From Gammaproteobacteria bacterium Ga0074134 (GTDB lineage: Bacteria; Pseudomonadota; Gammaproteobacteria; Ga0077554; Ga007554): a DNA stretch of 64,000 bases. The translations under genes were made by a program, and so were the position numbers. The notes under the pieces were generated by a model, which saw only the letters and a list, made by a program, of their open reading frames with translations, did not search any database and was not told the DNA's origin. The stretch lies in the NCBI GenBank assembly GCA_001464965.1, contig LNEJ01000060.1, positions 1 to 64,000 of the forward strand, written 5' to 3'. This document shows, piece by piece, positions 1 through 64,000 of the stretch (position 1 is the first letter of the stretch; each line of letters starts with the position of its first letter).

Positions 1-211
1 CGATAAGTCGTGTCGCCTTGCGCTTTCAGTCATGGTTCCGCCCTAAGATACGATGCAGTGCGCATTTTATCACTAATCTCGTGACGACACTGTCTAACCA
101 GACCGATACAGAATCGAGGTCTGACAGGTGAGTCTACCCGCTCTCCGTTCAGACTCATTTCTGAATTGGAAAATACTGATGCTGAATGCGGAGGCCGCGG
201 CCTCATTGGGC
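1..211. other. Left edge, no gene recognised
   Basis: I see no convincing coding frame, RNA gene or terminator here. It lies downstream of the DUF3047 gene, which ends at 212 on the minus strand. Confidence 0.5.
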
Positions 212-868
212 TTACTCACTCGACATGAATATGTTGCCATAATAGGCGGTGGCGCTTTGGCCGGAGTTGTCGGTGTCGGACATCACGGCAATGGCGTCGA
301 CATGTGTAACGTCTTTTCCGAGATAGCGCTTCAGGTCTTCGCGCAGGTTGCGCTTATGCGTTACCCAGGTGCCGGCCTTGCTGTTTCCTGAATCAGCGGC
401 AATCATGACAACACTTGATGTGTAGGCATTCGGCCAGGAGGCGTCCGTGGGCCGCTCGGTGCTGGACCAGACGTAATTCAATGCCTGGCTCTTCCAGAAA
501 AGCAGACCGCCGGAGAGGATCACATAAATCCGCGCCGGATAGTCGTCACCTTTTTTGGTGGTTTCGTCGACACCCTTGAGGGTGTTGGCAACCCGCCATG
601 TCCAGTTGATATAGGGCGTTTTCTCCAGGTCCACGTTGATTTTCTTGTGCAGGCCGGAGGCGGCTCCAGTGCTGCGCGCTTCCAGCGCGCGCGCGCCATT
701 GCCTACTTTCACGACCGAATAATTCACCTTTCCCTTGAATTCCTGCTCCTCCCAGCCCGACTTGTCACCCGACGCAAAATTACCCACCGTCACCGTCAGC
801 GGCGCCGCACCTGCCGCAACAGATGTAAACAACGCACCGAGCGCCACCGTGCAACGCAACTTCATCAT
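212..868 (-). CDS. DUF3047 domain protein, exported
   Basis: About 218 residues when started at the MMKLRC methionine. The N-terminus is a signal peptide (MMKLRCTVALGALFTSVAAG, then APLTV), so the protein is probably periplasmic. The body matches my memory of DUF3047: an NWTWRV stretch, a central ARIYVILSGG strand pair, and a conserved end with YYGNIFMSSE. No function is established for this family. It is the last gene of a tight minus-strand series, 13 bp after the nitroreductase stop, so it probably shares that transcript. The same frame is open upstream to 979, but those residues overlap the nitroreductase gene and lack signal-peptide character, so I rejected the longer start. Confidence 0.8.
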   Translation of the reverse strand: MMKLRCTVALGALFTSVAAGAAPLTVTVGNFASGDKSGWEEQEFKGKVNYSVVKVGNGARALEARSTGAASGLHKKINVDLEKTPYINWTWRVANTLKGVDETTKKGDDYPARIYVILSGGLLFWKSQALNYVWSSTERPTDASWPNAYTSSVVMIAADSGNSKAGTWVTHKRNLREDLKRYLGKDVTHVDAIAVMSDTDNSGQSATAYYGNIFMSSE

Positions 869-881
869 AAAAAATACCTTC

Positions 882-1487
882 CTATACCTTAATGGGAATT
901 TCCCAGCCACCTTCAAAAAAATGCTGGCCCAGCGGGTCGCGCGCCCGTTCCGCGAACTCGCGCTCTTTAAGATCGCCATCCAATACGTCGGGCGTGGACG
1001 GATATCCCACGGCTATCATCGCCATGCATTCATATTGTAACGGAATGCCGAATGTTGAACGCACCTTATCGGCATCAAAGCCGCCCATCTGGTGCGCCAT
1101 CAGGCCTGACGCTACGGCTTGCAGGCACAGATTTTCACTGGCGGCACCGGTGTCGTACTGACCCCAGCGGTTTGGTTTGCCGTTTTTATGGAAGACGCTG
1201 CCTGCGGTAGCCAGCAGCAATACGGGCACATTTTTCACCCACTGCTGGTTGAACTCGCCCAGACAGTCAAAGGCCTTCTGCCATGCGGCGGCGTCGGTGT
1301 TTTTATCCCAGACGATAAAGCGCCATGGCTCATCGCCATAGCAGGAAGGCGCCCAGCGCGCGGCTTCAAGCAGGGCGATAATGTCCTTGCGGGCGACGGG
1401 CTTGCCGGCGTCAAAGGCGCGCCCGCTCCAGCGCATGGCGATAAGCTCGTGGATGGGTACGTGGGTTTTTGCGATTTTGTTGTGCAT
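882..1487 (-). CDS. Nitroreductase family protein
   Basis: 201 residues, the usual size for a small FMN-dependent NAD(P)H nitroreductase. Family features visible are the RWSGRAFD segment near residue 20 (the flavin-phosphate-binding Arg-Ser region), EAARWAPSCYGDEPWRF near 42-58, a central SENLCLQAVASGLMAHQMGGF helix-loop, and a C-terminal AMIAVGYP strand. Such enzymes reduce nitroaromatics, quinones or flavins in the cytoplasm. The start is 10 bp after the azoreductase stop, so the two are almost certainly co-transcribed. The substrate cannot be read from the sequence. Confidence 0.9.
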   Translation of the reverse strand: MHNKIAKTHVPIHELIAMRWSGRAFDAGKPVARKDIIALLEAARWAPSCYGDEPWRFIVWDKNTDAAAWQKAFDCLGEFNQQWVKNVPVLLLATAGSVFHKNGKPNRWGQYDTGAASENLCLQAVASGLMAHQMGGFDADKVRSTFGIPLQYECMAMIAVGYPSTPDVLDGDLKEREFAERARDPLGQHFFEGGWEIPIKV

Positions 1488-1497
1488 GATTACTCTT

Positions 1498-2127
1498 TCA
1501 AAAATGTGTTGCTATTGTCGTGGCCATTTCTTTGGCGATCGTCTTGGCGCTTGCCACCACTTCTGGGGCGTAGAGCATCGGCTCGACGAGTATGGAGCGG
1601 ATACTAGTGAAACCGATGAACGCCAACCACAGCTCCATATAACGCTTCTGCAGGTCATAGGCGGCCGCACCGGAACCATCATGATATTCGCCGCCGCGCG
1701 CATAAATTACGGTTATTGGTTTGCCCGTCACCAGCCCCTTGTAACCTTCCGTTGGTGAAAAACTAAAGGCCAGCCCCGGCTGGCTAATCACATCGATGTA
1801 GTGTTTGAGCTTATAGGGAATGCCAAAGTTCCACATCGGCAGGCTGATCAGATATTTGTCGGCAGATCTAAATTGCTCGAACATGTGGACCACGTCGCTC
1901 CATGCCCTGGCTTGCTCTGGTGTGTGTGTTTCGCCATGCAGCACAGCGTATTTTGCATCGAGCACCGTGCCATTGAACTCTGGCAATGCCATATTCCATA
2001 GATCAAGCTTTTCTATCTGATCGTTGGGGTGCGATTTCGCGTAAGCGTCTAAAAATACCTTACTGACTTCGATGGAGGCGGAACGTTCTTTTCTGGGTGA
2101 GGCTTCGATATACAGCAGCTTGGCCAT
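1498..2127 (-). CDS. azoR: FMN-dependent NADH-azoreductase (AzoR type)
   Basis: 209 residues from the start MAKLLYIEASPRKERSAS. That opening is the flavodoxin-like first strand plus the phosphate-binding loop with its SPR-x-Ser motif. The MWNFGIPYKLKHYID segment near residue 100 and the YARGGEY segment near 145 are typical of AzoR, which reduces azo dyes and quinones by two-electron transfer with FMN. An in-frame ATG ten codons upstream would overlap the pirin gene and is less likely. It lies 26 bp after the pirin stop. Its grouping with a nitroreductase, a pirin and an RND pump points to a quinone or electrophile detoxification role (inference). Confidence 0.9.
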   Translation of the reverse strand: MAKLLYIEASPRKERSASIEVSKVFLDAYAKSHPNDQIEKLDLWNMALPEFNGTVLDAKYAVLHGETHTPEQARAWSDVVHMFEQFRSADKYLISLPMWNFGIPYKLKHYIDVISQPGLAFSFSPTEGYKGLVTGKPITVIYARGGEYHDGSGAAAYDLQKRYMELWLAFIGFTSIRSILVEPMLYAPEVVASAKTIAKEMATTIATHF

Positions 2128-2153
2128 GCTCAATGCTCCTTGTGTGCGGGTTA

Positions 2154-2852
2154 TCAATCAAGATCAAACAGCAAGACCTCGGCCTTGCTGTCAGCGGTCA
2201 AAGATATGCCATGCTCATCAATTACACGGGCGCCATCACCTTCGGCCAGCGGCTGGCCGTTGAGCTGCGCCCCGCCACGCGCAATATGCACATACGCCTT
2301 TCGGCCTGCCATCAAGACATGGCTGACGGATTCGCCGGCATAAAGTACGGTTGCGTAAACAGAGGCGTCTTGGTATATCTTGACTGAGCCGTCGCGCCCG
2401 TCCGGCGATGCAATCAGGCGTAACCGCCCGCGTTTGTCAGCCTCGCTAAAGTGCGTCTGTTCGTAACTGGGTGTAACGCCGGTCTGATTCGGGAGAATCC
2501 AGATTTGTAGAAAATGCCCAGGCTCTGTTTTTGATGCATTATATTCGCTGTGGGTGATGCCGGTGCCGGCGCTCATACGCTGCACGTCACCGGGAACGAT
2601 CACCGAGCCATTGCCCATGCTGTCCTCGTGCTCCAGCGCACCTTCCAGCACATAGGTGATGATTTCCATGTCGTTGTGGCCGTGCGTGCCGAAACCCGCG
2701 CCGGGGGTGATGCGGTCGTCGTTGATCACGCGCAGGCTGGAAAATCCCATATGCGCGGGGTCGTAATAACCGGCGAAGGAAAAGGTGTGATAGCTGTCGA
2801 GCCAGCCGTGATTGGCGTGGCCGCGCTCCTGGCTTTTACGCAATATAATCAT
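2154..2852 (-). CDS. Pirin family protein (YhaK/YhhW-like bicupin)
   Basis: About 232 residues from [20 protein letters not shown]; the reverse strand carries GGAG ten bases before this ATG. The N-terminal cupin has [12 protein letters not shown], and the metal-ligand cluster [15 protein letters not shown] gives the His-x-His and Glu ligands typical of pirins. [13 protein letters not shown] follows. Members are quercetinase-like or act as redox sensors; E. coli YhaK is the nearest type I recall. It follows the RND pump by 111 bp and precedes azoR, so it may belong to the same transcript. Confidence 0.9.
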
Positions 2853-2963
2853 GTGCTGCTTTCTCCAGTTATCCAGGAGGCTATCGTAATCCAGTCTCCT
2901 TGCGGTTGATAGCAAATAACTTTGTGCTACTTGTTCAATTTTTATGAATCCACAATCACCCCG

Positions 2964-5900
2964 TTATCCAGGGTAATCCGTGGATGCCGCCGCTGCATCA
3001 GTAGGGAGGGCACGCTTTTTAGCCCAACCTCTTAGCAGCACATAGAACACCGGCGTCAGCAACAGGCCGAAAAAGGTCACGCCCAGCATGCCGGCGAATA
3101 CCGCAATACCCATCGCCTGGCGGATTTCCGCACCCGCGCCGCTTGAGATCACCAGCGGAAACACGCCCATGATGAAGGCCAGTGAGGTCATCAGTATGGG
3201 ACGCAGACGCAGGCGGCAGGCTTCACGGGCGGCGGTCATTGCATCTCTGCCCTGGTCTTCGAGCACCTTGGCGAACTCGACAATGAGGATGGCGTTTTTG
3301 CACGCCAAACCTACCAGCACCACAAAGCCCATTTGCGTAAAGATGTTGTTGTCCTTACCCATGAGCCAAACCCCCACGATAGCCGACAACAGGCCCATCG
3401 GAACAATCAGGATAACCGCCAGAGGCAGCTTCAGGCTTTCATACAGCGCGGAGAGCACCAGAAATACCAGCAGCACGCAGAGCGGAAAGACCAGCATGGT
3501 GGTATTGCCGGCCAGAATTTCCTGGTAGGTAAGATCCGTCCATTCAAAACTGATGCCGTTTGGCAGGTTTTCCCTGGCGAGTTTTTCCATCATGGCCTGC
3601 GCCTGACCGGAACTGACTCCTGGCGCGGGGCCGCCGTTGATATCCGCCGAGGTATAGCCGTTGTAGCGTGACACCCGGTCCGGCCCATAGCCTTGATTTA
3701 TCTTCAGTACCGCGCCAAGCGGCACCATCTCGCCCGCCGCATTGCGCGTCTTTAGCTGGGTGATATCTTCGGCGTGCGAGCGGAAGGGGCCATCCGCCTG
3801 GGCGATGACCTGATAGGTGCGGCCAAAGCGGTTGAAATCGTTCACATACAACGATCCAAGGTAAATCTGCATGGTGTCAAAAACGTCGGTGACTGCCACG
3901 CCCTGGCGCTTGGCTTTGACGCGGTCGATGTCCGCATCGATCTGCGGCACGTTGATCTGGAAGCTTGAAAAAAGACCCGCCAAACTGGGCGTTTGATAGG
4001 CTTTCATCAGCAATCCCTGCGTGGCGCCATAAAGCTCCTCATAGCCCAGGTTGGCACGGTCTTCAATTTGCATCTTGAAGCCGCCGATCGAACCCAGGCC
4101 CATCACCGGCGGGGGTGGAAACGCTGCGGTGAAGGCACCCTGGATGCTGGAGAGTTTCTGGTTCAAGGCGCCAGCAATGGCGAACCCTGACAGGTCGGGT
4201 GTTTGACGCTCGCTAAAATCCTTTAGTCCGAAAAACACCACTCCCGCGCTGGGGCTGTTGGTAAAGCCGATGATCGACAATCCCGGAAAGGCAACAGAGT
4301 CCCGTACTCCGGGTTGCGCAAGGCCTATGTCAGACATTTTGCGAATCACTTCCTCGGTACGCTCCAGCGAAGCCCCATCGGGAAGTTGCGCGAATCCCAC
4401 CAGATATTGTTTGTCCTGGCTGGGCACAAAACCTGCGGGCACCTTGTTAAAGACCACATAGGCTGCACCGATCAGAATCAGGTATACCAGCATGGCGATG
4501 GTCTTGTGCTGGAGGACGCCGCCCACGGTGCGCACGTAGCCGTTCGATGCGCTGGAGAAAGTCCGGTTGAACAGCCTGAACAGCCAGCCGAACAAGAAAT
4601 CAAGCAGCCGCGTCGGACGATCCTTGGGCGCTTTGTGCGATTTCAGCAAGAGCGCGCACAATGCCGGGCTGAGGGTGAGCGAGTTAAAGGCGGAGATAAC
4701 CGTTGCAATGGCAATGGTCAGGGAAAACTGTTTGTAGAATTGCCCCGTCAACCCGCTGACAAAGGCCAGCGGAACGAACACGGCGCACAAGGTCAGCGAG
4801 ATGGCGATGATCGGGCCGCTCACCTCCTGCATGGCCTTGTACGTCGCATCACGCGGGTTCAATCCCAACCCAATGTTGCGCTCGACGTTCTCTACCACCA
4901 CGATGGCATCATCCACCACGATACCGATGGCAAGCACCAGGCCAAACAGGGTCAGGGTGTTGATCGAAAAGCCAAACACCCACAGCAGCGCAAACGTGCC
5001 GATAATCGATACCGGCACAGCGATCAGCGGGATCACCGAGGCGCGCCACGTCTGCAAAAACAGGATCACCACCAGCACCACCAGCGCCACGGCTTCCAGC
5101 AGTGTTTTCACCACCGCCTTGATCGAGTCGCGCACGAACACGGTGGGGTCGTAAACGATCTTGTAATCGACACCCTGCGGAAATCCGCGCTTTAGCTCTG
5201 CCATCGTTTTACGCACATTATCGGACAGCTCCAGCGCATTCGATCCTGGTGCCTGGAAAATGGGGATGGCCACGGCGGATTTATTGTTGAGCAGGCTGCG
5301 CAAGGCATAGCCGCTGGCACCCAGCTCGATGCGTGCCACATCACGCAAACGGGTGGTGGCGCCATCAGGCGTTGCCTTGATGATGATGTCGCCAAACTGT
5401 TCCTCGGTAACGAGTCTGCCTGCGGCGTTGATGCTTAGCTGAAAATCCACGCCCGGAGGGGTGGGCGGGGCGCCGATCACGCCGGCAGCCACCTGCAGGT
5501 TTTGCTCACGAATTGCGGCTACCACATCGCTGGCGGTGAGATTGCGCGCCGCCACTTTTTGTGGGTCGAGCCATACCCGCATCGAATAATCGCCCGCGCC
5601 AAATATAAGCACTTGGCCCACACCCGATACCCGCGCCAGTGCATCCTTCACGTTGAGCAGCGCGTAGTTGCGCAGGTAGATGGCATCATAGCGCTCATCC
5701 GGCGAGAGCAGATGCACCACCATGGTGAGATCGGGTGAACTCTTGACGGTCGTCACGCCAAACTGTCGCACTTCCGCGGGTAGCCTGGGGAGCGCCTGTG
5801 AAACACGGTTTTGCACCTGCACCTGCGCGGTATCGATGTCTGTGCCGAGCTTGAACGTTACCGTCAGCATCATCACGCCATCGGCGTTGGCCTGGGATGA

Positions 5901-6140
5901 CATGTACAGCATATTTTCCACGCCGTTGATCTGCTCCTCCAGCGGCGAAGCGACGGTTTCGGCGATCACCTTGGGATTCGCGCCGGGGTAGGTGGCGCGC
6001 ACCACCACCGAGGGCGGGACAACCTCGGGATATTCGCTCAATGGCAGCTGCGGAATCGCCAGAGCACCCGCCAAGAAAATCAGGATGGACAGCACCGCCG
6101 CAAAGATCGGACGGTCGATAAAGAACCGGGAAAAGTTCAT
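2964..6140 (-). CDS. RND efflux permease, HAE1 family (MexF/OqxB-like)
   Basis: 1058 residues, full length for an inner-membrane RND drug/proton antiporter. The N-terminus MNFSRFFIDRPIFAAVLS and the EYPEVVPPSVVVRATYPGAN segment resemble MexF and OqxB more than AcrB. The proton-relay aspartate pair is in VVDDAIVVVENVERN near residue 405-420, and the partner lysine is in GLACKNAILIVEFAK near 940. Two large periplasmic loops are present. It starts 15 bp after the adaptor stop, forming an adaptor-pump operon. No outer-membrane factor is encoded nearby, so a TolC-type partner must come from elsewhere. The exact substrate is unknown. Confidence 0.95.
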   Translation of the reverse strand: MNFSRFFIDRPIFAAVLSILIFLAGALAIPQLPLSEYPEVVPPSVVVRATYPGANPKVIAETVASPLEEQINGVENMLYMSSQANADGVMMLTVTFKLGTDIDTAQVQVQNRVSQALPRLPAEVRQFGVTTVKSSPDLTMVVHLLSPDERYDAIYLRNYALLNVKDALARVSGVGQVLIFGAGDYSMRVWLDPQKVAARNLTASDVVAAIREQNLQVAAGVIGAPPTPPGVDFQLSINAAGRLVTEEQFGDIIIKATPDGATTRLRDVARIELGASGYALRSLLNNKSAVAIPIFQAPGSNALELSDNVRKTMAELKRGFPQGVDYKIVYDPTVFVRDSIKAVVKTLLEAVALVVLVVILFLQTWRASVIPLIAVPVSIIGTFALLWVFGFSINTLTLFGLVLAIGIVVDDAIVVVENVERNIGLGLNPRDATYKAMQEVSGPIIAISLTLCAVFVPLAFVSGLTGQFYKQFSLTIAIATVISAFNSLTLSPALCALLLKSHKAPKDRPTRLLDFLFGWLFRLFNRTFSSASNGYVRTVGGVLQHKTIAMLVYLILIGAAYVVFNKVPAGFVPSQDKQYLVGFAQLPDGASLERTEEVIRKMSDIGLAQPGVRDSVAFPGLSIIGFTNSPSAGVVFFGLKDFSERQTPDLSGFAIAGALNQKLSSIQGAFTAAFPPPPVMGLGSIGGFKMQIEDRANLGYEELYGATQGLLMKAYQTPSLAGLFSSFQINVPQIDADIDRVKAKRQGVAVTDVFDTMQIYLGSLYVNDFNRFGRTYQVIAQADGPFRSHAEDITQLKTRNAAGEMVPLGAVLKINQGYGPDRVSRYNGYTSADINGGPAPGVSSGQAQAMMEKLARENLPNGISFEWTDLTYQEILAGNTTMLVFPLCVLLVFLVLSALYESLKLPLAVILIVPMGLLSAIVGVWLMGKDNNIFTQMGFVVLVGLACKNAILIVEFAKVLEDQGRDAMTAAREACRLRLRPILMTSLAFIMGVFPLVISSGAGAEIRQAMGIAVFAGMLGVTFFGLLLTPVFYVLLRGWAKKRALPTDAAAASTDYPG

Positions 6141-6155
6141 GGACGTGGTCTCGCG

Positions 6156-7379
6156 CTAGTTATGCTGTGGCTGCGCGGAGTTCGCCTGGCTGTTCCCAGG
6201 CGGCTTTTCCATCGGCACCTTCTGTGGCGTGACGACAGCCCCAGGCTGCACCCTCTGCAATCCATCCACGACAATCACTTCGCCCGCCTTGAGTCCCTCT
6301 CTGACCACTCTCAGGCCATCGGCCACCGGCCCCAGCGTCACCGGGCGATAGTTCACCTTGTTATCCGGCCCGAGTACCATCACAAACTTTTTGCTTTGAT
6401 CCGTACCCACCGCGCGGTCATCAATCAATACCGCGTTATAGCGGCCGCCGCCCAGTTTAATGCGGGCAAACAGTCCCGGCGTGAACAGCCCCTGTTTGTT
6501 GTCGAAAACCGCTCTGATACGAATCGTGCCTGTTGCAGGATCAAGCCGGTTGTCGATGAAGTCCAGGTACCCTTGGTGCGGGTAGCCTTGCTCGTTGCTC
6601 AGCCCCATGGATACCGGGTTGCGGGCTGTCTTTTTCGTTGCTGCGGCGTATTTGAGGTAGGCATGTTCATCGCCTTCAAAGTAGGCGTAAATGGGATCAT
6701 GCGACACCACCGTGGTCAGCACGGTCGCGCCTGCATCACCACCCGTGACAAGATTGCCGGTGGTCACTTCGGCACGCCCGGCGCGGCCACTGATGGGTGA
6801 TGTGACACGGGTATAACTAAGGTTTAGGCGTGCCAGATCAACCGCCGCCTTTGCCGCACGCACGCTCGCTTCCGATTGGTGCTGAGCGCTGGCGCGGTCG
6901 TCGTACTCCTGTTGCGCTATCATCCGCGCCTGGAGTAATTTTTCCGCGCGTGCAAGCTGGCTTTTATCAAGCTCCGCTTGGGCAAGGGAGCGCGCCAGAT
7001 CCGCTTCGGCGCGGTTCAAGTCTGCGCGATAGGGGCCGGGGTCGATAACGAACAGCACCTCACCCTTCTTCACATCCTTGCCCTGCTGGAAAGCGATGCT
7101 GTCGATATACCCCGTCACCCGTGAACGCACCTGTACGCTTTCCACCGCCTCCAGCCGGCCAGAAAACTCATCCGAGTCGGCCACTTGCCGTTCGATCACG
7201 CTGGCAACGCTGACTTGGGGTGGCGGAGGAGGCGGTGGCGCCTGGGTTTCGGGATTACGGCACGCCGAGGTGAACAAGGCCACCGGCAGGAGGAGTAATG
7301 CGCTCGCCCATCGCCTGCTGGGCGCGGCCATCAATACCGGAAAAAGTTTAAAGCCGGATTTCCATGGCAGGATCGTCAT
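6156..7379 (-). CDS. RND periplasmic adaptor (MexE/OqxA-like membrane fusion protein)
   Basis: 407 residues. A second methionine (MAAPSRRWASALLLLPVALF) begins a lipoprotein signal with the lipobox FTSAC near residue 40, so the mature protein is probably anchored to the inner membrane. An all-proline run precedes the first lipoyl half. VRSRVTGYIDSIAFQQGKDV is the lipoyl/barrel-sandwich motif, the AEADLARSLAQAELDKSQLA region forms the helical hairpin, and SPISGRAGRAEV is the second lipoyl half. It bridges the pump and an outer-membrane channel. It is the first gene of the minus-strand operon, divergent from the LysR gene across 95 bp. Confidence 0.93.
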   Translation of the reverse strand: MTILPWKSGFKLFPVLMAAPSRRWASALLLLPVALFTSACRNPETQAPPPPPPPQVSVASVIERQVADSDEFSGRLEAVESVQVRSRVTGYIDSIAFQQGKDVKKGEVLFVIDPGPYRADLNRAEADLARSLAQAELDKSQLARAEKLLQARMIAQQEYDDRASAQHQSEASVRAAKAAVDLARLNLSYTRVTSPISGRAGRAEVTTGNLVTGGDAGATVLTTVVSHDPIYAYFEGDEHAYLKYAAATKKTARNPVSMGLSNEQGYPHQGYLDFIDNRLDPATGTIRIRAVFDNKQGLFTPGLFARIKLGGGRYNAVLIDDRAVGTDQSKKFVMVLGPDNKVNYRPVTLGPVADGLRVVREGLKAGEVIVVDGLQRVQPGAVVTPQKVPMEKPPGNSQANSAQPQHN

Positions 7380-7474
7380 CCAATAATCCTCAATTGTATT
7401 ACACTGGCAAGATTGATATTAGATTGATTCTATCACACCATATTTTTGATACACCCCTTTCGTGGACATAGAAT
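7380..7474. promoter_or_regulatory. Divergent promoter region, efflux operon / lysR
   Basis: This 95-bp AT-rich gap must hold promoters for both directions. It contains GATTGATATTAGATTGATTC, with GATTGAT repeated at an 11-bp step, a plausible binding site for the adjacent LysR regulator. The operator assignment is inferred from the arrangement typical of LysR genes. Confidence 0.5.
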
Positions 7475-8380
7475 ATGCGCCTGACACTCGATGCTCTTTA
7501 TGTGCTGGATGCCATAGCGCGCAAGGGCAGCTTTGCCGCCGCCGCCGAAGAACTGCACCGCGTACCTTCGGCAATCACCTATACCGTGCAGAAGCTGGAG
7601 CAGGACCTGGATATTACGCTATTCGACCGTAGCGGCCACCGCGCTAAATTGACCGTGGCGGGGGAAAAGCTGCTGCAGGATGGCCGCCATTTGCTGCGCG
7701 CCGCAGCCGAGCTTGAACACAGTGTCAGGCGCATAGCGACGGGCTGGGAAGTCGAGCTGACTATTGCCGTCGACGACCTGATACCGCTCACCAGAATCTA
7801 CCCCCTGGTTGCCGCATTTTACGCGGAAAACCACGGCACCCGGCTGCGCATTACCACAGAAGTGTTCGGAGGCACCTGGGACGCGCTGGCGGCGGGGCGC
7901 GCCAGCCTTGCCATTGGGGTGAGCGGCGAAGGCCCGGCGGGCGGCGGTTATGCCACACGCGCGCTGGGCGAGATGGCGTTCGTGTTTGTCGTCACGCCCG
8001 ATCATCCACTGGCCGGCACGTCCGCGCCATTGACCAGCGACGATATCCAGCAATATCGCGCCATCGCCGCCGCCGACAGCTCACGCAACATCCCCCCGCG
8101 CACCTCATACCTGTTATCCGGCCAGGATGTCCTCACCGTGCCGGATATGCGCGCCAAACTGGAGGCGCACCGCATGGGTTTCGGCGTCGGGTTTGTGCCG
8201 CGCACGATGATTAAAGACGATCTTGCGGCCGGGCGCCTGATCATCAAGGAAGTGGCCTGTCCAGTGCCCGAGCCGCGGCTGTTTATCGCCTGGCGCAACA
8301 CTCTGGGGGGGAATGCACTGGCGTGGTTTTTGGAAAAACTGGAAGATCCCGCGTTGCTGGCCGGGCTCCTCGGCGAGTAA
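7475..8380 (+). CDS. LysR-family transcriptional regulator (YhaJ-like)
   Basis: 301 residues with the standard LysR layout. The N-terminal winged helix is RLTLDALYVLDAIARKGSFA, followed by AAEELHRVPSAITYTVQKLE (recognition helix near residues 30-50) and a linker helix. A periplasmic-binding-protein-like effector domain runs from about 90 to 290. The opening residues and overall feel resemble E. coli YhaJ, which in my memory sits beside the pirin gene yhaK and responds to nitroaromatics; the same pairing with a pirin and a nitroreductase is seen here. It is divergent from the efflux operon and probably controls it. The effector is unknown. Confidence 0.9.
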   Translation: MRLTLDALYVLDAIARKGSFAAAAEELHRVPSAITYTVQKLEQDLDITLFDRSGHRAKLTVAGEKLLQDGRHLLRAAAELEHSVRRIATGWEVELTIAVDDLIPLTRIYPLVAAFYAENHGTRLRITTEVFGGTWDALAAGRASLAIGVSGEGPAGGGYATRALGEMAFVFVVTPDHPLAGTSAPLTSDDIQQYRAIAAADSSRNIPPRTSYLLSGQDVLTVPDMRAKLEAHRMGFGVGFVPRTMIKDDLAAGRLIIKEVACPVPEPRLFIAWRNTLGGNALAWFLEKLEDPALLAGLLGE

Positions 8381-8481
8381 CGGCTGCCTGCTGACTTGAG
8401 GACGCCCTGAATAATTCGGCGCCTCCTTGATATGGTAATATGCGATCAAGCAAAAATGATTGGCGCCAGACAGATAGCAAA

Positions 8482-9492
8482 ATGCCTAGAAATTCCATCC
8501 ATGGCCGGTATTGCGCAAGCGTGCTTTTCTGCCTGAATCTACGCGGCATGGCGCTTCTAGCCTCTTTGATTGTTCACCCGGCCGTGGCGTGGACGGCGCA
8601 AGACAGCAAGAGCGCGCCGCCGCCCTCCACCCAGGATATGGTGCTCATCCCCGCCGGTGAATTTATCATGGGCAGCAACAAAACCGACACCAGCGGCAAA
8701 TCCAAGGAGTTTGGCTCCGCAAAACCCTGGTATCTCGACGAGCACCCGCAACGCAAGCTCCGGCTCCCCGCCTTTCTGATCGACAAATACGAAGTCACCA
8801 ATACTCAATATCGCACGTTTGTCATTCAAAACAACTATTGGCTACCAGCGCATTGGGACAAAAACGGTTATCTGCTGACCCGCGAGATCCTCGACAGTGC
8901 AGACGTGAAGAAGCTAAGAAATTTTGTGGCGGAGACGTTGCGGCTGGATATGGATACCCGGACGATGACCAAAGATGCACTGCTGGCGACTATCGAAAAA
9001 CATCAAAAGACCCTGGATAACCTACCTGTCACCAGCGTAACCTGGCCCAATGCGCGCGACTATTGCAAATGGGCGGGCAAACGGCTGCCCACCGAGGCCG
9101 AGTGGGAAAAGGCGGCGCGTGGCGCGGACGGGCGGGAATATCCCTGGGGAAACCAGTGGGATCCCTCTAAACTTAATGCCGGGAGCGCCGATAACTGGGA
9201 AACGGGAGTCGCTCCCGTAGGATCATACCCCTCAGGAAAATCGGCCTATGGCGTCCATGATATGGCAGGCAATGTGATGGAATGGGTGGATGACTGGTAT
9301 CTACCCTATCCTGGCTCACGCCATGAAAGCGCCGGGACTGGCGGAAAGAACAAGGTCGTCAGAGGTGGCGGCTGGGGCGGTGTCGGCCACTACGTCGTCA
9401 GCCATTTTTACCGGGGGGCGTACAGATTTTATTTGGCACCGCATTCGGCATTCGCCGATCTTGGTTTCCGCTGCGCCAAGGATAGGCGCTAA
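8482..9492 (+). CDS. FGE/sulfatase-modifying-factor fold protein, exported, lacks catalytic cysteines
   Basis: About 336 residues. A signal-like segment MALLASLIVHPAVAWTAQ lies near residues 23-40, so the protein is probably periplasmic. The SUMF1 (DUF323) fold is clear: DMVLIPAGEFIMGSN, then DEHPQRKLRLPAFLIDKYEV, RLPTEAEWEKAARGADGREY, VHDMAGNVMEWVDDWY and RGGGWGG. The end FRCAKD is also typical. True formylglycine-generating enzymes carry a cysteine pair after the RGGSW motif; here that stretch reads RGGGWGGVGHYVVSHFYRGA with none, so oxidation of sulfatases is unlikely. ATGs at 8440 and 8548 are alternative starts, and none has a strong ribosome site. The next gene starts directly at its stop. 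Confidence 0.85.
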   Translation: MPRNSIHGRYCASVLFCLNLRGMALLASLIVHPAVAWTAQDSKSAPPPSTQDMVLIPAGEFIMGSNKTDTSGKSKEFGSAKPWYLDEHPQRKLRLPAFLIDKYEVTNTQYRTFVIQNNYWLPAHWDKNGYLLTREILDSADVKKLRNFVAETLRLDMDTRTMTKDALLATIEKHQKTLDNLPVTSVTWPNARDYCKWAGKRLPTEAEWEKAARGADGREYPWGNQWDPSKLNAGSADNWETGVAPVGSYPSGKSAYGVHDMAGNVMEWVDDWYLPYPGSRHESAGTGGKNKVVRGGGWGGVGHYVVSHFYRGAYRFYLAPHSAFADLGFRCAKDRR

Positions 9493-10293
9493 ATGCAGCA
9501 ACCAACACCCTTCGCAGGCAAAATCACTGTCAGAGTACGCGCCCTGTGCGTGGGCGAGCGTATCGACCTGCGCGCGCTGGAGGCTGCGCAGCGCCTGGCA
9601 GTCGCCCCGCTGGTAGTGATCGCGGGCACACAAGGTTGCGCGGTGCTGTTCCGTTACGGTGTGGTGGTTTTATTCGACCTCGACGCCATGGAGGAAACCT
9701 CGTTTTTGTCTCTTTTAAAGCCTCTGATCAACGAGCCCTTTGCCAGGCCAGAGACAGAAGAAGCAGAAATGAGCATCAATCCGCAGCGCGATGAACGCGT
9801 GGAAGGCGGCGTGGTTTCACTCCACGCGTTCAGTATCGAGCGCCTGCAAACCGTAGCGGACATCCTCGCCAAAAGCGTGGTGCTTGCCCACTACGAGGCC
9901 AGCATCGCCGGTGTTTTCGACCGCATTGAGCCTTTGGCGGCCAGCTTGCAGCGCGATGGCAGCGGCGGACACCAGAGTAAGGAGTTGTTGCGCCACATCG
10001 GCGGCACATTGCTGATCCAGCACAAGATGGTGGGCCGTGTCGAAATGGGTGAGAAACCGGAGATACTGTGGGACCGGCCCGATCTAGACCGGTTATATCT
10101 GCGGCTGGCGGATGAATACGAGTTGCGCGAACGCCATCTGGCGCTGGAACGCAAACTGGAGCTGATCTCGCGCACAGTGGAAACGCTGCTGGATCTGTTG
10201 CAGCACAACCGCAGCCTGCGCGTGGAATGGTACATTGTCATTCTGATCGTAGTGGAAATACTGTTGACGCTGTATACGATGTTTTCAGCCTAA
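9493..10293 (+). CDS. RMD1/DUF155 family membrane protein
   Basis: 266 residues. It begins immediately after the stop of the FGE-fold gene, so the pair is co-transcribed. The N-terminal half has a RVRALCVGERIDLRALE start and a GVVVLFDLDAMEE strand typical of the DUF155/RMD1 fold. The middle (SVVLAHYEASIAGVFDRIEP) and the HHxxE-less helical part end in one C-terminal transmembrane helix, EWYIVILIVVEILLTLYTMF. Fungal RMD1 and human RMND1 are distant relatives linked to mitochondrial functions; the bacterial role is unknown. Confidence 0.85.
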   Translation: MQQPTPFAGKITVRVRALCVGERIDLRALEAAQRLAVAPLVVIAGTQGCAVLFRYGVVVLFDLDAMEETSFLSLLKPLINEPFARPETEEAEMSINPQRDERVEGGVVSLHAFSIERLQTVADILAKSVVLAHYEASIAGVFDRIEPLAASLQRDGSGGHQSKELLRHIGGTLLIQHKMVGRVEMGEKPEILWDRPDLDRLYLRLADEYELRERHLALERKLELISRTVETLLDLLQHNRSLRVEWYIVILIVVEILLTLYTMFSA

Positions 10294-10441
10294 AAACGGC
10301 GATTGGAGCCGTTGCGGATATGTGACGGCAGTCGCTCCCGGCTCCTGTCTCTTGCGGCACTAGCACGTCCATGTGCGTCGTAGTTTGGTAGTATGTGGCA
10401 ATCGTGTTATATATCCGAATATCCGCCCAGTTAGGAGAAGT

Positions 10442-11614
10442 ATGATGAAAGCCAAAGACCGCCGCTTGGCCGAGCTGAAAGCCGCCATTCCCGAGATCAC
10501 GCCCGAAGAGGCACTGGCCCTGCAAAGCAAGGGGGCCGTCTTGATCGATGTGCGCGAAGCTGACGAAATCGCGCAGGGCAGCCCCAAGGGGGCGTTGCGC
10601 CTGGGGCGCGGCTTTCTGGAATTACGTGTGGAAGAGGCCGTGCCCGATGCCGCCCATACCATCTTGACCCTATGCGCCGGCGGTGTGCGCTCATTGTTTG
10701 CTGCCGAGACGCTGCAGCGCCTGGGCTATAATGACGTGCGCTCGGTAGCGGGCGGCTTCAACCGCTGGAAAAATAACGGCCTGCCCTTCGAGACCCCCCG
10801 TGCGCTGGATGCGGATGCACGTGAACGTTATTCGCGCCACCTGCTGCTCCCCGAAGTGGGCGAGACCGGCCAGCTCAAACTGATGGACAGCAAGGTGCTG
10901 CTGATCGGTGCCGGCGGCCTGGGCTCACCCGCCGCGCTGTATCTGGCGGCGGCGGGGGTCGGCACACTGGGTATCGTCGACCATGATGTCGTAGACCGCA
11001 GCAATTTGCAGCGGCAGATCCTGCACACCGAAGCCCGCGTCGACGTCCCCAAGGTCGACTCGGCGCGTGAAACGCTCGAAGCGCTCAACCCCAAGATCAA
11101 AGTCACGGGTTATCAGACCCACCTGAGCAGCAGCAACGTGGAAGAAATCCTCGCCGGATACGATGTGGTAATGGACGGCACCGACAATTTGCCCACCCGT
11201 TACCTGATCAACGATGCCTGCGTCAAACTTGGCATCCCCAATGTACATGGTGCGGTATACCGCTTCGAGGGCCAAGTCACGGTGTTCTGGCCGGGCTATG
11301 AAAAACAGCGCGGCGGGTGTTACCGCTGCATGTTCCCCGAACCGCCACCCGCCGAAATGGCGCCGTCCTGTTCCGAGATTGGCGTGCTGGGCGTAATGCC
11401 GGGCGTGATCGGTGTGTTGCAGGCGGTCGAAGCTCTCAAGATTCTGCTCAACATCGGCGAGCCGCTGGTGGGCCGGATGCTGTATTACGATGCATTGGGC
11501 GCGCGCTTCAACGAATTCAAGGTCAAACGCGACCCTAACTGCCGCCATTGCGGCGATGAGGCAAACGTCACTGGTTACGCCGACTACGCACAGGTCTGCG
11601 CCACGGCATCCTGA
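10442..11614 (+). CDS. moeB: Molybdopterin-synthase adenylyltransferase MoeB with N-terminal rhodanese domain
   Basis: 390 residues from the ATG after AGGAGAAGT. An in-frame ATG at 10373 is not preceded by a ribosome site. Residues 1-115 are a rhodanese domain with the active-site loop LCAGGVRS and the DVREADE motif. From about 125 the E1-like adenylyltransferase begins: RYSRHLLLPEVGE, the nucleotide loop GAGGLGSPAALYLAAAGVG, and the DHDVVDRSNLQRQI segment. Two CxxC pairs (CYRC and CRHC) would bind zinc. Such proteins adenylate and may thiolate MoaD or ThiS-type carriers. The rhodanese is N-terminal here, whereas the eukaryotic MOCS3 fusion has it C-terminal. The carrier partner is not in the window. 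Confidence 0.92.
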   Translation: MMKAKDRRLAELKAAIPEITPEEALALQSKGAVLIDVREADEIAQGSPKGALRLGRGFLELRVEEAVPDAAHTILTLCAGGVRSLFAAETLQRLGYNDVRSVAGGFNRWKNNGLPFETPRALDADARERYSRHLLLPEVGETGQLKLMDSKVLLIGAGGLGSPAALYLAAAGVGTLGIVDHDVVDRSNLQRQILHTEARVDVPKVDSARETLEALNPKIKVTGYQTHLSSSNVEEILAGYDVVMDGTDNLPTRYLINDACVKLGIPNVHGAVYRFEGQVTVFWPGYEKQRGGCYRCMFPEPPPAEMAPSCSEIGVLGVMPGVIGVLQAVEALKILLNIGEPLVGRMLYYDALGARFNEFKVKRDPNCRHCGDEANVTGYADYAQVCATAS

Positions 11615-11640
11615 TCCTCCCCGCAAGATAAGGCACTCGC

Positions 11641-13038
11641 ATGGCCATCGCATACACGATAAAGCAATATCTGGACAACAACCGGATTGTATACACCGTG
11701 CTGGACCTGCCCGAGATCACTTCTCTTGCGCAGGCCGCCACTGCCGCCGGGATACCTCCGCGCTCCCTGGCGCAAACCGTGCTGCTGAAAGACCAGATCG
11801 GACTGGTGATGGCCGTCATGCCGATTACGCATGAACTGGACATCGACGCCCTTTGCAAGATGCTGCACCGCAAACTGGAGCCTGCCCAGGACATGCAAAT
11901 CACCGCCATTTTCCGGGACTGCAAGCCCGGCTTCATCCCCCCGCTGGGCGAGGCTTACGGTGTACGAGCCATCATTGACGACAGCCTGATTCAGTCAGGA
12001 GACATCTGCTTCACCTCGGGCAGCCCCGCGCATCTTGTCAAAGTGACCAGCAAAAGTTTTCATATCATGCAGCGCAATGCCTGGCTGGGCGGTAGCTTCG
12101 CACGCCCCGTGGCAGCGCTTGATGACGGCGCAGCGGCGTCCGGCGGCGCTCAAGAGGCCGCACAGAAGGAAAGTGACCGCGCTCTGGACATCAAGCACCG
12201 CATCGAGCGCATGGGGGCACTCCCCGCGCTGCCGGAGATGGCGCTGAAAATCATTCAACTGAGCACAAGCCCGAATGCGCGCGCGGATGATCTCGCCAGA
12301 CTTGTCGAAATGGATCCCGCGCTGGCCGCCCAGGTCATGCGCTACGCCAGCTCGTCATTCTTTGGCTATCAGGGGCGCGTCGATTCGGTGCGCGTCGCTA
12401 TAGCCCGCGTGCTGGGCTATGAAATGGTCATGAACCTCGCCCTGGGGCTGGCCACGGCAAAACCATTCAAAATTCCCCAACACGGCCCCCTGGGCTTGGG
12501 CGCTTTCTGGCGCCACGCCACCTACAGTGCCGCGCTGATGCAGGCCTTGGGCAAGGCCATGCCCGAACCCATCCGCCCGCGCGCCGGGTTAAGCTACCTG
12601 GCAGGCTTGCTGCACAATATCGGGCATCTTCTGATGGGGGGGCTGTTCAAGCAGGAGTTTTTACAATTAAACGATCTGGTGGGTAAAAACCCCGAAAAAT
12701 CCATCCTCGCACTAGAAATCGAAACCTTGGGCGTAAATCACGGACAGATGGGTGCCTGGCTGACTGAGGCGTGGCGCCTGCCCGAAGAAATCATAGTCAC
12801 GGCACGTGAACACCATAACGAAGCGTATGTCGGCCCGCACGCTACCTATGCCAACCTGGCGCTGATCGCCGACCGCATGCTCAAGACCCACGGCATCGGC
12901 GAGGGCGAAGGCCACGACCTGCCCCCCGCCATCTTGCAAGCGCTGCAACTGGATGAGGTGCAGATAATCATGGTAATGAATCGCGTCCTGGAAGGCTGCG
13001 AAGGGCTTGATGCAATGGCGCAGCAAATGGCCGTTTGA
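11641..13038 (+). CDS. YbaK-type aminoacyl-tRNA deacylase domain fused to HDOD domain
   Basis: 465 residues. Residues 1-150 match the YbaK/ProX editing fold: the opening IKQYLDNNRIVYTVLDLPE, the lysine in AQTVLLKDQIGLV and the later GDICFTSGSPAHLVKV. An Ala-rich linker near 165-180 leads into an HDOD domain (IERMGALPALPEMALKIIQL, then DLARLVEMDPALAAQVMRYA and LAGLLHNIGHLL). HDOD is the catalytically inactive HD-like domain of signalling proteins. It starts 26 bp after moeB. The combination suggests a regulator that senses tRNA or amino-acid state, but this is speculation. Confidence 0.88.
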   Translation: MAIAYTIKQYLDNNRIVYTVLDLPEITSLAQAATAAGIPPRSLAQTVLLKDQIGLVMAVMPITHELDIDALCKMLHRKLEPAQDMQITAIFRDCKPGFIPPLGEAYGVRAIIDDSLIQSGDICFTSGSPAHLVKVTSKSFHIMQRNAWLGGSFARPVAALDDGAAASGGAQEAAQKESDRALDIKHRIERMGALPALPEMALKIIQLSTSPNARADDLARLVEMDPALAAQVMRYASSSFFGYQGRVDSVRVAIARVLGYEMVMNLALGLATAKPFKIPQHGPLGLGAFWRHATYSAALMQALGKAMPEPIRPRAGLSYLAGLLHNIGHLLMGGLFKQEFLQLNDLVGKNPEKSILALEIETLGVNHGQMGAWLTEAWRLPEEIIVTAREHHNEAYVGPHATYANLALIADRMLKTHGIGEGEGHDLPPAILQALQLDEVQIIMVMNRVLEGCEGLDAMAQQMAV

Positions 13039-13082
13039 TCTGGAATGCTATAATTCTGAAAACGGCAGATGAGGCGCGGCCA

Positions 13083-13835
13083 TCACGCCACCTTGGCATC
13101 CCCGGTTTTAGTGGCGCGAGGCGCAAGCGCTCCTTTGAGCTTATCGCGCAGCTCGTTGAGATGCCCATGAAAAAAATGGTCGACACCCCTCATGCAGATC
13201 ACCCGCGGTGGACGGGCCAGGCTATCCACCCAATCCAGTACCTCATCACAGGGAACGATCTCATCCTGGTCCCCTTGAATCAACAGCCACGGGCATGACG
13301 GCAAAGGCACCGCGTTAAGATCAAAAAGATTCGCTGGCGGTGCCACCGTAATCAGCCGTGCCACTGGCCTCAGGCCAGCACCGCATAGCGCGATGTAGGC
13401 CCCGAAAGAAAAGCCCGCCAGCCAGACGGCATACCCTGGATACTGCTCCTCTATCCAATCCAGCACCGCCAGCAGATCTTCTGTTTCGCCGGCGCCGTGC
13501 GCGTAACTGCCCGCGCTCGCCCCCACGCCCCGGAAATTAAAGCGCAACGTCCCCACGCCCATCTCATTAAACGTGCGCGACATGTAATGCACCACCTTAT
13601 TGGCCATGGTGCCGCCATAAAGCGGATGTGGATGGCAGATCACCGCTACGGCACGCATCGCCTCAATCTCCAGCGGCAAAGAGGTAATAGCCTCCAAATC
13701 GCCCGCGGGGCCCGCTATACTCAAAGGAGCGCTGACACAAGGGACATCGATTTCCCCATCATAAAGATGGCTATCCAGACTCAACGGCAAGACGACCCCC
13801 GAACATTTCTGCATGACACTGAAAGATAAAAGCAC
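13083..13835 (-). CDS. Alpha/beta hydrolase of the small dienelactone-hydrolase-like type
   Basis: 250 residues. AVICHPHPLYGGTMANKVVH carries the His-Pro-His-Pro turn after strand 3 common in this subgroup. RFNFRGVGASAGSYAHGAGE follows, then the nucleophile elbow WLAGFSFGAYIAL (Gly-Phe-Ser-Phe-Gly, serine near residue 133). LIQGDQDEIVPCDEVLDWV holds the acidic residue and GVDHFFHGHL the histidine. No signal peptide, so cytoplasmic. It converges on the YbaK-HDOD gene with a 44-bp gap. An internal ATG seven codons in is an alternative start. Substrate unknown. Confidence 0.88.
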   Translation of the reverse strand: MLLSFSVMQKCSGVVLPLSLDSHLYDGEIDVPCVSAPLSIAGPAGDLEAITSLPLEIEAMRAVAVICHPHPLYGGTMANKVVHYMSRTFNEMGVGTLRFNFRGVGASAGSYAHGAGETEDLLAVLDWIEEQYPGYAVWLAGFSFGAYIALCGAGLRPVARLITVAPPANLFDLNAVPLPSCPWLLIQGDQDEIVPCDEVLDWVDSLARPPRVICMRGVDHFFHGHLNELRDKLKGALAPRATKTGDAKVA

Positions 13836-13869
13836 ATATCAAGCCTTCCGGCTTATAGTTGTATGGACG

Positions 13870-13901
13870 CTCTGAATAATTCCATCCTGGAATTCTCAGA
13901 G
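13870..13901. repeat. Imperfect palindrome, CTCTGA ends
   Basis: CTCTGA pairs with TCAGAG, and inside it AATTCCA pairs with TGGAATT around a TCC loop. No T-tract follows. It shares the CTCTGAATAA motif with the hairpin at 13992. Confidence 0.6.
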
Positions 13902-13991
13902 ATCAGAAAAGAAAAAATGTGATTTTTTCTTTATCTTCATTTTTCAATCACTTGACGTAATCTAACAAATGCCGGCACCTCCATGTGCCTA

Positions 13992-14018
13992 GGCACCTCT
14001 GAATAAATCAGAGGTGCC
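13992..14018. repeat. Perfect 11-bp hairpin GGCACCTCTGA/TCAGAGGTGCC
   Basis: The 11-bp arms are exact around a five-base loop ATAAA. No U-run follows on either strand, so it is not a standard terminator; it may be a protein-binding palindrome or a fragment of a small repeat. Confidence 0.65.
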
Positions 14019-14151
14019 ATATGATTATACCATTGGCGCCCGGATTAGCCGTGCGAACTCGCGCCATGACCTGCAAATCTGGAGACGCTCTAAAAAATAT
14101 TGCTAAACTATTGGAAATTTTCTCAAATAGCACTAGAATATGGCGCTTGCT

Positions 14152-14176
14152 CGATACTTACTGTTTTTCAGTATCG
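14152..14176 (+). promoter_or_regulatory. Leader hairpin upstream of the Ala/Pro lipoprotein gene
   Basis: CGATACT and AGTATCG form a 7-bp stem, with CTG/CAG able to extend inside around TTTTT. It ends 53 bp before the start codon, so it could sit in the 5' leader. No function is assigned. Confidence 0.4.
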
Positions 14177-14229
14177 GGAAATGGTGAATATTCGCGTTTA
14201 TTTTTTTATCTAGGATTATAGGAACTGAC

Positions 14230-14460
14230 ATGAAACACCCAATTCTCCTTGCTTCTCTATTGGCGTTGTCCCTGGCTGCTTGCGGCAAAAAGGAAGAAAC
14301 AGCCGAAGCTCCCGCTCCTGCTGCTCCTGAAGCCGCCGCTCCTGCTGCCCCTGAAGCCGCTCCTGCTGCTCCTGCCGAAGCCGCTCCTGCTGCCCCTGCC
14401 GAAGCCGCTCCTGCTGCTCCTGCTGAAGGCGGCGCTGCTGCTCCTGCCGCTGGTAAGTAA
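14230..14460 (+). CDS. Small Ala/Pro-rich lipoprotein
   Basis: 76 residues. The signal MKHPILLASLLALSLAACGK has the lipobox LAAC, with the lipidated cysteine at residue 18. After GKKEETAE the mature chain is almost only Ala, Pro and Glu, in near-tandem blocks of APAAPAEA at an eight-residue spacing, so it would be an extended, flexible tether. The DNA shows the same repetition (GCTCCTGC units). A strong terminator follows directly, so it is monocistronic. Similar low-complexity lipoproteins occur in several proteobacteria, without known function. The tandem repeat may vary in copy number between strains. Confidence 0.8.
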   Translation: MKHPILLASLLALSLAACGKKEETAEAPAPAAPEAAAPAAPEAAPAAPAEAAPAAPAEAAPAAPAEGGAAAPAAGK

Positions 14461-14491
14461 TAAGTTTGTAACTTATAGCATTGCTGTTTTT

Positions 14492-14517
14492 AAAAGCCGG
14501 CCTTGGTGCCGGCTTTT
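14492..14517. terminator. Bidirectional rho-independent terminator
   Basis: AAAAGCCGG and CCGGCTTTT form a perfect 9-bp stem around an 8-base loop. With T-runs on both sides it can end the lipoprotein gene (plus) and the DUF1499 gene (minus), whose stop codon overlaps its right arm. Confidence 0.9.
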
Positions 14518-15016
14518 ATTTTTTCACGCCCATGGTTTTCTCTGCTGCCTGGATTAAATCCAGAATATGGCGGCTGTTCGCCCCCAAGTCACCCTTTCCG
14601 ATACGCGATTCCGAGCGCGCATAGACCGCACTTCCTCCCTGCGGCAAGGACCGCAGCCAGATTGTCACATCGTCCTTGAAACGCCATACCGGTGTAGCCA
14701 CCACGGCGTGCATGACCATGCGCTCAGCGTCAACTCCGGTAATTTCCCACCCCAAACCTTGCGCGGCGCGGTTTACCGCCTCGAACAAGGGCTGTGCCTC
14801 TATAGCATAATGGCGCGGACGCAACTCGGGAAAAATCGCGTCATCACGCACTTCCGCCACATGCGTCGTAAGATATGTCTTGAGCCGGAAGGCAAGGCCC
14901 GGCGGCTCGCCCAAGGGCGGATGATTCCACGCCAGCCCAAGCGTGACCAATATAACGGGGATGAGCAGCAGGGCCAGCACTACTCGCAAGATGATCGCTG
15001 CCGCCGAAACATCCAC
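14516..15016 (-). CDS. DUF1499 domain protein, membrane anchored
   Basis: 166 residues. One N-terminal transmembrane segment (AAAIILRVVLALLLIPVILV, about residues 5-28) is followed by a DUF1499 domain. Recognisable parts are HYAIEAQPLFEAVNRAAQ, the VVATPVWRFKDDVTIWLR strand pair, and the diagnostic SESRIGKGDLGANSRHILDL near the C-terminus. Function is unknown; homologues often sit near membrane or stress genes. It is divergent from ald across 116 bp and convergent with the Ala/Pro lipoprotein gene, with which it shares a terminator. Confidence 0.85.
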   Translation of the reverse strand: MDVSAAAIILRVVLALLLIPVILVTLGLAWNHPPLGEPPGLAFRLKTYLTTHVAEVRDDAIFPELRPRHYAIEAQPLFEAVNRAAQGLGWEITGVDAERMVMHAVVATPVWRFKDDVTIWLRSLPQGGSAVYARSESRIGKGDLGANSRHILDLIQAAEKTMGVKK

Positions 15017-15132
15017 TCTCCATCCTCCAAAATCTGAAATGTTGACTAAAAAGCGGAGTTTACACGAAACAACAGAGCATTTTTGTGTTATTAAGAGCCT
15101 ATCCGTTGCGTAGCTTTTGAAAGGAGCCTCTC

Positions 15133-16245
15133 ATGCTTATCGGCCTGCCCAAAGAGATCAAAGACGACGAGAACCGGGTTGGGATGACGCCCGGCGTGGT
15201 GCAAGTACTTTCCCGCCGTGGCCACCGTGCTTTAGTGCAAAAGGGGGCGGGTTTGGGGAGTGGCATCACGGATGCCGAGTATCATGCCGCGGGTGGCGAA
15301 ATCGTGCCCGATGCCGCTGTGGCATGGTCGGCGCAGATGGTGGTGAAGGTGAAGGAACCTATTGCATCCGAATATGCCTTTCTGCGGCCGGATCTCACGC
15401 TCTTCACCTACCTGCACCTGGCCGCCAACCGCACGTTGGTGGAGCGTATGCTGGCGTCAGGCGTCACCGGCATTGCCTATGAAACCGTGGTGACCCCCAA
15501 CGGCTATCTTCCCCTGCTGGCGCCGATGAGTGAAGTAGCCGGGCGCATGGCCGCCCAGGTGGGGGCAGCCTGCCTCGAAAAGCACATGGGTGGACGTGGT
15601 GTGCTGCTGGGAGGAGTACCGGGAGTGCCGCCGGGACAGGTGGCAATCCTGGGCGGTGGAGTGGTGGGCATCAATGCAGCCAAGATTGCCGTAGGGATGG
15701 GTGCGCAGGTAACCATTCTCGACACGCGCCACGAGCGCCTGCAATATCTGGATGACATTTTCAATGGACGGTTGCAGACCCGCACCAGCAACGAGGCAAA
15801 TATAGAAGATGCGGTGTTCCATGCTGACCTGGTGATCGGCGCGGTGCTGATCGCCGGCCACCGCGCACCGTGGCTGGTCACACGCGGCATGCTGCAGAGC
15901 ATGCGTCCCGGCAGTGTGATTGTGGATGTCTCGGTCGACCAGGGCGGCTGCGTGGAATCGACCCATCCCACCACCCACCATGATCCCACTTATACCGTCG
16001 ATGGCGTGGTGCATTACTGTGTTGCCAATATGCCGGGGGCCGTGCCGCGCACCAGCACATTTGCGCTGGTCAATCAGACTTTACCTTACATCATTGCCCT
16101 GGCAGACAACGGCTTGAATGCCCTGCGTGGCGACGTGGCCTTGCGCGCGGGACTCAATACCCATGGCGGCGTGTTGACCTGCCGTGGCGTGGCGGAGAGC
16201 CTGGGGATAAGCTATACGGAGGCAGGAGACATATTCAACCCGTAA
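15133..16245 (+). CDS. ald: Alanine dehydrogenase
   Basis: 370 residues, full length. It interconverts L-alanine plus NAD with pyruvate plus ammonia in the cytoplasm. The opening [20 protein letters not shown] is diagnostic. Lys74 (in VKVKEP) and His95 (in TYLHLA) match the catalytic pair. The Rossmann loop is [17 protein letters not shown] near 172, with [12 protein letters not shown] at the end of the second strand, and the end is [11 protein letters not shown]. The ribosome site AAAGGAGCC is well placed. No partner gene adjoins it; gspN converges from the other side 18 bp away. Confidence 0.95.
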
Positions 16246-16263
16246 AAATGCCGCCACGCCTTG

Positions 16264-17094
16264 TCACAGAGGCAACGGCATCATCCCCTGCGTCGAAATG
16301 GCGACCTTGCCTCCTGGGCCAGGGCTGCCGAAAAAACGCAATGCCTGTTCCAGGTCGGGGCGTCCGGGATCGCGCAGGGAAAGGCTGCCGGTGAATTGAT
16401 AGGCGCCATCGGGCTTGAGGCGCAGCAGGCCCTCGGCGCGCAGCGGGCTGCCGGGGCTGTCCTTGAGCACGCCTTTGATCTCTTGACCGCTGGTCTCCAG
16501 CGTCATTACAAAGTTGCCCAGCGCGGTTTTGGGCGAAACCAGGCCAGCGTTGTTCCAGGTGAGTACACCGTTCACTGTGGACAACTTTTTGTCCGCAAAT
16601 GTGACCTCCGCCAGGGTGATGTTGAGCGTGCCATCCAGCCCGGTGCCGCTGATATTCAGCATATTTTCCAGTGCTGTTGCGGGCAATCGGGTTTCAACGT
16701 CGCGCAGGTAGATGCCACCGCCCAGTGTGCGCCCGGCGATGGCCTGGGTGTGGCGGCCCGCCTCGACAAAATCCAGGGCAGCTTCAGTGTGTCCCAGCAG
16801 TAGCGCCCACGGGCGAAAATGCCAGGCCACCGCCTGGAATTGCTGCGTACCCGCTACCGCCAGCGCCGCCTTGCCTGACCATGCCGTACCTTCAAGCTCA
16901 TAAAGCTGGAGCGGGGCAATCCGCTCCTTGAGCAGGGCATAGGCGCGCGCGGCGGGCATGGTGACCAGCAAAAATGCCAGATACATCAGCAGCACGAATG
17001 CGGCATAGCGCCAGGCGCGAGCTATGAAAGCAAAAGCGCGCACGACGCCCCGTTGAACCCCGCCAAACTGGAAGAATTTCATTTTATCCGCCAC
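16264..17094 (-). CDS. gspN: Type II secretion system protein N
   Basis: 276 residues. A single transmembrane helix (AAFVLLMYLAFLLVTMPAA) lies near residues 30-50, with the rest periplasmic. The LYELEGTAWSGKAALAV segment and the repeated beta-rich body (LDFVEAGRHTQ..., LSTVNGVLTWNNAGLV) fit GspN. It is the last gene of the gsp operon and overlaps gspM by 11 bp. GspN is absent from many T2SS and its role is poorly defined. Confidence 0.88.
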   Translation of the reverse strand: MADKMKFFQFGGVQRGVVRAFAFIARAWRYAAFVLLMYLAFLLVTMPAARAYALLKERIAPLQLYELEGTAWSGKAALAVAGTQQFQAVAWHFRPWALLLGHTEAALDFVEAGRHTQAIAGRTLGGGIYLRDVETRLPATALENMLNISGTGLDGTLNITLAEVTFADKKLSTVNGVLTWNNAGLVSPKTALGNFVMTLETSGQEIKGVLKDSPGSPLRAEGLLRLKPDGAYQFTGSLSLRDPGRPDLEQALRFFGSPGPGGKVAISTQGMMPLPL

Positions 17095-17581
17095 CTTCCA
17101 GTTCTACGCGGGCGTTGACGGAGCCGGCACTGCTACCTTGATGATCAATGCTGATGCTGGTAATACGCACACCGTAGGTGTTTTGAAGATCACCCAGCCA
17201 CAGCAGCACATCATCGAATATCGCCTGTTCAAACCAGACACGCACAATGCTGGTCCCCTCCGGTTCGATGCGTTTGAGCGCCGTGCCCAGCCGGTCTTGC
17301 CGGGCGGCCTGATCCACTACCGCGAGCAGGGATTGCCCACTCATGCCTGCCTTCATGCTCCCCGGCACCTGGGCCGCCCGTAACCGTTGCGCCTCCAGGG
17401 CCGCGTTTTGCATCCACTGTTTGAGCGCACGCTGTTCCTCGACGGTCTGCTCCAGCCGCGCGGCGCGGGCGCTGAATGGCTGCCACAGCAGGACATAGGC
17501 CAGAACCATGGCGAGCAGGGCACCGCCGAAGATCAGGGCGTTGCGTTCACGCGGATCGAGATTTGCAAACCATGCCTTCAT
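17084..17581 (-). CDS. gspM: Type II secretion system protein M
   Basis: 165 residues. A short cytoplasmic start with DPRERNALIFGGALLAMVLAYVLLW carries the transmembrane helix (about 13-33). A coiled-coil segment rich in Glu, Gln and Arg follows, then a ferredoxin-like periplasmic domain (VWFEQAIFDDVLLWLGDLQ). GspM works with GspL in the inner-membrane platform. It overlaps gspL by 4 bp and gspN by 11 bp, so the genes are translationally coupled. Confidence 0.9.
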   Translation of the reverse strand: MKAWFANLDPRERNALIFGGALLAMVLAYVLLWQPFSARAARLEQTVEEQRALKQWMQNAALEAQRLRAAQVPGSMKAGMSGQSLLAVVDQAARQDRLGTALKRIEPEGTSIVRVWFEQAIFDDVLLWLGDLQNTYGVRITSISIDHQGSSAGSVNARVELEGGG

Positions 17582-18795
17582 GATGTCTTGCCTTTGATTT
17601 GAAGCAGCGCCTCAACTCTGCCGTCGCGGCTGGCAGCGGACTGGATGTCGACACTGACCCCGCTTTGTGCCACCAGCCGCTGCTTGAGCTTATCCAGGCC
17701 TTGCAGATCGGCGATGAGCAGGGCGAGGTCGATCTTTTCTTCGTTATAACTGATGCGCTGCACTTCAACGCTGGGGGTTTCCTTGAGGCTAGGGCCGATA
17801 TTGGCGAGCAGCCCCATGAAACCCGCCTCGTCCGTCCCGCCGCCGCGCAGTTCCTTCAGGCGCTCCTCCATCTGCGCGCGCGCATTGACCACTTTGCGCG
17901 CATCAGGGAAGGTTTTCAGGTAGACCTGCTCGATCTGTTGCGCCAGGGCTTGCCGCTCGCTGTTGAGGCGCGCATATTCAGCCACCGTCATACCGCCCTG
18001 AATAAGCAGCAACACCGCCGCCAGGGCCGCCACAGGCCGCCAGGGCCGCCACAGCCTGCCCAGCTGCTCGCGGCGGCTGTACGCGCCTTGCAGTAGGTTA
18101 ATGGCGCTGGGTTCTTCATAACCACGGCCCAGTATCGCCAAGACGGGTTCGTCAACCGTTTCCGTATCGGTGGTCACGTCCAGATTGTATGAAGGCGCGG
18201 CGACCATGGAGTGCATGATGCGGATCCGTTCAGGCCGTGCCTCACCCGCCTCATTCAACGCCAGGCGCAGCAGGGTATCGAGGTTATCGCCGTCAGCTAC
18301 GAAGCCGGCCTGACGCGCGGTGCGCACCAGTGCCCTGTCCCCGTCCATGAGTATCGTCCACGTCCCGCTGGTCCAAGGCAACGCCAGGATATCCGGCGCG
18401 ACGGCATCCGGTTCGATACCGGCCTGCCGCAAGCGTTCCAACCACGCGTTGAGCTGCGTCTTGACCACCACGGCGGCGCTGATGCGACCGTCGTCGCGGC
18501 GCTCGCCCAGCGCGAAGTGCAGGTTATCAACATCGCTGGCCAGTTGTTCTTCCAGCGCATAAGGCACGGCGCCGGCGATTTTCTGGCGGTTACCGCCCGG
18601 CACGGCAGCGGTAGTCAGCAATACCTCCGCGCCCGGCACCAGCAGGATGACGCGGCAGCCTGCCGCAGCGGCGGCGATGTCCGGCAGGGGGTCATGATGC
18701 ACCGTGAGGCCGTGCCTGGCTGGTTCGTCCATGCGTAGCCAGTCTGCCTCGTCCAGGCTGGATGGATTAAAGCGTATAAATAATTTCATGCGCAT
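17578..18795 (-). CDS. gspL: Type II secretion system protein L
   Basis: 405 residues. The actin-like cytoplasmic domain that binds GspE occupies residues 1-245 (VILLVPGAEVLLTTAAVPG, GAVPYALEEQLASDVDNLHF). A transmembrane helix (PVAALAAVLLLIQGGMTVA) lies near 250, followed by a periplasmic ferredoxin-like domain. The start overlaps the gspK stop by one base (ATG within the stop context), and the end overlaps gspM by 4 bp. Confidence 0.92.
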   Translation of the reverse strand: MRMKLFIRFNPSSLDEADWLRMDEPARHGLTVHHDPLPDIAAAAAGCRVILLVPGAEVLLTTAAVPGGNRQKIAGAVPYALEEQLASDVDNLHFALGERRDDGRISAAVVVKTQLNAWLERLRQAGIEPDAVAPDILALPWTSGTWTILMDGDRALVRTARQAGFVADGDNLDTLLRLALNEAGEARPERIRIMHSMVAAPSYNLDVTTDTETVDEPVLAILGRGYEEPSAINLLQGAYSRREQLGRLWRPWRPVAALAAVLLLIQGGMTVAEYARLNSERQALAQQIEQVYLKTFPDARKVVNARAQMEERLKELRGGGTDEAGFMGLLANIGPSLKETPSVEVQRISYNEEKIDLALLIADLQGLDKLKQRLVAQSGVSVDIQSAASRDGRVEALLQIKGKTS

Positions 18796-19754
18796 TAATA
18801 CGCCCCTTGTCCGCGCATGACCACTTGCGTCTTGCCGTCTGGCGCGCGTGAGACCAGGCTGAACAGCCGTGCCTGGCCACGCCCGTATTGAGCGGCGGCG
18901 TCTATCAGAAAATAACTGCTTTCCACCTTCAAACCTTCCTGCGGGATGTTGCGGTTTTTCACCATCGGGCTGTCCAGAAATTTTTGTATGTCAGGATAAC
19001 CCTTGAGGCCACGATCCTGCACCATGCCATCGGCATCGGCCTTGGACAGGTTGTCTGCCAGCGTCATCAATACCTCGGCCTTTGCGGTGTTAATGTTGAC
19101 ATCGGTGCGCACCGGCAAGGCACAGACAAACGGCACCAGGCGCGTCACGGCCTCGGCGGTAAATCCCTTGATCAGCCGTAGCTCGCTGACGCTGGACAGC
19201 GGCGCATTGGCCGCCCGGTAAGGCGGGGTGCGCAGCAGGTAATCGTTGTCCTCCGCGCCGTCCAGCGACACCTTCTCGATATCGGGATCAATCCAGTCCA
19301 CGAGTGGCTGTGCCAGCGTGGGATCGAGTTGCAATGCCCGCAACAGGCGCTGGAAACGCGCTATGTCCGGCGCGCTTGGCTTGCCGTCGGTACTCACCAG
19401 ATTGTTGAGATTGAAGCGCCCCTGCATATCCTCGATCCGTCCCGCGACCTTGCCGCCCTCCACATCCAGCGGTGGCAGCACCGTCGCCCAGGCTTCGCCC
19501 AGATTGTCCGATGTGTTGTCACGCCGGTCTTGCGCCAGTATGCCCCGCGCCCAGCTTTCCACCCCCAGCGCGAACAGGTAAGCCTGATCGCCCTCCAGCA
19601 CATTGGCGCTGCGGCGGATATCGAGCTGCTGGCGCGTCGCCATGCTCACCGCTATCACTACTACGATGGCCGTCACCAGCATCGCCGTGATCAGGGCAAC
19701 GCCCGACTGGGATTGTCTTGTGCACCCGCCAGGCCTGTTCCTCGAGTACATCAC
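18795..19754 (-). CDS. gspK: Type II secretion minor pseudopilin K
   Basis: 319 residues. The prepilin cleavage site is near residue 19 in QSGVALITAMLVTAIVVVIA; as usual for GspK the residue at position +5 is not Glu. The large globular domain expected of GspK follows, with FNLNNLVSTDGKPSAPDIARF and the WIDPDIEKVSLDGAEDNDYL calcium-site-like segment. GspK caps the pseudopilus tip with GspI and GspJ. It overlaps gspJ by 4 bp. Confidence 0.93.
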   Translation of the reverse strand: MMYSRNRPGGCTRQSQSGVALITAMLVTAIVVVIAVSMATRQQLDIRRSANVLEGDQAYLFALGVESWARGILAQDRRDNTSDNLGEAWATVLPPLDVEGGKVAGRIEDMQGRFNLNNLVSTDGKPSAPDIARFQRLLRALQLDPTLAQPLVDWIDPDIEKVSLDGAEDNDYLLRTPPYRAANAPLSSVSELRLIKGFTAEAVTRLVPFVCALPVRTDVNINTAKAEVLMTLADNLSKADADGMVQDRGLKGYPDIQKFLDSPMVKNRNIPQEGLKVESSYFLIDAAAQYGRGQARLFSLVSRAPDGKTQVVMRGQGAY

Positions 19755-20443
19755 CGCGCTGCCCCTGCTTGTGCGGCTGGAGCCGGGACCGGTGGTGGCA
19801 CTGCGGCTGGGGCCGCCGCCGGAGCCGCTGCAATAGCCCCCGGCACGCGGAACAGGCGTGGAATGCGTCCCCAGCCCTCGACATCGACGCTGACCTCAAT
19901 GGCACGCGGCAGCATTACTTGCGAGCTGTTGTCCGTGGTGGCGGGCGGCCATTGCAGTTGCCATTGCATTTGCGGGTCGAGAAAGCGCATCTCGAAACCC
20001 TTTACCTTGTCGAGCAGCACCGTCTCCTGCGGACGATCTCCCGGCCCGCGGTCGAGCATCGTCCATGTCAGGCGCAGCAGCTTTCTATCTCGCACCGAAT
20101 AGGCGACGCGCTGCAAGGTGCTGCGTGCCCGCCCCGCTGGATTATTCCAGCCTGCGCGGGTAAATTCCAGCGCACTGTTGCCAGTGCTTGTGGCGCCCCT
20201 CATGGCCGGCAGGGGACCGCCCGCGTCGTCACGGATGCGCCGCGCGGCGGCCTGCTCGATGTCTCTTGCCATCAGCACAAAGGCGGTTTGCAGCCCAGTC
20301 AGGCGCGTCGCCTGTTCTTCAGCGCGGTTGCGCGTATCGAGCACACTGCGCAGGCCGCCGTAGACCAGCGCCGACACCACCGCAAAGATCGCCAGCGCCA
20401 CTACCAGCTCGATCAACGTAAATCCTTGCTGTGAGCTTCTCAC
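19751..20443 (-). CDS. gspJ: Type II secretion minor pseudopilin J
   Basis: About 230 residues from a GTG start whose GTGA overlaps the gspI stop, a four-base coupling like others in this operon. The protein then begins MRSSQQGFTLIELVVALAIF, an ideal prepilin leader with cleavage after Gly and Glu at +5. The frame is open further upstream to 20569, but those residues lie inside gspI and resemble nothing. The C-terminus is an unusual Pro/Ala-rich tail (APAAAPAAVPPPVPAPAAQA). Part of the tip complex with I and K. Confidence 0.9.
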   Translation of the reverse strand: MRSSQQGFTLIELVVALAIFAVVSALVYGGLRSVLDTRNRAEEQATRLTGLQTAFVLMARDIEQAAARRIRDDAGGPLPAMRGATSTGNSALEFTRAGWNNPAGRARSTLQRVAYSVRDRKLLRLTWTMLDRGPGDRPQETVLLDKVKGFEMRFLDPQMQWQLQWPPATTDNSSQVMLPRAIEVSVDVEGWGRIPRLFRVPGAIAAAPAAAPAAVPPPVPAPAAQAGAAR

Positions 20444-20826
20444 GGCTGTGGACGCCCGGCATAGGCCACCAGACGAGCCAGGGATTGGCCGCCATCCTGG
20501 CGGGTACGCACCTCCACATCGAGGCGGCGCATATTGGCATCGGCCGTGCCCGCCACCGTCATGTTCCAATACCAGGCACGCTCGGCCAGTAGCGCCTCAC
20601 CCTTGGTAACGCCAGTGTCGGGGAATGTCGCGCTCGCCTGCACTTCCGCCACCTTGTTCATTGCTACCCAATGCGCCAAAGTGCGGTCACGCAGATGGGC
20701 GGCATTGCTGACATTGGCGCTGATGCCGTTAATCACTGCCGCCAGGCTGATCGCCAGCACCGCAAGGGCCACCAGCACTTCGATCAGGGTGAAGCCGCGC
20801 TGGATGCGGTTACTTTGCAGCAGCAT
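20440..20826 (-). CDS. gspI: Type II secretion minor pseudopilin I
   Basis: 128 residues. The prepilin leader is MLLQSNRIQRGFTLIEVLVA, with cleavage after Gly11 and Glu at +5, followed by a hydrophobic helix. The later HWVAMNKVAEVQ segment is typical of GspI. It overlaps gspH by 17 bp and gspJ by 4 bp. Confidence 0.93.
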   Translation of the reverse strand: MLLQSNRIQRGFTLIEVLVALAVLAISLAAVINGISANVSNAAHLRDRTLAHWVAMNKVAEVQASATFPDTGVTKGEALLAERAWYWNMTVAGTADANMRRLDVEVRTRQDGGQSLARLVAYAGRPQP

Positions 20827-21391
20827 TTCCCGTTCCGCTCATTTCAATCTTACCGCCAACGTCGCCTTTAAGCTGATAGCTGCTGCCGTTGGCCCTGCTC
20901 TGCAAGGTGATCTGAAAAGGCGTTGCCTCACCGCTCGACAGGAGATAGATACGGGGCTGGGATGCGGGTTTTTCCGCATCGGTTTTGCCTAGCGCCACTG
21001 CTTCGCCTTCGACGTTTATATCGAGACGCAGCCCTTCCGGCAGGCGTCGTGCACGCAAGGTGTCGTCATCGGTAATGCGACGCCATTGATCCTTGTCGAA
21101 AACCACAAACTCATAACCACCCGGCGTAAATTGCAGGGCCAGCTCCCGCGACTGTAGCACCGCCTCCTGTGCCGCCAGGTTAATCAGCCCCGCCAGCCGC
21201 TCGCTCTCTTCCTGAACGACACGATCTGTGCTGCGCCCAATGGACAGGCTGGCGAAACTCAGGATGATGCCGATGATCACGATCACCACCAGGATTTCCA
21301 GGAGGGTGAAACCGTTACCGCGTGGCCCCTGGATACTCCAGCCCCGATGACTACCGGTTTTATTCAAGATTCCAGTTGCCGATATCCGCAT
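20810..21391 (-). CDS. gspH: Type II secretion minor pseudopilin H
   Basis: About 193 residues from the ATG at 21391, which lies 32 bp inside gspG. The prepilin motif GNGFTLLEILVVIVIIGIIL follows near residue 26. The real start may be the TTG at 21367, nearer the gspG stop, giving a shorter leader; no choice has a clear ribosome site. The frame also runs open to 21451. The globular part includes LINLAAQEAVLQSRELALQF and GGYEFVVFDKDQW, both typical of GspH/FimT. The C-terminus overlaps gspI. Confidence 0.88.
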   Translation of the reverse strand: MRISATGILNKTGSHRGWSIQGPRGNGFTLLEILVVIVIIGIILSFASLSIGRSTDRVVQEESERLAGLINLAAQEAVLQSRELALQFTPGGYEFVVFDKDQWRRITDDDTLRARRLPEGLRLDINVEGEAVALGKTDAEKPASQPRIYLLSSGEATPFQITLQSRANGSSYQLKGDVGGKIEMSGTGNAAAK

Positions 21392-21800
21392 CTGCGCCTT
21401 CACCGCCCGGCTGGCCATCGGCGCCGAGGGTGAAAACGTCGATCTCGCCACGGGTGCCGGGGCGCAGGTATTGATACGGCTTGCCCCATGGATCGTTCGG
21501 CAGACGGTCGATGTAACCCCCTGCTTTCCAGTTTTTTGCGTCGGCGGGCTTCTTCACCAGCGCCTCCAGGCCCTGGTCGGTGGTGGGGTAGTTGAAGTTG
21601 TCCAGCTTGTAGAGATTCAATGAGCTTACCAGGGTGCGTATGTCCTGCTTGGCCTTGATGACGCGCGCCTCGTCAGGACGGCCCATCAGCCGCGGCACTA
21701 CCAGCGCCGCAAGAATGCCTAGAATCACCACCACGATCATCACTTCGATGAGGGTAAAGCCGCGTTGGGTGTGTTTAGGGTTTCGAATTGCAAAGTTCAT
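21360..21800 (-). CDS. gspG: Type II secretion major pseudopilin G
   Basis: 146 residues. The leader MNFAIRNPKHTQRGFTLIEV is cleaved after Gly14, with Glu at +5. The strongly conserved GspG segments are present: VPRLMGRPDEARVIKAKQDI, YKLDNFNYPTTDQGLEALV and the C-terminal calcium-binding loop region (NDPWGKPYQYLRPGTRGEID). It forms the pseudopilus shaft. It starts 13 bp after the gspF stop. Confidence 0.96.
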   Translation of the reverse strand: MNFAIRNPKHTQRGFTLIEVMIVVVILGILAALVVPRLMGRPDEARVIKAKQDIRTLVSSLNLYKLDNFNYPTTDQGLEALVKKPADAKNWKAGGYIDRLPNDPWGKPYQYLRPGTRGEIDVFTLGADGQPGGEGADADIGNWNLE

Positions 21801-21813
21801 AAATGTTCCCGTG

Positions 21814-23031
21814 TTATTTCACTAATTGGTTCAAATCAAAAATGGGCAGCAGGATGGCGAGCACGATCACCAGCACCACGCCACCCATCCCCAGAATCAG
21901 CATCGGCTCGAACAGCCCAAGAATGGCGGCCAGCAGTGTTTCTATTTCCCGCTCCTGGCTTACCGCGGCACGCTCCAGCATCTGCTCCAGCTTGCCGCTG
22001 GTCTCGCCACTGGCGACGAGGTGGATGGCAATGGGCGGAAAATAGCCGCTGCGCTCCAGCGATTTGTGCAGATTCGCGCCCTCGCGCACACGCCTTGACG
22101 CCTCTTCGACCGCCGCGCGCATCACCAGGTTTGACATCACCTGCGCCGAAATGCGCATCGCCTCGATCACCGGCACGCCGCTGGCGGTAAGGATGCTGAA
22201 AGTTCGCATGAAACGCGCGGTGTTCATGCTGCGCACCAGACGCCCAACCAGCGGCAACAACAACAGTAATTGATGAAAGCGCCGCTTGGGACCAGGGCGG
22301 CGCAACAGGCTGCCGGCCATCACACCCAGCGCCGCCAATATTATCAGCAGCAGCACACCATAATCGCGTATAAAACCGCTCACCGCAATCAGCATCCGCG
22401 TCAATATGGGCAATTGCTGGCCGGTATTTTCGAACACCTGCACCACCTGCGGCACAACAAAGGCGAGCAGCGCCGTCACCACCAGAATCGCCACGCACGT
22501 CACTACCACCGGGTAGATCAGCGCCAGCATGATCTTTTGCCGCAACGCCTGGCGCGTCTCGGTGTAGTCGGCGAGCCGTTCCAGCACTACTTCAAGGTGG
22601 CCGGACTGCTCACCCGCCGATACTGTAGCGCAGTAAAGATCGGAGAAGATATGCGGAAAATCGCGCAACGCGGTAGCCAGTGTATGGCCTTCCATCACCC
22701 GCGCGCGTACCCCCATCAGCATGTTGCGCAGACGCGGTTTCTCGGTCTGCCGCGATACCACCTGCAATGCCTCTTCGATGGGCAGGCCGGAGCGCACCAG
22801 CGTGGCAAACTGGCGCGTGATCAGCGCCAGATCGGTGGTCGAAATGCCGCGCTGGAATGACAGGCGCGAGGCGGCGCGGTGCTTCTCACTGCTGCGCACC
22901 TCGGCCACCGCAAGCGGCGCCATGCCCTGATCGCGCAACTGCTGGCGCACCTGGCGCGGCGTATCACCCTCCAGCACACCCTTGCGTTCGCGGCCCGAGG
23001 CATCCAGCGCTGTAAATTCAAATGCGGCCAT
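21814..23031 (-). CDS. gspF: Type II secretion inner-membrane platform protein F
   Basis: 405 residues, full length. The N-terminal domain starts MAAFEFTALDASGRERKGVL. Two T2SSF cytoplasmic domains follow (FATLVRSGLPIEEALQVVSR and RFMRTFSILTASGVPVIEAM) around transmembrane helices (ALIYPVVVTCVAILVVTALL near residue 170; a second pair near 225 and the last near 375-395). GspF couples the GspE motor to pseudopilus assembly. It is separated from gspE by a 198-bp gap holding an inverted repeat, the only large gap in the operon. Confidence 0.95.
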   Translation of the reverse strand: MAAFEFTALDASGRERKGVLEGDTPRQVRQQLRDQGMAPLAVAEVRSSEKHRAASRLSFQRGISTTDLALITRQFATLVRSGLPIEEALQVVSRQTEKPRLRNMLMGVRARVMEGHTLATALRDFPHIFSDLYCATVSAGEQSGHLEVVLERLADYTETRQALRQKIMLALIYPVVVTCVAILVVTALLAFVVPQVVQVFENTGQQLPILTRMLIAVSGFIRDYGVLLLIILAALGVMAGSLLRRPGPKRRFHQLLLLLPLVGRLVRSMNTARFMRTFSILTASGVPVIEAMRISAQVMSNLVMRAAVEEASRRVREGANLHKSLERSGYFPPIAIHLVASGETSGKLEQMLERAAVSQEREIETLLAAILGLFEPMLILGMGGVVLVIVLAILLPIFDLNQLVK

Positions 23032-23046
23032 TAATAAAAGCCTTTT

Positions 23047-23218
23047 GCCACAGAGGCACAGAAGACGCAGAGAATTTTGTGCTTATATTAACGCCGCCCT
23101 TAAATTTCACCGCCCCCATGCGACTGCCCAGGAGGGTGGAAGCACCAGCGCCATGACTCGGCAGCCCAGATCCCAGGCCTGCAATAATATTTCTCCGTGC
23201 CCTCTGTGCCTCTGTGGC
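23047..23218. repeat. Inverted repeat of the CCACAGAGGC type between gspE and gspF
   Basis: The 28-bp arms at 23047-23074 and 23191-23218 are inverted and match at about 24 positions (core GCCACAGAGGCACAGA). This looks like a dispersed intergenic repeat; a decayed relative lies at 45593-45711. Translating it gives the spurious ATEAQRARR peptide. It could form a large hairpin in the gsp mRNA and lower expression of the downstream genes (inference). Confidence 0.7.
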
Positions 23219-23229
23219 CAAAATCATCA

Positions 23230-24762
23230 TCACTCCGCGCGCGTCACGCGCAGCACTTCTTCCAGCGTGGTTGCGCCGGCCAGCACGCGGCGCAGGCCGT
23301 CCTGGCGGATGCCGGGTGTCAGGGTGCGCGCATGGGTTTCCATCTCCTGCTCGCTCGCGCCTTGGTGAATCATACCGCGCAAAGCGCTATCCACTTCGAT
23401 GACCTCGTAGATGCCGGTGCGCCCCCGGTAACCGAGAGAGTTGCATTGCTCGCAACCCACGGCGCTATAGATGATAGGCGGATTTTCATGAGGCAGGCCA
23501 AGGGTGTCGCACTCCGCCGCGCTGGCGGTGACCGGCTGCTTGCAGCCCGGGCACAACAGCCGCACCAGGCGCTGCGCCAACACGCCGATAAGACTGGAAG
23601 AGAGCAGAAAAGGCTCCACGCCCATGTCACGCAAACGGGTGACCGCGCCCACGGCGGTGTTGGTGTGCAGGGTGGACAGCACCAGGTGGCCGGTGAGGCT
23701 CGACTGCACGGCGATTTCCGCCGTCTCCAGGTCGCGGATTTCACCCACCATCACAATGTCAGGATCCTGGCGCAGGATGGCGCGCAGGCCGCGCGCGAAG
23801 GTCATGTCCACCTTGGTGTTGACCTGTGTCTGGCCGATGCCATCCAGATAGTATTCGATGGGGTCTTCCACCGTCATGATGTTGCGTGTTTTGTCGTTGA
23901 GGCGGGTGAGCGCGGCGTAAAGCGTGGTGGTCTTGCCGGAGCCGGTGGGGCCGGTAACAAGGATGATACCGTGCGGCCTTTCGATGATGCGGTGCATCAC
24001 GGTGAGCGTGTGCGGTGCCATGCCGAGCTGTTCCAGGTTGAGGCGGCCCGCCTGCTTGTCGAGCAGGCGCAGCACCACGCGCTCGCCGTGGCCGGAAGGC
24101 AGCGTGGAGACGCGCACATCCACCGGACGGCCCGCGACGCGCAGCGAGATGCGCCCGTCCTGCGGCAAGCGTTTTTCCGCGATGTCGAGCTTGGCCATCA
24201 CCTTGATGCGCGCCGCAATCAGCGGCGCCAGCACGCGTTTGGGTTCCAGTACCTCGCGCAGCACGCCATCGACGCGGAAGCGCACCACCAGGCGGTTTTC
24301 GAAGGGTTCGATGTGGATATCGGAGGCGTTTTCCTTGACCGCCTCGGTGAGCAGGGCGTTGATCAAGCGGATGATCGGCGCGTCGTCCTCGGTTTCCAGC
24401 AGATCTTCCGGTTCCGCCAGTTGCTGGGCGACGCTGAACAGGTCGATCTCTTCGCCCAGATCGCCCATCATTTGCATGGCCTGCGCCGAGTCATGCTCGT
24501 AGCTCTGCGCGAGCTCCGCCTCAAAGTCCTCAGGTGTGACCTGTTGCAATTTCAGCGGCGCGCCAAGGAAGCGGCGCAATTCGGCGAGTCCCGTGCTGGT
24601 TGCGTCGGGCCGGCACAGGACTATCGCCCGGCCGTCTTCCCAGCCCGTAACCATCACGCCATGACGTTTGGCGAAAGGAAACGGCGGACGTTTTTCAGTC
24701 ACCTCCAGCGGGGTAGCCACCGCACCGTCCGCTAGCACAGCGGTATTAATTTGCGCGTCCAT
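23230..24762 (-). CDS. gspE: Type II secretion ATPase E
   Basis: About 510 residues from [13 protein letters not shown], 17 bp inside the end of gspD. An upstream in-frame ATG at 24822 lies deeper in gspD and is less likely. Residues 60-110 form the N1E-like domain. The catalytic half has Walker A ([15 protein letters not shown] near 265), the Asp box, Walker B ([14 protein letters not shown] near 325) and the His box ([13 protein letters not shown]). A tetracysteine zinc site follows (CPGC ... CEQC) near 395-430. It powers pseudopilus extension from the cytoplasm. Confidence 0.95.
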
Positions 24763-26807
24763 CGCTCGGGCTGGCATTGGCAGGGGGCTTGTCCCCAGGC
24801 GGATTGTTGGTGCCCGGTTCAAACGGCGGCGGCAGCTTCATCATATCTTGCATGGGCGGCATCAACGGCAGCTCTTCGTTGCGCAACAACCCGCGGTCTT
24901 TCAACCGCGCTTCGAGTTGACGCGCGCGTATGAAGTCATACTTGCCGCTCGTCATGCGCTCCGCAAGCACGCCATCGCGCATGATCACCGGGTGCAGGAA
25001 TACCATCAGGTTGGTTTTATCCTTGGTGTTTCTCTTGTAGCGGAACAGGCTGCCGATCAGCGGGAGATCGCCGAGAAAGGGAACCCTCTGCACGTTCTCC
25101 TTGAGATCGTCGGTGATCAGCCCGCCCAGCACCACCACCTTGCCGTCATCCACCATCACGCTGGTCTTGATGGAACGGGTGTTGGTGATCAGATCCGACG
25201 CGCCGCGCACCGCACTGGTGCTGAGGCTGTCGACCTTCTGCTCGATAGTGAGCTGGATGGCGTTGCCCTCGTTGATCTGCGGCTTGACCTTCAATGTAAT
25301 GCCCACATTCTGGCGCTGGATGGTCTGGAAAGGATTGACGGTAGCGCCTGCCGTGCCGGTAGGAGCAGTAAAGGAGCCGGTAATAAACGGCACGTTCTGC
25401 CCCACGGTGATTTCGGCGTCGGTGTTATCCATCATCACCAGAGTCGGGGTAGACAGCACATTGGACGAGCCGTCCGATTCCAGCGCGCGGATCAATGCCG
25501 CGAAACTGAATCCGTCGCTGATGAAGCGGCCCAGTCCGAATGTCATGCCCGGCCCGAGACTTGGGGGACGGTTGGTGGCAATCGCCCCGCCGATTTCCGC
25601 GATGCTGGATCCGGCAGTACCGTTGGTAAAGTTGGTCAGCCCCACCGGAGCGTTGCTTCCTTGTGTACGATCGAACGTCGCCCACTGCACGCCCAACTCC
25701 GCCGCGCGGCTCGAATTGACTTCGGCAATCACCGCCTCCACCAATACCTGCGCGCGCCGCACGTCGAGCTGGCTGATCACCATCTGCAAGGAGCGGAACA
25801 CATCGGGCGGTGCCGTCACCACCAGGGCATTGAGGCTTTCATCCGCCTGAATATTGATGCCGCTGCCGGGCGGCCCGCCACCTATAGTGCCAGTGGCGGG
25901 TGCCGCGCCACCCGCCCACCGGCACCAGATCCTTGGCCTTGGCGTAGCGCAAATAAACAACACGGATATTGCCGCTGTTCTCCAGCGGCGTATCCAGGTG
26001 CGATACCAGCGCGCGCGCGCGCAACCGCCCGGATTTTCCGCCACCCATCAGGATGCTGTTGGTGCGCTCGTCAGGGATTAGCACCGGCCGGTCGGTGATC
26101 CCGGCGGCGGCGTTGGGATCGTTTTTGCGAGCCTCCTGGTCCAGGGACATCAGGACGCGCGCCACCTCGGTGGCGGCGGCGTGCTTGAGCGGCATGACCT
26201 CCACCTCTGCCTCATTGCCAGGCTGATCGATGTCCTGGATGATCTTGGCCAGCCGTTCCACATTAGCGGCCCGGTCGGAGATGATCAGCGCGTTGGTACC
26301 CGGATACGCCACCATGTGCGCCTGCTGCGGCGAGAGGGGACGCAACACCGGCACCAGCTGCGCGGCGGAGACATTATTGACGTGGATCACGCGCGTGATG
26401 TATTCATCACCCCTGCCGGGCTGGTCATTATTGGCCAGCGGCGTGCTGACCTGCTTGGCGTTCACGTCGGGAATGATCTTGACGACCTTGCCCATCGGCA
26501 CCGCGGCAAAGCCGTTCACCTCAAGCAGCGACAGAAAGACCTGATAAACCTCATCCTTGTTCATGGGCTTGGCCGAGATCACCGTGACCTTGGCCTTGAC
26601 GCGCGGATCCACAATAAAATTCTTGCCGGTCATGTCGGAGACCGTGGCGATCACCGCGCCGATATCGGCGTCTTTCAGGTTAAGCGTCACCTCCTGGGCA
26701 TACGCCTGGAAAGGCAGCAGCAGCGCCGTCATCAATATCGGCGCCACACAAAAATTTCTGGTTATGACTCGCAGCCTCCTCACACCCTTCCCCTTAAATA
26801 TGGTCAT
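24746..26807 (-). pseudogene. gspD: Type II secretion secretin gspD, frameshifted
   Basis: The outer-membrane secretin gene is split across two frames. Frame one (from 26807) encodes the signal peptide (ILMTALLLPFQAYAQEVTLN) and the N0, N1 and N2 domains up to YLRYAKAKDLVPV. Frame two resumes near GGAAPATGTIGGGPPGSGIN and continues through N3 and the full secretin core (VLVEAVIAEVNSSRAAELGV, VPFITGSF, LKVKPQINEGNAIQL, VVLGGLITDDLKENVQRVPF) to 24746. The switch lies near 25905-25925, in a GC-rich stretch inside the N3 domain. One extra base, or loss of a number of bases leaving remainder two, explains it; the expected residues after LVPV look missing, which favours a deletion. All other gsp genes are intact, so a sequence error or very recent mutation is also possible. 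Starts 26 bp after gspC. Confidence 0.88.
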
Positions 26808-26833
26808 CGTTGCCTGAATCCTGGCGTGCCTGC

Positions 26834-27775
26834 TTAGTTCATCCGTAACACGAAAGAACGTGGAGCCCCGTTACGCACCGTGTCAACCCGCACTTCCCCG
26901 TCGGTTTTCAGGCTGTTCAACACCTGCATCCCCTTGGCGGGATTGTCGAGGCTCATGCCATTGACAGCCGTTACAATATCATTGGGTTCCATGCCAAAAC
27001 GCGCGAGGAAGCCCGGATCTTCATTTGGCAGAAAACGATAGCCTATAAATTTGCCGCCTTCACTGACCGGCATCGGACGGACGCGCTCCATCAGACTTTG
27101 CGGATTATTCATCGCGGCGTCGCGAAATTCCTGCATCGCGGCGTCGGAATTTGGCATGGACATCGCGGCACCTGGCGCGCCTTCACCGATCGTTTCATCC
27201 TTGGGCAGCAGCAGGGTTTCATATCGGCCGTCGCGCAACAGTATAACCTTGCCGGCATGAATCTCCTTCAATACCGCCCCGCCCGGCAGAGGCGCATCGA
27301 TCGCATAGAACTGCTCATTACCGCTGGAATCGGCGATAATCGCCCGCGCGCTTTTTTTGTCACGCGAGGCAATCACCCCGCGCAGATTCAAGGCAAGGCT
27401 GGTCTGCGGCGCCGTCTCCGCAGCTGCACCTGCACCTACATTAATCACCTGCATCTCGCCAAACAAATGCCACTGCGCCATTTCCTGGGGCGAGGGTTTG
27501 CGTGCCACCAGTGGCGCAGCCGCCGCGCCGCGCTGACCAACCGGTTGAATAAGCGGGGGCGGCGCGGCGTTCTCGTGCGGCGCGGGCAACACCATCCACG
27601 TCAACTTGGCCAGACTATACGCAATCAAGCACAACAGCATGACCGTGAACAGAAAAATCGCGCGCCTGGTCACGGATGGCTGCAATAGCCGTAGTGCAAA
27701 ATTGCGCCAAGCCACGGACGACATGAGGCCTGCGCCGCTTGCCGGCCCGTTACCCAATGCCATAGCCTCGATCAT
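26834..27775 (-). CDS. gspC: Type II secretion protein C
   Basis: 313 residues. One transmembrane helix (RAIFLFTVMLLCLIAYSLAK, about 38-57) is followed by a Pro-rich linker. The HR domain holds WHLFGEMQV and LALNLRGVIASRDKKSARAI, and the C-terminal PDZ domain is visible in GYRFLPNEDPGFLARFGMEP and NDIVTAVNGMSLDNPAKGMQ. GspC links the inner-membrane platform to the secretin. It is the first gene of the twelve-gene operon; no prepilin peptidase (GspO) is in the window, so PilD elsewhere must process the pseudopilins. Confidence 0.93.
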   Translation of the reverse strand: MIEAMALGNGPASGAGLMSSVAWRNFALRLLQPSVTRRAIFLFTVMLLCLIAYSLAKLTWMVLPAPHENAAPPPLIQPVGQRGAAAAPLVARKPSPQEMAQWHLFGEMQVINVGAGAAAETAPQTSLALNLRGVIASRDKKSARAIIADSSGNEQFYAIDAPLPGGAVLKEIHAGKVILLRDGRYETLLLPKDETIGEGAPGAAMSMPNSDAAMQEFRDAAMNNPQSLMERVRPMPVSEGGKFIGYRFLPNEDPGFLARFGMEPNDIVTAVNGMSLDNPAKGMQVLNSLKTDGEVRVDTVRNGAPRSFVLRMN

Positions 27776-27820
27776 CAGGAGATATTACCCGCGATTCATC
27801 ACGATTTAGTAACAGCGCCA

Positions 27821-28561
27821 TTACTTTCCAAAGAACAAATACAGTACGCCCAAAAACACCGGCTGGTGCATCATGTATATTGGCAGGCTATGCCGCCCGC
27901 CAAAAGCTAACAGGCGCGCTACTGGATGCCTGCCTGCCCAGCGCGCAAAGGCGGGCACATTTTCCCTTTGGTAAATCAGCTTGCCGAGAAACATCCCGAT
28001 CAACACCACGCCAAACCACGGCAGCAATGGCACATAATCTTCTGTTACCGGCTTGTGCGTCATCAGTCCCAGCCATTGCCAGGCCGGCAGATCAAACCAA
28101 GGATGCTGAAACTGCAACCCCGCGGCGATCAATCCCCCGCCCGCTACCAAGTTAAGCCAGAACAATCGCCTGAACAACAGCCCAAGCACGCTGGCAACCG
28201 CAATAAAGTGCAGGATACCAAAGAAAATCATGCTATTGGGGAACATTGCATAACTCCCCGCACTCACCAGGCCGGCACAACCCGCCACCTGCAACAGGCG
28301 CCGCCCAAAGGCACGCGGATTCACGCCGCGCGCCGTAGCCAAGAGCAGGCTCACACCTACCAGACCAAGAAACAAACTCACAATAATAGCGCGAAATCCC
28401 AGCCAAAAGGGATCATTATTGAAATCAGCGCTGATTACGCCGTAATAGCGCAAGTCAAATGTAAAATGATACGCAAACATCATCATGATAGCCGTGCCGC
28501 GCAACACATCGACAAATAAATAGCGTGTTGACGGAGAGGGTGGAGCACCCTGCCCGCACAT
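27821..28561 (-). CDS. DUF1624 (heparan-alpha-glucosaminide N-acetyltransferase-like) membrane protein
   Basis: About 246 residues from MCGQGAPPSPSTRYLFVDVL; a frame start at 28618 is also possible. RYLFVDVLRGTAIMMMFAYH is the typical opening of this acyltransferase-like family, and the histidine in FAYHFTFDLRYYG is conserved. Seven or so hydrophobic helices follow. The C-terminal GRHSLPIYMMHQPVFLGVLY is also typical. It probably transfers an acyl group to a sugar or lipid at the inner membrane; substrate unknown. It lies 45 bp upstream of gspC on the same strand and may be read with the gsp genes. Confidence 0.85.
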   Translation of the reverse strand: MCGQGAPPSPSTRYLFVDVLRGTAIMMMFAYHFTFDLRYYGVISADFNNDPFWLGFRAIIVSLFLGLVGVSLLLATARGVNPRAFGRRLLQVAGCAGLVSAGSYAMFPNSMIFFGILHFIAVASVLGLLFRRLFWLNLVAGGGLIAAGLQFQHPWFDLPAWQWLGLMTHKPVTEDYVPLLPWFGVVLIGMFLGKLIYQRENVPAFARWAGRHPVARLLAFGGRHSLPIYMMHQPVFLGVLYLFFGK

Positions 28562-28618
28562 ATTATCAGCGATTTTGACAGACTTACATTGGTATACCAC
28601 TTGACACCTTATGCACAA

Positions 28619-29146
28619 TGCCGTTATGGGGCGCCATCACGCCCCTGTTTACGCGCGCCTTAAAACCGCCACAGCCTAACAATACCACATAACATATTGT
28701 TTTTTATTGTTTTGTCTGGCGCGGCGCATTTTCCGTGCAAATCAAGAACAACCCCGCTGCGATGCGGCCTGGCGATGCTTTACCCCACGTCATCCACAAA
28801 GTTATCCACAGACTTTGTGGATAATGACAAATTTGTTACGGCAGCAACAAGTTAACGTTTCTTTGTTAGATCGGCTATCAATTTCAGCACCCATACTGCC
28901 GATGTGCCAAATTAAAATGCGTTTGGACAACCCAGACTCTTTAAGTGTGGATCATTTCATCGGAACAAGGAAAGTGCGAATCATGACTGGAAATGCTTCC
29001 AGGAAACTGGCGGAATGAAGGGGCAGCAGTGAAAGAGCGGGAGGATGCGCGTTTCTTGCGTAACCCGCCATGAGTTGTATAGCGGCGTAACACACTTTTT
29101 AATGGGCGCGCCAAGGAGATTAAGCAGGCGCCATCCATGCTTGCTC
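28619..29146. other. Intergenic region of about 530 bp
   Basis: No convincing gene. Its left part is AT-rich (a TTTTTTATTG stretch near 28700) and carries the DnaA-box cluster listed at 28790. A short open frame at 28707-29018 has no family resemblance and I do not call it. Confidence 0.5.
28790..28824. promoter_or_regulatory. DnaA-box cluster with inverted repeat
   Basis: TCATCCACA (28790-28798), TTATCCACA (28802-28810) and its reverse complement TGTGGATAA (28816-28824) lie within 35 bp. ATCCACAAAGT and ACTTTGTGGAT form a perfect 11-bp inverted repeat around the central box. Two exact consensus DnaA boxes plus one with a single mismatch is far above chance spacing. No dnaA, dnaN or rnpA gene is near, so it is more likely a DnaA-binding control or titration site than the origin. 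Confidence 0.6.
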
Positions 29147-29482
29147 CTACTTCCAGCGCAATATAACCCAGCCAGGAATCGCCATATTGGGATTCAGATC
29201 GTTGCGCCGCGTTTCCAGGTTGCCGTCGCCGTCGGTATCGACCAGATAGTAAGGCGCACCGACTTTTGGGGTAATCTTGACCGTATAAAGCACACCGCCA
29301 ATCCGGTATTCTTCCACCTTCTCATTGGGGCGCTGGATGATTTTGACATCAGGCTCAGGGACCTCCCCGCTGTTCAACCCGTCTGTCGGCGGTGGCGGGA
29401 GTTCGGGCTTTGCCGTTTTGTCCGCCGCCCATGACGGAGCCGTAAGCAGTACAGTAATCAATATTGCAAGGAATGTCCGCAT
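29147..29482 (-). CDS. DUF2782 domain protein, exported
   Basis: 111 residues from MRTFLAILITVLLTAPSWAA, a clear signal peptide with cleavage after Ala. The mature part has EPDVKIIQRPNEKVEEYRIG, then LYTVKITPKVGAPYYLVDTD and the end IPGWVILRWK, which is how I remember DUF2782. In several gammaproteobacteria this gene lies beside polA, as here. Function unknown. It starts 22 bp after the LOG-family gene stop, so it is probably second in that operon. Confidence 0.85.
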   Translation of the reverse strand: MRTFLAILITVLLTAPSWAADKTAKPELPPPPTDGLNSGEVPEPDVKIIQRPNEKVEEYRIGGVLYTVKITPKVGAPYYLVDTDGDGNLETRRNDLNPNMAIPGWVILRWK

Positions 29483-29504
29483 CACGTGCTTTTCCTTAAT
29501 GTTT

Positions 29505-30242
29505 TCAGAGATCCAGCAATGTCGCCTGCTCATCTGCAGAAGGCTCGAAGCCGCGATGCTCGTAGTGGTTGAAAATCGCGTCCACCACCTCTTGCGGGGT
29601 GTCGACGAGTTGCATCAAATCCAGATCCTCGGGACTAATGACGCCTTCGGGCACCAGCGTTGCCCTGAACCAGGCGAGCAGTCCTTCCCAGAACGGCTTG
29701 TGTACCAGAATCACGGGGATCTGACGGGTTTTGTGTGTCTGTACCAGCGTCAGAATCTCCATCATCTCATCCAGAGTACCAAAACCGCCCGGCAATACCA
29801 CGTAGGCCGAGGCGTATTTCACGAACATTACCTTGCGCGAAAAAAAGTGCCTGAAGTTAAGAGAGATGTTCTGATAAGGATTGGTTGTCTGTTCGTGGGG
29901 CAGTACAATATTGAGGCCAATGCTGGGCGATTTCCCGGCGAAAGCACCTTTGTTGGCCGCCTCCATGATGCCCGGGCCGCCTCCGCTCACCACACTGAAA
30001 CCGGCGTCAGACAACATGAGCGCAATATCTTCGGTGAGCTTATAATAAGGGTGGTCCACCGGTGTGCGCGCCGAACCGAAGATGCTGACCGAAGGCTTGA
30101 TCTGCGACAGGCGTTCGAAGCCTTCGACAAATTCCGCCATGATCTGGAAAATCTTCCACGACTCGCGTGTCAGTGAAGTGTCGTTGACAGGCTTGAGGCT
30201 GGGGTGGGAGTGTCTTTCTTGTGCATTCATAGTAGTAGTCAC
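29505..30242 (-). CDS. LOG family protein (TIGR00730, Rossmann fold nucleotide hydrolase-like)
   Basis: 245 residues. SVSIFGSARTPVDHPYY near residue 52 opens the Rossmann fold. FSVVSGGGPGIMEAANKGAF and the signature PGGFGTLDEMMEILTLVQTH near 150-170 are the two conserved LOG motifs (PGGxGTxxE). Such enzymes cleave nucleoside 5'-monophosphates to base and ribose phosphate; plant LOG activates cytokinins. The N-terminal 40 residues make this a longer form. A second ATG four codons in is possible. It is divergent from polA across 245 bp. Confidence 0.93.
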   Translation of the reverse strand: MTTTMNAQERHSHPSLKPVNDTSLTRESWKIFQIMAEFVEGFERLSQIKPSVSIFGSARTPVDHPYYKLTEDIALMLSDAGFSVVSGGGPGIMEAANKGAFAGKSPSIGLNIVLPHEQTTNPYQNISLNFRHFFSRKVMFVKYASAYVVLPGGFGTLDEMMEILTLVQTHKTRQIPVILVHKPFWEGLLAWFRATLVPEGVISPEDLDLMQLVDTPQEVVDAIFNHYEHRGFEPSADEQATLLDL

Positions 30243-30261
30243 CGAAAATTAAGTTGCCGCC

Positions 30262-30339
30262 TTAGAACCCGTTCAATATCTCGCTGAAGGGTGCATCGCG
30301 GTGCTGCATCCCTTGATCGAGATATTGAACAGGTTCCAA
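30262..30339. repeat. Short copy (about 80 bp) of the three-copy inverted-repeat element
   Basis: The 19-bp arms at 30265-30283 and 30318-30336 pair with one mismatch (GTTCAATATCTCG / CGAGATATTGAAC is perfect). The sequence TCGCTGAAGGGTGCATCGCGG and the tail CCCTTGATCGA are shared with the longer copies at 33194 and 60428, but the middle 85 bp is missing. It lies between the LOG gene and polA. Confidence 0.8.
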
Positions 30340-30487
30340 GGGCGTGCCGGGAAAAGCTTATATTGAATATATCGGGCTGTTGGCGACATACTTAATTTGA
30401 ATAGATCTAATCATAAACGAAAAAGCCCTTTGAGGCATAGCCATTAGGCCCCAAATCCACACACCACCTGCCAAGACACCAGACACT

Positions 30488-33196
30488 ATGATTGAAACCG
30501 CACCCAAACCACTGATCCTGGTGGATGGCTCCTCTTACCTCTATCGCGCCTTCCACGCCCTGCCGCCACTGACCAATTCGCGCGGCGAACCCACCGGGGC
30601 GGTGTATGGCGTGGTCAACATGTTGCGCAAGCTGATCGCGGACTATCAGTCCGAGCATGTCACGGTGGTGTTCGACGCCAAGGGCAAAACCTTCCGCGAT
30701 GAGATCTTTGAACACTACAAGGCACACCGCCCGCCAATGCCGGATGAGCTGCGCTCACAGATCGAGCCGCTGCACGCCATCGTGCGCGCCATGGGGTTGC
30801 CGGTGCTGGTGATAGATGGCGTTGAGGCCGACGATGTGATCGGCACCCTGGCGGTGCAGGCCGCCGCACTCGGCTTGCCGGTGGTGATCTCCACCGGCGA
30901 CAAGGACATGGCGCAACTGGTCGATGGGCATGTCACCCTCATCAACACCATGAGCAATACGACGCTCAATGCGCAGGGTGTTATAGACAAATTTGGGGTT
31001 GCCCCCGGTCAGATCATCGACTACCTGGCACTGGTGGGCGACACCTCGGATAACATCCCCGGCATCCCCAAGGTCGGACCCAAGACCGCCGCCAAGTGGC
31101 TGCAGGAGCATGGCTCGCTGGATAACATCATCGCCAAAGCCGATCAAATCAGCGGCAAGGTCGGCGAGAGCCTGCGCGAGCATCTGCACCTGCTGCCGCT
31201 ATCGCGGCAACTGGCAACGATCCGCTGCGACGTGCCGCTGCCGGTGGGGCCACTCGACCTGCACCTTCAGCCCGCCGATACCGCCGCGCTGCGCGAGCTG
31301 TTTCAGCGCATGGAGTTCAAAACCTGGCTGGGACAACTGGATCAGTCAACGCCCGTAAACGATCCGCCTCCTGCTCCCCCCTCCCTGGCCTCTGACTATC
31401 AAACCGTGCTCACCGAAGCAGACCTGGAACGCTGGCTTGCACGCCTGGAGCAGGCCGATCTGTTTGCCTTCGACACAGAAACCACGAGCCTGGACTACAT
31501 GCAGGCCGAAATCGTAGGCGTGTCGTTTTGCATTCGGCCGGGTGAAGCCGCCTATGTGCCACTGGCGCATGACTATCCCGGCGCGCCCGCCCAGTTATCG
31601 CGTGAATCGGTTTTAGAGCGGCTGCGCCCGCTGCTGGAAGACGCCAGCCGCCCCAAGCTGGGTCAGAATCTCAAATATGACATGAGCGTGCTGGCTAACC
31701 ACGGCATCGCATTGGCGGGCATTCGCTATGACACCATGCTGGAATCCTATGTGCTCAACAGCACCGCCTCGCGCCACGACATGGATACGCTGGCGCTGAC
31801 CCATCTGGGCCACAAGACTATCCGCTTCGAGGATATCGCGGGTAAGGGCGCACGCCAGCTCACTTTTAATCAGATCGGCATCGAGCAGGCCGCACCGTAT
31901 GCCGCCGAAGATGCCGACATCACCCTGCGCCTGCATCACGCCTTGTGGCCGCGCCTGGCCGCAGAGCCGGGCCTGCAAAGACTATTTAATGAAATCGAAG
32001 TGCCTCTGGTGCCGGTGCTGTCGCGCATCGAGCGCAACGGCGTGCTGGTGGACGCCGGAATGCTTTACCGGCAGAGCGAGGAGCTGGCGCGGCAGATGCT
32101 GGAGATCCAGCAACAGGCACATAGCGCCGCCGGGCAACCCTTCAATCTCGATTCACCCAAGCAGATCCAGGCCATCCTATTCGACAAGCTGCAGCTGCCG
32201 GTGCTGGAGAAGACCCCCACGGGCCAGCCTTCCACCGCCGAATCGACGCTCGCCGAACTGGCGCTGGACTATCCGCTGCCGAAACTGATCCTCGAACACC
32301 GCACCCTGGCCAAGCTGAAATCGACCTACACCGACAAACTGCCGGGGCAGATCAATCCACGTACCGGGCGCGTCCACACCTCGTATCATCAGGCGGTGGC
32401 GGCTACGGGCCGATTGTCATCTTCAGACCCGAATTTGCAGAATATCCCGATCCGCAGCGCCGAAGGGCGCCGCATCCGCCAGGCCTTTATCGCCCCGCCG
32501 GGACACAAGATCGTCGCCGCCGACTATTCGCAAATCGAACTGCGCATCATGGCCCACCTGTCGCAAGACGACGGCCTGCTGCGCGCCTTCAGCCATGGCG
32601 AAGACATCCACCGCGCCACTGCCGCCGAGATCTTCGGCGCCGCTCCCGATCAAGTCACCTCTGAGCAACGCCGCAACGCCAAGGCCATCAACTTCGGGCT
32701 GATCTACGGCATGTCCGCCTTCGGCCTGGCGCGGCAACTGGGCGTCGAGCGCGGCGCGGCACAACAGTATATGGATCTCTATTTCGCCCGTTATCCCGGC
32801 GTAAAGGCATTCATGGATCGCACGCGCACCCAAACCCGCGCCGACGGCTATGTGGAAACCCTGTTTGGCCGCCGCTTGTATCTGGCCGACATCAAATCCA
32901 GCAACCAGCAACGCCGCCAATACGCCGAACGCGCCGCCATCAACGCCCCCATGCAAGGCACCGCCGCAGACATCATCAAACTCGCCATGCTCAAAACCGA
33001 CACCATGATCCTCGCCGGAAATCTGACCGCAAAAATGGTGATGCAAGTGCACGATGAGCTGGTCTTCGAAGTGCCCGAAAACGCGCTTCACCAAACTATC
33101 GAAGACATCCGCCACTGCATGTCCAGCGCGGCCAGTTTATCCGTGCCGCTGGTGGTAGACATCGGCGTTGGCAATAATTGGGATGAGGCGCATTAG
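30488..33196 (+). CDS. polA: DNA polymerase I
   Basis: 902 residues with all three domains. Residues 1-290 are the 5'-3' flap nuclease ([50 protein letters not shown]). The 3'-5' proofreading domain is intact, with the DxE motif in [11 protein letters not shown] near 325. The family A polymerase has motif A ([19 protein letters not shown] near 675), motif B ([14 protein letters not shown] near 730) and motif C ([11 protein letters not shown] near 851). It works in replication gap filling and repair. Converges on metH; its stop codon lies at the edge of a repeat element. Confidence 0.97.
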
Positions 33197-33357
33197 AACC
33201 CGTTCACGATCTCGCTGAAGGGCGCATCGCGGCGTTATTGTGGCCTCAAAATGCTCACATACTACTTGTATGCTGCGCTTTTTCGGCCATTTTTGCCTTG
33301 CGCTGGGAACCCTTCGCTGCGCTCTTCCCTTGATCGAAATCGTGAACAGGTTCTTAG
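33194..33357. repeat. Long copy (about 164 bp) of the three-copy inverted-repeat element
   Basis: The arms at 33196-33214 and 33335-33353 are inverted, with two mismatches. The interior (ATGCTCACATA..., TGTATGCTGCGCTTTTTCGG, GGGAACCCTTCGCTGCGCTC) is nearly the same as the copy at 60428. It begins at the polA stop codon and ends just before the metH stop, so it may act as the bidirectional terminator of this convergent pair. Open frames through it (MLTYYLYAALF...) are not genes. Confidence 0.85.
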
Positions 33358-33371
33358 GGGAGTCGATAGGT

Positions 33372-36300
33372 TCAACTATCATACGCCAGCACCGGCGCCA
33401 GCCAGCGCTCTGCCTCTTCGACTGTCATGCCCTTACGCCGCGCGTAGTCCTCGACCTGGTCTTTTTCGATCTTGCCGACCGAAAAATAGCTCGATTCGGG
33501 GTGCGCGAAATAAAATCCGCTTACCGCTGCGGTGGGCAGCATGGCATAGCTTTCGGTGAGGACGATCCCTGCATTTTCCGGCGCATGGAGCAACTCGAAC
33601 AGCGGGCCTTTTTCGGTGTGGTCGGGGCAGGCGGCATAGCCGGGGGCGGGGCGGATGCCGCGGTATTTTTCGTCGATCAACTCTTCGTTGCTCAGGTTTT
33701 CATCTTTTGCGTAGCCCCAGAATTCCTTGCGCACGCGCTCGTGCATAAGTTCGGCAAAGGCTTCGGCGAGTCGGTCGGCGAGGGCTTTTAGCATGATGCT
33801 GTTGTAGTCGTCGTGATTCTTTTCGTACTCGGCGACGCGCGCGTCGATGCCGATGCCGGTGGTGACAGCGAAGGCGCCGATGTAGTCTTTCACGCCGCTG
33901 TCCTTGGGCGCGACCAAATCAGCCAGGCACAGGTTGGGGCGGCCCGGCGGTTTGACCATCTGCTGACGCAGGGTATGGAAGGTCATCGCCACCTTGGTGC
34001 GCGATTCATCGGTATAGATTTCGATGTCTTCGTTCAGGCTGTTGGCGGGGAACAGGCCAATCACCGCATTGGCTTGCAGCCAACGTTCCTCGATGATGCG
34101 CTTGAGCATCGCCTGGGCATCGCTGAACAAATTCGTGGCGGCCTCGCCCACCGTCGCGTCGCTGAGAATTTTGGGATAACGCCCGGAGAGTTCCCAGGTC
34201 TGGAAGAACGGCGTCCAGTCGATGCGTGCGCTGATGTCCTGCAATGGGTAATCGGTCAGCGCCTTCAGGCCAAGAAAGGCAGGGAGCGGCGGGGCATATC
34301 TGGCCCAATCGGTCTTCAGGCCGTGCTCGCGCGCCTCAATCAGCGTATAGCGCTTGCTTGATGCCTTTTTGCCCTTATGCTCGATGCGGATCTTTTCGTA
34401 TTCAGTCTTGATTTCCTTTACATAGGGATCTTTAAGGTCGTCGCTCACCAGTGAGGTACACACACCAACGCTACGCGAGGCGTCCGTTACATAAACGGTG
34501 GGGCCGCTATAGCCTGGCTCGATCTTCACGGCGGTATGAACCCGCGAGGTGGTGGCGCCGCCGATCAGCAGCGGGAGGGTGAAGCCTTCGCGCTCCATTT
34601 CTTTAGCGACATAGGCCATCTCTTCCAGCGACGGCGTGATCAGGCCCGACAGGCCGATGATGTCGACCTTTTCGTCTCGCGCGGTTTGCAGAATTTTGGC
34701 GCACGGTACCATCACGCCCAGATCGACCACATCGAAATTGTTGCATTGCAGCACCACGCCGACGATATTCTTGCCGATGTCATGCACATCGCCCTTCACC
34801 GTCGCCATGAGGATCTTGCCCTTGGCCTTTTGTTCGCCGCCACCGGCCTCCTTTTCCGCTTCAATATACGGGATGAGATGCGCCACCGCCTGTTTCATGA
34901 CACGTGCACTTTTCACCACCTGTGGCAGGAACATTTTGCCTGAGCCGAACAGATCGCCGACCACGTTCATGCCGTCCATCAGCGGCCCTTCGATCACATG
35001 GATGGGGCGCACCGCCTGCTGCCGCGCCTCTTCGGTATCCTCGATGACATAGGTGGTGATGCCCTTCACCAGGGCATGGGTAAGGCGCTCCGTCACCGTG
35101 CCATTGCGCCAGGCGAGGTCTTCGACCTTGGCCTTGTCGCTGCCCTTGACCGACTCGGCGAATTCCACCAGTCGCTCGGTGGCGTCAGGGCGGCGATTGA
35201 GAATCACGTCCTCCACGCGCTCCAGAACATCCTTGGGGATCTCTGCGTATACGCCCAATTGCCCGGCGTTGACGATGCCCATCGTCAGCCCCGCCTTGAT
35301 CGCGTGATAGAGAAATACCGTGTGGATGGCCTCGCGCACCGGCTCGTTGCCTCGGAAGGAAAACGACACGTTGCTCACCCCGCCGCTGATCTTGGCGTAG
35401 GGCAGGGTTTGCTTGATGATGCGCGTGGCTTCAATGAAATCCACGCCGTAGTTATTGTGTTCCTCGATGCCGGTGGCGACGGCGAAGATGTTGGGATCGA
35501 AGATGATGTCCTCGGGCGGGAAGCCGACTTCATTCACCAAAATATTGTAGGACTCGGTGCAGATCTCCACCTTGCGTGCCTGGGTGTCGGCCTGGCCTTG
35601 TTCATCGAACGCCATTACGATCACCGCCGCGCCATAACGCCGCACCAGCTTGGCCTTTTCGATGAACTCCGCCTTGCCTTCCTTCATGCTGATGGAGTTG
35701 ACGATAGGCTTGCCCTGCACGCACTTTAATCCCGCCTCAATCACCTGCCACTTGGAGGAGTCGATCATGATCGGCACGCGGCTGATGTCGGGTTCGGAGG
35801 CGATCAGTTTCAGAAAGGTCACCATCGCCTTTTCCGAATCCAGCATGCCTTCGTCCATGTTGATGTCGATGATCTGCGCGCCGTTTTCCACTTGGTTGCG
35901 CGCCACGTCGAGCGCCTTGTCGAACTCGCCGCCGATGATGAGGCGCGCGAAGGCCTTCGAGCCGGTCACATTGGTGCGCTCGCCGACGTTGACGAACAAT
36001 GTGTCGTCGCCAATATTAAAGGGTTCAAGTCCGGAAAGGCGGCACTTCTTTTCAATCACCGGCACGGTGCGCGGCGGAACTTGGCTTACCGCATCGGCAA
36101 TCGCCTTGATGTGCGCGGGGCTGGTGCCGCAACAGCCGCCGACGATATTGAGAAAGCCGCTTTCCGCGAATTCGCGGATGATGCCCGCCATCGTCTCCGG
36201 CGTCTCATCATACTCGCCAAAGGCGTTGGGCAGGCCTGCGTTGGGATGCGCACTCACATGGGTGTCGGCAATTCTGGCTAATTCCTCCACATAGGGGCGC

Positions 36301-37064
36301 AGCTCTTTGGCGCCGAGCGCGCAGTTAAGGCCTATGGACAGCGGCCGCACGTGCGACACGGAATTCCAGAACGCCTCCGTGGTCTGGCCGGACAGGGTGC
36401 GTCCGCTGGCATCGGTAATCGTGCCGGATATCATGATCGGCACGCGCACATGGTGATCTTCAAAATACTGATCAATGGCGAACAGCGCCGCCTTGGCGTT
36501 GAGCGTGTCGAAAATCGTTTCGACCATGAGGATGTCCGCCCCACCATCGAGCAACCCGCGCAGCGCCTCGGTATAGGCCTCCACCAGTTGATCGAAGGTG
36601 ACGTTGCGAAAGCCGGGGTCGTTGACATCGGGCGAGATCGAAGCGGTGCGGCTGGTGGGTCCCAGCACACCCGCCACGAAGCGCGGCTTGCCGGGGGTTT
36701 TGGCCTGCACCTCATCCGCCGCCGCGCGCGCGAGCTTCGCCGCTTCCAGATTCAGCTCATACACCAAATCTTCCATGTGGTAGTCGGCCATGGAGATCGA
36801 GGTGGAGTTGAAGGTGTTGGTTTCAAGAATATCCGCGCCGGCCTCAAGATAGGCGGTATGAATGGCGCGGATTATCTGCGGCTGGGTGAGCGTCAGCAGA
36901 TCATTGTTGCCCTTCAGGTCATGCGCAAAATCGGCAAAGCGGGTGCCGCGATAATCTTTTTCATCCAGCTTGTAGGTCTGGATCATCGTCCCCATCGCAC
37001 CGTCAAGGATGAGGATGCGTTCTTTCAGGAGTTGTTCGAGGGTGGCACTGCGGTTATTGTTCAT
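33372..37064 (-). CDS. metH: Cobalamin-dependent methionine synthase
   Basis: 1230 residues, full length. It methylates homocysteine using methyl-tetrahydrofolate via methylcobalamin. Domains in order: the homocysteine/zinc barrel (1-330; cysteines in [10 protein letters not shown] and [14 protein letters not shown]), the pterin barrel (350-620; [20 protein letters not shown]), the cap and B12 domain (650-890; cobalt-ligand His in [19 protein letters not shown]), and the reactivation/AdoMet domain (910-1230; [20 protein letters not shown]). I looked for a cobalamin or SAM/SAH riboswitch in the 146 bp upstream and could not recognise one. Confidence 0.97.
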
Positions 37065-37210
37065 ATACTCGGGTAATCAACTGTAGGGGGCGTATCACGC
37101 ACCGTGAATAATCGGCATCACCAGCGGAGGGTGACTGGCACCTTCCCTGCCGCCAGCCCTTCAGGCATGGTACGCATGGCGTACTCTGCCCCTGGATTGA
37201 TTATTATCGC

Positions 37211-37897
37211 TTATCTGCGCCGCAATATCGCTATCCAGCGCCACAGATTGAACAGACTGGCCAACGAACCCGCCACATAGGTGAGGGCGCACGCCCGCAG
37301 GATGCGTCGCGCGGCACGTTCCTCCTGCTCCGAGATATAGCCCCCGTTGCGCAACACCGGCAACGCCCGGCCAAAACTGGCGTCCCATTCCACGGGCAGG
37401 GTCACGAGATGAACGAGGGTGGACATGGCAAAACCGGCAAGCCCCACGAGGAATAGCGCAAACCCCGCCGATGGGGAGCGCGCCAGCGCTACCACCACGG
37501 GCATCACCAGCATCGCCAGGGACGCCAGCTTTTCAATGCGCTGGGCGATTTGCACCAGGTTGCTGCGCATCTTCAGGGGACCGTATCCGGCTTGATCCTG
37601 CAATGCATGCCCCACCTCATGCGCCGCCACCGCCACGGCCGTAAGTGATTTGCCATTAAGGTAAGCGGGGCTCAGCCGCACGCGCTTGGCGAGGGGATCG
37701 TAATGATCGCCGCTCTCGGTCTGCTCCACACCCACGTCAAACAGACCGTGTTTGTCCAGCAGGTGCCGCGCCAACTCGCCGCCCGTACCGGGCAATTCAT
37801 CCTGGGTTTTACTGTAACGCTTGAGCACATGCCGCGCCCAGAACTGCGGCCCGAACACCAGCAGAATGCCGAACAGCGCGAGGAGAATGATATACAT
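37211..37897 (-). CDS. Membrane zinc metallopeptidase (YugP-like, Zn_peptidase_2)
   Basis: 228 residues. The zinc-binding motif is AVAAHEVGHALQDQAGYGPL (HExxH near residue 93). Preceding it is VGVEQTESGDHYDPLAKRVR, also conserved in this family. Three or four hydrophobic helices (N-terminus, near 125-165 and near the C-terminus, LTYVAGSLASLFNLWRWI) anchor it in the inner membrane. Such proteins are predicted neutral zinc peptidases without known substrates. A 146-bp gap separates it from metH downstream on the same coordinate side; both read leftward. Confidence 0.88.
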   Translation of the reverse strand: MYIILLALFGILLVFGPQFWARHVLKRYSKTQDELPGTGGELARHLLDKHGLFDVGVEQTESGDHYDPLAKRVRLSPAYLNGKSLTAVAVAAHEVGHALQDQAGYGPLKMRSNLVQIAQRIEKLASLAMLVMPVVVALARSPSAGFALFLVGLAGFAMSTLVHLVTLPVEWDASFGRALPVLRNGGYISEQEERAARRILRACALTYVAGSLASLFNLWRWIAILRRR

Positions 37898-37916
37898 TTC
37901 AGCTAATCAAAAAGGA

Positions 37917-38070
37917 AAATAGGGGACAGACCATGATTAATTTTCACGCTGGGCGACGTGCCAGGGTATGCCGGGAACCGAAAGACGAGCACGACGCGGC
38001 ATGCGGATAATCCCTAGTTTGCAAAATTAGCGGGAGAGTAGCATGATTAATCGTGGTCTGTCCCCTATTT
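37917..38070. mobile_element. 154-bp non-autonomous (MITE-like) derivative of the RAYT unit
   Basis: Its ends (37917-37941 and 38046-38070) are the same 25-bp inverted repeats as the 800-bp unit at 42105-42904, here with one mismatch (CCATGATTAAT versus CCACGATTAAT). The right 120 bp match the 5' end of that unit at about 42781-42904, and the left 32 bp match its 3' end; about 645 bp, nearly all of the transposase gene, is deleted between. A remnant frame at 38002-37937 (minus) keeps the same start MPRRARLSVPGIPWH before a stop after 21 codons. Confidence 0.88.
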
Positions 38071-38115
38071 ACTCCCTATTTATGCTATTTATGCCCTATT
38101 TATTTGGTCGTCGGG

Positions 38116-39078
38116 CTAACGCAATGCCGTGCAGGCTATTTTTGCCGCGCCGCCCATCCAGGTCAGCTCCATCGACATCCAGTCTTTGCAGCGTTCGGCG
38201 AACGCAGTGCTGAGATCCACCTGATGCGAGCCGCGTGAAATCGAAGTGATCCAGCCGTGCTGACAGGCTTGATTCAGCATGTTGCGCACCGTGCCTCGTG
38301 ATAACGATAGCCGCCGTGCCAGATCCGCAGAGGGTACCGAGGCGATGACGCGGCCGTCAGCCCGCCGCTCTGTGCTGGCGATCAGCGCCATCAATATCAA
38401 ATAGCCGTGGTTGCGCGCCATGAAGGCCCTGACCGGCGGAAAATCCTCGGACAAGAAGAATTGATTGTGAATGTAGGCATCCACAGCGTAGCTGAAGGTT
38501 TGATACAGCATTTCTGGCCTGGCAGCCAGTTCGGTTGCTGGCCCTGGTAGTGGTTCGATCAATTCCACCGCACTGAGATTGGCATGAAACCAGATTTGTA
38601 ACGTGTTAAGCAATTTCTCTGTGGGCACCAGCAGTTTAACCCGGCGCCCAATCACCGGTTCGACCTGTAAATGGCCGCGCAATCTGGCCAAGGACAGCAA
38701 GGTTTTGACCAAGGTAGGACTGCCGAGCTTGAGTAAGCCGAACAACTTGGCGACCCGCGAATAGGTCGCTCCGGACTCCGGATCGTTGGGGTCGCGTCTA
38801 TAGTGCAACGACAGCACGAATGCGAGAAATGCCAGTTCGCCCTCGCCACGCAGCAAGCGATTCAGTGGCGGGGAATTCTCGAAGGCTTCGAGCATGTTCA
38901 GGGCAAAGCGGCGTTGCGCCTGATCGAAGCGGGGATGTTGCCGCATTGCACGCGCGCAACTTCGCAAGGCGTCACGATCCAGAGTTTCGGCGTTCCACGC
39001 GGAGGGGCAATTCCTCAGCCAGGGCGGGAGTGCCGGGGCGGTGTCCGGTTCATGGATGGATGTTGAGATATGGCGCAT
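38116..39078 (-). CDS. Putative winged-helix DNA-binding protein, not recognised
   Basis: About 320 residues from MRHISTSIHEPDT; an ATG at 39174 in the same frame gives 352, but the extra residues look non-coding. I do not recognise the family. The C-terminal part has a helix-turn-helix pattern near residues 255-290: VPSADLARRLSLSRGTVRNM, then LNQACQHGWITSI. The middle region (GEGELAFLAFVLSLHYRRDP, ATYSRVAKLFGLLKLGS) could hold a second helical DNA-binding unit. No signal peptide. It is divergent from the Ig-like lipoprotein gene and could regulate it. It sits just beside the MITE-like unit. Confidence 0.65.
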   Translation of the reverse strand: MRHISTSIHEPDTAPALPPWLRNCPSAWNAETLDRDALRSCARAMRQHPRFDQAQRRFALNMLEAFENSPPLNRLLRGEGELAFLAFVLSLHYRRDPNDPESGATYSRVAKLFGLLKLGSPTLVKTLLSLARLRGHLQVEPVIGRRVKLLVPTEKLLNTLQIWFHANLSAVELIEPLPGPATELAARPEMLYQTFSYAVDAYIHNQFFLSEDFPPVRAFMARNHGYLILMALIASTERRADGRVIASVPSADLARRLSLSRGTVRNMLNQACQHGWITSISRGSHQVDLSTAFAERCKDWMSMELTWMGGAAKIACTALR

Positions 39079-39346
39079 GGGTAGACGTTGCTGAAAGGTT
39101 ACAGGCTGGTGACGAAGCGGCCGGTTTTTTGGGTAACGTAAAAGCGCGGATCTTAATATGCCATGCATTTTCATTCTGGCATAGGGCTATTGGTTTAACT
39201 TTGCCAAATCGGCAAGCAATCGTATTGTTAGAATACAGTCCACTGAAATTTGAGATAGCACCGGACGTGCTGCGTGAAGGCCATCGAGCAGATGGCTTGA
39301 TTTGAATTTATTCTCACACCAGAAATTAATAAGAAGGCGCACCACT

Positions 39347-41152
39347 ATGATGTCTCTCCCCCGCCTCTTCAGGCAATTTCAATGGATCTTTGTCGCGCTG
39401 CTCGCTGCCTGCGGGGGGGGTGGAGGGGGTGGTGACGGAACAACGCCCGATACCACCGTGCCCACCGCCTCAGCCACCAGCCCGGCGAGCAACGCGACCG
39501 GCTTTGCCGTGAACAGCGCAATCAGCGTCACTTTCAGCGAGGCCATGGCCGCAGCTAGCATCAACGCATCGACCTTTACCCTCACCAGCGGTGCGGGCAG
39601 TGTCGTGGGCACGGTCAGCTACAACGGCCTCACCGCCACCTTCACGCCAGCGAGCAATCTCGCTTTTTCAACCGTCTATACCGCCACGCTCACCACTGGC
39701 GCAACCGACGCGGCGGGCAATGCGCTGGCGGCGAACCATACCTGGACGTTCACCACTGGTACGGCACCCGACACCACGCCGGCCACGGTGTCCTCCACCA
39801 GCCCCGCCAACAACGCCACCAATGTCGCGTTGAACGCCAACATCACCGCCACCTTCAGCGAGGCCATGGCGGCAGGCAGTTTGAATCCGAACACCTTCGT
39901 GGTGAGCAACGGTGTGACCGGCTCGGTGAGCTATAACGGTCTCACCGCCACCTTCAAGCCGCACTTTCCGCTGGATTTCCTGACGACGTACTCCGTGAAC
40001 ATCACCTCCGGGGTCACGGACGCCGCCGGCAATGCGCTGGCGGCGGATCACGTCTTTACCTTCCGCACCCGGGCCGGATTCAACGACACCGGTATCCGGG
40101 CCGACCAATGCCTGCAAGCGGGCAGCGGCACCCAGGTCGCCTGCGACAGCGCCGCAGCGCTCGCCCTCAGCCCCGCCCAGGACGGCATGCTCGGGCGCGA
40201 TGCCAGCGTCGCCACCAATGACAACGCCGATGGCCGCTTGGGCATGCGCTACAGCGCGGTGGTGGGGCAGAGTCTCGCCGACTGCGTGCAGGACCGGGTC
40301 ACTGGCCTCATCTGGGAGGTCAAAGCCAGCGCCGGCTTGCGTCATTACAGCAACCAGTACACGAATCTTGGCGGCGGCGCCACCGACGCCAGCGGCTTCA
40401 TCAACGCCGTCAATGCGCTCAATGGCATGGGCCTGTGCGGCTATACCGACTGGCGGCTGCCCAGCGTTGAGGAACTGCACAGCATCCGGGACTACAGTCC
40501 CGCTAACCCGTTGCCCGCCGTCGACAGCGTTTGGTTTCCCGGTACCGGTGTGAATACCATACCAAACTGGTCGTCTTCACCCTACGCGGCTGATGCCAGC
40601 CAAGCCTGGAACGTGTTCTTGACAGCGAGTTCGGGCGTGGGCGTCGTTAATGCTACCGCTACGATCGGGTTCTATTCCCGTAGTGTTGCGTCGCTTGTGC
40701 AGTTAGTGCGTGGTGACCCCTTGCCCGCCAAGGCCTATGAGATTTCCGCCGGTGGGCAGGAAGTGACGGATCCCGCCACCGGACTCATCTGGCGGCGCTG
40801 CGCTGAGGGCATGAGCTGGGATGCCGGCCCCGCAAGCTGCACCGGCACTGCCGCCACCTATAACCACGAAGCCGCGCTGCTGCACGCGGCCAGCCAGGCC
40901 ACGGCCACCGGCCTGGGCTGGCGCTTGCCCAATGTCAAGGAGCTGTCGAGCATCGTCGATCGCAGCGTCAGCAACCCAGCAATCGCCAGCGCGGCATTCC
41001 CGGCAACCCCAAACACTGTTTTCTGGTCATCCACGCCCATGCCGATGGGAGGTGCCTCTGCCGTTGCCGTGGATTTCAACGACGGCCTCGTTATACGTCC
41101 GCCACGTGTTAGTACTGTCCCTGTGGTACGCTTGGTGCGTGACGCGCAGTGA
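39347..41152 (+). CDS. Lipoprotein with two bacterial Ig-like (SbsA/Big_5) domains and two DUF1566 domains
   Basis: About 601 residues, started at the second ATG group (39347), preceded by AGAAGGCGC. The signal ends in a lipobox (FVALLAAC, cysteine near residue 22), followed by a seven-glycine linker. Two tandem Ig-like domains share VSFSEAMAA-like and VTDAAGNALAADHTWTF-like motifs and are nearly repeated in DNA (39440-39750 and 39780-40060). Residues 270-600 hold two DUF1566 (Lcl C-terminal, C-type-lectin-like) units, seen in VTGLIWEVKAS ... GYTDWRLPSVEEL and ATGLIWRRCAEG ... GLGWRLPNVKELSSIVD. Probably an adhesin-like surface protein. Context: beside a PEP-CTERM protein. Confidence 0.85.
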   Translation: MMSLPRLFRQFQWIFVALLAACGGGGGGGDGTTPDTTVPTASATSPASNATGFAVNSAISVTFSEAMAAASINASTFTLTSGAGSVVGTVSYNGLTATFTPASNLAFSTVYTATLTTGATDAAGNALAANHTWTFTTGTAPDTTPATVSSTSPANNATNVALNANITATFSEAMAAGSLNPNTFVVSNGVTGSVSYNGLTATFKPHFPLDFLTTYSVNITSGVTDAAGNALAADHVFTFRTRAGFNDTGIRADQCLQAGSGTQVACDSAAALALSPAQDGMLGRDASVATNDNADGRLGMRYSAVVGQSLADCVQDRVTGLIWEVKASAGLRHYSNQYTNLGGGATDASGFINAVNALNGMGLCGYTDWRLPSVEELHSIRDYSPANPLPAVDSVWFPGTGVNTIPNWSSSPYAADASQAWNVFLTASSGVGVVNATATIGFYSRSVASLVQLVRGDPLPAKAYEISAGGQEVTDPATGLIWRRCAEGMSWDAGPASCTGTAATYNHEAALLHAASQATATGLGWRLPNVKELSSIVDRSVSNPAIASAAFPATPNTVFWSSTPMPMGGASAVAVDFNDGLVIRPPRVSTVPVVRLVRDAQ

Positions 41153-41331
41153 CTGGGGTTGGGGGCGGTATACTGGCGAATCAATCTGGATCATCAGGGC
41201 ACGCTGTTCGTGCAATGAGACGCCAGCGCGCCGCTATGGCCGGGTTGCCTTTATGTGCGATCGCAACCCGGCGCTTTTCAGGTTCATATGCACACTTTGG
41301 TAAAGACCACATAACACGAAGGAACACTAAA

Positions 41332-42021
41332 ATGAAAATGAGATCTGCTTTCGGGGGCCTGGTTCTCGCCACGGCCATTCTGTTATCGGCACCCGCACTC
41401 GCCGTGCCGATTGCTGCCGTTGATGTTGCGAATGCCGCAAACAGTGACAATGGTCAAACTCAAACTCAGGGCTGGGAATTCAAGGCGAACGCCCCGATTT
41501 ACGTTACCGCATTAGGAATTTTTGATGGCGGCGCCGATGGTCTGGTGGATCCTCACACGGTCGGTTTATGGACCGATTCCGCAGTCCTGTTGGCCTCCCT
41601 GACGGTTCCCGAAGGGACGGGCACCACCAAAGTCGGGAACTTCCGTTATGTCGATCTGGCCGCGCCCGTCCTGTTGGCAGCGGGGCAGAACTACGTCATA
41701 GGCGCGTTGTATCTGGGCACGCGAGATGGCGGCACGCTGGATCCCGACCCGGCGGACCGAGATATGTTTATCAGCATTGGTAACAGCCCCGCTCGTACGT
41801 TCGCTCCCGAAATCGAGTTCATCGATCCCCGGATCAGCAGCCAGCAAACCAGCGGCCTGCTATTTCCCACGGTGCAGTCCTTGCACGGCTTTGACGCGAT
41901 TCTGGGGCCGAATTTCTTATTCACGGCGGCGCAGCAGGTTCCCGAGCCTCCGACTTTTGCACTGTTCGGCGCGGCTCTGCTGGGATTGGCGCTGTCATAC
42001 CGCGCGCGAACACGATGCTGA
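41332..42021 (+). CDS. PEP-CTERM sorting-signal protein, DUF4082-like
   Basis: 229 residues from MKMRSAFGGLVLATAILLSA, preceded by AAGGAACAC. A signal peptide is cleaved near LSAPALA. The central part (WEFKANAPIYVTALGIFDGG, HTVGLWTDSAVLLASLTVP, AAGQNYVIGALY) resembles the DUF4082 beta-sandwich. The C-terminus VPEPPTFALFGAALLGLALS followed by YRARTRC is a complete PEP-CTERM signal, so the protein should be handled by an exosortase, which is not in this window. It is probably an exopolymer- or surface-associated protein. Confidence 0.88.
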   Translation: MKMRSAFGGLVLATAILLSAPALAVPIAAVDVANAANSDNGQTQTQGWEFKANAPIYVTALGIFDGGADGLVDPHTVGLWTDSAVLLASLTVPEGTGTTKVGNFRYVDLAAPVLLAAGQNYVIGALYLGTRDGGTLDPDPADRDMFISIGNSPARTFAPEIEFIDPRISSQQTSGLLFPTVQSLHGFDAILGPNFLFTAAQQVPEPPTFALFGAALLGLALSYRARTRC

Positions 42022-42041
42022 TTCCGAAGCGAAACGAAATA

Positions 42042-42115
42042 GGAAATAGGGGACGGAAATACGGAAATACGCGGGAAATAGGGGACACGCGGGAAATACG
42101 CGGGAAATAGGGGAC
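42042..42115 (+). repeat. Array of three AAATAGGGGAC motifs at the left end of the RAYT unit
   Basis: AAATAGGGGAC occurs at 42042, 42076 and 42105, spaced 34 and 29 bp; the last is the terminal repeat itself. The reverse motif GTCCCCTATTT occurs at 42894 (the right end) and again at 42913, with decayed copies further right. These look like repeated partial ends. Confidence 0.7.
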
Positions 42116-42904
42116 AGACCACGATTAATTTTCACGGATTTTCACGGATCGCCCCCTTGGCAGGCCGCCCTGCCTCCCCTTTTATCACCCTTCGACCCAG
42201 CTTATGCCCAATCTCCTCCTGGAATCGTGTTGTGCCGAGCACGTAGTTGCCGTTGGTCGCTGCACGAATTTTATCCAGCACTTCATCCTCCAGGCGCGCC
42301 TCGACCAGCATGCGATACGCTTCACGCCTGCTGGCGGCGCTTCGTCCCAGCCGTTTGTATATGTCATGCGGTTGAATCAAAGCATTGCTGTGTCCTTCCG
42401 CATTGGCACGGTAGCTCGACCAGGGGTACTCCCTGGGGTGTCGCACCATGCCTGCACGCACAGGATTGAGTTCAATATACCGGTAGCATGCCAGCACATA
42501 GTCTTCGGCCTGAGTCAGGCAAGAGCGGAAGCGGCCTTCCCACAGGGTGCCGCTGCGCCGGTACGTGCGGTTGACGTATTGCACATACCGCTGACCAAGA
42601 TGTTTCATCAGCAAGGCGACGCTGTCTTCTTTCTCCGGGGTCAGCAACAGGTGAACATGGTTGGTCATCAACGCATACGCATGGATGGCGCAGCCAAATT
42701 TGGCGGAAAGCTCTTTCAGGTGATGCAGATAAAGGCTGTAATCTCCGTCCGTATAAAAGCAGGCTGAGCGGTTATTCCCCCGCTGGATGATGTGCCAGGG
42801 TATGCCTGGAACCGAAAGACGAGCACGACGCGGCATGCGGATAATCCCTAGTTTGCAAAATTAGCGGGAGAGTAGCATGATTAATCGTGGTCTGTCCCCT
42901 ATTT
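42105..42904 (-). mobile_element. 800-bp RAYT-containing unit with 25-bp perfect terminal inverted repeats
   Basis: The left end (42105-42129) and right end (42880-42904) are exact reverse complements over 25 bp, core GGGGACAGACCACGATTAAT. The unit contains one gene, a REP-associated tyrosine transposase, filling most of its length. No clear target-site duplication is visible; the flanks carry extra copies of the end motif. A 154-bp deleted version lies 4 kb away, which shows that the ends define a mobile unit. Confidence 0.88.
42132..42836 (-). CDS. REP-associated tyrosine transposase (RAYT, Y1/HUH family)
   Basis: 234 residues. The opening MPRRARLSVPGIPWHIIQRG and the metal-binding HUH motif in YALMTNHVHLLLTPE (His-Val-His near residue 65) are diagnostic. 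The later RRSGTLWEGRFRSCLTQAED and YVLACYRYIELNPVRAGMV carry the usual conserved segment with catalytic-tyrosine candidates. Such enzymes cut single-stranded DNA at REP-type palindromes. The 3' part (AASRREAYRMLVEARLEDEV) is typical of longer members. It looks intact and is enclosed by 25-bp inverted repeats. Confidence 0.93.
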   Translation of the reverse strand: MPRRARLSVPGIPWHIIQRGNNRSACFYTDGDYSLYLHHLKELSAKFGCAIHAYALMTNHVHLLLTPEKEDSVALLMKHLGQRYVQYVNRTYRRSGTLWEGRFRSCLTQAEDYVLACYRYIELNPVRAGMVRHPREYPWSSYRANAEGHSNALIQPHDIYKRLGRSAASRREAYRMLVEARLEDEVLDKIRAATNGNYVLGTTRFQEEIGHKLGRRVIKGEAGRPAKGAIRENP

Positions 42905-42944
42905 ATTTATTTGTCCCCTATTTATTTACCCCCTATTTACCCTT

Positions 42945-43253
42945 CTATTTATCTTCAGTACCCAAATGCTGTTCAATGTCCATGCTCTGATACGGGATAC
43001 CGATAATCTCAATCGTGCTGTTGTCAGCGATGCGATAGAAAATCAAGTGTTCGCCTTCTTTCCAACTTCTGTATCCCGCTTTGATATTGTCTCTTGCCAC
43101 GCCTATTTGCGGTTTGTCAGCGAGCCATTGCATCCGTTCACGAAGCTGTAAAGTATATTTCTGCGTCTGTTCTTTGCCCCATTTTTGGGTTGTATATTTA
43201 CGGATGTTGAGAATATCCGTTTTTGCTTCTGGTGAGAGGATGTAACGCTTCAT
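42945..43253 (-). CDS. ParE/RelE-family toxin
   Basis: 102 residues. MKRYILSPEAKTDILNIRKY is the typical start of the ParE branch. The body QKYTLQLRERMQWLADKPQI and the C-terminal strand pattern SWKEGEHLIFYRI ... IEIIGIPYQSMD complete the fold. Members inhibit DNA gyrase or ribosome-bound mRNA use; ParE-like features favour the former here. It overlaps its antitoxin by 4 bp (ATGA), the standard type II module order. It lies 40 bp from the RAYT unit, a usual accessory setting. Confidence 0.92.
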   Translation of the reverse strand: MKRYILSPEAKTDILNIRKYTTQKWGKEQTQKYTLQLRERMQWLADKPQIGVARDNIKAGYRSWKEGEHLIFYRIADNSTIEIIGIPYQSMDIEQHLGTEDK

Positions 43254-43495
43254 TGTTGGTTTAACAATTCAGCAAAAAACGTTTCACCATCTATCCCTTC
43301 CCCCCTGTCTAATTGTGTTTCACCGACAGCCAGCCTTGCCCGTAATCTTTCGAGTTTCATTTGCTGGTAATGTTGAGTGGACATGACAACGGCAACCGCC
43401 CGTCCGTGCTTTTCAATGGTGAGAGGTTCTCGCTGCACCGTATCCAACATTTCCCCGAAGTGGTCTTTTGCTTCTTTCGCTGCAATTGCTTTCAT
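43250..43495 (-). CDS. Phd/YefM-family antitoxin
   Basis: 81 residues. The N-terminal DNA-binding part is MKAIAAKEAKDHFGEMLDTV followed by QREPLTIEKHGRAVAVVMS, the Phd/YefM signature. The C-terminal tail (residues 55-81, acidic and polar) would neutralise the toxin. The ribosome site AGGAGAACG precedes the start. It should autoregulate the operon through the tandem repeats just upstream at 43539. Confidence 0.92.
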   Translation of the reverse strand: MKAIAAKEAKDHFGEMLDTVQREPLTIEKHGRAVAVVMSTQHYQQMKLERLRARLAVGETQLDRGEGIDGETFFAELLNQQ

Positions 43496-43538
43496 AGGTC
43501 GTTCTCCTAAGTAAGGTCATCCCGTTTTAATAAGATAC

Positions 43539-43562
43539 ATAATAGACATAATAGACATAATG
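43539..43562. promoter_or_regulatory. Tandem ATAATAGAC repeats, putative TA operator
   Basis: Two perfect 9-bp direct repeats (43539-43547, 43548-43556) and a partial third lie 44-67 bp before the antitoxin start. Read on the minus strand they contain TATTATG, a usable -10 element. Binding by the antitoxin complex is inferred. Confidence 0.5.
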
Positions 43563-43648
43563 TGCAAGCTCATAAACTCACTGTTTCACAAAGGGTAAGA
43601 CTTGAGATACCACGGGAGGCGTGGTTTATCAAGCAGGGAATAGTAGGG

Positions 43649-43665
43649 AAATAGGGGGGCAGACC
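43649..43665. repeat. Solo RAYT-unit end-like motif
   Basis: AAATAGGGGGGCAGACC resembles the first 16 bases of the 25-bp terminal repeat (AAATAGGGGACAGACC), with small changes. It has no partner nearby, so it is either a solo end or a decayed element. Confidence 0.45.
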
Positions 43666-43688
43666 CTGAGGTTTCCCCGCAAATTCCC

Positions 43689-44195
43689 CTAAAGCGATGA
43701 AATCGGCTTTGCAACGCCGACGGCATGGAGTTTTGGGGCGGTCTCCTTGGCGCTGAACAAATCAACGCTTTCCGCGACAAAATACACGCCGCGAAACTCG
43801 CCATCCACTGGCTTGAGAACCAGGAAATAGGTCTGGCCAGCCGCGAAAGACCAGGTCTTGTCTTTCGATATTTCCTTGATGGTCCAGTTCGGGCCGACTG
43901 CGGTCTTTGATTTCAGTGTCATGGTGGTGGTGACGCGGGGTTTCAGGCGCAGCATGGTGTACTCGCCCTTGCCCAGCGTCAGCAGCCTTTCCTGATCCAT
44001 CTCGATGGTCAGTGGATTATCGGGAAAACCCATGGCGCGCTCGGTGTTTGGGCGCAAAAAATAAACCGTGGCATATTGCCCGCTCGCGCTTGGCTCCAGC
44101 AAGGGATGGCGCGATGCGATCTTGGTTGACACGCAACCAGAAACAACTAGCACGGCCAGCACCAGAAGAATCCCTGGAAAAACCAGTTTTTTCAT
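43689..44195 (-). CDS. DUF2846 domain lipoprotein
   Basis: 168 residues. The signal MKKLVFPGILLVLAVLVVSG ends in lipobox VSGC (cysteine 21). The mature part ATVYFLRPNTERAMGFP and TLGKGEYTMLRLKPRVTTTM is typical of DUF2846: small beta-sandwich lipoproteins of unknown function. SFAAGQTYFLVLKPV follows. Probably an inner- or outer-membrane lipoprotein; residue +2 is Val, so outer-membrane sorting is allowed. It is divergent from sat. Confidence 0.85.
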   Translation of the reverse strand: MKKLVFPGILLVLAVLVVSGCVSTKIASRHPLLEPSASGQYATVYFLRPNTERAMGFPDNPLTIEMDQERLLTLGKGEYTMLRLKPRVTTTMTLKSKTAVGPNWTIKEISKDKTWSFAAGQTYFLVLKPVDGEFRGVYFVAESVDLFSAKETAPKLHAVGVAKPISSL

Positions 44196-44254
44196 TACAT
44201 TCTCCCCACCAGCTCAAGTAAAATAGGCGTTTTGATGATAATCTCACTCTTTTG

Positions 44255-44316
44255 GCCGCAATTCAATGCGGCAAACCTAAGCACGGCCGCAGCAGGCTTC
44301 AGCGGCCGTGTTTAGG
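44255..44316. promoter_or_regulatory. Two hairpins and a -10-like box upstream of sat
   Basis: GCCGCA/TGCGGC (44255-44272) forms a small stem. CCTAAGCACGGCCGC (44276-44290) pairs with GCGGCCGTGTTTAGG (44302-44316) over 15 bp with one G-T. A TAAAAT box follows at 44318, so the large palindrome ends where the promoter -10 would begin. It may be an operator or a leader structure controlling sat. Confidence 0.5.
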
Positions 44317-44355
44317 CTAAAATATCCCCTCTGAACCAAGGAACGCAATAACACC

Positions 44356-45573
44356 ATGTCCAAACTCGTTAAACCCCATGGCGGCGGGGAGCTCAAGCCG
44401 CTGCTGCTGCAAGGCGCGGAACGCGCCACCGAACTTGCTCGCGCACAGGGCCTGCCCAAGGTGCGTATCAGCTCGCGCGAGGCGGGCGACCTGATTATGA
44501 TGGGTATCGGCGGCTTCACCCCGCTGGAAGGCTTCATGACCCGCGCCGATTGGGAAGGCGTGTGCGATGGTTACCGCATGGCCAACGGGCTGTTCTGGCC
44601 GATCCCCATCACACTTTCCACGGACACAACCACCGCCGATAGCATCAAAACCGGTACCGAAATTGCCCTGATCAGCGATGAAAACGACGAGATCATGGCG
44701 ACCATGCGTGTCACCGAGAAATACACCATCGACAAGGAGCATGAGTGCGTCATGGTGTTCAAGACCACCGACGCCGAGCACCCTGGCGTGCAGATGGTCA
44801 TGGCACAGGGCGAGATCAATCTCGCCGGGCCGGTGAAGGTTTTATCCGAGGGCGATTTCCCGATCCGCTTTGCCGATACTTATCTGACCCCGGCCCAGAC
44901 CCGCGCCCTGTTCGAGGCCAAGGGCTGGTCAACGGTCGCCGCCTTCCAGACACGCAACCCGATGCACCGCTCGCATGAGTATCTGGTGAAAATCGCGGTG
45001 GAGATCTGTGATGGCGTATTGGTCCACTCGTTACTGGGCAAACTCAAGCCTGGTGACATCCCCGCCGAGGTGCGCAGCAACGCGATCAGCACGCTGATCG
45101 ACAAGTATTTCGTGAAGGACACCGTGATCCAGGCCGGTTATCCGCTCGACATGCGCTACGCCGGGCCACGCGAGGCGCTGCTGCACGCGCTGTTTCGCCA
45201 GAACTACGGCTGCTCGCACCTGATCGTGGGCCGCGACCACGCCGGCGTCGGCGATTACTATGGCCCCTTCGATGCCCAGCACATCTTCGATGAAATCCCC
45301 GCCGGGGCGCTGGAAACCAAGCCACTGAAGATCGACTGGACCTTCTGGTGCTACAAGTGCGGCGGCATGGCCTCGATGAAGACCTGTCCGCACGAGGCGC
45401 AAGACCGTTTGCTGCTGTCCGGCAGCAAGCTGCGCAAGGCGCTGTCCGAAGGCGGCGAAGTCCCTGCCGAGTTCAGCCGCTCTGAAGTGCTGGCGATCCT
45501 GCGCGACTACTACGCCACCATCAAGGATGAAGACAAGGTGGAAGTGAAGTTAAGCGGGCATTCGGCAAAATAA
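44356..45573 (+). CDS. sat: ATP sulfurylase (sulfate adenylyltransferase), homo-oligomeric type
   Basis: 405 residues. It converts sulfate plus ATP to APS plus pyrophosphate; in many sulfur oxidisers it runs in reverse to make ATP from APS. Diagnostic motifs are the nucleotide-binding [12 protein letters not shown] near residue 197, then [20 protein letters not shown] near 290, with [15 protein letters not shown] near 355. A Cys pair in [16 protein letters not shown] suggests a metal site found in the dissimilatory branch. No aprAB or dsr genes are in the window. A terminator-like hairpin lies downstream at 45714. Confidence 0.95.
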
Positions 45574-45592
45574 CCCTAATGAAAAGTGGTTA

Positions 45593-45711
45593 GCCACAGA
45601 GAACGCAGCGTTCACAGAGAAAAACCGTTTCCCCGTGAAGGGTGCAATGAGGTGTGCGCTCGCATCCGGGGGCTCGTGAAGAATACATCACCTCTGTGAG
45701 CTCTGCGGCTT
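45593..45711. repeat. Decayed CCACAGAG-type inverted repeat
   Basis: GCCACAGAGAACGCAGCG... (from 45593) and CTCTGTGAGCTCTGCGGC (to about 45711) form a loose inverted repeat resembling the one at 23047-23218. It lies between sat and a terminator, in a region without genes. Confidence 0.5.
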
Positions 45712-45713
45712 TC

Positions 45714-45740
45714 AGGGGCGGGGCTTGAGGTCCCGCCCCT
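45714..45740. terminator. Rho-independent terminator after sat
   Basis: AGGGGCGGG (45714-45722) pairs with CCCGCCCCT (45732-45740) around a nine-base loop, followed by GCATTTTATTTC. It would end sat transcription, and in reverse may serve the lipoprotein gene ending at 45746. Confidence 0.8.
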
Positions 45741-45745
45741 GCATT

Positions 45746-46171
45746 TTATTTCATTTTGCCTTCCAGCGCCCGCACATCCCGCAGCTCATCGGCGGAGTAG
45801 ATTTCCTCCAGCGCCACGCTCGTACCGCGGTGCGGCATCAGCAGCAGTTCGGCCAAATCCTTGGTATTTTGATCCGATGCGTTCAGCGTGTTTTGCGCCA
45901 TTTTGTGAAGGGTGGCGGAATAGTCATAACCGCCTTCTGCAAACACCATCTCAACAAACTTTTTGCGCGCCTCTGGGGGCAGGCTCAAGGGGGACATGGA
46001 GACTTGCTGTTTCTCTTGTACGCTCTGATAGGACTTGGCAAGCGTTTCCAGTGCCGCTTTATCACCGATGGGAGCGGCTGTTTTCGGGAGTCCCACCATG
46101 TCGCAGGCGGCGACGCCCACCACAAGCGCTGCCGCGCACGCCCATCTGTAGAGCTTGCTAAGTGTAATCAT
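45746..46171 (-). CDS. Small lipoprotein of unknown family
   Basis: About 141 residues from MITLSKLYRWACAAALVVGV; the lipobox is GVAAC (cysteine near residue 23). An ATG nine codons upstream is possible but gives a poor signal peptide. The mature chain is helical: DKAALETLAKSYQSVQEKQQ, PEARKKFVEMVFAEGGYDYS, DVRALEGKMK. I do not recognise it. It lies in the same orientation as the ankyrin-repeat gene, 86 bp after that gene's stop. Confidence 0.75.
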   Translation of the reverse strand: MITLSKLYRWACAAALVVGVAACDMVGLPKTAAPIGDKAALETLAKSYQSVQEKQQVSMSPLSLPPEARKKFVEMVFAEGGYDYSATLHKMAQNTLNASDQNTKDLAELLLMPHRGTSVALEEIYSADELRDVRALEGKMK

Positions 46172-46257
46172 AACGAACGGGTCCGGGCCTGTGGCCAAAA
46201 ATAAAGATCATAAGGAAACACTCTTTCGCTAACGGTTTTGATTCGTGGTTTAGCGGC

Positions 46258-46815
46258 CTATTCCTTCTTCTGCGCCTTGTTGAGCAGGTTCGCAATATCG
46301 GCATGATCCTCCTTGACCGCCATCATCATTGCTGTCCAACCTTCCTTATTTTTGATGTTCGGATCGGCGCCCTTGGCCAGCAGTAGCTTCACGATTTCGA
46401 TGTACCCCTCGAACGCCGCCCAGTGCAACGCTGTCCCGCCGCTGTCTTCTTGCGCGTTGATGTCGGCGCCACGCGCCAGCAGTGCTTCCACGATGGCGAT
46501 ATGCCCTTTCTGGGCAGCCCGCGCCAAGGGGGTCCAGCCCATGTGATCCTTGACGTTAACCTGCGCGCCACCGGCGAGCAGCAGTTTGACCATCTCCAGA
46601 TTCCCCGATCTCGCCGCGTGCGTTAACGCCGTCCAATCGTATTTATTTTTTGCGTTGACATCAACCCCTTGCGCCAGCATCTGCTTGACCGCCGCCGTGT
46701 CGCCATCCATCACCTTTTCCATCAAGGGGGTATTTTTGTCACCGCCCGCCACCAGCAAAATAATCAGCCCGGCAACCATAAAGGCAATGATGATGAAAAT
46801 TCTTCGGCGAACCAT
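46258..46815 (-). CDS. Ankyrin-repeat protein with N-terminal membrane anchor
   Basis: 185 residues. An N-terminal transmembrane or uncleaved signal segment (RIFIIIAFMVAGLIILLVAG, about 5-24) is followed by four or five ankyrin repeats. These carry the usual G-W-T-A/P-L-x-x-A-A and V-K-L-L-L-x-x-G-A patterns: YDWTALTHAARSGNLEMVKL, MGWTPLARAAQKGHIAIVEA, GGTALHWAAFEGYIEIVKLL. The repeats probably face the periplasm and bind a protein. Partner unknown. Confidence 0.9.
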   Translation of the reverse strand: MVRRRIFIIIAFMVAGLIILLVAGGDKNTPLMEKVMDGDTAAVKQMLAQGVDVNAKNKYDWTALTHAARSGNLEMVKLLLAGGAQVNVKDHMGWTPLARAAQKGHIAIVEALLARGADINAQEDSGGTALHWAAFEGYIEIVKLLLAKGADPNIKNKEGWTAMMMAVKEDHADIANLLNKAQKKE

Positions 46816-46916
46816 ATTTTTGGTGTCTTTAGTGAAGCGGCCATGAGTAGCCGCTTATGTTAGCAAGCGCGCCGGCAACCCTGCCATGTTGCCGGCGCCT
46901 GGCAAGATTAAACAGG

Positions 46917-47849
46917 TTACAGGTGATAGCCAAAGCTATCCTTGAAGCGGGCGTAAAATTCCTCGCGCTCGAAGCGGTGGTTCTGGGTGCCGTGATGCTC
47001 GATCTTGATCGCCCCCATGAGAGAAGCGACGCGGCCGGTGGTTTCCCAATCCATGCCGTTCATCAAGCCGTATAGCAGGCCGGCGCGGTAGGCATCGCCA
47101 CAGCCGGTGGGGTCCGCCACCGCCTTGGGTGCGGCGCAGGGAATGTCGATGCGCTTGCTTGCGGTATAGATGTGCGAACCCTCGCCGCCAAGCGTGATGA
47201 TCAGTGCATCGACATGCTCGGCCAGTTCGTGCGGCGACTTGCCGGTACGCTCCTGCATGAGCTGTGCTTCATAGTCATTGAGCGTCACCCAGGTGGCCTG
47301 CTCGACGAACTTCATCAGGTCATCGCCGTCAAACATGGGCATGCCCTGGCCGGGATCAAATATGAAGGGGATGCCCGCTTCGGCAAACTGGGTGGCGTGT
47401 TGCAGCATGCCTTCGCGGCCGTCGGGCGAAACTATGCCAAGAGTAACGCCTGCGGCGTTTTCAACCTGATTTTCATGGGAAAAATTCATTGCGCCGGGAT
47501 GAAAGGCGGTAATCTGGTTGTCGTCCATGTCGGTGGTGATGAAGGCCTGCGCAGTGTAGGTGTTGTCGATCACCCTGACGTGCTCAAGGCCGACGCCGCA
47601 ACGCCCCAGCCATTCGGCATAGGGACCGAAGTCCGCCCCCACCGTCCCCATCAGCGCAGGCTCGCCGCCCAGCAGCTTGAGATTATAGGCGATATTTCCC
47701 GCGCAGCCGCCAAACTCGCGGCGCATGTTTGCCACCAGAAAGGACACATTCAGGATATGCACCTTGTCAGGCAGGATGTGATTCTTGAATTTGTCATGAA
47801 ACAGCATGATGGTATCATAGGCAATGGATCCACAGATCAGGGCTGACAT
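46917..47849 (-). CDS. PfkB-family carbohydrate/nucleoside kinase
   Basis: 310 residues. The PfkB signatures are EFGGCAGNIAYNLKLLGGEP near residue 47-65 and DPTGCGDAYRAGLLYGL near 252-268, the latter holding the catalytic Asp and the anion hole. ITTDMDDNQITAFHPGAMNF and FDPGQGMPMFDGDDLMKFV are further conserved parts. The nearest type in my memory is the adenosine/ribokinase-like group in gammaproteobacteria. The sugar or nucleoside is unknown. It is divergent from the TPR-TolQR operon, across 260 bp. Confidence 0.9.
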   Translation of the reverse strand: MSALICGSIAYDTIMLFHDKFKNHILPDKVHILNVSFLVANMRREFGGCAGNIAYNLKLLGGEPALMGTVGADFGPYAEWLGRCGVGLEHVRVIDNTYTAQAFITTDMDDNQITAFHPGAMNFSHENQVENAAGVTLGIVSPDGREGMLQHATQFAEAGIPFIFDPGQGMPMFDGDDLMKFVEQATWVTLNDYEAQLMQERTGKSPHELAEHVDALIITLGGEGSHIYTASKRIDIPCAAPKAVADPTGCGDAYRAGLLYGLMNGMDWETTGRVASLMGAIKIEHHGTQNHRFEREEFYARFKDSFGYHL

Positions 47850-48109
47850 AGGGTATTTTCCGGTTTGGGTTATTTAAGGATACGAAAAGGGATTATACGG
47901 GGTTCCCGCACCGCTTATCGAGTGCGGATGGATTGGTGAAAGCCCCGGGCAGGTTTCCGCTTGACTGATAACTCCGCGGATTTTGGCGGCTGCGCCGCCG
48001 TCAAGAAAGTCCTCGATTTAGCCGATAAACACAATGCCACTGAATTACAGACGCGCGTATCACGCGCTGACCAGCGACCTGCCGCATAGGTGTTAAGGAT
48101 GCGCCATAA

Positions 48110-48673
48110 ATGACACGTATTACCAGGATAATCCCGCTCTTGCTTTTATGTCCACTCATGGTGGCAGGGGTCGGCTATGCCCAGGAAATCCCCGCTGGTA
48201 CTACAGCGCAAACGTTGCGGGGCGAGCTTCTTTCTCTGAACGACAAGGTGCAGTCTCTCCAAAAAACGGCGGTGGACATAAACCGCGACCTCACCCTCCT
48301 TGAGGAAGAGGCACAGTTCCCCGAAAGGTCTCGGATAGCCGTCTTTCTGGGTATGGACCGCTTGCCGCGCTTCGATCTGGACGCCGTTGAATTAAGTGTG
48401 AATGGCAAAATTGTGGCCACTCATACGTATACACCTGAAGAGACGGCAGCGCTGCAACTTGGCGGCATACATCGGCTCTATATCGGCAACCTGAATGATG
48501 GCGAGCAGCTATTATCCGCCATTTTCAAGGGAAAAACGCCGGCTAATCCGCGCTACCGCAGCAACGCCTTTCTTAATTTCAAAAAAGGGCAAAAACCAAA
48601 GTTTATTGTGCTGGGCATTAGCGATCTTCTCCAGGACAACACGCCAGCAATGACAGTGAGAGAGGCGCAGTAG
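48110..48673 (+). CDS. Secreted protein, first gene of the TPR-TolQR-AgmX operon
   Basis: 187 residues. A signal peptide (RIIPLLLLCPLMVAGVGYAQ) is cleaved after YAQ. A predicted helical or coiled-coil segment (GELLSLNDKVQSLQKTAVDI) follows, then a beta-rich domain (FDLDAVELSVNGKIVATHTY, GGIHRLYIGNLNDGEQLLSA). I do not recognise the family. It lies 11 bp before the first TPR gene, so it is probably the first cistron. A periplasmic structural role is inferred from context. Confidence 0.8.
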   Translation: MTRITRIIPLLLLCPLMVAGVGYAQEIPAGTTAQTLRGELLSLNDKVQSLQKTAVDINRDLTLLEEEAQFPERSRIAVFLGMDRLPRFDLDAVELSVNGKIVATHTYTPEETAALQLGGIHRLYIGNLNDGEQLLSAIFKGKTPANPRYRSNAFLNFKKGQKPKFIVLGISDLLQDNTPAMTVREAQ

Positions 48674-48684
48674 GCGTAAATTCC

Positions 48685-50109
48685 ATGGGGTACTCAGCCA
48701 TAAGGTATTCTCTAGCGCGCGGGATCACATTCCTTATCGCAAGCCTGTTGCTAACGGCAGCTAATGCAGCGGATGATCTTCGAGGCGATCTCTCCTGGAA
48801 GGTAAAAGACCCCCATTTCGGCGCAGCATTATTCGATTTCTACCGGGGCGATAACTTCTCTGCCATAACACGGCTAACAGTCGCACAAGAAACCCACGCC
48901 CTGGTTAGCCAGGAACAAGAGGGTAACCTTCTGCTGGGCATGCTTTACCTTGCCAGTGACATGCCCAACGAGGCGCAGAAGGTTTTTTCACGTCTTATAA
49001 GCGACGGCTCCTCCTCGTCTATTGGCGACATTGCCAGCCTTTATTCCGCACAAATACTTTACGGCCAAGGCGCCTACCCGGCGGCAGAGCAACTTCTCTC
49101 AACGATTGAAGATTTGCCAGGAAAGCTGCGCATAAAGCAGGACTTGCTCCTGGCAAATCTCTTGATAGCAAAAAAACAATTTCAGAAAGCAGAACCACTC
49201 TTGCTGCGCCTGAACAGCGATACCAGGCAAGGCTATTACAGCCGCCATAATCTCGCGGTGAGCATGCTCAAGGACGGCGTATCATCGCAAGGTGCGGGAT
49301 TGCTTGATGGCATCAGCAAAGAAATTTTTTCTGATTCTGAACTAAAGGCATTACAGGACAAGGCCAATCTTGCCCTCGGATACCATTATCTTCAAAAAAA
49401 AGAGCCTGCTTTAGCCAAGGTGTACTTCCAGAAAGTCAGGCTGGACAGCTATTTTTCCCCGAAAGCCTTGCTAGGCTCAGGATTTGCGGAGGCGGCGCAA
49501 AATCAGCATCAACGCGCACTCATCCCGTGGATGGAGTTGGCGCAGCGGGAGATAAGGGATGTAGAAACGCAAGAGGCTTTGCTGGCCGTACCTGCCACCT
49601 TATTCAAACTCGAATCTTATAAAGAGGCGCAGAAACACTATCAGAACGCTATTTCCCACTATGACGCGGAAGCATTGCGTGTCAAACAGTCGATAGACGC
49701 GATTCGCGCAGGAAAACTGGAAAATAATATTCTGCGTCTTGATGCGGGTGATGATGCGCAATGGCAAAACACGCTAAAAAAGCTGCCGGATGCGCCGGAG
49801 AGTCACTATTTCCCGTGGCTAATGGAAAATCCGCAGATACAGGAAGCCGTTTTGCTTTATCGAAAATCTCTCGCCCTGCAGAATATTCTGGAACAGCAGC
49901 GGTCACGCCGCATATCCACGGTAAACGCGCGCATTGATCAGGCCTTGGCGGAAGCACATGGCCTGATGCAAAAGCTGGAGGCCTATATACAGAAAACCAC
50001 CCTTTCCGAGCTATCGCTGCGCGAACAACGTTTGGACAAGTATCTTACGCAAGCGAAACTTGGCGTAGCGGATCTTTATAATCATGCTGCGGCACGGGGA
50101 GACGAGTAA
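48685..50109 (+). CDS. Periplasmic TPR protein
   Basis: 474 residues with a signal peptide (ARGITFLIASLLLTAANAAD). The body is helical with degenerate TPR pairs, such as EGNLLLGMLYLASDMPNEAQ, ANLLIAKKQFQKAEPLLLRL, DKANLALGYHYLQKKEPALA and KVYFQKVRLDSYFSPKALLG. The C-terminus (NILEQQRSRRISTVNARIDQ, QALAEAHGLMQKLEAYIQKT) has coiled-coil character. Glt-type machines carry periplasmic TPR proteins of this size (GltD/GltE in Myxococcus). It is 11 bp after the first gene. Confidence 0.85.
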   Translation: MGYSAIRYSLARGITFLIASLLLTAANAADDLRGDLSWKVKDPHFGAALFDFYRGDNFSAITRLTVAQETHALVSQEQEGNLLLGMLYLASDMPNEAQKVFSRLISDGSSSSIGDIASLYSAQILYGQGAYPAAEQLLSTIEDLPGKLRIKQDLLLANLLIAKKQFQKAEPLLLRLNSDTRQGYYSRHNLAVSMLKDGVSSQGAGLLDGISKEIFSDSELKALQDKANLALGYHYLQKKEPALAKVYFQKVRLDSYFSPKALLGSGFAEAAQNQHQRALIPWMELAQREIRDVETQEALLAVPATLFKLESYKEAQKHYQNAISHYDAEALRVKQSIDAIRAGKLENNILRLDAGDDAQWQNTLKKLPDAPESHYFPWLMENPQIQEAVLLYRKSLALQNILEQQRSRRISTVNARIDQALAEAHGLMQKLEAYIQKTTLSELSLREQRLDKYLTQAKLGVADLYNHAAARGDE

Positions 50110-50110
50110 G

Positions 50111-53100
50111 TTGAAACGCTACTGTCGCCTGATCTCATTACCCTTGCTTATTCTTACTGGCTGCGCGCAGGTAAAAGACGATAGCCCAACGCTCAAAAGC
50201 CTGGAGCACCGCAGTATTTCCGTCGAAAAGGATACCACCATCCCGGACAGCCGCAGCAAGGCCATCGAACAGTATCAATCCATCGCGGGCGCGACGAATG
50301 ATAAATCCGTCCAGCGCGAGGCAAAACGCAAGATTGCCGATCTGGAGGTGGATAATGCAGAGGCCATTTTCCTGGAAAAGATCAAAAAATCGGGTCAGGA
50401 TGCCCAAACCAGCGCGCCGCCGCCCCCCGTTGACAATCGCAATGCGATTAATCTGTACCAGGAGCTGTTGCAGGAACAGACCCCCAAATCCGACGCTGAA
50501 GACACGTTGTATCAATTGGCTAAAGCGTATGAGCAAAGCGGTGATTATCAAAACACCCTCCAAACACTGACCCGCCTGGCCAATTCCTATCCCAAGATAG
50601 GCTACATGGATGAGGTCCAGTTCCGGCGCGGGGAAATTCTGTTTACATTAAAGGACTACGCCCAGGCCGAGAAAGCCTATGTCTCCCTCTTGCCCCTGAA
50701 AAAATCCCAGTTTTACGAGATGGGGCTGTATAAACATGGCTGGAGCCTGTACAAGCAGGAACAGTATTTGCCGGCCCTCGATTCTTTTTTTGCGATTCTG
50801 GACAAAAAATTTCCCGTGAACAAAGTCGTAGCCGATGACTTTGTCTTGCCGCGCGGAGAACAAGAGTTTGTAAAGGACACGCTGCGCGTTATCAGCCTCA
50901 GTTTTTATCACCTCAATGGCGCGGAATCGATCACCTCGTATCTTTCCGCCAAAGGCTATCGCCCGTATGAGCACCTTCTGTATAAGTCCCTCGGTGACCT
51001 TGCCCTTGAGAAAGACCGCGTCAGCGACGCTGTAAACAGCTACAGGGCCTACATCAAGGTGCATCCGGGCCATCCCTACAGTGTGCTCATGCAGCAGAGA
51101 ATCATCGATGCCTACAATAGGCCTGAGTTCGCCTCCTTGCTACTGCCTGAAAAACGGGAATTTGTCCGCCTCTATGATGACTACAATCAACACCGCATCA
51201 GCAATTCCACAAAAACATATGCCGAACACCTGATTTACGGCGACAAAATCGCCCAAGACAAGATTATTCCCTATTTAAGGGGCATCCTTGAGGATTTGGC
51301 CCGCCATTATCATGCTGAAGCGCAAAAGAGCAAGACACGCACGGCATACAAGGAGGCCATGGATTGGTATACGAAATTCCTGAAAAATTTCCCCGCGGAC
51401 AAGGACGCCCCAGGCATCACTTTCCTGCTCGCTGAAAGCCTGTATGAAAATGGACGCTATGCCGATGCGGTCACACGTTACGAAAATGTCGCCTATGATT
51501 TTCCCGCCAATAAAAACAGCGCGGAGGCGGGCTACGCGGCCCTGCTCGCTTATCAGAAACAGGGGGAAAAACTCTCGGGTTATGAAAAAAATCTGTGGCG
51601 GCGCAATGCCGTGGTGAGCGCGATGCGGTTCTCCGAAAAGTATCCCAAGGACAAACGAGTACCCGCCGTTCTGGTCTCCGCGATGGAGGAGCTGTTCTCC
51701 CTGAAGCAGTATGACAAGGCGAAGTCCGCCGCGCGGCTCATTCTGAAAATGGAGCCGCCCGCTGATATCAAGCAACGCGGTCTGGCGACAACCATCATTG
51801 CGCACGCAGAGTTCGAGCAGGATAATTTTGAAGGCGCGGAGGCGAGCTACCGCGAGGCATTGAATCTACTCCCTGCGAATGACCCAGGCAGGGTGGATAT
51901 CATGGAGAATCTGGCATCGGCGATATACCGGCAAGGTGAAAAATCCCGTACTGCAGGTGACATGCCAGCGGCGATCCTGCACTTCCTGCGGGTCGGCGCG
52001 GCGGCGCCTGCGTCACCCATCCGCCTCTCGGCGGAATATGACGCCGCTGTCGGCTATATGTCGCTAAACGACTGGAATACCGCGCTGCGCATCTTCAGCC
52101 AGTTCCAGAAAACCTACCCTGACAACGCCTTCCAGGCCGACGTGTCGCGGCAAATGGTAACGGCCTACCTTCAGTTGGACCAGCCTGCAAAGGCCGCCGC
52201 CGAACTTGAAAAGACCATTGCCAGCACCCAGGATGCCACGGTTCGCCAGGGCGCCGCATGGCAAGCCGCAGAGCTTTATGAGAAAGCCAAGGACACCAAG
52301 AACGCCGCCAGAATTTATGGCCTATATGTTGAACGGTTCCCCAGCCCGCTGGAACAGGCCATCGAGGCGCGCCGCCGCCTCGCAGAAGCCTATAAACAGG
52401 CTAATGACACGAACATGCAAAATCATTGGCTGAAGGACATCATCAAGGCGGAACGGGAAGGTGGCACGGAGCGCACGCCGCGCACCCGCCAAGCCGCGGC
52501 CCATGCCTCAATCACATTGGCAGATCTCGCCTATCAGGCATTTGCCCAGGTACGGCTGGTTGAACCATTGCAACAGAATTTGAAAATCAAAAAGGAGAAA
52601 ATGGAGCTCGCCTTGCAGGCCTATGGTATTGCCGCTGAATTTGGCGTGGCGGATGTAACAACCGCCGCGACGTATCAGATGGCAAAGATATACAGCGACC
52701 TTAGCCATGACCTGCTTGAATCCCAGCGCCCCGAAGGGCTCACCCCCGAGGAGCGGGAGCAATATGATGTGCTCCTGGAAGAGCAGGCCTTTCCGTTTGA
52801 AGAGAAGGCCATCCAGATATATGAGTCGAATATCCGGCGCGTATCCTCCGGCATCTATGACGAATCGGTCAGGAAAAGCTTTTCCGAGCTGGCTAAACTA
52901 TTGCCGGTCAAATACGCAAAGCACGAGAAAAGCGAACCTTTGAGCGGCGTTACGTTGAACAATGACGGCAAGGATGAAGACGAAAAGGCATTGATTAAAG
53001 CAACAGAGCAAGTTCCGCTGAACATCGAGACCTATAACCATCTTGGCATTCATTATCGCAACAGGGGGCGCTTCGGTGATGCACGCACTGCCTACGAAAA

Positions 53101-53302
53101 AGCCTTGGCCATCGACCAGAATCATGCATCGATCCACCTGAATCTTGGCATACTTTACGATCTTTATCTGCGTGACGCCGGCAAGGCGCTGGAACAGTAT
53201 CGGCTCTATCAAAGCCTGCTGCCGGCCGCAGACAAGCAGGTGGGGCTGTGGATCGCGGAGCTGGAAAAACGCAAAAATGGTGCGGAGGTAAAGGACAAAT
53301 GA
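50111..53302 (+). CDS. Large TPR lipoprotein
   Basis: About 1063 residues. I chose the TTG at 50111, giving MKRYCRLISLPLLILTGCAQ, a clean lipoprotein signal with lipobox LTGC, and a GGGGAGACGAG site eight bases before it. An ATG at 50084 in the same frame lacks both. TPR motifs run through most of the length, for example LYQLAKAYEQSGDYQNTLQT, EAGYAALLAYQKQGEKLSGY and a canonical final unit NHLGIHYRNRGRFGDARTAY followed by EKALAIDQNHASIHLNLGIL. It would be anchored in the outer or inner membrane and act as the large scaffold. It overlaps the next gene by 4 bp. Confidence 0.88.
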   Translation: MKRYCRLISLPLLILTGCAQVKDDSPTLKSLEHRSISVEKDTTIPDSRSKAIEQYQSIAGATNDKSVQREAKRKIADLEVDNAEAIFLEKIKKSGQDAQTSAPPPPVDNRNAINLYQELLQEQTPKSDAEDTLYQLAKAYEQSGDYQNTLQTLTRLANSYPKIGYMDEVQFRRGEILFTLKDYAQAEKAYVSLLPLKKSQFYEMGLYKHGWSLYKQEQYLPALDSFFAILDKKFPVNKVVADDFVLPRGEQEFVKDTLRVISLSFYHLNGAESITSYLSAKGYRPYEHLLYKSLGDLALEKDRVSDAVNSYRAYIKVHPGHPYSVLMQQRIIDAYNRPEFASLLLPEKREFVRLYDDYNQHRISNSTKTYAEHLIYGDKIAQDKIIPYLRGILEDLARHYHAEAQKSKTRTAYKEAMDWYTKFLKNFPADKDAPGITFLLAESLYENGRYADAVTRYENVAYDFPANKNSAEAGYAALLAYQKQGEKLSGYEKNLWRRNAVVSAMRFSEKYPKDKRVPAVLVSAMEELFSLKQYDKAKSAARLILKMEPPADIKQRGLATTIIAHAEFEQDNFEGAEASYREALNLLPANDPGRVDIMENLASAIYRQGEKSRTAGDMPAAILHFLRVGAAAPASPIRLSAEYDAAVGYMSLNDWNTALRIFSQFQKTYPDNAFQADVSRQMVTAYLQLDQPAKAAAELEKTIASTQDATVRQGAAWQAAELYEKAKDTKNAARIYGLYVERFPSPLEQAIEARRRLAEAYKQANDTNMQNHWLKDIIKAEREGGTERTPRTRQAAAHASITLADLAYQAFAQVRLVEPLQQNLKIKKEKMELALQAYGIAAEFGVADVTTAATYQMAKIYSDLSHDLLESQRPEGLTPEEREQYDVLLEEQAFPFEEKAIQIYESNIRRVSSGIYDESVRKSFSELAKLLPVKYAKHEKSEPLSGVTLNNDGKDEDEKALIKATEQVPLNIETYNHLGIHYRNRGRFGDARTAYEKALAIDQNHASIHLNLGILYDLYLRDAGKALEQYRLYQSLLPAADKQVGLWIAELEKRKNGAEVKDK

Positions 53303-53574
53303 AGCCATCAGTGCTTTTTATCATGGGAATTTTATATTTGTCTGCCGGTGTTTCGGCGGCGGCGGAGTCCATCGATGCTTCGGGCACGAAAATCATCGGT
53401 GATTCGGACATGCCAAAAACACTCTACATCGTCCCGTGGAAGAAACCGGAAACGGCCCCGCCCCCGTCACCAAGCCGCTCAATGAACGAGTTCGCCAGCG
53501 CAGCCTTTGCAACACTGGAGCGGGATACCCTGTTACGCCAGATGCAATACCACGCGATTTTCAGTACCCGGTAA
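53299..53574 (+). CDS. Small secreted protein of the TPR-TolQR-AgmX operon
   Basis: 91 residues. The start ATGA overlaps the stop of the large TPR gene, showing translational coupling. A signal peptide (MKPSVLFIMGILYLSAGVSA) is followed by SIDASGTKIIGDSDMPKTLY and IVPWKKPE, a compact motif that I believe is shared by small genes in the same place in other such clusters (memory, not checked). The C-terminal half (FASAAFATLERDTLLRQMQY) may form an amphipathic helix. Function unknown. Confidence 0.8.
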   Translation: MKPSVLFIMGILYLSAGVSAAAESIDASGTKIIGDSDMPKTLYIVPWKKPETAPPPSPSRSMNEFASAAFATLERDTLLRQMQYHAIFSTR

Positions 53575-53660
53575 AGCAGAATTTCTTCTCATCAACCATC
53601 AAGATTATTGCCTGAAATGCCGAATACAAGGCAGGCATGACGCAGCATTAGGAGATCAGC

Positions 53661-54314
53661 ATGGATTTTTTCAGTTCCTCAATCCGTTTTTTTCAAGACG
53701 GCGGTTTTATCATGTACTTCATCCTCGGGATATTCGCCCTGGGAATTGCTATCGCCATCGAGCGCTACCTTTTCCTGACTTCCGCCCGGAGCAGAAACCG
53801 GGAAATGTGGGACAAGCTGCTGCCGGTGCTAAAGCGTGGCGAATACAAAGCCGCGCAAGACATGATGTCGCAGTCCAGCGCCACCATCAGCAACATTTTG
53901 TCCTACGGCCTATCCCGGCTTGCTACCAGCCGGCGCCATGACGATGTTGAAACCGCCATGGAAGAAGGGCTCCTGGAAACCGTTCCGCGCCTGGAAAAAC
54001 GCACGCACTACCTCACCACTTTCGCCAATGTTGCCACCCTGCTGGGGTTGCTCGGCACGGTCATCGGCCTGATTGATGCGTTTACCGCCGTCTCCAGCGC
54101 CAACCCCTCCGAAAAGGCCGCGCTGCTTTCCGCCAGTATTTCCGTGGGCATGAACTCGACGGCATTCGGATTGATGGTGGCGATCCCGCTGCTGCTGATT
54201 TATAGCGTGCTCCAATCCAAAACCGTTGAGCTGGTAGACAGCCTGGAGATGGCGTCAGTGAAAGTATTGAACATCATCAAGGAGCACACCGACAAGCAAG
54301 GCTCAACGCAATGA
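53661..54314 (+). CDS. MotA/TolQ/ExbB-family proton channel protein
   Basis: 217 residues. Three transmembrane helices are visible: IMYFILGIFALGIAIAIERY (about 14-34), TTFANVATLLGLLGTVIGLI (about 113-134) and GMNSTAFGLMVAIPLLLIYS (about 160-180). The LLGTVIGLI helix and the GMNSTAFGL motif are the core TolQ/ExbB signatures. It should form the channel subunit with the two ExbD-like proteins. An 87-bp gap with AGGAGATC before the ATG separates it from the small gene. It overlaps the next gene by 4 bp. Confidence 0.93.
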   Translation: MDFFSSSIRFFQDGGFIMYFILGIFALGIAIAIERYLFLTSARSRNREMWDKLLPVLKRGEYKAAQDMMSQSSATISNILSYGLSRLATSRRHDDVETAMEEGLLETVPRLEKRTHYLTTFANVATLLGLLGTVIGLIDAFTAVSSANPSEKAALLSASISVGMNSTAFGLMVAIPLLLIYSVLQSKTVELVDSLEMASVKVLNIIKEHTDKQGSTQ

Positions 54315-54808
54315 AGCGCCGTAACCTTCTCGCACGCAACGAGGGTGACGAGCTGGATCTTACCGCCATGATCAACATGATGGTGATTCTGGTATGCTTT
54401 CTGTTGACCTCGGCGGTATTTTCACGCATCACGGTGATGGAGCTGAATATGCCTCCCGCCGCCCAGGCATCATCCAGTAGCGCGCCCCAGCCGAAGAAAG
54501 AGCTTCTTCTGGAGGTTATCCTCCGTAAAAATGCCATTGAAATAAATGACCGGAACGGCAGCTTTTTTGAACGGATCAACAATTTATCCGGCAGCTACGA
54601 CATCAAATCCCTGGCGCAGAATCTTCATCAGTTAAAGGCGCGCTTTCCGGAAAAACGGGACGCCTCCATCCTGCTGGAAGATGACATTCCCTATGATCTT
54701 CTGGTGCAGGTGATGGATGCGTTACGCGAGGAAAGAAGCGGGGCAACGGGATCCGCCGAGCTTTTCCCTGATATATCCATTGGTGACGCCCCTGCGGCGC
54801 GAAAATAA
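54311..54808 (+). CDS. ExbD/TolR-family protein with Asn in place of the channel Asp
   Basis: 165 residues. One transmembrane helix, DLTAMINMMVILVCFLLTSA (about 16-35), is followed by a periplasmic domain. ExbD and TolR carry a conserved proton-binding Asp in LxPxID; here the aligned position is Asn22 (AMINMMV). The C-terminus (DASILLEDDIPYDLLVQVMD) is typical. It may be a partner that does not itself carry the proton, working with the second ExbD protein, which keeps its Asp. The start overlaps the channel gene by 4 bp. Confidence 0.9.
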   Translation: MKRRNLLARNEGDELDLTAMINMMVILVCFLLTSAVFSRITVMELNMPPAAQASSSSAPQPKKELLLEVILRKNAIEINDRNGSFFERINNLSGSYDIKSLAQNLHQLKARFPEKRDASILLEDDIPYDLLVQVMDALREERSGATGSAELFPDISIGDAPAARK

Positions 54809-54832
54809 TAACAAGGGATACGGATAGCCGAT

Positions 54833-55321
54833 ATGAAAATGTCACGGCGCGCCAGACGCATGGAGCGGCACCACGCTCGAACAAAACGAGGCAGCAAACT
54901 CAACCTGATTGCCCTGGTTGATATTTTCACCATCCTGGTGTTTTTTCTTGTGGTTGGCGCCTCCGATGTGGAAATTCTGCCCAACACCAAGGTGGTGAAA
55001 CTTCCCGAATCCATCGTTGAAAAACAGCCCAAGCAAACCATCCTGATCATGGTGAGCGGAACCGACATTATCATGCAGGGCCGCAAGGTGGCCTCCGTGA
55101 AAGACGTGCTGAGCGCCCCCGAAGATGTCATCGCGCCACTGAAAAACGAGCTGGATCATCAAGCCGGGCGGCAGGGTGGCAAAACCAGCAGCGACATCAC
55201 CATCATGGGGGACCGTCAAATTCCCTACAAGCTCTTGAAGAAAATCATGGTTACATGCACACAAGCCAATTACAGCAATATTTTTCTCGCTGTGATGCAA
55301 AAACCAAGAACGGCGGGGTAG
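54833..55321 (+). CDS. ExbD/TolR-family protein, second copy
   Basis: 162 residues. A basic N-terminus (RRARRMERHHARTKRG) leads into one transmembrane helix, NLIALVDIFTILVFFLVVGA, which carries the conserved Asp30 in LVDIF. The periplasmic part has PKQTILIMVSGTDIIMQGRK and the ExbD-like end ITIMGDRQIPYKLLKKIMVT. Two ExbD-like genes beside one channel gene is the arrangement of the AglRQS gliding motor (known family), and fits this operon. It starts 24 bp after the first copy. Confidence 0.9.
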   Translation: MKMSRRARRMERHHARTKRGSKLNLIALVDIFTILVFFLVVGASDVEILPNTKVVKLPESIVEKQPKQTILIMVSGTDIIMQGRKVASVKDVLSAPEDVIAPLKNELDHQAGRQGGKTSSDITIMGDRQIPYKLLKKIMVTCTQANYSNIFLAVMQKPRTAG

Positions 55322-55327
55322 CAGGCT

Positions 55328-56353
55328 GTGGCTGTTCAATACCATTCCCCCGGTCTACCCCTCTCGGTGAGCGCGATAAGCGACCAGGACGAACGCCGTT
55401 TTCGGGTGATCCTGACATCGGTGCTGGCAGGCTTTCTGGTGATTTCGAGCGTCATCACTTTTATCCAGGTTCCAAAAATCACCCGGGAGCAAGCCGAGGA
55501 GGTGCCGCCACGGCTGGCCAAGCTGGTGCTTGAACGCAAGCAGCTCCCCCCTCCGGTTGCGAAGCCCTCGCCCGTAAAGCCACTAGCCGCAAAGCCGGAA
55601 CAAGCGCCCAAGCCGAAAGCGGAGCTAAAAATCAAGCCCCAGCCCGAGAAGAAAATCGAGCCTGTGCAAGTGGTCAAACAAGAGCCCGCGCCAATACCGG
55701 CACCGCTGCCCGCAGAGCCACCCAAGGTCAACATCGAAGCCGCGCGCAAGAAGGCGGCCAGCTCGGGCCTGCTGGCGTTGAGCAACGAGCTGGCGACATT
55801 GCGCGACAAGCCCGTCGTACCCAGCACTCAAGCGGACGAGAAACTTGTCCAGTCCACCAAGACCGAACCCTTTGTGCAGCGCTCAATGATCACTTCTGGC
55901 ACGGCTCGCGGGAGCGAGGGGATAAATACCGCCAGCGCCAGCCGCAACATCAGTGGTACGCAACTGGCGGAACGGACAACGACACGCGTCAACAACCCGC
56001 AACCCACGGCGCGCCCTGGCGAGACTGCGGCACCTAAAGCCGCCACGCAAAAAAGCGGCAGCTCGCGCACCGACGATGAAATTCAACTGGTTTTCGATAA
56101 GAACAAAGGGGCGCTGTATTCGCTGTATAACCGCGCGCTCCGGCAGGATCCATCGCTGCAAGGTAAGGTAGTGCTCAAGCTGACCATCGAACCCTCCGGA
56201 AAGGTCAGCGCTTGCGAGATAGTGTCCAGTGCGATGGACGCGCCCGAACTGATACAAAAGATCGTGGCGCGGGTATTGCTTTTCGACTTCGGAGCCAAGG
56301 AAGCCGCCACCACCGTGACCAAACTTCCCATCGATTTTTTGCCATCGTCGTGA
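55328..56353 (+). CDS. AgmX/PglI C-terminal-domain protein, TonB-like
   Basis: 341 residues. A transmembrane helix (VILTSVLAGFLVISSVITFI, about 27-48) follows a cytoplasmic start. Residues 70-135 are Pro/Lys-rich (VAKPSPVKPLAAKPEQAPKP), long enough to span the periplasm. The C-terminal part (DEIQLVFDKNKGALYSLYNR, VVLKLTIEPSGKVSACEIVS) matches the AgmX/PglI TonB-like domain. It should transmit the motor's force to the envelope partners. It ends the eight-gene series, 6 bp after the second ExbD-like gene. Confidence 0.9.
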   Translation: MAVQYHSPGLPLSVSAISDQDERRFRVILTSVLAGFLVISSVITFIQVPKITREQAEEVPPRLAKLVLERKQLPPPVAKPSPVKPLAAKPEQAPKPKAELKIKPQPEKKIEPVQVVKQEPAPIPAPLPAEPPKVNIEAARKKAASSGLLALSNELATLRDKPVVPSTQADEKLVQSTKTEPFVQRSMITSGTARGSEGINTASASRNISGTQLAERTTTRVNNPQPTARPGETAAPKAATQKSGSSRTDDEIQLVFDKNKGALYSLYNRALRQDPSLQGKVVLKLTIEPSGKVSACEIVSSAMDAPELIQKIVARVLLFDFGAKEAATTVTKLPIDFLPSS

Positions 56354-56487
56354 AAACGGCGGTTGGGCTGGCGGTACCGATTCTGGCGTCGTAAGTGCAG
56401 CGCCCGCCATGCCGCCCTGTCCTCATCCCGGAGCGGCGCAGCCCGAAGGGACGGGGCCGCCCTTTTATAAGCAAGCCCGGAACCACA

Positions 56488-57651
56488 CTACCCGCGATCA
56501 CCAAGCATCACATAATCCCGAACCCCCTCGCCGGTATACACCTGCGTAGGCCGGAAGATGCGGTTGTCGGCGAGTTGTTCGCGCCAGTGAGCGAGCCAGC
56601 CGGCGCAGCGCGAGATGGCGAAGATGGAGGTAAATTGATCGGCGGGGATACCCATTTCCGCATACAGAACCCCTGAGTAGAAGTCCACATTGGGATACAC
56701 GCCCTTGTGCGCCAACCGCTCGCGGCAGATCTCTTCCACCGCCAGGGCGGTTTCGAAGAGCGGGCTGACCTGGCCGCCTTTGTAGGCCGCCAGCTTTTCC
56801 ACCAATTTTTCCAGGATGACGGCACGCGGGTCTTTGACCTTGTATTCACGATGACCCATGCCCCAGATCTTGGCCTTGGCAGCGAGCTGTTTCTCCACCC
56901 ACGGCCGGGCGTTGTCCGGACTGCCGATATCCTCAAGCATTTCCACCACGCGCTGATTCGCGCCGCCATGCAAAGGGCCGGAGAGAGTGCCGATGGCGGC
57001 GGCGATGACACCATTGGGGGCGGCCAGCGTGGAGCCGGCCACCAGCGCGGCGAAGGTGGAGGCGTTGATGGTGTGCTCGGCATGCAGCACCAGGCAGGTA
57101 TCCATGATATCGGCATAGAATGGCTCGGGTTCTTTGCCGCTCAGCATATAAAGGAAATTTTCAGCATAAGTGAGATCCGTGCGTGGCGGCACCGGGTCGT
57201 AGCCATTGCGGATGTGCTCCCACATTGCCACCAGCGTCGCCATGCGCGCCAGGATCTTGACCGTCATGCTGTGCACGTAATCCAGGTCTTCGCGGATGTC
57301 GCGGCCCGTAAGGCCTTCGGGGCCTGGATAAAACATTCCCAGGCTGGCCACCGCCGTCTGGAGCATTTCCATCGGATGCCCGCTGGGCGGCAGGCTTTTC
57401 ATCATTTCGCGGATGTTGTATTTGACGCGCCGGTTGCCGCGCAATTGTTCGTCGAACTCGGCCAGCTCCCGGGCGGTGGGGAGGCGTCCGTCGAGCAGCA
57501 GTAATGAGGTTTCCTCGAAGGTGCTGTGTTCGGCAAGCGATTCGATAGGGTAACCGCGATACGCGAGCACGCCGCGCTCACCATCAATATAAGATATGTT
57601 TGATTTGGTGGCGGGGACGCCCTCCAAGCCAGGCAGATACTCGCTCATCAC
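56488..57651 (-). CDS. gltA: Citrate synthase
   Basis: 387 residues, the shorter form found also in methylcitrate synthases, so a 2-methylcitrate role cannot be excluded. The catalytic set is present: HAEHTINASTFAALV, GPLHGGANQRVVEML (catalytic His), WGMGHREYKVKDPRA and PNVDFYSGVLYAEMGIP (catalytic Asp). The start follows ATGAGCGAG-like coding; a tandem Met start (MM) leaves one codon uncertain. It opens the TCA cycle. It converges with the AgmX gene, and erpA lies upstream in the same direction. Confidence 0.9.
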   Translation of the reverse strand: MMSEYLPGLEGVPATKSNISYIDGERGVLAYRGYPIESLAEHSTFEETSLLLLDGRLPTARELAEFDEQLRGNRRVKYNIREMMKSLPPSGHPMEMLQTAVASLGMFYPGPEGLTGRDIREDLDYVHSMTVKILARMATLVAMWEHIRNGYDPVPPRTDLTYAENFLYMLSGKEPEPFYADIMDTCLVLHAEHTINASTFAALVAGSTLAAPNGVIAAAIGTLSGPLHGGANQRVVEMLEDIGSPDNARPWVEKQLAAKAKIWGMGHREYKVKDPRAVILEKLVEKLAAYKGGQVSPLFETALAVEEICRERLAHKGVYPNVDFYSGVLYAEMGIPADQFTSIFAISRCAGWLAHWREQLADNRIFRPTQVYTGEGVRDYVMLGDRG

Positions 57652-57701
57652 GCACCTTTTGCAGAAAAAATGACTAGAAAATCAAGAATAACAGAAAATA
57701 G

Positions 57702-57720
57702 GGAGGGGTAAACCCCTCCT
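57702..57720. terminator. Rho-independent terminator of erpA
   Basis: GGAGGGG and CCCCTCC pair around a TAAA loop, with AAAATAGG-side and TCTTTT-side runs. It lies just past the erpA stop (minus strand) and 50 bp before the citrate synthase start, so it separates the two. Confidence 0.85.
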
Positions 57721-57762
57721 CTTTTGGCAGGACGTGAGAAAAAAGCGGGTTAGTTCAGGAAA

Positions 57763-58116
57763 TTATACAGAGAACGACGATCCGCAACCGCATGTGGTGG
57801 TGGCGTTGGGATTGCGGATGACAAAATGCGCGCCTTCCAGTCCTTCGGTGTAGTCGATCTCGGCGCCCACGAGGTATTGATAGCTCATGGGATCTACCAG
57901 CAAGGTGACGCCGCCTTTCTCGACAAGGGTATCGCTCTCATCGACGCTTTCTTCAAATGTAAAACCATACTGGAAGCCGGAGCAGCCGCCGCCTGAGACA
58001 AAGACACGGAGCTTCAGGCTATCGTTTCCTTCCTCGATGATCAATTCTCTAACCTTGTTTACCGCGTTATCCGTGAAATTCAACAGGGCGGGGGTTTCAA
58101 TGGCAACTGCGTTCAT
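57763..58116 (-). CDS. erpA: Iron-sulfur cluster insertion protein ErpA
   Basis: 117 residues. The three cluster-binding cysteines are Cys45 ([11 protein letters not shown]), Cys109 and Cys111 (TTCGCGSSF), the A-type carrier pattern C-x63-C-G-C. The body ([40 protein letters not shown]) matches ErpA better than IscA or SufA. It delivers Fe-S clusters to targets such as IspG. Its own terminator follows, so it is monocistronic; YgiQ next to it also needs a cluster. Confidence 0.95.
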
Positions 58117-58232
58117 GATGATCTCCAGTAAAACATAGGATTACTTGCGGTTTTTGACACTTAAACGGCAGGAATGGTTCGATTTTCCTGTTTGGCTTGC
58201 TGCATGTCAATAATCCGTCTAAGAGAGCGGAT

Positions 58233-60419
<2,187 letters not shown>

Positions 60420-60427
60420 TATAACTC

Positions 60428-60589
60428 AGAAATTATTCACGGTCTCGCTGAAGTGCGCATCGCGGCGTTAAAAATGGCCGAAAAATGCTCACATACCCCC
60501 TGTATGCTGCGCTTTTTCGGGCATTTTTGCCTAGCGCTGGGAACCCTTCGCTGCGCTCTTCCCTTGATCGAGACCGTGAACAGCTTCTC
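60428..60589. repeat. Long copy (about 162 bp) of the three-copy inverted-repeat element
   Basis: Arms include TTCACGGTCTCG (60436-60447) and CGAGACCGTGAA (60569-60580), 12 bp perfect. The interior matches the copy at 33194 closely, including CACATA, TGTATGCTGCGCTTTTTCGG and GGGAACCCTTCGCTGCGCTC. It fills the gap between the DUF455 stop and the ygiQ start on the minus strand, and may contain or influence the ygiQ promoter. Confidence 0.85.
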
Positions 60590-60594
60590 CGTCT

Positions 60595-61428
60595 TTATTC
60601 GCTTGCGCTGAAATCCTCCAGCATCACCATCTCCGCCTCACTGAACCCAGCCGCCAGCCGGGCGTTGCGATGGAATGGCGGGCGGAACTGGGGAGCGCTG
60701 TATTCGCGCAATAATTGACGGAACGTGGCGATGGGCTCGACCCCGCGCCGGGCGCAGAACCAGGCGTACCAGCGATTGCCGATGCGAACATGGCCGATCT
60801 CGTCGCGCAGGATGATTTCGAGAATCTCCACCGCCCTTTTGTCGCCGCACGAGGCCAGCTTGTGCATAATGGCGGGGGTGACATCCAGGCCACGCGCCTC
60901 CAGTACGCGCGGCACCAATGCCATGCGTACCAACGGGTCATGGGCGGTCTTCATGGCCATGTCCCACAAGCCATTGTGCGCAGTGAAATCCCCATAATCG
61001 AACCCGAGTGCGTGCAAATGATTGCGCAGCAGGGCGAAGTGGCAGGCCTCTTCCGCGGCGACCTGTAACCAGCCGTCATAAAATTCTTTCGGCAGACCCC
61101 GGAAGCGGTATGCCGCATCCAGCGCCAGATTGATAGCATTGAACTCGATGTGAGCAAGGGAGTGGATCAATGCCGCCCGACCTTCCAGCGTGGAGACCTT
61201 GCGCTGCTCTACTTCGCGCGCGGACACCAGCATGGGCCTATCCGGGCGGCCGGGCTCGTTAATGGGTTCGGGCGGCGCGTGGCCGTCCTCAAACACCAGG
61301 CGGCCTTGCCGCCAATCCGCCTCCAGCGCGGCAACCAGTGCGAGTTTGGCGTCAACATCGCGGGTGAGGAGGCAAGTTAATGCGCGGCGGAATAGATCTT
61401 CTGGCATAACGTGCTCAACATTCGGCAA
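60595..61428 (-). CDS. DUF455 ferritin-like protein
   Basis: 277 residues. [20 protein letters not shown] (near residue 90) and [20 protein letters not shown] (near 125) give two E-x-x-H pairs, and [20 protein letters not shown] (near 212) a third, the pattern of a ferritin-like di-metal helical bundle. No signal peptide. The reaction is not known; some relatives are compared with MiaE-type tRNA hydroxylases. It lies in the same direction as ygiQ, with the repeat element between, and is divergent from fbp. Confidence 0.88.
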
Positions 61429-61511
61429 GCTTCTTTGATTTTACCTCCAAAAGCAAGGATAATAGGAAAAAATTCCCCCCACTTTTCAGACTAAGATTTA
61501 AGGAAACCACC

Positions 61512-62519
61512 ATGCAAAACGGCACTACCCTTAACCAGTTCCTTATCGAAGAGCAACGCCGCCTGGGTGGCACGGACAGCGATCTCCCAGCGCTGATCAA
61601 CGATATCGCTGTTGCGTGCAAGCGCTTGTCCTATGTAATCAGCCAGGGCGCATTGGTTGGCGTGCTGGGCAGCGCGGGCAGCGAGAACGTGCAGGGCGAA
61701 ACGCAGAAGAAACTGGATGTGCTCTCCAACGATATCGTGATTGAGGCCGCTCAGCGTGGCGGCTATCTTGCAGGCATGGCCTCGGAAGAAATGGACGACC
61801 TTTACCCCATCCCCGCTGAGTATCCGAAAGGCAAGTACCTGCTGATGTTCGATCCGTTGGATGGCTCCTCCAATATCGACGTCAATATCTCCGTCGGCAC
61901 CATCTTCTCCGTCCTGCGTTGCCCGGAAGGCGTCACCAATCCCGCCGTCGCTGATTTCATGCAGCCCGGTACCCAGCAGGTATGCGCCGGCTATGCGCTC
62001 TATGGCCCCTCCACCCTGCTGGTGCTGACCACCGGCCAGGGCGTCAACTGCTTCACATTGGATCACAACGTCGGCGAGTTCGTATTGACCCAGCCGAACA
62101 TGCGCATTCCCGAGGACACCCGTGAATTCGCTATCAACGCCTCGAATGCACGCTTCTGGGAAAAGCCCGTAAAGCGTTATGTCGACGAATGCCTGGCAGG
62201 CAAAGAAGGGCCGCGCAAAGAGAATTTCAACATGCGCTGGGTTGCCTCCATGGTTGCCGAAGTTCACCGCATCCTCACCCGCGGCGGCATCTTCATGTAC
62301 CCGCGCGACACGAAGGACCCTACCAAGGCCGGCAAGCTGCGCCTGATGTACGAGGCCAACCCCATGTCCTTCATCGTCGAGCAGGCAGGCGGAGCGAGCT
62401 CCACAGGCCGCGAACGTATCCAGGAAGTGCAACCCACCGGACTGCACCAGCGCGTCGCCGTGATTCTTGGTTCCAGGAACGAAGTCGAGCGCGTTGTGGC
62501 GTATCACAAAGAAGGTTGA
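61512..62519 (+). CDS. fbp: Fructose-1,6-bisphosphatase class 1
   Basis: 335 residues, full length. It hydrolyses fructose-1,6-bisphosphate in gluconeogenesis or the Calvin cycle. The metal-binding motif is [19 protein letters not shown] near residue 113-131, with Glu in [13 protein letters not shown] before it. The active-site [20 protein letters not shown] and the end [20 protein letters not shown] are also diagnostic. The start follows AAGGAAACCACC. It is followed by a terminator, so it is monocistronic. Confidence 0.96.
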
Positions 62520-62532
62520 TGTAATTTCACCG

Positions 62533-62568
62533 GAGGGGGCAGGGTGCGTCGCCCCCTTCTGTTTTTTC
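62533..62568 (+). terminator. Rho-independent terminator of fbp
   Basis: GGGGGC (62535-62540) pairs with GCCCCC (62551-62556), followed by TTCTGTTTTTT. It starts 13 bp after the fbp stop. Confidence 0.85.
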
Positions 62569-62584
62569 TCTGTTTTTTATAGCC

Positions 62585-62750
62585 TTAACCCGAATGTTTC
62601 ATAAATTTGCGCGCTCTCGCTGGTCTTTTGGCAGCCATGTGAATTTTGTTTAGTCGACTGTATGAATCATACGGCGCTCTTTCACAAAATTCCCCTATCA
62701 ATCAAAATCCTGCGCAATCATCGCGCGAATTTATGAAACATTCAGGTTAA
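62585..62750. mobile_element. 166-bp MITE-like element with 29-bp inverted repeats
   Basis: The ends 62585-62613 and 62722-62750 are inverted over 29 bp with about two mismatches (core GAATGTTTCATAAATT). Inside, GAATTTTGT pairs with ACAAAATTC and GTATG with CATAC, so the whole unit can fold. It has no coding frame. The TTAA at each outer edge could be a target duplication or part of the ends. The source transposase is not in the window. Confidence 0.8.
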
Positions 62751-62785
62751 ATTCATCCAGTTTGGGAATTTAAGAGGAAATCGCC

Positions 62786-62815
62786 TTGACAGGCACCTTC
62801 CATAGACGGTAAAGT
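62786..62815 (+). promoter_or_regulatory. tRNA promoter, GC-rich discriminator
   Basis: TTGACA (62786-62791), an 18-bp spacer and TAAAGT (62810-62815) precede the tRNA-Ala gene by 17 bp. The discriminator is GCGCG, the kind linked to stringent control of stable RNA. Assigned by position and consensus. Confidence 0.75.
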
Positions 62816-62832
62816 GCGCGTCTAATTTTTGA

Positions 62833-62908
<76 letters not shown>

Positions 62909-62953
62909 AACTTCAAAGATTAGTCTCACTGCCTTTTTGTTGAAGCCGTATAC

Positions 62954-63030
62954 GTCCCCATCGTCTAGCCGGCCTAGGACATCGCCCTTTCACGGCGGTA
63001 ACAGGGGTTCGAATCCCCTTGGGGACGCCA
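62954..63030 (+). tRNA. tRNA-Glu (anticodon TTC)
   Basis: Acceptor GTCCCCA/TGGGGAC, anticodon stem CGCC/GGCG around CTTTCAC giving TTC, T arm GGGGTTCGAATCCCC and an encoded CCA (63028-63030). Its 3' half is a common integration site; an integrase remnant follows within 130 bp. Confidence 0.95.
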
Positions 63031-63038
63031 TTTATATC

Positions 63039-63066
63039 AAAGGGTTAGAGAAATCTAGCCCTTTTT
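63039..63066 (+). terminator. Terminator of the tRNA operon
   Basis: AAAGGGTTAGA and TCTAGCCCTTT pair with one G-T around GAAA, followed by a T-rich run. It ends the Ala-Glu tRNA transcript 8 bp after the CCA. Confidence 0.85.
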
Positions 63067-63075
63067 CTTTTGCCC

Positions 63076-63096
63076 GTGCCAAACTGGTGCCAAACT
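63076..63096. repeat. Direct repeat GTGCCAAACT x2
   Basis: GTGCCAAACT occurs at 63076-63085 and 63087-63096, one base apart, between the tRNA terminator and the integrase remnant. Short repeats of this kind can be integrase arm-binding sites; this is a guess from position. Confidence 0.35.
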
Positions 63097-63173
63097 AGCG
63101 TTGTTGGCAAGGTGGGTGTGACAGCCAGCATCCGCTTTCATGCCGCCGGGTGTCATGAATCGTCCCCTTCCGG

Positions 63174-63486
63174 ATCACGTCCCTGGAAATCTCCACCGCT
63201 GGCGGCAAGCTATGGCGCTTTAAATACCGCTTTAACTCGAAAGAGAAACTTCTGGCCTTAGGCACATGCCCAGACGTGTCGCTTGCTACCGCTGGAGAGA
63301 AGCATGTTGCCTCATGCCGTGATCGAGCGACAGTTGGCCCACGGCGAGCGCAACAAGGTATCGGCGGCATACAACTATGCGGAATATCTGCCAGAACGGC
63401 GCAAGATGATGCAGCAATGGGCGGACTACCTGGACAAGTTGAAAGCGGGTGCGGACGTTATACCGCTGCACAGTCAGACCGCGTAA
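63174..63486 (+). pseudogene. Degenerate P4-type tyrosine integrase
   Basis: From about 63174 one frame encodes LEISTAGGKLWRFKYRFNSK then EKLLALGTCPDVSLATA, the N-terminal DUF4102 domain of P4-type integrases. Near 63300 the similarity moves to another frame: HAVIERQLAHGERNKVSAAY, then NYAEYLPERRKMMQQWADYL, the last 50 residues of such integrases. The whole catalytic core between them is deleted (an intact gene has about 400 codons). The order, orientation and position just past tRNA-Glu fit an old integration event. An ATG-initiated frame at 63283 covers only the C-terminal part. Confidence 0.88.
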
Positions 63487-63886
63487 TGTAAGCGCACCCC
63501 CGTCGGCACCAGCCTACCCCCATCCCCCACGATAGTTACAGCGTTACAAAACCGCCGTGGGCATACGTTTGGATCAACTGAAAGTTGAGACCTCCACACA
63601 GAATATGCTTCTTCAAAAACATGTTTTAAAAATATAATATTCAACAATATCTAATTGTTGTGTTATTTTTTGGATGATCTTGGACTTTTTATCCAAAACT
63701 GGACTCTCGTCTTTGATAAATAGCGTTGAAGCGTTATTTTCGGCCACCCTGTAGAGAGCTTTGCATAACATTATTAAGACGATAGGCGTATTAAGATGAG
63801 TTTAGATGTTACTGACACCTGTAGCCTACTAAACAATGCAATCCATGCCGTGGCTGAACTTAACCTTAACCGGAGAGTTCAGCACA
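63487..63886. other. 400-bp intergenic region, AT-rich right half
   Basis: No gene is recognised. The right half is markedly more AT-rich than the chromosomal genes to the left, which fits horizontally acquired DNA. A frame from 63796 runs open to the window end but overlaps the alpA-like gene in another frame and resembles nothing. Confidence 0.5.
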
Positions 63887-64000
63887 ATGAAAAATATAAC
63901 AAAAAATATACCAGAAGTTGGCTTTTTACGTTTAAACCAAGTACTTGCAATATTTCCCGTTGGAAAATCGACGTGGTGGGCTGGGGTCGCGTCCGGCAAA
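63887..64000 (+). CDS. AlpA-family phage regulator (partial, cut by the window end)
   Basis: The first 38 codons: MKNITKNIPEVGFLRLNQVL then AIFPVGKSTWWAGVASGK. GFLRLxQVLxxFPVxKSTWWAGVxSG is the typical helix-turn-helix start of AlpA-like prophage and island regulators, which activate excision genes. The start follows CGGAGAGTTCAGCACA. Together with the integrase remnant it suggests an integrated island continuing to the right. Confidence 0.9.
   Translation, partial: MKNITKNIPEVGFLRLNQVLAIFPVGKSTWWAGVASGK

Follow-up and report, generated by a model that had tools for sequence, protein, structure and literature searches.

A gammaproteobacterial operon best read as a standalone Agl-Glt core complex, with Asn in place of the proton-carrying Asp in one of its two axle proteins

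Introduction

The genes gltC, gltD, gltE and gltG occur together with aglR, aglQ and aglS in one region of the genomes of Gammaproteobacteria and Geobacter, together with one extra gene that is absent from Myxococcales (Luciano et al., 2011; PMC3169522). In that study the core complex is taken to be ancestral, with gliding arising by its expansion; the function of the core was left open, and the core alone was argued not to drive gliding (Luciano et al., 2011). The Agl-Glt gliding and Agl-Nfs spore-coat machineries of Myxococcus xanthus use a motor in which one channel is combined with two TolR-like proteins, as well as an AgmX-domain transducer and TPR proteins. The conserved Asp is reported in both of their TolR-like proteins, and it is stated to be unknown if AglQ and AglS dimerise with themselves or with each other (PMC9389320). 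The D28N exchange in AglQ abolishes proton conductance and paralyses the M. xanthus machine (PMC3858216); therefore, an axle made of Asn subunits only should be dead.

The operon described here lies in a window of 64,000 nucleotides (contig LNEJ01000060.1, assembly GCA_001464965.1) from Gammaproteobacteria bacterium Ga0074134. It was originally predicted to encode a reduced Glt-like system coupling proton flow to force across the envelope, for motility, transport or surface anchoring.

Operon structure and gene products

All eight predicted ORFs are confirmed as co-directional genes on the + strand at 48110-56353 (Table 1), with the sizes and domains first noted, and the ORF coordinates and domain searches bear out the TPR/TolQR/AgmX gene set. 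Gaps measure 11 bp (g1-g2), 86 bp (g4-g5), 24 bp (g6-g7) and 6 bp (g7-g8), within the 1-90 bp first noted; the noted overlaps of 4 bp hold for g3/g4 and g5/g6 but not for g2/g3, which overlap by 26 bp. Scans of the locus for promoters and terminators gave no useful operon boundary, and no Rfam match was found there.

Table 1. Genes, domains and diagnostic codons of the operon (positions in the window)
Feature	Position	Strand	Description
g1	48110..48673	+	Exported, 187 aa; N-terminal coiled coil, then beta-sandwich
g2	48685..50109	+	Exported TPR protein, 474 aa; GltC counterpart by position
g3	50084..53302	+	TPR lipoprotein, 1072 aa; GltD-like/GltE-like fusion; lipobox LTGC
g3, GltD-like part	50129..52936	+	Residues ~16-951; aligned against separate genes of other loci
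g3, GltE-like part	52946..53272	+	Residues ~955-1063, C-terminal TPR part of GltE-like lipoprotein; aligned likewise
g4	53299..53574	+	Small exported protein, 91 aa; conserved motif IIG(N/S)xExPKxxYIVPWK
g5	53661..54314	+	TolQ/ExbB/AglR-like channel, 217 aa; Pfam MotA_ExbB 9.9e-28
g5 codon Asn165	54153..54155	+	Aligned to E. coli ExbB Leu179
g6	54311..54808	+	First ExbD/TolR-like axle subunit, 165 aa; ExbD 4.7e-17; AglQ counterpart by position
g6 codon Asn22	54374..54376	+	Site of conserved ExbD/TolR Asp
g7	54833..55321	+	Second ExbD/TolR-like axle subunit, 162 aa; ExbD 6.2e-12; AglS counterpart by position
g7 codon Asp30	54920..54922	+	Conserved Asp retained
g8	55328..56353	+	TonB-like transducer, 341 aa, GTG start; GltG counterpart
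g8, AgmX/PglI C-terminal domain	56069..56338	+	NF033768, 60.9 bits, cut-off 40

The two small exported proteins are conserved in related loci, g4 together with its motif, and neither matches a known family (Pfam for g1, the domain search for g4). The AlphaFold model of g1 (pLDDT 81) has a helix at 29-69 and strands at 75-185 in a generic beta-sandwich fold, and no PDB entry matches it at E<=0.001. Homologues of g2 in many other lineages are longer (~620 aa). By alignment, g3 joins in one protein what most lineages encode as two, a GltD-like and a GltE-like one; the GltE-like part is a separate lipoprotein gene of ~220 aa in 86 of the 94 loci with g3. Two such separate proteins match the GltE model NF033758 at 6.9e-10 and 1.8e-9, below the model cut-off. 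The transducer g8 has a single TM helix, a Pro/Lys-rich linker and the AgmX/PglI domain at its C-terminus, and is the only AgmX-domain protein in the genome. It matches the GltG model at E=1.4e-9 (37 bits, below the cut-off of 650) and TonB_C weakly (20.6 bits; cut-off 24.6); the conserved TonB-type His was not found in its TM helix, and a PDB search with g8 returned nothing.

Conservation and distribution

The gene order is the same in most of 23 neighbourhoods from related genomes, in almost every sufficiently long contig among 80 further named ones, and in nine more clusters from a phylum-wide draw. It is thus widely conserved, in ~100 gammaproteobacterial loci in total, with a GltD-like and a GltE-like gene mostly standing in place of g3, and its recurrence is far beyond chance. 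Across a draw of 299 Pseudomonadota genomes, scores are <=6.6e-89 for core channels and >=1.4e-36 for all other channels, and the 10 genomes that carry a core channel are all Gammaproteobacteria, where the operon forms a conserved standalone cluster. The 80 loci of the named-genome scan are nearly all titled Gamma- or Proteobacteria, and none is titled Myxococcota, Bdellovibrionota or Geobacter; Microbulbifer, a cultured carrier, is among the matches. Plasmids gave three weak Vibrio matches for the channel only and none for g3, and phages gave no match.

Motor subunits

In the trees, the channel and the two ExbD-like proteins each stand in a clade of their own, separate from all TolQ/ExbB and TolR/ExbD proteins sampled: the g5 clade is split from 47 TolQ/ExbB proteins with support 100, and g6 and g7 each form one single clade (98 each). 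The grouping with ExbBD of TonB-dependent uptake that would have spoken against a Glt-like machine is thus not seen. One channel sequence sat on a very long branch in an initial tree; this was considered as an argument against the core clade and rejected, since removing its row along with two further poor ones gives a clean split. A PDB search with the channel profile returned TolQ/ExbB only.

Thr126 and Asn165 of the channel are invariant in the core-channel clade and diagnostic of it; residue 165 is Asn in 102/102 core channels and I/V/L/M in 49/49 TolQ/ExbB proteins. The conserved Asp that AglRQS is reported to have in both TolR-like subunits is found here in g7 only (Asp30), whereas g6 has Asn22 at this site. 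Asn occupies the proton-carrying Asp site of g6 in 110 of 112 clusters (101/103, then 9/9 further), and g7 has Asp in 101/101 resolved clusters and in 9/9 further ones. The TolR/ExbD comparison set has Asp in 52/53; a single background ExbD that has Asn, and comes second in a tandem ExbD pair, is kept as a true exception. The TM helix of g6 is of the ExbD type and as well conserved as that of g7. What is new here, judging from these alignments, is that one of the two axle proteins is almost always without the proton-carrying Asp.

Identity of the operon

The operon is best read as a standalone Agl-Glt core complex, with an AglRQS-like motor and GltC/D/E/G-like proteins assigned by domain, position and literature. 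Orthology to the named Glt and Agl proteins would follow from gene content, gene order, weak sub-cut-off model matches and the description by Luciano et al. (2011). The Group B set of that study, aglR/Q/S-like and gltC/D/E/G-like genes in one region, is present with D and E fused: the operon shares one AglR-like gene, two TolR-like genes (AglQ/S), a GltG-like AgmX-domain gene, GltC-, GltD- and GltE-like TPR genes and its standalone state. It differs in the fusion of the GltD-like and GltE-like genes and in having two conserved small exported genes (g1, g4), both candidates for the one extra gene counted there. Neither the Asn of a TolR-like protein nor a barrel or redox link is mentioned in the main text of that paper.

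A Glt-like proton-driven envelope machine therefore stands as the best reading, because many loci keep the gene order and the motor proteins do not belong to TolQ/ExbB or TolR/ExbD, although it is not a new candidate, being already described by Luciano et al. (2011). The term reduced is probably backwards, since in that study the core came first and gliding grew out of it. Among the proposed functions, motility is the least probable, because the core alone was argued not to drive gliding and genes for chemotaxis and a flagellar-type MotAB are present in the genome.

Alternative functions

A surface-motility (gliding) machine of the source organism would explain the parts held in common with the M. 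xanthus Agl-Glt machinery, but it is very improbable: in addition to the chemotaxis and flagellar-type MotAB genes and the published argument against motility by the core alone (Luciano et al., 2011), the operon has none of the Group A genes gltA, B, F, H, I, J and K, and GltJ is absent from the genome because it holds a single AgmX-domain protein. An uptake system of the TonB/ExbBD type or a Tol-Pal variant is less probable still and was rejected on separate clades and genomic context. The motor superfamily (MotA_ExbB, ExbD) and the TonB-like transducer topology are shared, and the weak TonB_C match of g8 points the same way. Unlike those systems, the operon has two unequal ExbD-like subunits in separate clades and a channel with Thr126 and Asn165; an AgmX domain replaces TonB_C, and the g8 helix is without the TonB-type His. 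As first noted, pal, tolA and tolB are not beside the operon, nor is a receptor, whereas a complete Tol-Pal (G000:C39) and several ExbBD sets, including true TonB/ExbBD, are encoded elsewhere in the genome.

Proposed mechanism and composition of the axle

Observed here are the gene set, its conserved order, the separate clades, the Asn/Asp split and the changes in the channel, whereas drive by PMF and the AglR-GltG contact come from published work on M. xanthus. A standalone core complex whose one-Asp g6/g7 heterodimer axle drives g8 and an envelope cargo is the explanation we consider reasonably probable. The channel g5 would form an inner-membrane pentamer, of 5:2-class stoichiometry by homology, and g6 and g7 the axle, most likely as a heterodimer with the protonatable Asp on g7 only. 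Proton flow through this axle would move g8, presumably by rotation; g8 would act via two TPR proteins of the periplasm, g2 and g3, the latter a lipoprotein of the outer membrane, and g1 and g4 may also stand between g8 and a putative outer-membrane or surface cargo. The output would most likely be envelope transport or remodelling rather than gliding.

The same machine could instead conduct through a g7 homodimer with two Asp, with g6 as a non-conducting part outside the pore, e.g. a peptidoglycan anchor or brake. Asp is present in g7 of every resolved cluster, known motor models use a two-Asp dimer (PMC12215075), and the AglQ/AglS dimer type is stated to be open (PMC9389320); this arrangement is nevertheless rather unlikely, as the TM helix of g6 is conserved like that of g7, as expected of a position in the pore, and invariant polar residues peculiar to this clade have arisen in the channel too. 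A bolder form of the heterodimer reading, held tentatively and at somewhat less than even chances, is an obligately asymmetric motor, in which a one-Asp axle turns in a channel re-tuned with the invariant Thr and Asn, a distinct 5:2-class type that drives a barrel and flavin/thiol apparatus in many lineages. The natural Asn at the site where Asp-to-Asn kills the M. xanthus motor makes the heterodimer question in AglRQS-type motors directly testable, as well as whether one proton site per axle suffices; a two-Asp axle is assumed by current models of ExbBD, TolQR and MotAB.

Link to outer-membrane barrels and a flavin/thiol cassette

In other lineages the operon is linked by position and co-occurrence to OMP_myx_plus and DUF3570 barrels and to ApbE, DUF4266 and TlpA. 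Of the 61 loci with enough flank, 35 have cassette genes on the same strand no more than 6 kb upstream, and such genes also lie near further independent clusters from the phylum-wide draw. Among 68 distinct families, DUF3570 occurs in 13/17 with the operon against 5/51 without it (p=4.5e-7), and OMP_myx_plus in 10/17 against 1/51 (p=6.6e-7). Clusters of DUF3570, DUF4266, thioredoxin and ApbE are described as flavinylation clusters (Meheust et al., 2021; PMC8238504), and the same four families adjoin the core operon in many relatives; the main text of that study mentions neither ExbD nor TPR genes.

Both the upstream cassette and the co-occurrence values argue for a flavin/thiol redox system of the outer membrane as the partner that the machine serves; carriers of barrels, ApbE, DUF4266 and TlpA would then show its real job, and the family of the window would have lost or replaced the set. 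This is rather unlikely as it stands: about 4/10 of the loci with enough flank are without the set nearby, and the family of the window has the operon but neither DUF3570, DUF4266 nor an above-cut-off OMP_myx_plus, so the cassette is not obligatory. The link to ApbE, DUF3570, DUF4266, TlpA and OMP_myx_plus is the first concrete lead found to the targets of orphan core complexes. The flavin/thiol reading is about the cargo and can be true together with the core-complex explanation.

Gene content and relation to the Agl-Glt core

The eight predicted co-directional ORFs and their domains were borne out by ORF and domain calls (Table), as were gaps within 1-90 bp; overlaps, put at 4 bp in the original prediction, reach 26 bp. 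Both flanks carry unrelated genes on the opposite strand, a PfkB kinase upstream and a citrate synthase downstream. The kinase, divergent from g1, is also a neighbour of the operon at some six further loci, L091 among them, usually ~240 bp upstream.

Positions of the operon and other features (L, fetched loci; G:C, genome and contig; G000, the window's genome)
Feature	Position	Strand	Description
Operon g1-g8	window 48110-56353	+	eight ORFs; gaps 6-86 bp, overlaps 4-26 bp
g1		+	187 aa, exported
g2		+	474 aa, TPR
g3		+	1072 aa, TPR lipoprotein
g4		+	91 aa, exported
g5		+	MotA_ExbB channel
g6, g7		+	ExbD proteins
g8		+	AgmX/PglI domain
PfkB-type kinase	window 46917-47849	-	
Ankyrin-repeat protein	window 46258-46815	-	185 aa, small, exported, near operon
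L065	G000:C35, ORFs 4734-5504, 5497-6573		358-aa MotA_ExbB channel and 256-aa partner
L064	G000:C49		597-aa protein with exported N-terminal region and ExbB channel; ExbD next
L184	G044:C331:10500-15000, ORF 2186-2617		second, unrelated tandem ExbD pair
L261, L267	G245:C1:709686, C1:2104827		two divergent core clusters in one genome
~536-aa protein	L044:14773-16383		exported

In gene content the operon agrees with the seven-gene core (gltC, gltD, gltE, gltG, aglR, aglQ and aglS) that Luciano et al. (2011, PMC3169522) found grouped at one site, together with an extra gene, in Gammaproteobacteria, a single betaproteobacterium, Geobacter and Fibrobacter. The core was proposed to be an ancestral complex from which the gliding machinery was built; its function in these carriers was unknown, and its driving motility alone was considered unlikely (PMC3169522). 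A later paper again calls it standalone and suggests that it may serve as a basal machine for transport (PMC3858216). NCBIfam GltG and GltE models gave domain-level, sub-cut-off matches only. Judged by gene content, g1-g8 appears to be this known, uncharacterised core system; the predicted Glt-like envelope machine remains the best reading, though not as a new candidate.

The g3 counterpart in most lineages is two genes, for ~940-aa and ~220-aa TPR lipoproteins, to which g3 residues ~16-951 and ~955-1063 align, respectively; the second gene is separate in 86 of 94 loci. Such GltD-GltE-type fusions occur in the window's family, L054, L118 and L095 (on a truncated contig). In L047, L048, L051 and L091 it is g2 and g3 (GltC-like and GltD-like) that appear fused.

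Conservation and distinction from Tol-Pal and TonB systems

Among 76 related genomes g8 is present in 24, comprising 7/8 of the window's family and 17/68 from other families of the class. The order g1 to g8, whose conservation had been proposed as a check, is retained in nearly all fetched neighbourhoods of these relatives, and in nearly all loci with long enough contigs among 80 (nearly all Gammaproteobacteria, judged by title) obtained by a channel-alignment scan of named genomes. In an even sample of 299 Pseudomonadota genomes a core-type channel was found in 10, all of the window's class, with an E-value gap of 1e-88 to 1e-36 to all other channels; clusters from nine places of this draw have identical gene order. 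Some Gammaproteobacteria hold two divergent core clusters (Luciano et al., 2011, PMC3169522), as was seen in one genome here (G245).

Core channels are split from 47 TolQ/ExbB-type channels by one branch (support 100). The g6 and g7 proteins each form a single clade (98 each), are sisters to one another (88), and stand apart from all 55 other ExbD/TolR sequences in the tree, among them those of this genome and the ExbD and TolR of E. coli. These separate clades speak against a Tol or Ton identity. Elsewhere the genome encodes Tol-Pal, ExbBD-MsbA, two TonB-ExbBD sets and MotAB (names assigned by reading ORFs and ORF order), and the operon is, as predicted, not Tol-Pal; the grouping of g5, g6 and g7 with TonB-uptake ExbBD, named beforehand as counter-evidence, was not found.

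The genome also encodes an exported protein-ExbB fusion (L064), and a channel (L065) whose partner matches no Pfam family and with which it possibly forms another PMF motor.

Motor residues and proposed mechanism

Core channels have Thr126 (101/102) and Asn165 (102/102) where TolQ/ExbB have Pro and I/V/L/M, respectively (49/49 each); the pore threonines T133 and T167 are retained. At the conserved proton-carrying Asp position g6 has Asn in 101/103 clusters and g7 has Asp in 101/101 resolved clusters (L039 and L066 being the same contig), as in nine more clusters of the phylum-wide draw (9/9 each). Asp in g6 is confined to L054 and L095, which are each other's sisters and branch from within the g6 clade, so Asn looks ancestral in the sampled g6. 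Other TolR/ExbD have Asp in 52/53 sequences; the exception, with Asn, is the second member of the unrelated tandem ExbD pair in L184, which may be a separate instance of an unequal axle.

In M. xanthus AglQ, the positional counterpart of g6, the D28N change leaves the machine paralysed and without proton conductance (PMC3858216). AglQ and AglS are both described with Asp, whereas here only g7 has it; the same source leaves undecided whether AglQ and AglS pair with each other or each with itself (PMC9389320). On the simplest reading g6 and g7 would pair obligately as a heterodimer that has one proton site; no report of this was found in the openly accessible main texts searched. This asymmetry is an unexpected and easily tested feature.

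Motors of this superfamily turn proton flow into movement. A g5 pentamer with a g6-g7 axle would move g8, which would pass force on to cargo at the outer membrane by way of the g2 and g3 TPR solenoids; AglR is known to contact GltG (PMC3169522). The predicted coupling of proton flow to envelope force fits this scheme, with envelope transport or remodelling as the probable output rather than gliding.

Linked outer-membrane and redox genes

Clustering of flanking genes and family searches identified a cassette upstream of g1 in many lineages, a new functional lead: one or two OMP_myx_plus barrels (TIGR04565), a TlpA/ResA-like thioredoxin, DUF4266 (a small CXC protein), a DUF3570 protein and ApbE. 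Of 61 loci with sufficient flanking sequence, 35 have one or more of these genes on the operon's strand no more than 6 kb upstream. TlpA is placed between g8 and g1 in L130, L135 and L140, and four independently drawn loci (L262, L263, L266, L268) have the barrel-TlpA-DUF4266-DUF3570 set directly upstream. In 68 families outside the window's own, genomes with g8 (17) and without (51) differ in DUF3570 (13/17 vs 5/51, p=4.5e-7), OMP_myx_plus (10/17 vs 1/51, p=6.6e-7) and DUF4266 (11/17 vs 5/51, p=2e-5). When only genomes of 2.4 Mb or more are counted, these associations remain significant; that of ApbE alone is not. ApbE was shown to flavinylate DUF3570, and these genes to make up an electron-transfer system of thiol/flavin type whose role is uncertain (Meheust et al., 2021, PMC8238504).

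Family searches of genomes of the window's family found ApbE encoded elsewhere and no DUF3570, DUF4266 or above-cut-off OMP_myx_plus; the machine there therefore either does without these genes or uses partners not yet recognised.

Several lineages, lucinid and tubeworm symbionts among them, have beside the core operon a gene for a ~536-aa exported protein with a Tat-like start, SRRDFL, and no match in Pfam or NCBIfam (L044; relatives in L058, L083, L092, L093, L127, L129 and L136).
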